Assembly (NCBI GenBank): GCA_947463095.1
Contig: CANHRE010000025.1
Span: 1 to 35,176 of the forward strand
Reading direction: 5' to 3'
Origin: Flavobacteriales bacterium
Lineage (GTDB): Bacteria; Bacteroidota; Bacteroidia; NS11-12g; UBA955
Length of the DNA: 35,176 nucleotides
The position numbers and the translations under genes were made by a program. Shown one piece after another: positions 1-35,176 of the stretch. How positions within the stretch are numbered: position 1 is the first letter of the stretch; every line of letters starts with the position of its first letter. The notes below the pieces were generated by a model, which saw only the letters and a program-made list of their open reading frames with translations, did not search any database and had not been told where the DNA came from.

Positions 1-293
1 GCAGTAGGCTGATATACTCGGGCAATGGCTGCATACCCGTTTAACAGTTGTTTCTCTTCGTCATTCAATTCTTCGGCTTTGAAAAACCGCGTAATTTGCA
101 ACAAACTGTCCATCTCCTCCCTTCGTTCATTGATGGTCCATACATCATACCGAAGCAATTCTTTCACCTGTTTAAATCGCCCCCATAAGCTATCGACCCT
201 CTGTAATTGGGCAATTTGCTCCTCGTTCCCTGCATTGGGTCCACCGCATGCACTAGCTGCAACACCCAGCACCAATAAATCCTTGAATTTCAT
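1..293 (-). CDS. Putative lipoprotein, 5' part only (runs off left edge)
   Basis: Read on the minus strand from ATG at 293; 97 codons are visible before the left edge. The N-terminus is MKFKDLLVLGVAASAC followed by GG, a short hydrophobic signal ending in a lipobox-like ASAC, so the protein is probably lipidated and exported. The remainder is highly charged and helical (heptad-like stretches rich in E, K, R, L), with no recognised domain. It diverges from the chromate-type transporter at 329, and a -7 box at 318-325 fits it with a leader of about 20 nt. No function can be assigned. Confidence is good that this is the real reading frame because the opposite-strand ORF here (25-441) has no signal or family features. 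Confidence 0.75.
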   Translation of the reverse strand, partial: MKFKDLLVLGVAASACGGPNAGNEEQIAQLQRVDSLWGRFKQVKELLRYDVWTINERREEMDSLLQITRFFKAEELNDEEKQLLNGYAAIARVYQPT

Positions 294-317
294 ATTATTG
301 TTCTCTCTAATCAGGGC

Positions 318-325
318 CAAAAATA
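318..325 (-). promoter_or_regulatory. -7 box TATTTTTG for the lipoprotein gene
   Basis: On the minus strand 325-318 reads TATTTTTG, an exact match to the Bacteroidota -7 consensus TAnnTTTG, about 25 bases before ATG 293. It lies only 3 bases before the chrA start codon at 329, so the two divergent genes may compete for this 35-bp space. Confidence 0.5.
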
Positions 326-328
326 AGG

Positions 329-1537
329 ATGAGCAACAAGAGGCAATTTTTAAAAGATGTCTTTTTTTTGGGCACTGCCGCATTTGGTGGTCCCCAGTCT
401 CATTTATCCCTCTTTCAAAAAAGACTAACCGGTTCGCATAAGTACCTGACAGATCGTGAACTCACAGAAATAAATGCATTTTGTCAGGTTTTGCCTGGCC
501 CTTCTTCCACACAGACCTTGACCGTAATAGGTTTTAACATGGGCGGGCCGGGGTTGGCTTTCCTCACCCTTTTGTTATGGTCTCTTCCAGGTGCCATAGT
601 TATGTCTGTTCTTACGCTGTCGCCGCGTTTTCTGGGTAAATCAGAACTGCAATACCTTTCACCTCTGGTGTTGGCTTATTTAGCTTCAGGCACTTTGCTG
701 ATGCTGAAACAGGTTCGCCGCGGTACAATTTATTGGTTTACGTGCATCGCCGCATGTTTGGCTGTAATGTACATTAATGCACCATGGATTTTCCCACTGG
801 GTATTGTTCTGGGTGGAATCTTAAGCGCCTTATTCGGTAATAGGACCTTCGTTCCCAATAAACAGGAATTTGGTCGCATTCGATGGGCCAACTTCACTTT
901 ATACCTGGCGATATTTATTTTTATAGGAATTCTCGGTCAAACTGCACACCTCATGCCGGGTATGGATGGCTTTACACAACCCATTACCCTGTTTGAAAAC
1001 ACCTTTCGCATGGGTAGTTTGGTTTTTGGAGGAGGGAATACTCTGGCCCCTATGGTGCTGGAACAATATGTACACCATAAACCAAGGATGACCGCAGAAG
1101 AATTCCAAACTGGAATGGGCCTTCTGCAAGCCATGCCAGGGCCTGTTTTTAATTTCGCCATATATTTCAATGGCATCGCCATGAAAACCATGGGGTATTC
1201 CTTTAGCGGACAGTTGATGGGCTGCGCCATTGGATTTGTTTCAATATTCCTTCCTGGTATTCTGTTTGTTTTTTTCGTCTATCCCATATGGGGACGATTG
1301 AAGCGCTATCCCATCGTAGAGCGTTCATTGGATGGAATCATCGCCGTATCTGTGGGCTTCGTGCTTGCTGCATTGGTTGAAATGAGTTCCCTGTCTGTGG
1401 TGAACAAGCCAGAAGTAACAGGCGATCCTTTATGGTGGTTAGTGCTGCTGGGAGCCTTTGCCTTTATTCAATTTTCAAAATGGCCCACGCCCTTGCTCGT
1501 TGTGGCTGTTGTGGCCATAGGATTTATTGCCGGCTGA
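329..1537 (+). CDS. chrA: Chromate-type ion transporter, two-CHR-domain form
   Basis: 402-residue membrane protein with two homologous CHR halves, the usual length of long-chain ChrA. The first half carries FGGPQ (about 19-23) and LPGPSSTQ (55-62); the second carries FGGGNTLAP (233-241) and AMPGPVFN (268-275), the signatures of the family. Known members are inner-membrane transporters exporting chromate, often in exchange or symport with sulfate-like ions; many homologues have no tested substrate. No chrB-type regulator, sulfate gene or mobile element is nearby, so resistance to chromate is not implied by context. The ATG at 329 is preceded by TAAGG and sits 35 bp from the divergent lipoprotein gene. 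Confidence 0.9.
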   Translation: MSNKRQFLKDVFFLGTAAFGGPQSHLSLFQKRLTGSHKYLTDRELTEINAFCQVLPGPSSTQTLTVIGFNMGGPGLAFLTLLLWSLPGAIVMSVLTLSPRFLGKSELQYLSPLVLAYLASGTLLMLKQVRRGTIYWFTCIAACLAVMYINAPWIFPLGIVLGGILSALFGNRTFVPNKQEFGRIRWANFTLYLAIFIFIGILGQTAHLMPGMDGFTQPITLFENTFRMGSLVFGGGNTLAPMVLEQYVHHKPRMTAEEFQTGMGLLQAMPGPVFNFAIYFNGIAMKTMGYSFSGQLMGCAIGFVSIFLPGILFVFFVYPIWGRLKRYPIVERSLDGIIAVSVGFVLAALVEMSSLSVVNKPEVTGDPLWWLVLLGAFAFIQFSKWPTPLLVVAVVAIGFIAG

Positions 1538-1559
1538 TGGCAGCGGAAGCGCCATTTTT
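1536..1559 (+). terminator. Weak terminator-like hairpin after chrA
   Basis: GATGGC (1536-1541) can pair with GCCATT (1551-1556) around a 9-nt loop, followed by more T to 1559. The stem is short and includes a G-T pair, so this is only a possible terminator. Confidence 0.3.
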
Positions 1560-1564
1560 GGTAT

Positions 1565-1572
1565 TAGGTTTG
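1565..1572 (+). promoter_or_regulatory. -7 box TAGGTTTG
   Basis: Exact TAnnTTTG match 16 bases before ATG 1589, predicting a leader of about 13 nt. No clear TTG -33 box at the expected distance. Confidence 0.5.
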
Positions 1573-1588
1573 TACTACTTATAAGTAC

Positions 1589-2245
1589 ATGAGGCGATTT
1601 GTTCCACTCGTTTTCACCTGGCTGCTGGCAGGATTAGCAGGGCTCGTTCCTAATAGGTTAACAGCCCAACAGAATCGGGGGGAGCTGATTCAATTCAGCG
1701 GTTTGGTACTTACCTCAGACAGTCTGAAGGCAATCCCGTTTTGTGTGATCTCCCGAGGCAATCACGGGGTTGTGGGATATTCCGACATCAGTGGCTATTT
1801 CTCTTTTGTAGCGGCTAAAGGTGATACCATTTACTTTTGGCATGTAGAATATGAGTCTTCATTGGTAAGTATACCCGATACGGTGAAGGGAAATCGATAC
1901 TATATGGTGAAACTCCTTACACAGGATACCATCAACTTGCCTGTGATGGTGATTCGTCCCTTTCCCACCCGCGCAGCATTTGACCACGTTTTTGTGCATC
2001 GCGATATCCCCGATGATGAGTTAGAGCGGGCGCGGAAAAATCTGGAAGCAGAGGAGCTCAAGGAACAAATGCGCCTGAAACAGGCCGATGCCCGACAAAG
2101 TTATCAGGCACTCATGCAGCAACGCGCTTCAGTTATGTATTATCAGGGGCAGGCACCTCCCATGAACATCATGAGCCCGCTGGCCTGGGCACAGTTTTTT
2201 GAGGCATGGAAGCGCGGAGATTTCAAGCGAAAGAAGAAAAAATAA
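1589..2245 (+). CDS. Secreted CarboxypepD_reg-like protein of unknown function
   Basis: 218 residues. An N-terminal signal peptide (hydrophobic to about residue 26, cleavage expected in LTAQQ) precedes a short beta domain (about 35-115) with FSGLVLTSDSLKAIPF and VGYSDISGYFSF, the pattern of carboxypeptidase-regulatory-like or DUF4480-type beta sandwiches common in Bacteroidota surface proteins: a modified item, then a GYF/FSF strand, then a hydrophobic strand. The C-terminal half (about 140-218) is a charged helix ending in KRKKKK. Such domains are usually structural modules; no catalytic residues are apparent. It converges with the Zn-PLC-like gene, with one base between the two stop codons, so no room exists for an intergenic terminator. 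Confidence 0.75.
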   Translation: MRRFVPLVFTWLLAGLAGLVPNRLTAQQNRGELIQFSGLVLTSDSLKAIPFCVISRGNHGVVGYSDISGYFSFVAAKGDTIYFWHVEYESSLVSIPDTVKGNRYYMVKLLTQDTINLPVMVIRPFPTRAAFDHVFVHRDIPDDELERARKNLEAEELKEQMRLKQADARQSYQALMQQRASVMYYQGQAPPMNIMSPLAWAQFFEAWKRGDFKRKKKK

Positions 2246-2246
2246 T

Positions 2247-3209
2247 TTAGTGTTCTTCGGGGCGACCCAGTATGAGCCCTTCTTTGAATTTTTGCTCCTG
2301 CGCCATTTCTTCCTCACTGAGTTGTACATCTGTTTTGATGCTTGGCAAATCCGGCTGTCCGGCATTCACCCATGCGGTAAACCAAAATGCCGCTACCATA
2401 TTCATGCTTTGGCGAAACCTGCGTTCTACCATTCCATCCATGGAGGCATCATAGGCCTTGCAAAATTCCGGGGCATAAACCCGAACCAACTGACTTCCCC
2501 GCGTTTCGTAAGTATATTTTGCATCTCCGGGGAACTGAAGGCTTAATTCGCGCTCCTTGCGCAAAACGGTATCGGAAGCGGCGAAACTTTGCTCAACGGA
2601 GGTCCAGATGGCATTCATCGGCTTATCCAGGTAGGTGGCAGTTTCGGTGAGCACATCATAGTCTTTAAGGTACAGCTCAGGAATCCGCGATTCCCATAAA
2701 CCGTGAATGCCCTGCTGGTTGGTGCGTTGACCATTGTAGTTTCCGCAGGCATGCAAGGGAACATGGGCATCGGCAATGTAATGCCCGAGGTCTGCCGAAA
2801 GCTTCAGAATCTTTGCAAGGTCTTTTTCTTTAAAGGCATCTGTAAGCCGGTACAGCATGAGATGGCAATACCAGGGTACGATGCCATGTGATTTCAGCGT
2901 ATCCTCACCATAGGCTGCCACCGCCTTGTTCCACCACATCGGCAGGGTGTCCAACGGCGCATTATGTTCGTAGCGGTCACAGTCCAGATAATGCCTGCAG
3001 GCCTCTTCTGCAATGGCATAGCGGCGCTTGTCAGGATCTATGGCGTGCTGGCCCAGGTAATCAATGTGTTGCTTGTAGAAGCCGAACAATTGCGGAGGCA
3101 GGCAAAAAACGGCCAGACGGTTAATCTGGGTATGACCATAAAAGCCCCAGGCCCTGCAAGCGAAAGGCGCAGCGCATATGAGCAGCATGCACAACCAAAT
3201 GTTACGCAT
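2247..3209 (-). CDS. Secreted zinc-dependent phospholipase C / S1-P1 nuclease-fold protein
   Basis: 320 residues. Signal peptidase cleavage after A20 would leave W21 as the mature N-terminus, and the pattern W-x4-H (W21, H26) matches the zinc-binding Trp1/His6 of S1-P1 nucleases. Further likely zinc ligands: H73 and D76 region, H116, GHYIADAHVPLH (H143, D147, H153) and GIHGLWES (H169, E173); the last is Asp in most S1-P1 enzymes. Closely similar Bacteroidota proteins are usually annotated as zinc-dependent phospholipase C family. Substrate (phospholipid or nucleic acid) cannot be decided. The start overlaps the end of pdxJ by 8 bases; it is last in the seven-gene run. Confidence 0.85.
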   Translation of the reverse strand: MRNIWLCMLLICAAPFACRAWGFYGHTQINRLAVFCLPPQLFGFYKQHIDYLGQHAIDPDKRRYAIAEEACRHYLDCDRYEHNAPLDTLPMWWNKAVAAYGEDTLKSHGIVPWYCHLMLYRLTDAFKEKDLAKILKLSADLGHYIADAHVPLHACGNYNGQRTNQQGIHGLWESRIPELYLKDYDVLTETATYLDKPMNAIWTSVEQSFAASDTVLRKERELSLQFPGDAKYTYETRGSQLVRVYAPEFCKAYDASMDGMVERRFRQSMNMVAAFWFTAWVNAGQPDLPSIKTDVQLSEEEMAQEQKFKEGLILGRPEEH

Positions 3210-3927
3210 GGTGCCTGTTTAATTTGCTCAGATACATCTGTATGGTGTTGTGAAAGCCGAAATAAAGGGCATCACAAACCAGGGCGTGTCCAATGGAAAC
3301 TTCCAGCAGTCCCGGCAGCTGTGACGACAGCCAGCTTAGGTTTTCAAGGTCCAGGTCATGCCCGGCATTGATGCCTAAACCCGCCTGCACTGCCTGTTTG
3401 GCCGTCAATACATAGGGAGCTAAAGCTGATTCCCTGTTCGAATGATAAGCACTGGCGTAGGCCTCGGTATACAGTTCAATCCTATCTGTCCCGGTGCGCG
3501 CGGCCGCTTCTACCAGCGCGGGGTCAGGGTCAAGAAAAAGGCTTGTGCGGATGTTCTGTCCGTGGAGCTCAGCCACCACATCCTTCAGAAAAGCTTCGTG
3601 CTTGCGCGTATCCCATCCTGCATTGCTGGTCAGCACATCCGGAGGGTCGGGTACCAGGGTTACCTGCTCGGGCTTAACGCTGAGTACCAGATCCATAAAA
3701 CGTTTGTCGGGATAGCCTTCAATATTGAACTCAGTTCCTATAACCGGTTTCAGGGCATAAACGTCTTCATAGCGAATATGCCTCCCATCAGGCCGGGGAT
3801 GTACGGTAATGCCGTTTGCGCCGAACATTTCCGCGTCCATTGCGGCCTGCATCACGTCCGGCCTGTTCCCGCCCCGTGCGTTGCGCAGGGTGGCGAATTT
3901 GTTGATGTTTACACTCAGTTTAACCAT
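3202..3927 (-). CDS. pdxJ: Pyridoxine 5'-phosphate synthase
   Basis: 241 residues, normal for PdxJ, which condenses 3-amino-2-oxopropyl phosphate with 1-deoxy-xylulose 5-phosphate in the cytoplasmic DXP-dependent route to vitamin B6. Family features: N-terminal LSVNINKFATLRNARGG, ITVHPRPDGRHI (about 41-52), FNIEGYP, VTLVPDPPD, SLFLDPD, IELYTEAYA and the glycine-rich GINAGHDL near 205. The ATG at 3927 follows the stop of the upstream gene by one base (TAA-C-ATG), indicating coupled translation. The family assignment is secure; the link to envelope genes in the same run is probably only positional. Confidence 0.97.
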   Translation of the reverse strand: MVKLSVNINKFATLRNARGGNRPDVMQAAMDAEMFGANGITVHPRPDGRHIRYEDVYALKPVIGTEFNIEGYPDKRFMDLVLSVKPEQVTLVPDPPDVLTSNAGWDTRKHEAFLKDVVAELHGQNIRTSLFLDPDPALVEAAARTGTDRIELYTEAYASAYHSNRESALAPYVLTAKQAVQAGLGINAGHDLDLENLSWLSSQLPGLLEVSIGHALVCDALYFGFHNTIQMYLSKLNRHHA

Positions 3928-3928
3928 G

Positions 3929-5989
3929 TTAAAAACTCCATTTGATCATGCCGCTCAGGGTATGCTGTTTCTGGGATCTTCCGGGATTCAAATCTGAGGA
4001 AAACCGAGTATAAACATCGCAGGTTGCAGATATTTTCTTTCTCGCCATTACGTAAAAGCTTCGCCCATTTCCATAGAAACCGTTTACGTTGAATACATAG
4101 GGCAGGTCTCCTTCAAAAGCATAGATACGGGCTACATAATCCGACACCTGATAAAAACTGAGTCGCGCGGAGATGCGAAAGCCGCGAATGGCCTTGTTCA
4201 TCTGAACCTCGTGGAACAGGATGCTTCCAGGATTTTGGAATAGCCCTTCCCTGACTTGCCGTGCCCATTCAAAACGCGTGGAAAAGGAAACTACTTTACC
4301 GGCTGGATAATCGGCGTGTATCCGGAAGCGCTGTACTGATGATGCCACAGGGACATCAACCAAAACCAGCTCTGACGATACATTCCGCGGCTGTGCTGTT
4401 TCCCGGTAGCGCGCATAGATCAATACCTGTTTCCCTCGCGTGTAGTTCAACTCAGCCATCCAAGAGCCCCCCGCCGACGGCGCAGCCATCTGATAGCGCA
4501 ACCAGGATGATTTCCATACGTCGCGATAGCACAAAAATCCGATGTTCTTTTTGATGCGCCATTGCAGCCCCAGGTACCAGCCTTTTTCATCGCTCTGGTT
4601 ATTGCCGAACCCTATGGACAAGCTGTTGTTGAACAGGTTACTGTAGTTGCGGTGAAGCATGGAAACGTCCAGGTTGGATGCCAGGCTCACCAGGATTCCG
4701 GCAACACTGGCAAGCGGTTTGGCAGGGCTTATAGGATTGCGTACCTGTTCGAAAAAAACATGCACGTTTCTAAGGGTATAATCGCCGTAAACAGAGAGCA
4801 GCCGGGCTTGAGCCGGTCTTTGGCTGTACCATTGATAAAGGCCGTTGCTGCTGCCATCAACAAATTTGGAGAAGTCGCGGCGATAGCTAACCCCGATGTT
4901 GCCACGTTGCAGTTTTTTTTCAAGCGCCAAGGCGGCCATGGGCATGTTAAAACGGTTGCGCGCAGCTATTTCCGGTCTTGTGCGGTGCAGGCCCGAGTTG
5001 TAAAAGTCTGCCAACAGTCCTTCTTCCAGCTGGGTGCTGTCGTTAAGCCTTGTGCCGTCGCCCTTGTTGTTGGAGAGCAACAAGTTGAACTGCCAGCCTT
5101 TTACTTCGCTGCTTAGGGCCAGTCCTCTGAAGAACCGTATCTCATTTACGGAACGGTAGGGGCGTATGCCGTTGCGGGTGCGTTTGATGTTCATCACGTT
5201 GGCCGACTGGCTGAAGGCTAAACCACTTCCCATCAGCAAGCCCTGCCCGAAGGTGGCCAGGTAGTCGCCAATGATGACGCGCTTAAAGGGGCCTAGCTCT
5301 TCTACGCATAAATGGCCGCTGATGAAGTCGGGACCCTGTCGCTGCCACCATGGTTCTCCAGGGTCTTTTTCTGCCGTCAGCGCCAAACTGTAGATTCCGC
5401 TTTTGTAATAGCGCAAGCGCATACTTGATTTCAGGGGATCTCCCAGGAAAACACGCTGCCTGTTAACGCCAGTATCAGGAAGGCTGTAGCGGGGATCTTG
5501 TGTTCCTGAATTAACCAGGGTATACCAAAGGGCCTCTGCATTACCCTGGTTCCAGTATTGCTTCAGGTTTTTCCATCCGCGTTCCCCTGGCTCTTCCAGC
5601 CGGATAAACGGAATCAGTGCCAGGATGCGCGCTCGGCTGAAGCCGGGTATGAGTTGCAACTCATTCACATGCAGCAGACTGCCGAATTTCCTGCGGTGTT
5701 CTATGATGCCTAGCACCAGTTGGGGGTCCAGCAACGGACAGGCCAGCAATTCATCCACACTTGCGCGGTTGATGTTCAGCGGGCGCTGGTATAAGGCGCT
5801 GAGTTCATCGCTGATTTCAGTAAAGTCGGCACCGCTGCCCTGGTTTTCAAGAAAGCGTTCCAGGTTGTTGCGCACCTCATCCGGTATTTGGGCATGAATT
5901 GCCGTACCCGCCAGCATCAGCGGCAAGAAGAAGATCTTGAACCATCTTGCCTGAAACAGGCGGCTGCATGAAATATACCGGGAGTTCAT
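3929..5989 (-). CDS. Helix-hairpin-helix outer-membrane barrel protein
   Basis: Start ATG 5989 is chosen because it follows the previous stop by 4 bases and gives an export signal (hydrophobic 17-32, AIHAQ); the frame stays open 25 codons further up to 6064 but that overlaps the neighbour. 686 residues. Residues about 70-130 hold two ComEA-like helix-hairpin-helix units (NINRASVDELLACPLL; FGSLLHVNELQLIPGF). The remaining 540 residues are alternating aromatic/polar beta strands ending in WSF, the usual C-terminus of a membrane barrel. This combination occurs as an uncharacterised Bacteroidota family. HHH units typically contact DNA backbones, but binding here is unproven. It is coupled to a second barrel gene upstream. 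Confidence 0.8.
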   Translation of the reverse strand: MNSRYISCSRLFQARWFKIFFLPLMLAGTAIHAQIPDEVRNNLERFLENQGSGADFTEISDELSALYQRPLNINRASVDELLACPLLDPQLVLGIIEHRRKFGSLLHVNELQLIPGFSRARILALIPFIRLEEPGERGWKNLKQYWNQGNAEALWYTLVNSGTQDPRYSLPDTGVNRQRVFLGDPLKSSMRLRYYKSGIYSLALTAEKDPGEPWWQRQGPDFISGHLCVEELGPFKRVIIGDYLATFGQGLLMGSGLAFSQSANVMNIKRTRNGIRPYRSVNEIRFFRGLALSSEVKGWQFNLLLSNNKGDGTRLNDSTQLEEGLLADFYNSGLHRTRPEIAARNRFNMPMAALALEKKLQRGNIGVSYRRDFSKFVDGSSNGLYQWYSQRPAQARLLSVYGDYTLRNVHVFFEQVRNPISPAKPLASVAGILVSLASNLDVSMLHRNYSNLFNNSLSIGFGNNQSDEKGWYLGLQWRIKKNIGFLCYRDVWKSSWLRYQMAAPSAGGSWMAELNYTRGKQVLIYARYRETAQPRNVSSELVLVDVPVASSVQRFRIHADYPAGKVVSFSTRFEWARQVREGLFQNPGSILFHEVQMNKAIRGFRISARLSFYQVSDYVARIYAFEGDLPYVFNVNGFYGNGRSFYVMARKKISATCDVYTRFSSDLNPGRSQKQHTLSGMIKWSF

Positions 5990-5993
5990 GCTG

Positions 5994-6821
5994 TTACCAG
6001 ATCCAGTTGGCGCTGAAGTGCGGGCTGAAACCCAGGGAGGGGTGATAGGCGCTGGCCAAATCAAGCCGGAGTTTTTTTCTGTTCATGGACATGCCGAACG
6101 ACAAAGGTTCGGGGCCATTGCCTGCGCCGGCCAGAAAGGTGATGCTGCCGGTTTGGTACCAAAGACCACCCCTCAGGATGGTTTTGTTGGGATAATCTCC
6201 GTATCGCGCATGCACCTCTGCCAGCAAGCCGGCCTGAGCGCTTACCCGATGCCGTATGCCTGCGCGGAATTGAGAAATATCCGCTTGAGCAACAGCGTCG
6301 TTCAGCTTCATAGGGATGGCATTGTACCAGTCAATAACTACATCGGTTTTTCGTCCGGCTTTTAATCCCATGCCCAGTTGTATCACCGGCAACCCTTTGC
6401 TGCTGTACTGACCACTCATGGAAACGCGCCGGTAGTGCAGGCCTAAACCTAAGGTGAGCAGTTCGCTCAGGCGGCCGGCAACCTGAAGTCTGAATTCCTG
6501 TCTTTGGAAGTAGGCACTGCCTGTACGGTTCCACAGTAAGCCCATACGCAGCGACCTGATACCTGTGCTGTATCCGATGGATGCGCTGCCAAGGCCATTC
6601 ACCCCGAACAGGTTTCGGTAGTCGCAAAGAACCGTGTGCGAGCTATCCCAGCGACCTGCTGCCGGACTGTTGAATATGCCGACGGTGCCGGGTGCCTGAA
6701 TGGCGCTGATGCCTCCAAGGCCTTTTGCTCCAGCACCTACAAGCGTTTGGCCTTCCGCAGAGGGAATCAACTGAAAAACGAGGTAATACAGTGAAAACGG
6801 CCTAAGCCTTGTCCAGTTCAT
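5994..6821 (-). CDS. PorV/FadL-like outer-membrane barrel protein
   Basis: 275 residues, signal peptide ending near SAEGQ (about 25), then GAGAKGLGGISAIQAPGTVGIFNSPAA, the N-terminal pattern of PorV-like and related FadL-type barrels (early Gly/Ala-rich segment with a buried N-terminus). The rest consists of alternating beta strands and ends NWIW, consistent with outer-membrane insertion. PorV itself is longer and serves type IX secretion; this shorter relative has no known role. Its ATG lies inside the last codons of the MerR gene (20-base overlap), and its stop is 4 bases before the helix-hairpin-helix gene, suggesting that the two barrels are made together and may form one complex. Confidence 0.7.
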   Translation of the reverse strand: MNWTRLRPFSLYYLVFQLIPSAEGQTLVGAGAKGLGGISAIQAPGTVGIFNSPAAGRWDSSHTVLCDYRNLFGVNGLGSASIGYSTGIRSLRMGLLWNRTGSAYFQRQEFRLQVAGRLSELLTLGLGLHYRRVSMSGQYSSKGLPVIQLGMGLKAGRKTDVVIDWYNAIPMKLNDAVAQADISQFRAGIRHRVSAQAGLLAEVHARYGDYPNKTILRGGLWYQTGSITFLAGAGNGPEPLSFGMSMNRKKLRLDLASAYHPSLGFSPHFSANWIW

Positions 6822-7140
6822 CCTTTAAGGCAATAAGTTTTTCGCGAAGGATGCGCAGCCGCTCCAGCAAGGAGGCCTGGATTTCTTCTTTAACGGCCGG
6901 TTTTGATAAGTGTTTACGAACGCCTTCCAAGGTGTAGCCCTTGGTGCGTGTAAGGTAAATAATCTGTCTGATGAGGCTGATATGGTCTTTTGTGTACAGC
7001 CGCTCACCGCGACGGTTTTTGATGGGCTTCAGTTTGGGTATCTCCTGTTCCCAGAAACGCAGCATGCTCTGGGTGATTTCCAACATATTGGCCACCTCAC
7101 TGATGCGGTAAAACGCTTTTTCCTGGTTTGGCTCTTCCAT
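6802..7140 (-). CDS. MerR-family transcriptional regulator
   Basis: 112 residues: winged helix-turn-helix at about 10-78 with FYRISEVANMLEI, LRFWEQEIPKLKPIKNRRGERLY and the GYTLEGVRKHL helix, followed by a short coiled coil (about 90-112) for dimerisation. There is no C-terminal effector domain and no cysteine pair, so it probably does not sense metal in the classical way. Such short MerR proteins are common near M23 peptidase genes in Bacteroidota. Five bases separate it from the lipoprotein gene upstream. Its target is unknown; the seven-gene run itself is a possibility. Confidence 0.9.
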   Translation of the reverse strand: MEEPNQEKAFYRISEVANMLEITQSMLRFWEQEIPKLKPIKNRRGERLYTKDHISLIRQIIYLTRTKGYTLEGVRKHLSKPAVKEEIQASLLERLRILREKLIALKDELDKA

Positions 7141-7145
7141 AGTAC

Positions 7146-7586
7146 TTACTGAAAACCAAGGAAAACCCTGGAGTTGCCGTCTATATTGGTGTACCTGTCG
7201 AAGATAAAATCCAGGTACCGTGCTTGACCGGAATCTATTTGTAACCTGCTTGCGGCTCTGCCGATTTCGCGATTCTGAACATCTGTTACGCGTGCGGTGA
7301 TGGAAGCATCGATGTGCTTGCCGGCGATGAAATAGACGCTGAGTTTATTGTCCGTGCCTTCACCTTCATTGCCAATCAGCACTTTTCCTGTTTGCAAACC
7401 ACTGCGGGTCAAATCTGTCGAAACGTCTGGTTTGATTTCGAGTGCCTGTTCCACACCCGAGCTTACCCGTTGTGCCAGGTTTCCCGCTGCCTTTCCTGCT
7501 TGTTCAGCCCCACTTTCTATAGCCTCACCAACCCTGCTGCAGGCGGCGAGCGTAAACATTCCAATGATGAAACAGGTGTGCTTCAT
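7146..7586 (-). CDS. Small lipoprotein of unknown function
   Basis: 146 residues. MKHTCFIIGMFTLAAC has a clear lipobox LAAC with the acylated Cys at 16. Residues 20-50 form an amphipathic helix (GEAIESGAEQAGKAAGNLAQRVSSGVEQAL style), and the rest is a predicted beta domain (VLIGNEG, LSVYFIAGKHIDASITARVTD, YLDFIFDRYTNID). I do not recognise the family. It sits 8 bases after the M23 peptidase gene and 5 before the MerR gene, so it is part of the same transcript and probably faces the periplasm. Confidence 0.8.
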   Translation of the reverse strand: MKHTCFIIGMFTLAACSRVGEAIESGAEQAGKAAGNLAQRVSSGVEQALEIKPDVSTDLTRSGLQTGKVLIGNEGEGTDNKLSVYFIAGKHIDASITARVTDVQNREIGRAASRLQIDSGQARYLDFIFDRYTNIDGNSRVFLGFQ

Positions 7587-7594
7587 AAATAAAA

Positions 7595-8584
7595 TCAGTC
7601 AAAGGATTTGGTGGTTTTAGAAGCTTTTTGAATCATCCGGGCGTAATCTCCATCACTCAGGTCATTGAAATAAAAGAAGGCCGGGTTCAGCGGGTTATTG
7701 TTTTTGCGCACTTCATAGTGCAGGTGCGGCCCGGTACTCTTTCCAGTATTGCCAACAAAGCCGATGAGCTGGCCGCGCACCACCTTCTGCCCAGCGCGCA
7801 CTTTAAAGCCGCTCAGGTGAGCATAGAGGGTTGTATAGCCGTACCCATGGCTGATCATGATGTGGTTGCCATAACCCCATTCATCCTGACGCACCTGTTG
7901 CACAACGCCATCACCGGTAGCCACCACATGGGTGCCGGGAGGCGACGTGAAATCCATGCCGGCGTGGAACTTGGTAGTGTGGTAGAAGGGATCTATTCGA
8001 TATCCGTAACCGCTGGCCATGCGCTCCAGGTCACGGTTGGCCACCGGCTGGATGGCTGGAACGCTGTTCAGCATGGAATTCTTGACTTTTACCATCTTCT
8101 CCAGCTGGTCGTAGGAGCGTTGCTGGCGCTCGGCAAGCCCGCTCAACTGATCCAACTTCGTGCGCAGGGAGGCCAGCAATGCCCCTTCGGGCATTTTGAG
8201 TAACTCTGCATAGGCATTAATTTTTTCTTCATCCGGCTTCAGCGGCTCTGCTTCATAAATCATGCGGTAAATCCGGTTGTCGCGCTCGGCAAGCTCGTTC
8301 ATCTTGCGGTCTAGTTCCGCTACGTGCTGGTTGATGGCCTTAATCTGATTCTTCATGCGTTTGTTCGCATCCATCATCGCAGCTTCCCGCGGGGTAGCCA
8401 AGGTTCGGGCAAAAATGAAAGAAAGACCGATGCCCACAATCGAAGCCAGTGAGAGAAAACCAAAGGCGCGCAGCAGCAACATCGGGATGTTGGTGCTTAC
8501 CTTCTCAAAGCTCAGGCTTTTCGGGTTGAAGAAATATTTGGTTTTCTTTGCCACTCGCGGACGCGTGGGTAATTTTGCCCCCAT
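7595..8584 (-). CDS. Membrane-anchored M23 (LytM-type) peptidase
   Basis: 329 residues: basic cytoplasmic N-terminus, one membrane helix (about 35-58), coiled coil (about 66-170), then an M23 domain (about 190-310). The zinc ligands H207 and D211 (HAGMD) and H289 (HLH), plus H256 (YAHL) and H287, are all present, so it should be an active peptidoglycan endopeptidase rather than a degenerate EnvC-like activator. It is first in the seven-gene minus-strand run and diverges from alaS, an arrangement often seen in this phylum. An exact -7 box (8587-8594) ends just 2 bases before the ATG, implying an almost leaderless message. Confidence 0.93.
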   Translation of the reverse strand: MGAKLPTRPRVAKKTKYFFNPKSLSFEKVSTNIPMLLLRAFGFLSLASIVGIGLSFIFARTLATPREAAMMDANKRMKNQIKAINQHVAELDRKMNELAERDNRIYRMIYEAEPLKPDEEKINAYAELLKMPEGALLASLRTKLDQLSGLAERQQRSYDQLEKMVKVKNSMLNSVPAIQPVANRDLERMASGYGYRIDPFYHTTKFHAGMDFTSPPGTHVVATGDGVVQQVRQDEWGYGNHIMISHGYGYTTLYAHLSGFKVRAGQKVVRGQLIGFVGNTGKSTGPHLHYEVRKNNNPLNPAFFYFNDLSDGDYARMIQKASKTTKSFD

Positions 8585-8586
8585 TG

Positions 8587-8594
8587 CAAACTTA
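8587..8594 (-). promoter_or_regulatory. -7 box TAAGTTTG for the seven-gene run
   Basis: Minus-strand 8594-8587 reads TAAGTTTG, an exact TAnnTTTG match, with only CA between it and ATG 8584. If the start of transcription lies about 4 nt past the box it falls on the start codon. Confidence 0.5.
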
Positions 8595-8626
8595 CGGCAA
8601 AACCAGTAGTTTCCTTATAAGAAGAA

Positions 8627-11260
8627 ATGAGTTTAAGCGCAGCACAAATACGACAGACCTTCCTCGACTTTTTCGCGTCTAAAGGCCATCATCTGGTTCC
8701 TTCTGCGCCCATCGTGGTGAAGAACGATCCCACCCTCATGTTTACCAATGCGGGGATGAACCAGTTTAAAGACCTGTTCCTGGGTAATGCCGAAGTGGTA
8801 CATCCACGGGTAGCCGATACACAGAAATGCCTGAGGGTAAGCGGTAAACACAACGATCTGGAAGAAGTAGGCGTTGACCATTACCACCACACCATGTTTG
8901 AAATGCTGGGCAACTGGAGCTTCGGCGACTATTTCAAGCAGGAGTCTATTGCCTGGGCCTGGGAACTGCTCACCGATGTTTACGGACTGGATCCTGACAG
9001 GCTATATGTTACCGTCTTCGAAGGCTCGGCAGAGGATCAGATTCCCTTTGACAAAGAGGCTTATGACCGCTGGGCTCAGTTTATTAATCCTGCCCGCATC
9101 ATCAACGGAAATAAAAAAGATAACTTCTGGGAAATGGGCGATACAGGCCCTTGCGGACCTTGTTCAGAAATTCACGTTGACTTGCGCAGCGCTGATGAAC
9201 GTGCCAAAACCGATGGAAGCAACCTGGTGAATACAGGCCATCCTGAAGTGATAGAAATATGGAACCTCGTGTTCATGGAATTTAACCGTAAGGCCGATGG
9301 CCGTCTGGAAAAACTGCCCGCGCGGCATGTGGATACCGGCATGGGCTTTGAACGCCTTACCCGCGCCCTGCAAGGGAAAAACAGCAACTATGACACCGAT
9401 GTGTTCAGTGGCCTGATTGCAGCTACATCAAAACGCGCCGGCCGTAACTACGGCGGAACAGACGAAGCAGCTGACATTGCCTTCCGCGTTATTGCCGACC
9501 ACATCCGCGCCGTTTCCTTCTGCATTGCCGACGGTCAGCTTCCTTCCAACAATGGAGCCGGTTATGTACTGCGCCGCATTTTACGCCGCGCCGTGCGGTA
9601 TGGCTACAGTTACCTGGGACTGGAACAGCCGTTTTTTCACGAGTTGGTGCAGGTTCTTGCCGATGAAACCGGCAGCTTCTTTCCGGAACTGAAGGCGCAG
9701 GCTTCCTTTGTGGCCCGCGTTATCAGGGAGGAAGAGGCTTCTTTCTACAGAACCCTTTCCAGAGGAATGGAAATTCTGGAGCGCTATATGGCAGCAGGCA
9801 ACGAAACCATTGACGGCGATACCGCCTTTGAACTTTACGATACCTATGGGTTCCCGCTGGACCTCACTCAGCTCATCGCTCGCGAACACAATATGCATGT
9901 AGACCTGGATGGCTTCTCCTTGCGTCTGCAGGAACAAAAGAGCCGTTCACGAGCCGATGCCGCCCGCGAAACCGGCGACTGGAACTATGTGTTTGAAGAT
10001 GGTGAAGAAGATTTTATCGGTTACGATTTTCTGGAAGCACAGGTGCGCATCACCCGCTGGCGCGAAATCAGCGCCAAAGGCAAAAAGCGCATTCAGGTGG
10101 TGCTTACCGGGAGCCCCTTTTACGCAGAGAGCGGCGGACAGGTTGGTGATACCGGCACGCTCACCGCTGTGGACGGTTCCATAGCACGCGTGCTGGATAC
10201 CGTTAAGGAAAATCAACTGCATATATGCCTGCTGGATGGTATGCCTGCCATACCTGAAGGCGTTTTCACCGCAAGAGTGGACAGGGAATACCGCCAGGCC
10301 AGCGCAGCAAACCATTCCGCCACCCACCTGATGCATGCCGCCCTGAAAAAAGTGCTGGGAAATCATGTGATGCAAAAGGGAAGTTTGGTTAATCCTGATT
10401 ATCTGCGGTTTGACTTTGCGCACTTTGCCAAACTCAGCGCAGATGAACTGAAAGAAGTTGAACGCATGGTTAACGAACAGATCAGCAGGGCGGTACCTTT
10501 AGAAGAGCGCCGCAACGTTCCGGTGGCCGAGGCCATGGAAAGCGGTGCCACAGCGCTGTTCGGTGAAAAATACGGAGATACAGTGCGGGTAATCACCTTT
10601 GGCGCCGATTTCTCCCGCGAATTATGTGGCGGCACCCATGTGCCCAATACCGCTTCCATCGGGTTGTTCCGCATTACTTCTGAAGCATCAGTGGCTGCCG
10701 GCGTGCGACGCATAGAAGCAGTAACCGGCACAGGTGCTTTTCTTCACCTTGAACAGCAGCAGCAGCAGTGGGAGCGCATCCTCGAGCTGCTGGGAAATCC
10801 TTCCGATCCTGTTTTGGCATTACAGAAAAACCTGGACGATCAGGCTGTGCTGCGCAAAAAAATGGAAGCATTTGAACACAGGCAGGTGCATGAACTGCAG
10901 GCTATGCTGGCAGAGAAGTTGCACAAGCAGGGTAATATCACCTGGCTGGCGGAACAAGTGGAGTTACCCAACGCAGAGGCAGCGCGTCAGATTTGCTTTA
11001 ACCTGATGCAACACAAACAGCCATTTGTGGGGGTTTTGGCCTTCACGGCTCAGGACAAGCCGGGCATCGCCCTGATCATCAGCGAAGATTTGGTGGACAG
11101 TCGCGGTTGGGATGCCGCCGGGCTGGTGCGCGATTGGGCCAGACATATTCAGGGCGGAGGTGGTGGACAGAAGTTCTTCGCTACGGCCGGAGGTAAGCTA
11201 GTATCAGGCCTTGGCGCAGCATTGGAAGCAGCCCGAACCTGGATACACGCCCAATCCTGA
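8627..11260 (+). CDS. alaS: Alanyl-tRNA synthetase
   Basis: 877 residues, full length. Charges tRNA-Ala in the cytoplasm and removes mischarged Ser/Gly. N-terminal class II catalytic domain (about 1-250) with TNAGMNQFKD, HHTMFEMLGNWSFGDYF and GMGFERL; editing domain with HSATHLMHAAL and the zinc-binding CGGTH; C-terminal DHHA1 domain ending in GGGGGQKFFATAGGK. All typical motifs are intact. The 42-bp intergenic space from the divergent M23 gene holds no perfect -7 box on this strand; the best is the degenerate TAGTTTCC. The gene converges with the SDR gene, with 14 bases between stops. Confidence 0.99.
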   Translation: MSLSAAQIRQTFLDFFASKGHHLVPSAPIVVKNDPTLMFTNAGMNQFKDLFLGNAEVVHPRVADTQKCLRVSGKHNDLEEVGVDHYHHTMFEMLGNWSFGDYFKQESIAWAWELLTDVYGLDPDRLYVTVFEGSAEDQIPFDKEAYDRWAQFINPARIINGNKKDNFWEMGDTGPCGPCSEIHVDLRSADERAKTDGSNLVNTGHPEVIEIWNLVFMEFNRKADGRLEKLPARHVDTGMGFERLTRALQGKNSNYDTDVFSGLIAATSKRAGRNYGGTDEAADIAFRVIADHIRAVSFCIADGQLPSNNGAGYVLRRILRRAVRYGYSYLGLEQPFFHELVQVLADETGSFFPELKAQASFVARVIREEEASFYRTLSRGMEILERYMAAGNETIDGDTAFELYDTYGFPLDLTQLIAREHNMHVDLDGFSLRLQEQKSRSRADAARETGDWNYVFEDGEEDFIGYDFLEAQVRITRWREISAKGKKRIQVVLTGSPFYAESGGQVGDTGTLTAVDGSIARVLDTVKENQLHICLLDGMPAIPEGVFTARVDREYRQASAANHSATHLMHAALKKVLGNHVMQKGSLVNPDYLRFDFAHFAKLSADELKEVERMVNEQISRAVPLEERRNVPVAEAMESGATALFGEKYGDTVRVITFGADFSRELCGGTHVPNTASIGLFRITSEASVAAGVRRIEAVTGTGAFLHLEQQQQQWERILELLGNPSDPVLALQKNLDDQAVLRKKMEAFEHRQVHELQAMLAEKLHKQGNITWLAEQVELPNAEAARQICFNLMQHKQPFVGVLAFTAQDKPGIALIISEDLVDSRGWDAAGLVRDWARHIQGGGGGQKFFATAGGKLVSGLGAALEAARTWIHAQS

Positions 11261-11274
11261 TAGCAACGATTGAA

Positions 11275-12087
11275 TCAGCGGAATGGTGAATCCGGCTCCT
11301 TTGCGATGGCACGATAGGTCAACACATCGGCAAGTCTGGGAAACCATTTGTTCAGCCAAACCGCCAGTTTCCCCTGGAAGCTCATCACTGAATACATACG
11401 GCGCTGTTCAATAGCGTTCAACACAATACGGGCCACCTCGTCGGGCTGCATCATACGCGCCTCATCACGCGGTGTTTCCCCTTGTGTATTACCATCGGCG
11501 TTCAGCGCCGCTTTTCGGATGTTGGAAGCGGTATATCCGGGACATGCAATCAGTACATGCAGTCCTGTTTTCAGATTCTCGCAGCGCAGTGATTCCAGAA
11601 AACCGTGCATGGCGAATTTGGAGGCGGAATATCCCGTGCGGCCTGGAAGGCCTTTAAATCCTGCAATGCTGGAAATGCCCACCACGCTGCCTTTGCGCTC
11701 CAGCAGATAGGGTAGGGCGGCATGAGTGCAGTATACGGTTCCCCAAAAGTTGGTATCCATCACCTGCCGCAGCACATCAACGTGCAGGTCGCGCAGAAGC
11801 GCACGCATGCTGATGCCTGCATTGTTGATCAGCACATCAATCTGGCCGAAGATGCTTACCGTTTCATGAATCAGGCGACGGCAGTCTGCTTCCACAGCCA
11901 CATCGGCCGTAACTTCAAGTACTTCGCTGCCCAAAACACGGCATTGACTGGCCACTTCACTTAGTTTGGCGGTATTGCGTGCGCTGAGTGCCAGTCTGTA
12001 GCCCCGGCGGGCTGCTTCTATAGCCAATGCGGCGCCAATCCCGGAAGAAGCGCCGGTGATGATGCAAACGCGCTTGAAATCAGGCAT
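11275..12087 (-). CDS. Short-chain dehydrogenase/reductase
   Basis: 270 residues of classical SDR type. NAD(P)-binding TGASSGIG (11-18), ARN after the second strand suggesting NADP preference, NNAG (88-91), and the catalytic set N113, S139/S140, Y153 and K157 (YSASK). The C-terminal 60 residues (MYSVMSFQGKLAVWLNKWFPRLADVL) resemble the membrane-associating tail of DltE/YqjQ-like SDRs, but the substrate cannot be named. Its ATG overlaps the end of the CxxC protein gene by 8 bases, so both are made from one transcript. Confidence 0.93.
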   Translation of the reverse strand: MPDFKRVCIITGASSGIGAALAIEAARRGYRLALSARNTAKLSEVASQCRVLGSEVLEVTADVAVEADCRRLIHETVSIFGQIDVLINNAGISMRALLRDLHVDVLRQVMDTNFWGTVYCTHAALPYLLERKGSVVGISSIAGFKGLPGRTGYSASKFAMHGFLESLRCENLKTGLHVLIACPGYTASNIRKAALNADGNTQGETPRDEARMMQPDEVARIVLNAIEQRRMYSVMSFQGKLAVWLNKWFPRLADVLTYRAIAKEPDSPFR

Positions 12088-12613
12088 CTGCTTTCCACTT
12101 GATGCTGCATCCTACCGGAGGGATTTCGGGATAATCCACTTCCAGCCCGTCCAGGCAGTATTCAATGGCATCTTCCAGGTACACCTGCATCACGGCGTTT
12201 TCGTTATCCCAGGAATCGTCAATGGCGCCATGGTACACCAGTTCCCTGCGGCTGTTGAACAGAAATACCTCCGGCGTGCGGGTGGCACCCAGCGCCTTCA
12301 GGTATTCCTGGCTTTCATCGTGCAGGTAGGAGAAGGGAAGGTTCAACTGGCCGGTCATGCGCTGCATGCCTTCCAGGCTGTCTTCCGGATATTGGGAAGC
12401 GTCGTTGCCGTTGATGGCTACCACACCCAGATTGTCCTCTTCGTATTTCTCACACAGGGTAATCAGCCTTTTCCAGTATGACCGGGCATATTTGCAATGG
12501 TTGCAGGTTACAATAATCAGGAAGGCGTGTTTGTCCGCGAAATCAAAACTGGAACAGGTGTTCCCGTCGGTGGCAGGCAGCTTGAACGGAATGAGTTTAT
12601 CTCCAATATTCAT
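12080..12613 (-). CDS. AhpC/TSA-like thioredoxin-fold protein with CxxC
   Basis: 177 residues from ATG 12613; 22 extra in-frame codons exist upstream but MNIGDKLIPFKLPATDG is the normal family start. The redox motif is C37-N-H-C40 (TCNHCKYA), followed by a thioredoxin-fold body with TRTPEVFLFN (cis-Pro region) and the C-terminal PPVGCSIKWK, a hallmark of a Bacteroidota/Proteobacteria peroxiredoxin-like family. No signal peptide, hence cytoplasmic. Probably a thiol-disulfide reductase or peroxidase, substrate unknown. A near-consensus -7 box (CATATTTG, 12632-12639) gives a leader of about 14 nt. Confidence 0.88.
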   Translation of the reverse strand: MNIGDKLIPFKLPATDGNTCSSFDFADKHAFLIIVTCNHCKYARSYWKRLITLCEKYEEDNLGVVAINGNDASQYPEDSLEGMQRMTGQLNLPFSYLHDESQEYLKALGATRTPEVFLFNSRRELVYHGAIDDSWDNENAVMQVYLEDAIEYCLDGLEVDYPEIPPVGCSIKWKADA

Positions 12614-12631
12614 GAGCACGTAATTGGGTTT

Positions 12632-12639
12632 CAAATATG
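12632..12639 (-). promoter_or_regulatory. Near-consensus -7 box CATATTTG
   Basis: One mismatch from TAnnTTTG (first base), 18 bases before ATG 12613 on the minus strand. It supports the shorter start of the CxxC protein. Confidence 0.35.
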
Positions 12640-12689
12640 CAGACAAGCGCGGTTTTTTGCAGCATGAGCGAAATGCCACCTTGCCGGGA

Positions 12690-14612
12690 TTATTTCTTCT
12701 TTTTGGGTGGATTTACATTAACGGGCGCTTTGGGCTGTTGCTTTTGCTGCTCAGTTTTTTGGGATTCCGGTTTTTTAGATTTCTGTTGTGTTGGCTTTAC
12801 CTGTTCTTTGGGCTTTTGTCGAGGGGGGGGCGGCAGCAAGGGTATATTCCCATCTACAACGGTGCTGATTTTATCCTGATAGTTCTTCTTGGTCTCCGGG
12901 TCCTTGAATTGCGCAATGCCGTGTTCTGTTAGTATGTCATAATTGCTCTGTTCGAGATCATATGCTTCTCTAAGTGTCTTGAGTTCATTGTTGAGTGCCG
13001 ATAGTGCAGAGTCGAAGGAAGCTATGGCCATTGCTCCGGCTTTTTCTTTAGCTTCTCCGTTGAAATTGGCATCGTAACCCAGGCTTAATGATTCGCCAAT
13101 GAACTTTGTCTTTACGAAGATGTCAATCAGTTTGAGGCTTTTCTCATAGTATTTGTCAAACAAGCGTTTATGACCCTCTTCGTGTATTCTTAAGGCCTTG
13201 GTGAATTTACTCCATTCATCTTGCGCTTTTGGGGTTAGTTTGACTTCTTTCTGATGTAATTGTTTCCAAACGGGTAAGGAAATGGTATTCTCCCAGATTA
13301 TTTCTAATGTTTTGGACACAGGCGTAAGCTCCACACGCCAAACGGTATGGTTGGTCTTGTCGGTGCATTGATTCACGGCGATTTCCGCGATTTTTTTCCC
13401 CTCAATGCTGTGCCCTAAATTTAATGCTCCAATTGCCGCATCTTCGCTAAACGCACCCTGTTCGTCCGGATCCATTTTCAACTGTTCAAGTCCTGCCTGC
13501 CTCAATGTATCCATGAGGTGAGCAATACGATCGCCCTGTTCTGGATTCCAGTCTAGATCATAAGTGATTTCAACTGATTTGCGTGTGATGCCATGGCTGC
13601 CTTCCGGATTGCCGTTGGGCACGCACCATCGTCTTGGCCATACCGAATGGGTTTTAGCTGTTTTCTTATCCTCGGCCTTCACGCTGCCTTCGGCCAACAA
13701 CTGCCCTGTGGCAATTACCTCATTTGCTCCGCTGGCATCGATCCACAGGGTGGAGGGTTGTTCGCCGGCCTTCCAGGAGGTTATATTGATGCGCTTACCG
13801 CCTGTGGCCGCATTCCAAAGGGTAAGCTCCGGAAACCCCGGAGTCACCGTGAGTTTCACCAGCAGTGGAATCTCAGAGGTAGCAACAACACGCAGCTCCA
13901 GGGGTGTACGCGGGCAGCCCAGTTCTATGCTTGCGGCGAGGCTAATATCAATGCCGTATTCAAGCACCTTCAGGTAAACCGAGGCTTCGGCGCTTTCCAG
14001 GCCATCGCTTACCTTGTATTTAAACATATCCGTTCCTTTATATCCTTTAGCCGGATTATAGGTAAAGGATCCGTCTTCATTCAGGGTGAACTGTGCCGCG
14101 TGTTGTGGTTTAGCGGTGAGGCTGAACACCAGGAAGTCCTGATCATCGTCCTTGTCATTACTGCCCACCTTATCCGTTAGTGGCTTATCCAAACCTGCAA
14201 TAAATTGGTCATTAACCGCTACGGGTGCCACATTGCATGGTGCTTTGGATTGTTTGTGTATCAGTACTTTCCCTTCGAAGGTCTTGCCTGATCTCGATTT
14301 TACCGTAATAAGCACGGTTTTGAAGTTTTCTTTGGCGCCGAAGCTGAGCTTCAGCGATTCCGGGCTATAGCTGATAGGTTCATACTGGGTGCACCTCTTT
14401 GCATTCCACAATCGGATGACCAAGTCAGACGTCTTCATCCCCGCTTTATACACCACGCATTCTTTGAATTGCACCGAGTTGAGGGTGTTGATGCAGGGTG
14501 GCGTTCCGCCCTCTTCCACCGGGAGGTGGTTTATGGACTGGATGTTGGACTGCGCGAAGCTTCTAAAGATGCTGCCTGTGCAGAATAAACAGAGGAGTAG
14601 ATAGTTCTTCAT
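12690..14612 (-). CDS. Secreted cadherin-like plus DUF922 putative metalloprotease
   Basis: 640 residues from ATG 14612, whose ATGA overlaps the stop of the upstream barrel gene. Signal peptide to FAQ (about 21). Residues 129-217 form a Big_9/cadherin-like repeat (VAPVAVNDQF, GSFTYNPAKGYKGTDMFKYKVSDG). Residues about 435-570 match DUF922, a predicted secreted zinc protease family: SLPVWKQLH, HEEGH (477-481, an HExxH site) and YDILTEHGIAQF, close to the family YDxxTxHGxxQ. The tail (593-640) is rich in P, Q and K and may pass through or bind the cell wall. Proteolysis is inferred from the HExxH only; substrate unknown. Confidence 0.78.
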   Translation of the reverse strand: MKNYLLLCLFCTGSIFRSFAQSNIQSINHLPVEEGGTPPCINTLNSVQFKECVVYKAGMKTSDLVIRLWNAKRCTQYEPISYSPESLKLSFGAKENFKTVLITVKSRSGKTFEGKVLIHKQSKAPCNVAPVAVNDQFIAGLDKPLTDKVGSNDKDDDQDFLVFSLTAKPQHAAQFTLNEDGSFTYNPAKGYKGTDMFKYKVSDGLESAEASVYLKVLEYGIDISLAASIELGCPRTPLELRVVATSEIPLLVKLTVTPGFPELTLWNAATGGKRINITSWKAGEQPSTLWIDASGANEVIATGQLLAEGSVKAEDKKTAKTHSVWPRRWCVPNGNPEGSHGITRKSVEITYDLDWNPEQGDRIAHLMDTLRQAGLEQLKMDPDEQGAFSEDAAIGALNLGHSIEGKKIAEIAVNQCTDKTNHTVWRVELTPVSKTLEIIWENTISLPVWKQLHQKEVKLTPKAQDEWSKFTKALRIHEEGHKRLFDKYYEKSLKLIDIFVKTKFIGESLSLGYDANFNGEAKEKAGAMAIASFDSALSALNNELKTLREAYDLEQSNYDILTEHGIAQFKDPETKKNYQDKISTVVDGNIPLLPPPPRQKPKEQVKPTQQKSKKPESQKTEQQKQQPKAPVNVNPPKKKK

Positions 14613-15451
14613 GGGGTACAGGTTGCCTTCGGCCACGGCAGGGCGAAACCATAGGACAAGGCTGCCACCAGTCGTAGGTGCTCGCCGCTAAAGCGAAAGG
14701 GGTCAGCCATCCCGATGCTGATGGACGGCAGACGGAAAGGCAGGCGGGTGGGTATGTAGGGCCTCCAGTTGGTGCTGATACATACGTTATGGCCGGTCCA
14801 TTCGGCGGTGATGACCAAATTTTTTGTAATGCTGGCCGACAGGCTTCCAAAAACTGCGGTGCCGTGTTTCCATCGCCCCAGTTCGCGGTCCCGTTTGCTC
14901 ATTGTGTAAAAGCGGCCATTGCCCGCCCCAATGGTATAGGACAGGGAAGCCACTCCGGGAACAACCTGCCTGATCGATTGTACGGCATGGCTGAAGCTTA
15001 TATAGAAGGTTGGAGCCGCATCCGAAAGTTCGCGATTGGCACCCATGTGCAGCCCGCCGGCACTGATGCTGCTGCTGTTGTCCAGGCGTAAACTCAATAT
15101 CAGGTTCCCGGAAAACTGATCAAACTCCGAAACATCGTTGACGTTTAGTGCCAGTCGAACCCCTAACGCATGACAGGTGTCGCCCCAGGCTGCCCCTATA
15201 CCGGCAAGTAAATCGCTGTTTCTGGAATAAACCTGTGGAAAGGTGCCTGCTAAAAATGCATAGGCCATGCTTTGGCGGCTTCCCCAGCCGGTGGGCGTGA
15301 GAAAACCCCTGGCCGTTTGTCCGGGTGGCAACAGGCGGCTCTTCTTCGGTATTGCTTCGGTGGAATCCTGAGCAGTAACAGCCGGTTGCACGCCAAGGAA
15401 AAAAATACCCGAAAGCGCAGTGTTTACCAGAAATATGCTCAGCCTTCTCAC
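14609..15451 (-). CDS. Outer-membrane barrel-like protein, partner of the DUF922 protein
   Basis: 280 residues beginning with GTG at 15451. Signal peptide to about TAQD (28). The body is made of alternating strands (GFLTPTGWGSRQSMAYAFLAGTFP, GIGAAWGD, LNVNDVSEFDQFSGNLILSLRL, SISIGMADP) typical of a small barrel; no named family is certain. Four bases overlap with the downstream protease-like gene. An exact -7 box (15474-15481) predicts an 18-nt leader and supports the GTG start. It may anchor or export its partner, which is inference from the coupling alone. Confidence 0.65.
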   Translation of the reverse strand: MRRLSIFLVNTALSGIFFLGVQPAVTAQDSTEAIPKKSRLLPPGQTARGFLTPTGWGSRQSMAYAFLAGTFPQVYSRNSDLLAGIGAAWGDTCHALGVRLALNVNDVSEFDQFSGNLILSLRLDNSSSISAGGLHMGANRELSDAAPTFYISFSHAVQSIRQVVPGVASLSYTIGAGNGRFYTMSKRDRELGRWKHGTAVFGSLSASITKNLVITAEWTGHNVCISTNWRPYIPTRLPFRLPSISIGMADPFRFSGEHLRLVAALSYGFALPWPKATCTP

Positions 15452-15473
15452 ACCCTTGCTTACAAAAGCTACC

Positions 15474-15481
15474 CAAAATTA
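15474..15481 (-). promoter_or_regulatory. -7 box TAATTTTG
   Basis: Exact TAnnTTTG on the minus strand 23 bases before the GTG start of the barrel gene at 15451. A second looser match (TAGCTTTTG) lies just downstream. Confidence 0.5.
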
Positions 15482-15599
15482 AACTTCCATTGTTCGCGGG
15501 CGCGGTGAAAGCCTCCGTAATCCGGGCTTGAATACACCGAAGGCTTAAAGGAATGCTTAAATACCTACAAACAAGGCTGTAGTATTTGAGTTTTTCAGG

Positions 15600-15607
15600 T
15601 TTATTTG
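15600..15607 (+). promoter_or_regulatory. Near-consensus -7 box TTTATTTG
   Basis: One mismatch from TAnnTTTG, ending 6 bases before ATG 15614, so the message would be almost leaderless. A chance match is possible. Confidence 0.3.
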
Positions 15608-15613
15608 CACTAA

Positions 15614-16741
15614 ATGGGGATTAGGTGGAACATCAAAGAGGTGCAAGATGCAGCAACGGTGCGTCAGTTTTTGGAACTCGGTGACCTGCTCTATGCCGGA
15701 GATCCGGAGTATATCCGCCCTTTGGATGTGGATATAGAAAACATCTTTGACCGCGAATTCAACGTGCACTTCGAACAAGGCGACGCACGTCGCTGGCTGC
15801 TGCTGGATGAAAACGGCCAGCCTGCAGGTCGCGTGGCCGCTTTTTATACCATGAACGCCGATGCCGTGACCAAACAGGGTGCCATGGGTTTTTTTGAATG
15901 CGTCAATAACAAAGAGGCAGCTTTTCTGCTTTTTGATACCTGCGCCGAATGGCTCAAAAAACAGGGTTGTACCTATATGGATGGTCCGGTGAATTTTGGC
16001 GACCGAGACAGCTTTTGGGGTTTGATGGTGGAAGGATTTAAAAATCCGGCCTATCGAGAAAACTATAATCCGCCGTTTTACAAGGATTTCTTTGAGCAAT
16101 ACGGCTTTGAGATGATTATTGGTCAACAGACCAGCGAAATTGACCGCAACTCCTTTAACGCCGAGCGGTTTGGCAAGCTGGCCTCCAGGGTATTTGGCAA
16201 TCCGCGATATACCTACAGGCATTTTCTCTGGTCAGAGGCCAAAGCTTTTGCCAGAGACTTCGTGGAAATCTATAATCAGGCTTGGGCCCACCACGAGAAC
16301 TTCAAGCCGATGACGGAAGGCAAGATGCGCATGCACTTGCGCAAGCTCCGCCCCATCATGATTCAGGAACATGCCTGGTTTGTTTATGCCGATGGAGAAC
16401 CTGCGGGATTCTATATCAACGTAATTGATGTGAACCAGGTGTTTCGCAGGTTGCACCTTAAAGGAACGTTAAACCTTTGGCACAAGCTTTTATTCCTGTG
16501 GTATCGCCGCAAGGTAAACCGCCTCCGGGGTATCATCTTCGGCATCATCCCTAAGTATCAAAATCTGGGTCTTGAAACAGGTCTGATCATGAAATTACGC
16601 GAAGAAGTGTTGAAAGACAACCGCTTTGAAAGCTCAGAACTTGCCTGGATAGGCGATTTTAATCCCAAAATGCTGAGTATGCTGGAAAGCATAGGATGCA
16701 GAACCATCAAGGTTCACAACACCTATCGGAAGGTGTTCTGA
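15614..16741 (+). CDS. GNAT-like acyltransferase family protein
   Basis: 375 residues, cytoplasmic. The sequence fits the large GNAT-like family annotated as N-acetyltransferase/YghO in Bacteroidota: two GNAT-type halves, with GDPEYIRPLDVDIENIFD near the start, YMDGPVNFGDRDSFWG (about 115-130) between them, and a C-terminal half ending FGIIPKYQNLGLETGLIMKLREEVL, ELAWIGDFNPKMLSMLESIGCR, where the second segment resembles a degenerate acyl-CoA loop and the GNAT C-terminal helix. Substrate unknown. It stands alone, with the tRNA-Lys promoter immediately downstream and no convincing terminator in between. Confidence 0.8.
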   Translation: MGIRWNIKEVQDAATVRQFLELGDLLYAGDPEYIRPLDVDIENIFDREFNVHFEQGDARRWLLLDENGQPAGRVAAFYTMNADAVTKQGAMGFFECVNNKEAAFLLFDTCAEWLKKQGCTYMDGPVNFGDRDSFWGLMVEGFKNPAYRENYNPPFYKDFFEQYGFEMIIGQQTSEIDRNSFNAERFGKLASRVFGNPRYTYRHFLWSEAKAFARDFVEIYNQAWAHHENFKPMTEGKMRMHLRKLRPIMIQEHAWFVYADGEPAGFYINVIDVNQVFRRLHLKGTLNLWHKLLFLWYRRKVNRLRGIIFGIIPKYQNLGLETGLIMKLREEVLKDNRFESSELAWIGDFNPKMLSMLESIGCRTIKVHNTYRKVF

Positions 16742-16781
16742 GCAGGCTTTTTTAGCAACTTCGGAAAATTTTTAAAAATAG

Positions 16782-16812
16782 TTGCAGGGTGGGGAAAGCC
16801 TTTTTATTTTCG
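16782..16812 (+). promoter_or_regulatory. Promoter of tRNA-Lys: TTG, 20 bases, TATTTTCG
   Basis: A -33 TTG (16782-16784) and a -7 TATTTTCG (16805-16812) are 20 bases apart, fitting the Bacteroidota promoter except for C in place of the third conserved T. Predicted transcription start near 16816, about 15 nt before the mature tRNA. Confidence 0.6.
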
Positions 16813-16830
16813 CACCCTCGTTTTGAGGAT

Positions 16831-16903
16831 GATTTCGTAGCTCAGTTGGTAGAGCAATACACTTTTAATGTATGGGTCCTGGGTTCGAGTCCCAGCGAAA
16901 TCA
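16831..16903 (+). tRNA. tRNA-Lys (anticodon TTT)
   Basis: 73 nt cloverleaf: acceptor GATTTCG (16831-16837) pairs with CGAAATC (16896-16902), A73 discriminator; D arm GCTCAGTTGGTAGAGC; anticodon stem ATACA/TGTAT with loop CTTTTAA, anticodon TTT at 16864-16866; T arm CTGGG-TTCGAGT-CCCAG. The 3' CCA is not encoded and must be added by the CCA enzyme. Confidence 0.98.
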
Positions 16904-16905
16904 CG

Positions 16906-16941
16906 AACACAAGGTCACCATGGGTGGCCTTGTGTTGTTTT
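16906..16941 (+). terminator. Intrinsic terminator after tRNA-Lys
   Basis: A 14-bp stem (16906-16919 with 16923-16936, one T-G pair) with a 3-nt loop, followed by GTTTT. Starts 3 bases after the tRNA. Confidence 0.85.
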
Positions 16942-17025
16942 AGGCCCCAGCCAAAAAACTTCCTTCCGAAGTAAGTGCCTGATGCATCGCCGGACATTTG
17001 CTCCCCCTTGAGTTCACATTTAGGG

Positions 17026-17053
17026 TTGAAAACCTTGTTTTGCGGTATTTTTC
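17026..17053 (+). promoter_or_regulatory. Promoter-like TTG / TATTTTTC
   Basis: TTG (17026-17028), 17 bases, then TATTTTTC (17046-17053), one mismatch from TAnnTTTG. Fits a leader of about 26 nt to ATG 17083. Confidence 0.4.
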
Positions 17054-17082
17054 CGGACAAATGCGCTATGTTTGATCATACC

Positions 17083-17571
17083 ATGAATAGGGTTCATCAC
17101 TTTTGTGCATGCCGGCTGTTCCTTCTCATCAGCGGCATTTCGACTGCCCAGGCACAGCATTCGTTGCTGTCTTCCGGAGCAACCGCAGTTCATGCTTCAG
17201 GGTCAGTGTCTTACTCTGTTGGTCAGATGAATTATACCAATGCCACTCAAAGTGCGGGCTCGCTGCAACAGGGGGTACAACAGCCCTGGATCCTGCTGCC
17301 CTCGCCGGTGTGGGAACCGCTCAGCGATTTTAACCTTACGGTGTTTCCCAATCCCGCCGGAAATCATCTTTATCTGACGGGGTCTTCCGTTCCCGTTCAG
17401 GGTTATCTTGAATTGTTCAGCATGCAGGGTTCTCTGCTCCGCCGGGAAGAAATCAGACCCAGGTATGCTGCCGGATTATCCTTGCAGGGCCTGCCGTCCG
17501 GAAGCTATTTTCTTAAGATTTACAGCCATCAAACGCTCATTCATACCGCAACACTTATCAAAAGTTTATGA
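17083..17571 (+). CDS. Secreted protein with type IX sorting domain
   Basis: 162 residues from ATG 17083, chosen because it gives a clean signal peptide (to STAQAQ); the frame is open further upstream to 16975 across the promoter-like region. Mature part begins HSLLSSGATAVHASGSVSYSVGQ, a pattern frequent in Bacteroidota surface proteins. The last 80 residues form a type A C-terminal sorting domain (LTVFPNPAGNHLYL, ELFSMQGSLL, GLPSGSYFLKIYS, TLIKSL), predicted to direct export by the type IX system and attachment through PorU, part of which lies at the right end of this window. The stop overlaps the next gene's start as ATGA. Confidence 0.88.
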   Translation: MNRVHHFCACRLFLLISGISTAQAQHSLLSSGATAVHASGSVSYSVGQMNYTNATQSAGSLQQGVQQPWILLPSPVWEPLSDFNLTVFPNPAGNHLYLTGSSVPVQGYLELFSMQGSLLRREEIRPRYAAGLSLQGLPSGSYFLKIYSHQTLIHTATLIKSL

Positions 17572-19547
17572 GGAAGAAAATTTACCTGTTATTCAGTGCA
17601 CTTACAAGCTGCTTTGCAGGCCTGCGGGCCCAGGCTCCCCAGCGCTTCTCCTACCAGGCCGTGGTGCGCGATGCAGCCGGAGCCCTGCTCAGCAATAAGT
17701 CCGTCGGACTTGAGGTGAAAATTCGCCAGGGAACAGCCACCGGCACAGTGAATTACCACGAAACGCATGTGCTCACTTCAAACAGCAATGGACTGGTAAC
17801 GGCTGAAATAGGCAGCGGAACCGTACAGGCAGGGTCTCTATCAGCCATAGACTGGTCTAAAGGCCCCTATTTCATGGAAACAGGAATAGATCCCAAGGGT
17901 GGAGCCTCCTATGTAATTCAAAGTACTGTACCCATGATGAGTGTGCCCTACGCGCTCTATGCAGCCCGGGCTGCTTCTGCCGATAAAACGCCGGCGGTGA
18001 TTGCCGGCAGGGGGCTTACGCGCAGCGGTGATACCTTACAGGCGGCCAATGCTGCAGCCCTTTGGAATGCACAGTCTTTGCAGGGCAGGAATGTCTCTTC
18101 AACGGCTCCGGCTTCCGGTGATGCGCTGAAATGGGACGGTACGGTTTGGGCGCCCGCCAAAGACCTAACCGGAACCGGAGGAGGTACGAACTATATCATG
18201 GGCAAAGGATTGTTTCAGGTGAAAGACACTTTGTTTGCTGCGTTTTCCCAGCCATTTTGGAATGCTGCTTCGCTGCGTTCAGGCCTGATTTCAACAGCCA
18301 TTCCGGCAAAGAATGATGTGCTTCAGTGGGATGGCAGTGTTTGGAAACCTGCTACCCTGAGCACAGGCAGCAGCTTCACCGCAGGTGTAGGCCTGGTGAT
18401 GAATGGCAGCACCCTCGATGCGCGCAGCGGCAGCCCCTTGTGGAACGCAGGTTCTTTGCAGTCCTTCGGCATTTCATCTTCCACACCCGCCAAAAGCGAT
18501 GTGTTGCAATGGGATGGAAGCGCCTGGAAACCTTCGCGGCTCGTAGGCATCAACCCGCCGGTAGCGCGCACCGGACTGACCCAAAGCGGCGATACGCTTG
18601 ATGCGTTAACCGGAACAGCACTTTGGAATGCCTCCCGCCTGCAGGATAATCCGATATCTTCGAATACACCATCCACCAATGATGTGCTCAAATGGAACGG
18701 CTCAGCCTGGGCGCCGGGAACGGTCAGCGCAGGTACCACTATTTCTTGTAGTTCGAGTTCCAATACATCCTATACAGTGCGCGGCACCGGCAGTGGTTAT
18801 GAATGTACCGATGCCATCTGGATCACTTCGGGGAAGCTGGTGGGTATTGGCACCACGTCGCCCAGTTCTTCCTTTGACCTGAGCATCGGCACGGCTGGTT
18901 TTCTTGTTAATGGCAGCACCACCACATCGAATATTGCCGGAAGGCTGAGGATAGGTTCTACCACCAGCACGAGTTACGAGCTCCAGGTGGACGGTGATGC
19001 CTACGTAACTTCAGGCATTCGGGTGGGTACTACAACAGCTCCTGCCACCGGCGGTATTATGGCTAATGGCATCATCGAAACCAACCAGCGCTATGTGATG
19101 AATTCCAGCACTACAGGTTCAGGCACCGCAGTGGTGCGCACCAGTGCAGGGGAGCTTCGACCGCAATCTTCAACAAGACATGTGAAGGATCATATCCGCG
19201 ACCTGCAGATGTCCAAGAATGCGCTTTTTGGCCTGCGGCCTGTAGTATATAATCTGAAGCCGGCCCTGGGCGGGCAGCAGGAAGTAGGATTGATTGCAGA
19301 AGAAGTAGCAGAGGTGATGCCTGACCTGGTTGTTTATGGTCCGGAGCGCCAGTGGATAGGGGAAACTGGGGTGGCTGCTACAGATGCGCAGGGCAGGGAA
19401 ATCACCAATCCGAACAATATGGTGCCCTATTCGGTGCATTACGATCGTTTACCCGTTTATCTGCTGATGGTCATCAAGGAACAGGAAAGCCGCATCAATG
19501 CGCTGGAACAGCGCCTGCAGGCCTTAGAAGCAAAGGTGGGCAGGTAA
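17568..19547 (+). CDS. Tail-fibre-like protein with repeats and S74 chaperone domain
   Basis: 659 residues. Signal peptide to LRAQ (about 22); N-terminal domain (25-135) with FSYQAVVRDAAG, common in Bacteroidota fibre-like proteins; four repeats (about 148-383); a second beta region with GKLVGIGTTSP and ELQVDGDAYV, typical of trimeric fibres; then a peptidase S74 intramolecular chaperone (about 534-640: SSTRHVKDHIRDL, GLRPVVYNLKP, GLIAEEVAEVMPDLV, VHYDRLPVYLLMVIKEQ) and a short terminal coiled coil. S74 domains promote trimerisation and often self-cleave at a Ser before the K; cleavage here is not shown. No type IX sorting signal is visible, unlike its co-translated neighbour. Confidence 0.88.
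   Translation: MRKKIYLLFSALTSCFAGLRAQAPQRFSYQAVVRDAAGALLSNKSVGLEVKIRQGTATGTVNYHETHVLTSNSNGLVTAEIGSGTVQAGSLSAIDWSKGPYFMETGIDPKGGASYVIQSTVPMMSVPYALYAARAASADKTPAVIAGRGLTRSGDTLQAANAAALWNAQSLQGRNVSSTAPASGDALKWDGTVWAPAKDLTGTGGGTNYIMGKGLFQVKDTLFAAFSQPFWNAASLRSGLISTAIPAKNDVLQWDGSVWKPATLSTGSSFTAGVGLVMNGSTLDARSGSPLWNAGSLQSFGISSSTPAKSDVLQWDGSAWKPSRLVGINPPVARTGLTQSGDTLDALTGTALWNASRLQDNPISSNTPSTNDVLKWNGSAWAPGTVSAGTTISCSSSSNTSYTVRGTGSGYECTDAIWITSGKLVGIGTTSPSSSFDLSIGTAGFLVNGSTTTSNIAGRLRIGSTTSTSYELQVDGDAYVTSGIRVGTTTAPATGGIMANGIIETNQRYVMNSSTTGSGTAVVRTSAGELRPQSSTRHVKDHIRDLQMSKNALFGLRPVVYNLKPALGGQQEVGLIAEEVAEVMPDLVVYGPERQWIGETGVAATDAQGREITNPNNMVPYSVHYDRLPVYLLMVIKEQESRINALEQRLQALEAKVGR
18009..18716 (+). repeat. 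Four degenerate in-frame repeats of about 61-65 codons
   Basis: Within the tail-fibre-like gene the protein unit GLTxSGDTLxA...LWNAxxLQxxxISSxTPAxxDVLxWDGSxWxP recurs four times; WNA lies at residues 166, 231, 292 and 353 (spacing 65, 61, 61). DNA copies have diverged, so the expansion is old or under diversifying change. Confidence 0.85.
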
Positions 19548-19570
19548 ACTGCCTGAAAAAGAAAAGCGAT

Positions 19571-19984
19571 TTAGAAAGGGAGGTCTTCGGTCATGCCTGG
19601 ACCCTCCACCGAGCTGCCGTCTTCAGGTGCAGCGGGAGTATGCGTAGCAGGTGGATAGGCTGGTGCATCATATGAAGCACTGCCCTGATAGGGCTGCTGC
19701 GATTGAGCATCGCCTCCGCGGGCTACTTTCCAGGCCTTAACTTCAGTATACCAGCGGCCATTGTATTCGCGGCTCTCAACGTCGAAACTTACGGTTAACT
19801 CCTCATCCTGACGGATGTTGAAGGAATCTACCTTGTCGCCCCATACATTAAAGCATACTTTTTTCGGGTATTGTCCGGGGATTTCCAGAATATACTCCTG
19901 CTTTTTCCATTGGTTGCCGTTGCGGCCTTCGCCTTGTTGCATGGGCAATACTTGGACTACCCTTCCTTTCAATTCTAAAGACAT
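19571..19984 (-). CDS. DUF3127 OB-fold-like protein with SSB-like tail
   Basis: 137 residues. MSLELKGRVVQVLPMQQGEGRNGNQWKKQEYILE and YPKKVCFNVWGDKVD are the signature of DUF3127, a Bacteroidota family of OB-fold-like proteins. After a Q/P/A-rich linker (about 95-130) it ends in MTEDLPF, resembling the acidic DDDIPF tip by which SSB recruits repair proteins. A nucleic-acid role is suggested by that layout but untested; it is not the main SSB, which has a longer core. No signal peptide. A near-consensus box CATCTTTG (19990-19997) ends 5 bases before the ATG. Its stop converges with the fibre gene 23 bases away. Confidence 0.85.
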   Translation of the reverse strand: MSLELKGRVVQVLPMQQGEGRNGNQWKKQEYILEIPGQYPKKVCFNVWGDKVDSFNIRQDEELTVSFDVESREYNGRWYTEVKAWKVARGGDAQSQQPYQGSASYDAPAYPPATHTPAAPEDGSSVEGPGMTEDLPF

Positions 19985-19989
19985 AATGG

Positions 19990-19997
19990 CAAAGATG
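19990..19997 (-). promoter_or_regulatory. Near-consensus -7 box CATCTTTG
   Basis: One mismatch from TAnnTTTG; ends 5 bases before ATG 19984 on the minus strand, predicting a 0-2 nt leader. Confidence 0.35.
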
Positions 19998-20139
19998 ACA
20001 CCATCATCCGATAGTTTATCCTCCAGTTATCCATATTTGGGCTGAGCCTTCGGCAGCGTTGCTGCGGCCTTCTGTGCTTGCGTTGCGCTGAAAAAACAAC
20101 CCTGTTTGACGTATGCCATGCCAATGCATATCAAAACAT

Positions 20140-20147
20140 TAATTTCG
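20140..20147 (+). promoter_or_regulatory. Variant -7 box TAATTTCG
   Basis: Matches TAnnTTCG, the variant seen at tRNA-Lys; ends 4 bases before the GTG start at 20152. The TAA of the box is also the in-frame stop that limits the gene upstream. Confidence 0.35.
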
Positions 20148-20151
20148 ACCT

Positions 20152-20922
20152 GTGTTTTTCGTGCTCTCTAAACTGCTGGTCTTTCTCATCCGGCCGCTTA
20201 CCTGGATGATGGTTTGCGGTCTTTGGGCCATCTTTACGCGCAATCCGCAGCGCAGGCGAAACCTGCTTATCGCCTCCGTGCTGGTGTTGTTCCTGTTTGG
20301 CAACGGTGTATTGTTCAACGAATGTGCCTATGCCTGGGAGGCAGAGGCGGACAGCAGCGTGATGAAATCGGATAAACCATACAGCGTGGCCCTGGTACTG
20401 GGTGGCTATGCCGCCTGGGATGCTGGTAGAAAGCGCGCTCAGCTGTCGGAGGCCGCAGATCGGCTGTATTACCCTATAGCTTTATATCATGAGCAGAAGG
20501 TGCGCAAGCTCTTGCTCACCGGAGGCAGCGGTTCCCTGATGCAGCGTCAGCGCAGCGAAGCCCTGTATAGCCGAGAGCTGCTGCTCCGCGCGGGTGTTCA
20601 CGACAGTGATATCATCATAGAAGCGGCCAGCCGCAATACCTTCGAAAATGCTCGGTTCAGTAAAAAATGCTGCGACAGTCTTCATCTGAAAGGTCCGTAC
20701 CTGCTGGTAACAAGCGCCTCACATATGCCCCGCGCTGCCGCCTGCTTTCGCAAGGCAGGTATGGATTTCAACCCTTATCCGGTGCACTTCTTGAGCCGTA
20801 CTTCCGGCAGCTATGAATTTAAAGACTGGTTCTTACCCTCTTCTGAAGTGCTCTTCCACTGGGAGCTGCTTGTGAAAGAGTGGGTGGGCATGCTGGCTTA
20901 TCAGTTCAGCGGCAAAATCTGA
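20152..20922 (+). CDS. DUF218 / ElyC-SanA-YdcF-like membrane protein
   Basis: 256 residues. Two N-terminal membrane helices (about 4-27 and 38-58) as in ElyC, then a periplasmic DUF218 domain with VALVLGGYAAW (about 79-89), KLLLTGGSGSL, SRNTFENARFSK and VTSASHMPRAAACF. ElyC of E. coli affects envelope and undecaprenyl-phosphate metabolism; function here is inferred. Start is GTG 20152 because an in-frame stop sits at 20140-20142 and no ATG precedes the first membrane helix; GTG 20161 is an alternative. Converges with the SGNH gene with 2 bases between stops. Confidence 0.85.
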   Translation: MFFVLSKLLVFLIRPLTWMMVCGLWAIFTRNPQRRRNLLIASVLVLFLFGNGVLFNECAYAWEAEADSSVMKSDKPYSVALVLGGYAAWDAGRKRAQLSEAADRLYYPIALYHEQKVRKLLLTGGSGSLMQRQRSEALYSRELLLRAGVHDSDIIIEAASRNTFENARFSKKCCDSLHLKGPYLLVTSASHMPRAAACFRKAGMDFNPYPVHFLSRTSGSYEFKDWFLPSSEVLFHWELLVKEWVGMLAYQFSGKI

Positions 20923-20924
20923 AG

Positions 20925-22529
20925 CTAGCGCGTTTTGTAAATAAGCAGCGTCTGTCCGATGCGGATGCGCGTTCCCGATATTCGATTCCATTGCTGTAAC
21001 TGCTTCACAGTAACATGATATTTACGCGCCAGGTAGGAAAGTGTTTCACCGCTCTTAACCTTATGGCGGATTACCTGTTTCTTCTTCACCTGAGGCGCAT
21101 AGGTAACCACTTTCTGCGGTGGCCGCACGGTGACCACGGCATTGCTCGCGCTGGAATCGACGGTGGGTGGTAGCGCCTTGCGGATGCTATCAAGCGAGAA
21201 TACCAGCGAGTCGTACAGTTCTTCATCGAGCAAAACAGATTGGGTTCTCAGAAAGGCATCAAACAGCAGTTCTCCCTTTAAGGAATATCCCTTTTTTGTC
21301 AGATGAATCATGTCTTGCTGGGCCAGGCCACTGCTCACCCAACGTGCAATGCTGCTGTTGCCTCCGGCTATCCAGTACCAGTCGTAAAGGGCACAGTTTT
21401 GTTCACGGGCTATTTTGCGAATCAGGTCTGAAAACTGCACTCCTGCTTCCAGCTTGCGGCCCTTGCGCATCATGTCCTGCGTGGTGGTAAGCAGAATGCA
21501 GGCCTGTGGGCAGACAGCGCGTATGTTGGCGATAATTTGTACAATTTCCGATTCCAGTTCAGGCTTTATATGGTCGTCGTAGAGGTAGTCGTTGGTGCCG
21601 TAATCCAGAACCACCAGGTCGGGGTCCAGGGTGGGCAGATGGTTCATAAAGAGTTTCTGGTAGAGTGGTGCATTGAAGCGTGCGCCACCAATGCCTGCCG
21701 AGTGGATGATGGCCCCTCCGGCATGGCTGCTCTCCAAACTCATGCCGTAAAACTCGAATTCCTCTTGCAGGGGCGAGGTTTTCTCTACCCTCAGGCTGAA
21801 CCCGTTTTGCAGGGGCGGCAGGTTGTTGATTTCGATATAAGGCATGGTATCGCCTTCAATATCTGAGCGATATAGTTCTTCGCCTTCGTCTGTGCTGATC
21901 CAAACAGAATAGCTGTAGGGCGATTTCTTGCAAAAAATGCGCAAGGTATTGTAGTGGGCGGGAATCGTTTCGGCGAAGCGGATGCTGAAACTGGCTGTGG
22001 AATCGTTGGTGCGGCAGGTGGCACCGCAAACGCCAAGTGTATATTTAGGCAGCGGTTCGATGCTTCGGGAGGCCGTCCAGGCGCCCTGATGGCTGGAAGA
22101 ATAGGCTACCGAGGAATAGGTTTTTGCCGTGGAAAAGGGAAACATCAGGCCTCGACCACCTTGCCCAAGGAGGTCCTGGAAACGCTTCCGAAGCACTCCA
22201 GGGAAAATATCGGGCTGTATGTGTGAATCACCGAGGTGCAAAATGCTCACACGGGTTGAATCGGCCGATTCCCATGCGCGGTAAAAGCGCTCTATGGCAT
22301 CGCGATGATAAAACTGAATGGCGTTCAATTCAGGGTCTATCCAAGGATAGGCATCCGTCAAGGTCTGCGCCTTTAGCGGTTCAGCCGCGACAAGAAACAA
22401 GGCCTGCATCATCAGCAATCGGTTTAAAAGCAGTCGTTTTCCTTTTGAAGGCATGCCAATGCAGGAACAAAGACCGTTCCGCAGCGCGCTTTGGAATACG
22501 TTCTTAACTGGATGGATCGGATGGATCAT
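20925..22529 (-). CDS. Secreted SGNH-family protein with C-terminal LysM
   Basis: 534 residues. The start at 22529 forms TAATG with the previous stop; ATG 22454 would give a better signal peptide (KGKRLLLNRLLMMQALFLVAAEPLKAQ). SGNH blocks: GDSH (S102), G280 area, GTND (N313), and QDMIHLT (D406, H409), so all catalytic residues are present. Residues about 488-532 form a LysM (HKVKSGETLSYLARKYHVTVKQLQQWN), which binds peptidoglycan. It is the last gene of a cassette with MBOAT and DHHW genes, whose relatives move acetyl groups across the membrane. Acting as an O-acetyltransferase or esterase on the wall is inference from the domain combination. Confidence 0.85.
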   Translation of the reverse strand: MIHPIHPVKNVFQSALRNGLCSCIGMPSKGKRLLLNRLLMMQALFLVAAEPLKAQTLTDAYPWIDPELNAIQFYHRDAIERFYRAWESADSTRVSILHLGDSHIQPDIFPGVLRKRFQDLLGQGGRGLMFPFSTAKTYSSVAYSSSHQGAWTASRSIEPLPKYTLGVCGATCRTNDSTASFSIRFAETIPAHYNTLRIFCKKSPYSYSVWISTDEGEELYRSDIEGDTMPYIEINNLPPLQNGFSLRVEKTSPLQEEFEFYGMSLESSHAGGAIIHSAGIGGARFNAPLYQKLFMNHLPTLDPDLVVLDYGTNDYLYDDHIKPELESEIVQIIANIRAVCPQACILLTTTQDMMRKGRKLEAGVQFSDLIRKIAREQNCALYDWYWIAGGNSSIARWVSSGLAQQDMIHLTKKGYSLKGELLFDAFLRTQSVLLDEELYDSLVFSLDSIRKALPPTVDSSASNAVVTVRPPQKVVTYAPQVKKKQVIRHKVKSGETLSYLARKYHVTVKQLQQWNRISGTRIRIGQTLLIYKTR

Positions 22530-23872
22530 TATTGGGGGGATGCGCTTTGGGAAGAATCTGAATTAGGTTTTGCCGGGGCCTGTGGTTTTGGTCTGTTGAC
22601 CGGCGATGAAGCTGCTTTGGAATGCATGATGTGCTGCAGCCTTTTGATATGCCAGGATGTATTGGCAGAAAAAGAGCCATAGGTGATCAGTACGTCGGTA
22701 ATCCCCGCTTCTTTAATAAGTGGCAGCACACCTTTTTCGTAATAGCGGTAATCCACAATGTACACCTCATCGAAATGGGGTACGAAGAACACCGAATAAG
22801 GATTGCCGTAAGAATTTTTGATGATGAGCAACTTCCTGCCGCTTTCGGCGTTGGTTTTAATCTGCATTAACGGATAATCCCCTCCCAAAAACACGGAATA
22901 GGCATTGGGGCCTGAAGCAAAACCTGCCAGCAGCGAGCTGCTTAGGGGCTTGTTAGGGCTGGTTTTGGTGTACACCTTGGTGCTGTATTGTCCCGGAACC
23001 TGGTAGTAATCCACAAAGTCTTTGCGTTCCAGTAGTTTGGGGTCGCGGGTCAGCCAATACAAAGAGCCCAGGAAGCCATTAATGGTTTTCTTCTGCATCG
23101 ACTCCAGTTCATTGGGGATGATGCCCATCTTATCGCAGGTGGCGCGATAGGCATAGTAGGCGCCCAGTGCCGTCCAGTGGTGGTCTGTGTTAAAGTACAG
23201 GTATTCCTGCTTGTGGGCAGCCAGCGCACTGATGGCATCTACGGAACTTATCTCAGGATTGAGGTTGTTGTATATGGTGGCAATATTGTCCTTTTCTGAA
23301 CGTGCCATTTTTCGATACGAAGCAGGTATGTAGAATTCACCGGCTGTAGGTGCCACCATGCAATAGGTTTTTACGCCGGGGGATAAAGCTGCTGCAAAGT
23401 TGTTGATGCCGGCGGCGCAAGCTTTGGCCATCTTTTCAGAGCCTCCAAAAACCTGCATGGCCATATTGTTATAAATAATCAGGCCTTTGCTCACCTCTGC
23501 CGTTAGGCTGGCATCATCGCCGGAATCTTTAGTCTGCACTTCCTGCTTAAGGTGTGGTGCCGCCATGCCAGGTTTTTTCTCCGTGCTGTAAAAGCTCACC
23601 TCTTCCGATTTTCTGCCCCGTGCATGCTGCATGGCAAACGCTGTGTTTAAGAAGCTTTGCCTCCAGGGGAAGTTGTCGGCGTAATACAGTTCAAGGCTGT
23701 CGGTATAGGTCCCGTGTTTCAACGATGGCCAACTGTAGGCAGGCAGCGGCGTAAGCGCGCGTTTCTCGTCCAGACTCACTGCTTTTTTTTGCTCTACCAG
23801 GGAATACACACCAAGGCCGGCAAGGAACAGCGTGAACGAAACAACCTGCAGGTAATAAGCTCTTTGTTTCAT
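22529..23872 (-). CDS. DHHW-family / AlgX-AlgJ-like protein
   Basis: 447 residues. One N-terminal membrane helix (about 8-26), then the N-terminal pattern EKRALTPLPAYSWP...YYADNFPWRQSFL seen in AlgJ/AlgX-like acetyl carriers, and the active-site motif D230-H231-H232-W233 followed by TALGAYYAY. In AlgX-like enzymes the D-x-H pair works with a Ser in a later GxSY/GGDY-like segment; here LLAGFASGPNAYSVFLGGDYP and LIIKNSYGNP (with the candidate Ser) match. Exported acyltransferase is the likely role. Two bases follow the MBOAT stop, and the next gene starts on its stop. Confidence 0.9.
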   Translation of the reverse strand: MKQRAYYLQVVSFTLFLAGLGVYSLVEQKKAVSLDEKRALTPLPAYSWPSLKHGTYTDSLELYYADNFPWRQSFLNTAFAMQHARGRKSEEVSFYSTEKKPGMAAPHLKQEVQTKDSGDDASLTAEVSKGLIIYNNMAMQVFGGSEKMAKACAAGINNFAAALSPGVKTYCMVAPTAGEFYIPASYRKMARSEKDNIATIYNNLNPEISSVDAISALAAHKQEYLYFNTDHHWTALGAYYAYRATCDKMGIIPNELESMQKKTINGFLGSLYWLTRDPKLLERKDFVDYYQVPGQYSTKVYTKTSPNKPLSSSLLAGFASGPNAYSVFLGGDYPLMQIKTNAESGRKLLIIKNSYGNPYSVFFVPHFDEVYIVDYRYYEKGVLPLIKEAGITDVLITYGSFSANTSWHIKRLQHIMHSKAASSPVNRPKPQAPAKPNSDSSQSASPQ

Positions 23873-23874
23873 CC

Positions 23875-25284
23875 TCAGAATCGGAAATAAAGGAAGGGGT
23901 TATAGCTTTTCCCCACCAGCATGGCGGTGCTGCCCAGCAGCAATAGGATGTTCACAAAGGTGAGTATCAGTTGTCCTCCGCTCAGGGAGCTCTGTTCCAA
24001 ACGTTGGTACAGTTTCTTGTATGCCAGAAGGTAAATCGGGGTGCACAGCAGCAGAGCTAACATCAGCCAGAACATGTTTTCCTTGAGGGTCAAGGCGATA
24101 TCAAGGTTCCAGCCCTGATTGTTGGTGGCGCCAAACAGGATGCTCATGAAGGTTCCAAGACGCTGCAGGTCGGCGAAATAAAAGAGCGCCCAGCCCATCA
24201 CTACCGCAAAAAGCAGGTACAGATGCGCTACTGCCCTAGGCAAAGCTTCCAGTATCTTCTTGAGAAACAGCCGCTCTAAGGCAATCAACACCCCAAAATA
24301 CAAACCCCAGAGGATGAAATTCCAGCTGGCACCATGCCAAAAGCCGGTGAGGAACCATACGATAAACAAGTTGCGGTAGGGTTTGTGCATCTTGCCGCCC
24401 AGGGGTATGTAAACATAATCCCTGAAGAAGGTGCCCAGCGAAATATGCCAGCGCCTCCAGAATTCTGTACTGCTTTTGGCGATATAGGGGTAGTCGAAGT
24501 TTTCGTGGTAGTGGAAGCCAAACATTCGACCCATGCCGATGGCCATGTCGGAATAGCCGCTGAAGTCAAAGTAAATCTGCAGGGTGAACATCAACAGTCC
24601 GAACCAGCCTCCGGCTACACTCAGGTTGCTGAGGTCGCTGTCCAGGTATTTCACCACAAGCTCTCCTGCAACATTGGCAATACAGACCTTCTTAAACAAG
24701 CCTATACAAAAGCGATGTACGCCTCCGGCAATGTCGGCAAGGTTGAATTTGCGGTTGTCTATTTCGTCGGCAATGTGCACATAGCGTACAATTGGGCCGG
24801 CAACCAACTGGTGGAACAGACTTACAAAAAGCAGAAAGTTCAGGTAGTTCCGCTGAGCGGGAACTTCGTTGCGGTAAACGTCCAGCACATAGGAAATGGT
24901 TTGAAATGTATAGAAGGAAATACCGATGGGCAGGGCAAACTCCGGGATGCTGAAATGAGTGCCCAGCAAAAGATTTACATTCTCGTAGATAAAACCGCTG
25001 TACTTGAACAGGAATAGGAGGCCCAGGTTCAGCGCCACTGACAGCCACAGTCCTACCTTGGCCCATACAGTATTCCGGTATTTCTCAATCAGCATGGCAT
25101 TAGCATAATCCAGACTGGCAGAGAAGATGAGCAGCGTTACCCAGATGGGTTCACCCCAGGCATAAAATACCAGTGAATAAAGGGTGAGCAATGCGTTCCT
25201 GTAGGTTCGGTTGTTCCATGCATAATAAAGCAAAATGCAGGAGGGCAGAAACAGATACAGGAATATCAGGCTTGAGAAAACCAT
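23875..25284 (-). CDS. MBOAT-family (AlgI/DltB-like) membrane acyltransferase
   Basis: 469 residues with about ten membrane segments. Key motifs: FHQLVAGPIVRY (about 157-168), FDFSGYSDMAIGMGRMFGF (239-257), FWRRWHISLGTFFRDYVYIPLGG (275-297) and the catalytic-His segment TGFWHGASWNFILWG (H317). MBOAT proteins of this subtype hand acetyl groups from cytoplasmic acetyl-CoA to exported partner enzymes such as the DHHW protein encoded next. The start lies 45 bases after the gatB stop, same strand, so gatB readthrough could feed the cassette; no separate promoter was found. Confidence 0.93.
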   Translation of the reverse strand: MVFSSLIFLYLFLPSCILLYYAWNNRTYRNALLTLYSLVFYAWGEPIWVTLLIFSASLDYANAMLIEKYRNTVWAKVGLWLSVALNLGLLFLFKYSGFIYENVNLLLGTHFSIPEFALPIGISFYTFQTISYVLDVYRNEVPAQRNYLNFLLFVSLFHQLVAGPIVRYVHIADEIDNRKFNLADIAGGVHRFCIGLFKKVCIANVAGELVVKYLDSDLSNLSVAGGWFGLLMFTLQIYFDFSGYSDMAIGMGRMFGFHYHENFDYPYIAKSSTEFWRRWHISLGTFFRDYVYIPLGGKMHKPYRNLFIVWFLTGFWHGASWNFILWGLYFGVLIALERLFLKKILEALPRAVAHLYLLFAVVMGWALFYFADLQRLGTFMSILFGATNNQGWNLDIALTLKENMFWLMLALLLCTPIYLLAYKKLYQRLEQSSLSGGQLILTFVNILLLLGSTAMLVGKSYNPFLYFRF

Positions 25285-25329
25285 ATACGTTGGGGCTGTT
25301 CCGGTTTAGTTGTGAACGATGAGGCCTTA

Positions 25330-26775
25330 TTAAGCACCGAGTTTCTTCAGCAATACTTCATTGACCTTTCTGGGGTCGGCTTTGCCTTTGCTGCGTTTCA
25401 TGGTTTCACCCACAAACAAACCAAGCAGTCCAGTCTTCCCCTGGCGGTATTCTTCCACCTTCTGGGGAAGGGAAGCCAGCACCTCGTCGGCTATGGATTC
25501 TATCAGGTCGGCATCGCCGGTTTGCAGCAAATTCAGTGATTCTGCCAGCTCCAGCGGCGATTTGCCATCGTGGCTGATCATGGCAGGGAAGAGCTTTTGG
25601 GCGGCAGCACTGTTGCTCACTTGTCCTGAATCGATGAGCGCAATCAGGTCGGCAATACGCTTGCCGCTGAGCGGGAAATCGTCTATGCCCACAGCGTGTT
25701 CATTTAAATAGCCGCGGATGTGCACGGTTACCCAATTGGCGGCCGATTTGTAGTTGGCGGTATGTTTCACCACCTCCAGGAAATAGGCTGCGGTGGCTTT
25801 GTCGTCGGTGAGCACTCCTGCATCGTATTCACTAAGGCCCAATTCGGCGGTGAACCTGTTGAACAGTGTTTCGGGCAATTCGGGCATCAGCTTATGCACC
25901 GCTGCGATATACTGGTCGCTCAGGATAAGCGGCGGCAGGTCCGGTTCGGGAAAATAGCGGTAATCGTTCACCATTTCCTTGCTGCGCATAGAAAAGGTGG
26001 TGCCGTTCAGGGCATTGAAGCCACGGGTTTCTCCTGCTACGGCGCCACCTGCGTCCAGGATGCCTCGCTGCCTTTCAATTTCATGGTCAATGGCCCGTCG
26101 CACGTTTGAAATGGAGTTCATGTTCTTTACTTCCACCTTGGTGCCAAAGGTGCTGGTGCCAATAGGACGAATAGATACGTTGGCGTCGCAGCGCAGGCTG
26201 CCTTCTTCCATGTTGCCGTCGCAGATATCCAGGTAGCGCACGAGTCTGCGTATTTCGGTAACAAAGGCATAGGCCTCCTCGCCGGTGCGGATATCCGGGG
26301 CCGTAACCACTTCAATCAGCGGCGTGCCGGCTCGGTTATAGTCGATGAGGCTGTCGCGCGGGTCCTGGTCGTGCATGCTCTTACCGGTGTCTTCTTCCAT
26401 GTGGATGCGGATGAGCTGAACCGTTTTCCTGCTGCCGTCCTTTAGGCGAATGTTCACGCCCCCGCCTTCGCAAATCGGGGTGTTGAACTGTGTAATCTGA
26501 TAGCCTTTGGGCAAGTCGGCATAGAAATAGTTCTTGCGGGAATAATGATTTTCCTTGGTGATGTTACAGCCCAGGGCCAAGCCCATTTTCAGGGCATAAT
26601 CAACAGCGCTGCGGTTGTGGCGGGGCAATGTGCCGGGGTGTCCCAGACTGATGGGACTTACCTGGGTATTGGGAAGCGCCCCGTATGCGGTGCTATCTGC
26701 ACAAAATGCCTTACTTTGGGTAATTAGCTGTACATGTATTTCCAGGCCAATCACTGCCTCATATGCTACGCTCAT
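25330..26775 (-). CDS. gatB: Aspartyl/glutamyl-tRNA(Asn/Gln) amidotransferase subunit B
   Basis: 481 residues from ATG 26775 (a TTG three codons upstream is inside the -7 box, so it is not used). GatB activates and amidates Glu-tRNA(Gln) or Asp-tRNA(Asn) with GatA and GatC. Motifs: YEAVIGLEIHVQL at the N-terminus, HPGTLP, RKNYFYADLPKGYQITQ, IHMEEDTGKS, DYNRAGTPLIEVVTAPD, GSLRCDANVSI, FRYFPEPDLPP type segment (NDYRYFPEPDLPP), and the C-terminal YqeY-like tail. gatA and gatC are not in the window. Divergent from the first RNase P RNA gene. Confidence 0.98.
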   Translation of the reverse strand: MSVAYEAVIGLEIHVQLITQSKAFCADSTAYGALPNTQVSPISLGHPGTLPRHNRSAVDYALKMGLALGCNITKENHYSRKNYFYADLPKGYQITQFNTPICEGGGVNIRLKDGSRKTVQLIRIHMEEDTGKSMHDQDPRDSLIDYNRAGTPLIEVVTAPDIRTGEEAYAFVTEIRRLVRYLDICDGNMEEGSLRCDANVSIRPIGTSTFGTKVEVKNMNSISNVRRAIDHEIERQRGILDAGGAVAGETRGFNALNGTTFSMRSKEMVNDYRYFPEPDLPPLILSDQYIAAVHKLMPELPETLFNRFTAELGLSEYDAGVLTDDKATAAYFLEVVKHTANYKSAANWVTVHIRGYLNEHAVGIDDFPLSGKRIADLIALIDSGQVSNSAAAQKLFPAMISHDGKSPLELAESLNLLQTGDADLIESIADEVLASLPQKVEEYRQGKTGLLGLFVGETMKRSKGKADPRKVNEVLLKKLGA

Positions 26776-26781
26776 GAAATG

Positions 26782-26789
26782 CAAATATA
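26782..26789 (-). promoter_or_regulatory. -7 box TATATTTG for gatB
   Basis: Exact TAnnTTTG on the minus strand, ending 6 bases before ATG 26775; predicts a leader of about 3 nt. Confidence 0.55.
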
Positions 26790-26810
26790 TAATGATGTAT
26801 CCGGCTGCGC

Positions 26811-26838
26811 TTGCTCGAGTTTACGGGTATTATCTTCG
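26811..26838 (+). promoter_or_regulatory. Promoter of upstream RNase P RNA copy
   Basis: TTG (26811-26813), 17 bases, TATCTTCG (26831-26838). The last base lies 6 bases before helix P1 (26845). Similarity between the two rnpB copies begins at this box. Confidence 0.55.
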
Positions 26839-26841
26839 AAA

Positions 26842-27242
26842 CAAGGCAGCCCGATCTGTCGCTTTGCAACCTCGGTTGCAGGGAGGAAAGTCCGGGCAAC
26901 ACAGAGTATCCCGCCCCGCGCAAGCGGGGGCACAGGTTGGCCCAAGCTGCCTGTGATGGAAAGTGCCACAGAGAATAAACCGCCGTGTTGCTTTAGGGCA
27001 GCATGGTAAGGGTGAAAACGCGAGGTAAGGGCTCACGCGCCTGTTCGGCAACGACAGGTTGGGTAAACCCCGGGAGTTGAAAGGCCAATATTACCCCTCA
27101 CTGAGGGTTACTCGCCCGAGTAGTTCCGGCGCAAGCCAGGATGATGGAGGGTAGGCCACATGTCCATGCCCTTCGGGGCGGGTCAGATGAATGACAGATG
27201 CGTCTTAGGGCGTAACATCATCCGGCTTACAGGGCTGCCTTT
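26842..27242 (+). ncRNA. rnpB: RNase P RNA paralogue, upstream copy with altered core block
   Basis: Class A RNase P RNA. Conserved region I GGGAGGAAAGTCCGGGC (about 26881-26897), CACAGAGAATAAACCGCC (26967-26984), GGTAAGGGTGAAAACG, GAGGTAAGGGCTCAC, GGGTAAACCCCGG, AGATGAATGAC, CCGGCTTA. P1 GGCAGCCC (26845-26852) pairs with GGGCTGCC (27232-27239), followed by eight T (27240-27247) as terminator. P2 (26854-26860 with 27193-27199), the 26985-26991/26998-27004 stem and the 27199-27204/27208-27214 stem all close. But the near-invariant ACAGAA before CCGGCTTA reads ACATCA (27215-27220). Likely folded and transcribed; catalytic activity is doubtful. Confidence 0.93.
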
Positions 27243-27284
27243 TTTTTGGTTTTCAGGGAGCTCAAAGTTCCCGCAGTTGCATAC

Positions 27285-27320
27285 ACAAGTCCGTCCTTCA
27301 GATCGGGCTTGTATATTTTT
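27285..27320 (+). terminator. Hairpin with T-run in the spacer between the rnpB copies
   Basis: ACAAGTCCG (27285-27293) pairs with CGGGCTTGT (27304-27312), 9 bp with one T-G pair, and TATTTTT follows within 8 bases. The 210-base spacer 27248-27457 holds no convincing gene; this hairpin could be a second terminator for copy one or the end of a small RNA. Confidence 0.4.
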
Positions 27321-27451
27321 AGACCCCATGTCTCTTTTGTTTGAACGCTTACCGGCATCGTTCTGGTACAATTGATGGTCCGGTGGTGATGCCGATGAAA
27401 TGTAATTGCGAAATGATGAATCTGGCCGCGGCTGGTACCATGCGGTGGCAG

Positions 27452-27459
27452 TATCTTTG
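27452..27459 (+). promoter_or_regulatory. -7 box TATCTTTG of downstream RNase P RNA copy
   Basis: Exact TAnnTTTG, 6 bases before helix P1 (27466). No TTG at the usual -33 distance. Confidence 0.6.
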
Positions 27460-27462
27460 AAA

Positions 27463-27868
27463 CCAGGCAGCCCTATCTGTCGCTCTGCAATCTCGGTTGC
27501 AGGGAGGAAAGTCCGGGCAACACAGAGTATCCCGCCCCGTGAAAGCGGGGGCGCAGGTTGGCCCAAGCCGCCTGTGACGGAAAGTGCCACAGAAAACAAA
27601 CCGCCGTGTTGCTTTAGGGCATTGCGGTAAGGGTGAAAACGCGAGGTAAGGGCTCACGCGCCTGTTCGGTAACGACAGGATGGGTAAACCCCGGGAGTTG
27701 AAAGGCCAAATATACCCCTCACTGAGGGTTACTCGCCCGAGTAATTCCGGCGCAAACCGGGATGATGGAGGGGAGGGTAGGCCGAACGTCCACGTCCTTC
27801 GGGGCGGGCTAGATAAATGACGGATGCGCCTTAGGGTGTAACAGAATCCGGCTTACAGGGCTGCCTTT
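27463..27868 (+). ncRNA. rnpB: RNase P RNA, downstream copy with consensus core
   Basis: Class A RNase P RNA, the ribozyme that trims tRNA 5' ends together with RnpA. Conserved region I at 27502-27518, CACAGAAAACAAACCGCC, GGTAAGGGTGAAAACG, GGGTAAACCCCGG, AGATAAATGAC and the intact ACAGAA-TCCGGCTTA (27841-27855). P1 GGCAGCCC (27466-27473) pairs with GGGCTGCC (27858-27865), then eight T (27866-27873). About 91% identical to the upstream copy, with a 5-nt insertion (GGAGG-type) near 27770. Its consensus core makes it the likely functional gene. Confidence 0.97.
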
Positions 27869-27894
27869 TTTTTAAAACTATCAGGGCTATCATT

Positions 27895-27902
27895 TAGATT
27901 CG
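27895..27902 (+). promoter_or_regulatory. Variant -7 box TAGATTCG
   Basis: TAnnTTCG variant ending 7 bases before ATG 27910; predicts a leader of about 4 nt for the adenylate cyclase gene. Confidence 0.35.
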
Positions 27903-27909
27903 TAAACCT

Positions 27910-29385
27910 ATGATTCGCCCTGTCTTTTTGCTGCTGTTTGTGTTGCTAAACGCTGCTGTGCTTCATTCTGAAGATAGTTATCAGGACGACGACATTAGGA
28001 AGAAGTTGACCCTTTGCCGCGACGATTCCTGCAGGGCCGACGTTCATCTTGATGCCGCATCCCATTTCTACAAAGCGCAAAATCAGAATCTGGACAAAGC
28101 GCTGCAATATGCTCAGGAAGGTACGCGGATTGCAGAGGCCGCCAAATACCGCAACGGGATGGCCATGGGTTATGCGCTGATGGCGAAAATCTACAAGGCG
28201 AAAAAGGATGTACCCAATTATCTGCGATACGGACGCCGGGCATTGCAATACGGAATTACCACTGAGGCAGATCGGCAGCCCAGAAAACCGCTTTCCGAAT
28301 CAGGTTCAACGGCAGGCAAGTCAACAACAGCGCCAGACGGTCGCCGGCTGGATGACCTGGAGCAACGCAATCAGCTGACGCAGGCAGAACTGGCCAGGCA
28401 ACGGGCTGCTATGGAGGCGCAGCAACAGAATCAGGAACTGTTGAGGAAGGAACTCGAAGAGCTTAGTTCGGGAAAGTTGCAGTCGGAGCTAGCCCTGCTG
28501 GCCAAGGACAGCCTGCTGTCTCTGAAAGATACGGAGTTGTTGCTGGCAGTTCTGCAGGCACAGACCCAGGCCGCCGAACTCAGGGCACTTGCCAAGGATA
28601 ATGAACTTAAAGAGCTTACGCTGAAGCGGCAGAAGGAGGAGTCCCGGTTATACAGCATCATTTCGGTGTTGGGTTTAGGTATCTCCTGCATACTGTTGAT
28701 TATGTATTTCAATTACCGCAAGCACGCTAAAAAACTAGCCCGGGAGAAGGAACGCTCCGATCTGTTGCTGCTCAACATTCTGCCAAATGAGGTAGCTAAT
28801 GAATTAAAAAATACCGGCAAGGCTCGCGCCCGCAGATATGACAATGTGTCGGTCATGTTCACCGACTTCAGGAACTTTAGCGTCATCAGCAAGAGTATGT
28901 CGCCGGAGGATCTGGTTAAAGAAATAGACCATTGTTTCTCTGAATTTGACAACATCATCAGCCGCCACGGGCTTGAAAAGATCAAGACCATCGGCGACGC
29001 GTATATGTGCGCAGGAGGACTTCCACAAGAGTCAGAAGACCATGCACTGCGCATTGTGGAAGCGGCTCTGGATATCCAGGATTTCGTAGCTAAGCATGCG
29101 CAGGAAAGTAAAGCGCTCGGCCTTCCATCATTTGATATCCGAATAGGAGTGCATTCAGGTCCGGTGGTGGCTGGCATCGTTGGCAGCAAGAAGTTTGCCT
29201 ATGATATTTGGGGCGATACCGTGAATACCGCCTCCAGAATGGAGAGCAGTGGTGTGCCTGGAAAAGTGAATATTTCGGAGTACACTGTTCAGTTGCTGAA
29301 TGACAAATACCGCCTGGAAAGTCGGGGTAAAATACCGGTGAAAAACCTCGGTGAAATGGAGCAGTATTTTGTGATTCGACGGTAA
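27910..29385 (+). CDS. Membrane adenylate cyclase with TPR-like sensor region
   Basis: 491 residues: signal peptide or first helix (1-20), TPR-like helices (about 45-115), long coiled coil (145-245), one membrane helix (249-267), short linker, and a class III cyclase domain (about 285-490). Metal-binding D319 (FTDF) and D363 (GDAY), adenine-specifying K359 and D432 (AYDIWGD), N439 and R443 are all present, so it should make cAMP from ATP as a homodimer; a guanylate cyclase would have Glu and Cys at the specificity sites. The periplasmic half presumably senses something unknown. It starts 36 bases after the second rnpB T-run. Confidence 0.93.
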   Translation: MIRPVFLLLFVLLNAAVLHSEDSYQDDDIRKKLTLCRDDSCRADVHLDAASHFYKAQNQNLDKALQYAQEGTRIAEAAKYRNGMAMGYALMAKIYKAKKDVPNYLRYGRRALQYGITTEADRQPRKPLSESGSTAGKSTTAPDGRRLDDLEQRNQLTQAELARQRAAMEAQQQNQELLRKELEELSSGKLQSELALLAKDSLLSLKDTELLLAVLQAQTQAAELRALAKDNELKELTLKRQKEESRLYSIISVLGLGISCILLIMYFNYRKHAKKLAREKERSDLLLLNILPNEVANELKNTGKARARRYDNVSVMFTDFRNFSVISKSMSPEDLVKEIDHCFSEFDNIISRHGLEKIKTIGDAYMCAGGLPQESEDHALRIVEAALDIQDFVAKHAQESKALGLPSFDIRIGVHSGPVVAGIVGSKKFAYDIWGDTVNTASRMESSGVPGKVNISEYTVQLLNDKYRLESRGKIPVKNLGEMEQYFVIRR

Positions 29386-29431
29386 ACATTGATTTTAAAC
29401 CCAGCCTCAGTTCACTGTGACATAAAGCAAC

Positions 29432-29460
29432 AAAAAAGCCCCTGAAAAAGGGGCTTTTTT
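29432..29460. terminator. Bidirectional terminator between cyclase gene and sahH
   Basis: A-run plus GCCCC (29432-29442) pairs with GGGGC plus T-run (29450-29460); loop of 7 nt. Works on both strands for the convergent genes. Confidence 0.92.
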
Positions 29461-29478
29461 GTTAGAAGTTGAAGATGC

Positions 29479-30792
29479 TTAATAGCGGTAATGCTCAGGC
29501 TTATAAGGGCCTTCCATTGGAACGCCGATATAATCTGCCTGCTCATTGCGCAATACCGTAAGCTCCGCGCCGATATGTTCAAGGTGCAACCTGGCAACCA
29601 ACTCGTCGAGGTGCTTTGGCAACACATACACCTGATTCTCGTATTTGCCGTGGTTGCTCCACAGTTCCATCTGAGCCAGGGTTTGGTTGGTGAAGGAGTT
29701 TGACATCACAAAGGATGGGTGACCCATGGCGCAGCCCAAGTTTACCAGACGGCCTTCAGCCAATACGATAATTTCCTTACCGTCAATTTCATAAACATCA
29801 ACCTGAGGCTTGATGGTGTATTTGCTGCTTCCGTAGTTGTCGTTCAACCAGGCAATGTCGATTTCATTGTCAAAGTGTCCGATGTTGCATACGATGGCTT
29901 TGTCACGCATGTTCTTGAAGTGCTCACCGCGCACAATTCCGCAGTTTCCTGTGGCCGTAACTACGATGTTGGCTTCCGCCAGCGCATATTCAAGTGTTTT
30001 TACTTCGTAGCCGTCCATGGCAGCCTGTAAGGCACAAATGGGGTCTACCTCTGTAACAATCACACGAGTACCGGCTCCGCGCAGAGAGTCGGCGCTGCCT
30101 TTACCTACATCACCATAACCGCAAACCACCGCCACTTTACCGGCAAGCATTACGTCGGTAGCGCGACGGATCGCATCTACCAGGCTCTCGCGACAGCCAT
30201 ATTTGTTGTCGAATTTGCTCTTGGTTACACTGTCATTCACGTTGATGGCAGGCATAGGAAGGGTTCCCGCCTTCTGGCGATCGTACAAACGCTTCACACC
30301 GGTGGTGGTTTCTTCGGAAATGCCCTTGATGTGCTGAGCCAGATCGGTGTATTTATCCAGAACGATGTTGGTGAGGTCACCGCCATCATCTAAAATCATG
30401 TTCAGGGGTTTGGTCTGATCACCGAAGTACAATGTTTGCTCAATGCACCAGTCGTATTCTTCTTCGTTCATGCCTTTCCATGCGAACACAGGGATGCCGG
30501 CAGCAGCAATAGCAGCAGCGGCATGGTCCTGGGTAGAGAAGATGTTGCAGGAGCTCCAGCGAACTTCAGCACCCAAATCGGCAAGGGTTTCAATCAAAAC
30601 TGCAGTTTGGATGGTCATGTGAAGACAACCGGCAATCCTGGCACCCTTTAAGGGTTGTTCGGCCTTGTATTTGTTGCGAATAGCCATCAAACCGGGCATT
30701 TCTGCCTCGGCAAGACGAATTTCTTTTCTGCCCCACTCAGCAAGGGTAATGTCTTTTACTTTGTAAGGAAGTGACATAGTTTCAGTTGACAT
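29479..30792 (-). CDS. sahH: S-adenosylhomocysteine hydrolase
   Basis: 437 residues from ATG 30792; the frame is open 26 codons further but that stretch holds the promoter. SahH splits S-adenosylhomocysteine into adenosine and homocysteine, using NAD+, in the cytoplasm. Motifs: [55 protein letters not shown], the NAD-binding [46 protein letters not shown] and the C-terminal KPEHYRY that contributes to the NAD site. Divergent from the bacilliredoxin-like gene. Confidence 0.98.
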
Positions 30793-30807
30793 CTGTTTAA
30801 ATTTCTG

Positions 30808-30815
30808 CAAAAATA
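30808..30815 (-). promoter_or_regulatory. -7 box TATTTTTG for sahH
   Basis: Exact TAnnTTTG on the minus strand, 15 bases before ATG 30792, predicting an 11-12 nt leader and supporting that start over the longer frame. Confidence 0.6.
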
Positions 30816-30887
30816 GACGGAAATTCACATAGTTAAAAGCGGAACAGGCTTTGTCATGTATTTTGCACATTAATAAAACAACTAATT

Positions 30888-31304
30888 ATGCCCTATCCTG
30901 AAATGCTGGTTGCTCCCATGCGAGCAGAGTTGACCTCACAAGGTTTTGTAGAGCTGAAAACCCCGGAAGAGGTAGAAACAGCCCTGAATGAAAAGGAAGG
31001 CACTGCACTCGTGATGGTGAATTCCGTTTGCGGCTGTGCTGCCGGCAGCGCCCGTCCCGGTGTGCTGCGTTCCATCAGCGGGGCCATTAAGCCCGATCGT
31101 TTGCTGACCGTTTTTGCAGGCCAGGATCTGGAAGCCACGAACAAGGCCCGTGAATTCTTTGCCCCTTATCCGCCTTCCTCACCTGCTATCGCGCTGTTCC
31201 GAAATGGTGAACTGGTACACTTCGTAGAGCGTCATCTAATCGAAGGTCGCACCGCTGACATGATTGCCGAAAACCTGGAGCAGGCTTTTGAAACTTATTG
31301 CTGA
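30888..31304 (+). CDS. Bacilliredoxin BrxA/BrxB (YphP) family protein
   Basis: 138 residues. Thioredoxin-fold protein with the C48-G49-C50 motif in VNSVCGCAAGSARPG, the family signature; in Firmicutes these remove bacillithiol from mixed disulfides on proteins. Many Bacteroidota also carry bacillithiol synthesis genes, but none are in this window, so the thiol partner is not established. PPSSPAIALFRNGELVHFVERH follows with the cis-Pro loop. Cytoplasmic. Its start is 96 bases from the divergent sahH start; a homocysteine-to-cysteine thiol link between them is a guess. Confidence 0.93.
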   Translation: MPYPEMLVAPMRAELTSQGFVELKTPEEVETALNEKEGTALVMVNSVCGCAAGSARPGVLRSISGAIKPDRLLTVFAGQDLEATNKAREFFAPYPPSSPAIALFRNGELVHFVERHLIEGRTADMIAENLEQAFETYC

Positions 31305-31330
31305 TTCGCACATCCTTCTTATTCGGTATT

Positions 31331-31370
31331 AAAAGAAAAAACCCACCGTTGAGGTGGGTTTTTTCTTTTA
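31331..31370. terminator. Bidirectional terminator between bacilliredoxin gene and gldJ
   Basis: Perfect 17-bp stem (31331-31347 with 31353-31369), GTTGA loop; A-run and T-run at the stem base let it act on both strands. Confidence 0.95.
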
Positions 31371-31389
31371 GTCAGATTCTTAAAACCGA

Positions 31390-32904
31390 TTAGCGCTTGC
31401 GCTTGGTCTTTTTGTCTATACCACTGGAGGGCAGACCGTTGTATTTCTTCTTGCTGTTGCCCACAGGAGCACCTACGCGCATCATGGCACAGCGGAAGCC
31501 CAGTGTTGAAAGGCTCTGTTTTTCATCCAGATAACGACGTGTTCCGGGTGAAGCCCAGTAAAGGCGGTCAAACCACGAAGCACCTTTGAATACACGGGCC
31601 TTATTATCTACCAAGGTAGTAGAACCGTATTCGTAGAAATAATCATCGTTCGCGCTGGCACCGGGCTCATCTTTAAAGCCAATGTTATCAGCAACTTTAT
31701 AGTTCCTGCGGTTGATGTTTTCCTGAAGCTCAACGTTCCTGAAGCGCAGACGGCCAAGGCTATCTTTATCTTCGATTTCGCCATACTGATTCAGTTGTAC
31801 AGTTTTATATACGTTGCCGCGGAAAGGCATGAACTGATCCATATCTTCCAGTGAAAGTGGACGATATACATCCATAACCCATTCAGCCACGTTGCCGGCC
31901 ATGTTATAAAGACCGTAGTCATTGGGCCAGTAAGAATAAACCGGGGTTGGTACAAAGCCTGCGTCGTTGAGTTGTCCGCCTGCGATACCACCAAAGTCAC
32001 CTTTACCCACCATAGCGTTCATGATAATCTTGCCGCGATCGCGTTCCTTGCCATCTTTCACACGCACAGTGTAGTCGTTCCAAGGATAGATTTTTTTCAC
32101 ATCCACGTTGTTGGCCACGGTGTTGCCGATATTGGCCTGGGCAGCATATTCCCATTCAGCCTCGGTAGGAAGCCTGTAGTCGGGAAGCAGGATACCATCT
32201 TCAGAGCTCACACGCTCACGAACACCCTTTTTCTTGGTGTAGTCACGGGGAAGGTGCTTACCTTTTTTGGCAAAGCTAAATTGACCGGACAAATATGAGC
32301 GGGTGTTGAAGTTATTGTCGTTGTTTCCGTCTGACATCACGTCAAACTTCACAATGCCTTCGCGGTCCAGAATCATTTCGTTCACCCGATCTGTGCGCCA
32401 TGCAGCAAAATCGCTGGCTTGTACCCAGTTTACGCCTACCACAGGGTAGTCTTTGTAAGCGGGGTGACGGAAATAATACTCCACGAAAGGTTCGTTGTAC
32501 GCAAGTTTACTCCTCCAGCAGAGGGTATCGGGAAGCGCGTTGCGGTAAACCTCAGGATATTCGCTGAATACACGCATCACCCAATAAAGGTATTCGCGGT
32601 AGTGTACGTTGCTTACCTCCGTTTCGTCCATATAAAAGGAGTTAATGGTAACCTTCCTTTCAACGGAGTTGTTGTCGGCGGTCATGTCTTGTTCGGTAGT
32701 ACCCATGGTGAAAGAACCACCTTCAATGAGTACCAATCCTGGACCGGTTTCTTGGCCTTTGTATTTAGGGTTGAAGAAACCACCCCATTTCGGGTCGTTG
32801 TAACCCTGTCCGGTAACAGCGCTTTTTTGCTTTTTCTGGCAGGCCGTAAAAAGCAGTCCGGATGCGGCAAAAAGTGTGAGCAGAGATCGAAGTGTCATAT
32901 TCAT
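31390..32904 (-). CDS. gldJ: Gliding motility / type IX secretion lipoprotein GldJ
   Basis: 504 residues. Lipobox LFTAC (Cys22), then a formylglycine-generating-enzyme-like (FGE-sulfatase) fold from about residue 55: GPGLVLIEGGSFTMG, FYMDETEVSNVHYREYLYWV, HPAYKDYPVVGVNWVQASDFAAWRTDRVNE, YRLPTEAEWEYAA, NDYGLYNMAGNVAEWVMDVYRPL, GASWFDRLYWASPGTRRYL and GFRCAMMRVG. These match GldJ rather than the related GldK. GldJ is an outer-membrane lipoprotein that stabilises GldK and is needed for motility and secretion. The conserved neighbour in Flavobacterium is porU, also seen here. Start ATG 32904; ATG 32898 is possible. Confidence 0.93.
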   Translation of the reverse strand: MNMTLRSLLTLFAASGLLFTACQKKQKSAVTGQGYNDPKWGGFFNPKYKGQETGPGLVLIEGGSFTMGTTEQDMTADNNSVERKVTINSFYMDETEVSNVHYREYLYWVMRVFSEYPEVYRNALPDTLCWRSKLAYNEPFVEYYFRHPAYKDYPVVGVNWVQASDFAAWRTDRVNEMILDREGIVKFDVMSDGNNDNNFNTRSYLSGQFSFAKKGKHLPRDYTKKKGVRERVSSEDGILLPDYRLPTEAEWEYAAQANIGNTVANNVDVKKIYPWNDYTVRVKDGKERDRGKIIMNAMVGKGDFGGIAGGQLNDAGFVPTPVYSYWPNDYGLYNMAGNVAEWVMDVYRPLSLEDMDQFMPFRGNVYKTVQLNQYGEIEDKDSLGRLRFRNVELQENINRRNYKVADNIGFKDEPGASANDDYFYEYGSTTLVDNKARVFKGASWFDRLYWASPGTRRYLDEKQSLSTLGFRCAMMRVGAPVGNSKKKYNGLPSSGIDKKTKRKR

Positions 32905-32961
32905 GCTGCTTTGCAGTCTTGTTTGTTCAGTTGGAAACGTTCAGTTTGATTGAAAATTGTG

Positions 32962-32969
32962 CAATTATA
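32962..32969 (-). promoter_or_regulatory. Possible -7 box TATAATTG for gldJ
   Basis: One mismatch from TAnnTTTG, in the 85-base gap between the PorP/SprF-like gene and gldJ; would give a leader of about 54 nt. gldJ may equally be read from the upstream promoter. Confidence 0.3.
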
Positions 32970-32989
32970 ACGATTTTACCTTGTTGGCA

Positions 32990-33994
32990 TCAGAATTCCG
33001 GACAACGCAAAGGTCGGAAGGGTCTGCGGCCCGGAGGTACACACCATTCAATAATGGCGCTCACTTCATGTGAGTAGGGGATGGCACTGTTGCCGTCGCT
33101 CACGGTGATGTCAAAGGAATAGCCGAATTTGAAGCGGTCCTTGCGGAAGCCAATCAGAGCCATAATGGCATCAGATGTGCCGTAGTTGCCGAAAGTTTGG
33201 CGGAACCACAATCCACTTACCAAAGGACCTCTGGTCATGTAGAACCCTAGGTTCATCTGAGAGAAATTCTGCTGCATCATGAACAACACGTTGGGAGAGA
33301 AGAAGCCGTTGGGCTCTCTTCTGCTTGGGCCAAGTGGAATCATTGCACCTGAGTGGAAGGTATAACGGCGGGGCAACTTGCCATCAGGGTTTTTGAAGAA
33401 CGACTGGTTTGGCTCTACGATGTTATGAGCAGCAACACCCAGATAGAATTTGGAAGTATACATCATCCAGCCGGCGGCAAAATTGGGAAAGCCAACGGAG
33501 GTTGTGGGGAACTGCTCATTCGTGTTGCGAACGAAACCCTGAGTGGGGTCAATTTGATCCGAAAAACGGAGCTTGGTAACGTCTATGCGCTTGTCGGTGA
33601 AGGTTGCCTGCAAGCCGAATCGCATGTACAGCTTCTTATTCACGGCCAGCATGTAGGAATAAATCCCGCTGAAGCTGGTGGTGGTAAGCAAACCGGTACC
33701 GGCTACATCCCTGAAAGCCATAATGCCTAATCCTCCACCCAGGTCGGGGATGTGTTGATCCCAAGATGCGGAAAAGGAGCGGAATGTTCCGGGAAGTGAG
33801 GGCCACTGATTCCTGTAGTTCAGTGCAACCCTTCCGGCAGCACCGGCCTGACAAAATGCCGAACCGGCCATGGCAGGGTTGGTGTACATAGGTGCGGCAT
33901 AAAACTGGGAAAGTTCAGGATCCTGAGCCTTGAGCGAGCCGGCAACCAACATGCCGACCATGAAGAAAGCGCTTCTGGTATAGGTTCTCATCAT
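32990..33994 (-). CDS. PorP/SprF-family outer-membrane protein
   Basis: 334 residues from ATG 33994 (33991 is equally possible; an 18-codon open extension contains the promoter). Signal peptide MMRTYTRSAFFMVGMLVAGSLKAQ, then DPELSQFYAAPMYTNPAMAGS, the family signature, and a beta barrel body (YRNQWPSLPGTFRSFSASWDQ, GGGLGIMAFRDVAGTG, AAHNIVEPNQSFF, FKFGYSFDITVS). PorP/SprF proteins act with type IX secretion, often assisting particular cargo such as the SprB adhesin. Placed between gldJ and the divergent porU, it probably belongs to the same secretion function. Confidence 0.92.
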   Translation of the reverse strand: MMRTYTRSAFFMVGMLVAGSLKAQDPELSQFYAAPMYTNPAMAGSAFCQAGAAGRVALNYRNQWPSLPGTFRSFSASWDQHIPDLGGGLGIMAFRDVAGTGLLTTTSFSGIYSYMLAVNKKLYMRFGLQATFTDKRIDVTKLRFSDQIDPTQGFVRNTNEQFPTTSVGFPNFAAGWMMYTSKFYLGVAAHNIVEPNQSFFKNPDGKLPRRYTFHSGAMIPLGPSRREPNGFFSPNVLFMMQQNFSQMNLGFYMTRGPLVSGLWFRQTFGNYGTSDAIMALIGFRKDRFKFGYSFDITVSDGNSAIPYSHEVSAIIEWCVPPGRRPFRPLRCPEF

Positions 33995-34016
33995 AGATGA
34001 TATTTCTGCTAATGGA

Positions 34017-34024
34017 CAAAAGTA
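34017..34024 (-). promoter_or_regulatory. -7 box TACTTTTG for the PorP/SprF-gldJ unit
   Basis: Exact TAnnTTTG on the minus strand, 22 bases before ATG 33994, predicting a leader of about 19 nt. Confidence 0.55.
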
Positions 34025-34116
34025 CAACAAAATGTGTTTTTTGTGCATGTTGTTTTCTTTTGGCTTTAAAATCTTTTATCCGACAACATTCTTTATCGGA
34101 ATGCGTTCATTTAACG

Positions 34117-34124
34117 GATATTTG
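34117..34124 (+). promoter_or_regulatory. Near-consensus -7 box GATATTTG for porU
   Basis: One mismatch from TAnnTTTG (first base), predicting transcription from about 34128 and a 30-nt leader to ATG 34158. Confidence 0.35.
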
Positions 34125-34157
34125 GAGGTTAAATTGTTTAAAAGCTATAACAAGTAC

Positions 34158-35176
34158 ATGGTGCGTCGGATCTGCTTCTACCTGTTTTTATTCTTTTACC
34201 TGCCCAACGCGGGGGCTCAAAGTGTGCTTTCCCAGGGCAATTGGTTTCAGTTGCGCATCAGCACCTCAGGGGTTTATCGCCTCACGGCAGCCGACCTGCG
34301 GAGCATGGGCATCAATACATCCGGGTTGGATCCCAAAACCATCAGAATCTATGGACATCAGGAAGGGATGCTGGATGAACTCCCCGCCGCATCGGTGCGC
34401 TTAGATCCGCCAGAGTTGCCGCTGATGGTAGTTGGTGAGTCCGATGGTGTTCTGGATGAGTCTGATCAGATTTACTTTTATGCAAACGGGCCCCATGTGT
34501 GGCGATATCAGTCAGCACTTGGCCGCTATGAGCATGTACAACATTTATATGATGAAGCTTCCCATGTGTTTCTGACATTTGGCGGGAAACAGGGGCTGCG
34601 TATGTCTTCACTGGATGCCGGTGTTGCCGTTCAGTCTGATTCGGTAAGCAGCATTGCGGCCGCCATGCTGTTTCATGAAAGCGATCAATACAACCTGAGT
34701 ATATCGGGTAAGGAATGGCTTGGCGAACGCTTCGGCGGACAAACTGATGCCTATACCTTTAATCACGATTTGAAGGAAATTCAATCCGGCTCTTCGCTCC
34801 TGATGAAACTCAGGCTTGCCGGCCGTAATCCAGGAGGCTCGGGGTATTTCACCCTGAACGCAGGCGGCAGGCAGCAGTTCATTCCTATTTCGGCTCTGAA
34901 TATCAACGATATCAGCTATATTGATGAAGAATGGGAAGGCCGCTTCACTGCCGCGCGAAACTGGCAGTTTACACTGAGTTACGCCCGACCTAATTTCAAT
35001 GCCTATGGATATTTAGGCTGGTACGAAATTCACTACAGCCGCAATCTGGTTTTTTCAGGCAGTCAGTTTGATGTGGCTCTGCTGAATAGAATTCCCGGTC
35101 AAAAAAAGGAATGGCGCTTCCAGGGCAGTGGTTTTCAGGTTTGGGATGTAAGCAATGCCTATGCACCTGCTGCGCA
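34158..35176 (+). CDS. porU: Type IX secretion sortase PorU, N-terminal part (runs off right edge)
   Basis: 339 codons visible of an expected 1100-1300. Start ATG 34158 gives a signal peptide (RRICFYLFLFFYLPNAGAQ). The mature N-terminus reads SQGNWFQLRISTSGVYRLTAADLRSMGI, IRIYGHQEGMLDELPA, LPLMVVGESDGVLDESDQIYFYANGPHVWRY and the beta-rich domain with GRNPGGSGYFTLN, the normal PorU order before the gingipain-like C25 peptidase domain, which lies outside the window. PorU removes the type IX sorting signal and links cargo to the surface lipid. The Cys-His active site cannot be checked here. Confidence 0.88.
   Translation, partial: MVRRICFYLFLFFYLPNAGAQSVLSQGNWFQLRISTSGVYRLTAADLRSMGINTSGLDPKTIRIYGHQEGMLDELPAASVRLDPPELPLMVVGESDGVLDESDQIYFYANGPHVWRYQSALGRYEHVQHLYDEASHVFLTFGGKQGLRMSSLDAGVAVQSDSVSSIAAAMLFHESDQYNLSISGKEWLGERFGGQTDAYTFNHDLKEIQSGSSLLMKLRLAGRNPGGSGYFTLNAGGRQQFIPISALNINDISYIDEEWEGRFTAARNWQFTLSYARPNFNAYGYLGWYEIHYSRNLVFSGSQFDVALLNRIPGQKKEWRFQGSGFQVWDVSNAYAPAA

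Follow-up and report, generated by a model that had tools for sequence, protein, structure and literature searches.

RNase P RNA, an RNA enzyme, trims tRNAs. Some RNase P RNAs of plastids have little or no activity; they preserve the fold as a whole despite poor or absent catalysis, still carry the universally conserved nucleotides, and are not accompanied by a normal second copy in the plastid genome (PMC4264200). Animal RNase P RNA pseudogenes are dispersed extra copies in eukaryotic genomes, with a proper promoter on one copy only (PMC2996960). RNase MRP RNA, which is eukaryotic and catalytic, is named in the same paper as an ancient paralogue of RNase P RNA, from which it differs in role. 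A literature search returned nothing relevant on duplicated bacterial rnpB.

Here we describe a stretch of 35,176 nucleotides from an uncultured member of the Bacteroidota, a Flavobacteriales bacterium (contig CANHRE010000025.1 of assembly GCA_947463095.1; hereafter the window), in which two copies of rnpB lie in tandem, one with a consensus and one with an altered core. The altered, upstream copy resembles the plastid RNAs in keeping its overall fold alongside a presumed loss of activity, but differs from them in that conserved nucleotides are lost and a normal copy adjoins. As with the animal pseudogenes, a proper promoter is found on one copy only, but this is a bacterial tandem duplicate, and unlike RNase MRP RNA the upstream copy bears no sign of a new substrate. 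The pair constitutes a natural experiment on which parts of a ribozyme remain under constraint when the essential work is done by another copy, and bears on whether RNase P RNA can take on a second role in a bacterium. Expression of the upstream RNA would make it a rare bacterial parallel to the RNase P/RNase MRP split; if it is not expressed, the early steps of ribozyme gene decay are on view.

Results

Searching with the RF00010 covariance model (gathering cut-off 100) identified two class A RNase P RNAs in tandem on the plus strand of the window, at 26843-27245 (194.1 bits, above the gathering score) and 27464-27871 (206.4 bits), and these were the only matches in the source genome, a 2.62 Mb draft of 123 contigs that is 95.7% complete and has one rnpA. 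Both RNAs align from the first to the last model position (1-367 for the upstream copy). The downstream RNA is presumed to be the working gene and has a consensus core, as the first-pass annotation had stated. The pair is bordered on the left by gatB, encoding Asp/Glu-tRNA amidotransferase subunit B (25330-26784, minus strand; Pfam GatB_N and GatB_Yqey), and on the right by an adenylate/guanylate cyclase-domain gene (27910-29385, plus strand; PF00211), both of which are also the rnpB neighbours in a congener (G031). In its full-length match, intact P4 and specificity (S) domain, Bacteroidota-type promoter position and terminator, the upstream copy is like any bacterial class A RNase P RNA; it departs from the usual RF00010 member in being a second tandem copy, in deviating in J2/4, J15/16, J15/18 and P16 from positions invariant in 98 relatives, and in having a damaged -7 box.

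Congener G031 has a single rnpB, with the core block ACAGAA, between gatB and the cyclase gene. Sequence 5' of this rnpB is orthologous to that 5' of the upstream copy, and sequence 3' of it to the cyclase side of the downstream copy. Since the congener has one rnpB at the same site, the pair is a tandem duplication, and the two copies, which are 91% identical and have flanking sequence in common, share their origin. Positions 27328-27463, between the copies, align to the gatB start region plus spacer with 66% identity overall (score 65.5, against a maximum of 59.5 in 500 shuffles). This segment consists of a degraded duplicate of the gatB 5' end (27328-27401, 62% identity), which has lost the start codon and marks the duplication unit, and of the duplicated promoter spacer of the downstream copy (27402-27463, plus strand) with an intact -7 box TATCTTTG at 27452-27459. 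Judged from this alignment, the duplicated unit is the gatB 5' end, promoter, rnpB and terminator, the gatB piece having decayed afterwards. The draft state of the genome, in 123 contigs, might invite the explanation that metagenome assembly or strain mixing created the pair. However, mixing two strains would leave an intact gatB start between the copies, whereas the spacer is a degraded gatB fragment with a promoter rather than another strain's working gatB start, and the flanks on either side are syntenic with the congener. We therefore disfavour a strain chimera and regard an artefact of this kind as very improbable.

The arrangement is rare. Of 108 genomes of the order, no other contains two RF00010 matches, every other matching member being single-copy. 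In the class survey of 395 genomes, four others gave more than one match and one of these (G443) had two full-length copies; the latter are only distantly alike RNase P RNAs on separate contigs (L191 and L195), both with ACAGAA, and the second may stem from contamination (4%) or horizontal transfer. The multiple matches in the remaining three (G146, G455 and G480) are partial or split; for G146 and G480 (L193, L196, L194 and L198), contig breaks or large insertions in rnpB are possible. The exact ACATCA core pattern was absent elsewhere in these 395 genomes. In the draft of a second congener (G032) neither gatB nor rnpB was found, hence it is uninformative for the second copy, which is absent from the sole informative congener, G031, and is carried by no relative.

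The upstream copy has ACATCA in place of the J2/4 block ACAGAA (27215-27220, plus strand). Among 98 rnpB genes of the order the block reads ACAGAA in 94 and ACAAAA in 4, and its fifth base is A in all 98; ACATCA occurs in the upstream copy alone, which bears out the earlier claim of two substitutions at nearly invariant positions. Comparison with these relatives indicates that the fourth base of J2/4 is able to vary to A: the natural ACAAAA blocks are found in sole rnpB genes (L155, L156 and L158 of G010, G016 and G018, and that of one more genome of the order).

Altogether, four columns with 100% conservation among the 98 relatives are changed in the upstream copy, namely 27090 and 27091 in J15/16, 27158, and 27219 in J2/4. 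Its J15/16 (27087-27093, plus strand) reads AAUAUUA for AAAUAUA, with changes at 27089-27091, and the first bases after P15 (J15/18; 27158-27159, plus strand) have changed from GA to AC, the former being G in 98/98 relatives. L15 residues G292-U294 pair with the 3' end of the tRNA in the E. coli complex, where the helix is kinked by a sheared pair between G291 and A258 (PMC9433436). The residue corresponding to A258 is, by our own numbering from sequence, U in the upstream copy. The counterpart of the CCA-binding site G291-A295 (PMC9433436), L15 GGGUA at 27149-27153 on the plus strand, is kept in sequence but is no longer closed normally by P16: alignment with the downstream copy and the congener revealed a 5-nt deletion on the plus strand, at 27145-27146, that removes 4/6 P16 pairs. 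Local folding of the upstream copy likewise loses the P16/P17 stem, which is present in the other two RNAs, and the hairpin distal to P16 (P17 region) has acquired a C-A mismatch through a G to A change at 27138 (plus strand). Hence, the CCA-binding internal loop with its J15/16 adenosine is not preserved. On the other hand, P4 with its bulged U and the conserved 5' core block (GAGGAAAGUCCGGGC and UCCGGCUUA) are the same in both copies, and J5/15 is intact. The window also contains a tRNA-Lys gene (16831-16904) that does not encode the 3' CCA (CGA follows the discriminator base), though L15 is strictly conserved in the relatives.

The upstream promoter is altered as well. Its -7 box TATCTTCG (26831-26838, plus strand) is one base off TAnnTTTG, the sigma-A consensus of flavobacteria (PMC9723704). 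All 97 other rnpB upstream regions with a recognisable box have TAnnTTTG, making TATCTTCG the sole departure, so that the upstream copy lacks a house-type promoter. The terminator, formed by the 3' strand of P1 and a T-run (27230-27245, plus strand), is intact. A further hairpin, ACAAGUCCG/CGGGCUUGU, followed by a T-run at 27284-27320 between the RNA genes, resembles an additional intrinsic terminator behind the upstream copy. Elsewhere in the order, two rnpB genes (L134 and L138 of G026 and G027) start directly at a tRNA-like 3' end without a -7 box, and are probably co-transcribed with, and released from, the tRNA transcript.

Could the upstream copy nevertheless be a second working RNase P RNA, its changes being tolerated or shifting its specificity? 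Its 194 bits lie within the 182-255 bits of the family's sole full-length rnpB genes, P4, J5/15 and the GGGUA letters of L15 are unaltered, A also occurs naturally at position 4 of ACAGAA, and the tRNA-Lys gene of the window is without an encoded CCA. Against this, the changes affect four columns that do not vary in 98 relatives (the J2/4 A and two in J15/16 among them), P16 is mostly lost and the promoter is altered, and we consider this explanation doubtful.

When substitutions were polarised by the congener, 26 fell on the upstream branch, 8 on the downstream branch and 27 on the congener's own; the upstream branch further carries two ambiguous substitutions in P12 and the 5-nt deletion. 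Substituted pairs numbered 13 in the upstream copy, and 12/13 still pair; simulated substitutions of the same spectrum, placed at random, keep 57% (P=0.0006; leaving out the four-base P12 cluster, P=0.007). All main helices but P16 are present. The claim of the first-pass annotation that helices are kept or improved in this copy accordingly held for their preservation, except for the four pairs missing from P16 and the P17-region mismatch, but only in part for their improvement. The P12 stem at 26985-27004 indeed pairs fully in the upstream copy, while the downstream copy has one U-U mismatch. For P2, which is perfect in the upstream copy, the congener shows that the U-G wobble of the downstream copy arose there later, and the upstream state is ancestral rather than improved. 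In the 27199-27214 stem, one G-U to G-C change is offset by one of the reverse type, C-G to U-G. A general trend to helix improvement was thus rejected, the gain being in P12 alone.

Preservation of pairing was not matched by preservation of conserved columns. Columns that are at least 95% conserved received 7/26 upstream substitutions (6.8 expected), 1/27 in the congener (7.1 expected, P=0.002) and 0/8 in the downstream copy (upstream versus congener plus downstream, Fisher P=0.008); changes in the upstream copy therefore look blind to conserved columns, but not to pairing. Two of the seven hits are conservative, 26921 being a tetraloop change that stays GNRA and 26957 keeping a G-U pair, which leaves five columns, in three clusters, as core loss in the strict sense.

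Within the S domain of the upstream copy (approximately 26909-27076, plus strand), none of 11 substitutions is disruptive (3.7 expected, P=0.005), and this domain is intact; both tetraloops changed in it stay GNRA (GAAA to GCAA, GUAA to GCAA). In the catalytic domain, 6/17 changes are disruptive (7.4 expected, P=0.29), as compared to 0/12 in the congener (P=0.0003). Constraint thus seems to be gone from the catalytic domain but to persist in the specificity domain, although the division between the two was made post hoc and 0/11 against 6/17 is by itself weak evidence.

Divergence is 9% between the two RNA copies and 34-38% between the duplicated flanks, and only 13% between the flank of the upstream copy and that of the congener. 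Change on the upstream RNA branch amounts to only ~7%, against roughly a third on the duplicated flank; overall, the RNA has changed about a quarter as much as this flank. Fourfold-degenerate sites differ between the source genome and the congener by 50% in gatB and 60% in the cyclase gene, showing that the neutral clock is far advanced.

Discussion

A neutral pseudogene should have diverged as far as its flank, and 9% against 34-38% indicates that decay of the upstream copy did not start at the duplication. Both copies would have been kept alike either by selection on both for most of the time or by gene conversion, and selection on the upstream copy itself is favoured by helix-preserving changes that are private to it. 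Neutrality ever since the duplication would account for conserved columns being hit at the neutral rate, but would require repeated gene conversion to reconcile ~7% branch change with roughly a third on the flank, and fits poorly with significantly preserved helices. We therefore disfavour it as highly unlikely, in agreement with the earlier suggestion that the upstream copy is not a freely decaying pseudogene.

On balance, we lean towards the upstream copy being a duplicate that was maintained for a while and then recently inactivated, and that is now weakly or no longer expressed. Tandem duplication of the single rnpB between gatB and the cyclase gene took the promoter and part of gatB along, after which both copies would have stayed similar for a long time through selection on both or gene conversion. 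The downstream copy would have continued as the working RNase P RNA. Later, the upstream copy would have lost what cleavage of pre-tRNA needs, namely J2/4 beside P4, J15/16 and P16 (which give the CCA-binding loop its shape) and the first J15/18 base; its promoter has also lost a key letter. The surviving helices would then be the trace of a functional past. Speaking against this reading, the helices and the whole S domain are better preserved than by chance (P=0.0006 and P=0.005), which would not be expected of a copy in decay throughout its divergence, and the terminator is intact. The duplication, the unique core changes, the altered promoter, the preserved helices and the overall constraint follow directly from comparing one draft genome with its relatives; loss of cleavage, weak expression and the timing of these events are inferred.

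The annotation that drew attention to the locus had proposed a structured RNase P-derived RNA with altered or no cleavage activity. Loss of the core consensus, significant retention of helices and a total divergence far below that of the duplicated flank agree with this. As worded, however, the proposal is not supported: not every helix is kept, the better P2 is ancestral, and near-invariant columns received seven hits where 6.8 are expected. The promoter is damaged as well. The new functions put forward (a competitor for RnpA, a tRNA binder or an RNase P of shifted specificity) are possible, but helix preservation is equally expected after recent inactivation: about five inactivating events should come with a handful of silent changes and break few helices, and preserved helices therefore cannot separate the two.

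A retained non-catalytic RNA, in which a selected S domain and scaffold bind the tRNA elbow or RnpA and act as competitor, chaperone or regulator, is an improbable reading but one that deserves consideration. It would explain why the S domain has 0/11 disruptive changes (3.7 expected, P=0.005) next to a catalytic domain that looks unconstrained, why both changed tetraloops stay GNRA, and why P12 pairing is restored and helices are kept. It fits this domain pattern, but not the damage to the -7 box; moreover, the contrast of 0/11 with 6/17 is post hoc, a few recent hits in the catalytic domain could by chance give the same pattern, and the RNA is known from one genome. In its specific form, a duplicated RNase P RNA that has shed its CCA-binding and active-site elements, kept its elbow-binding domain and scaffold, and binds tRNA precursors or RnpA, we find it rather unlikely. 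The recent inactivation that we favour would leave the same helices in place.

Finally, the mutated J2/4 sequence CAUCAUCC (27216-27223) is perfectly complementary over 8 nt to GGAUGAUG (27139-27146) beside P16. As only the observed one of the 16 possible dinucleotides at 27218-27219 creates this 8-nt complement, the chance of such a match is about 1 in 16. The complementarity, which we regard as a lead only, might reflect a template-switch mutation, a new pairing or chance.
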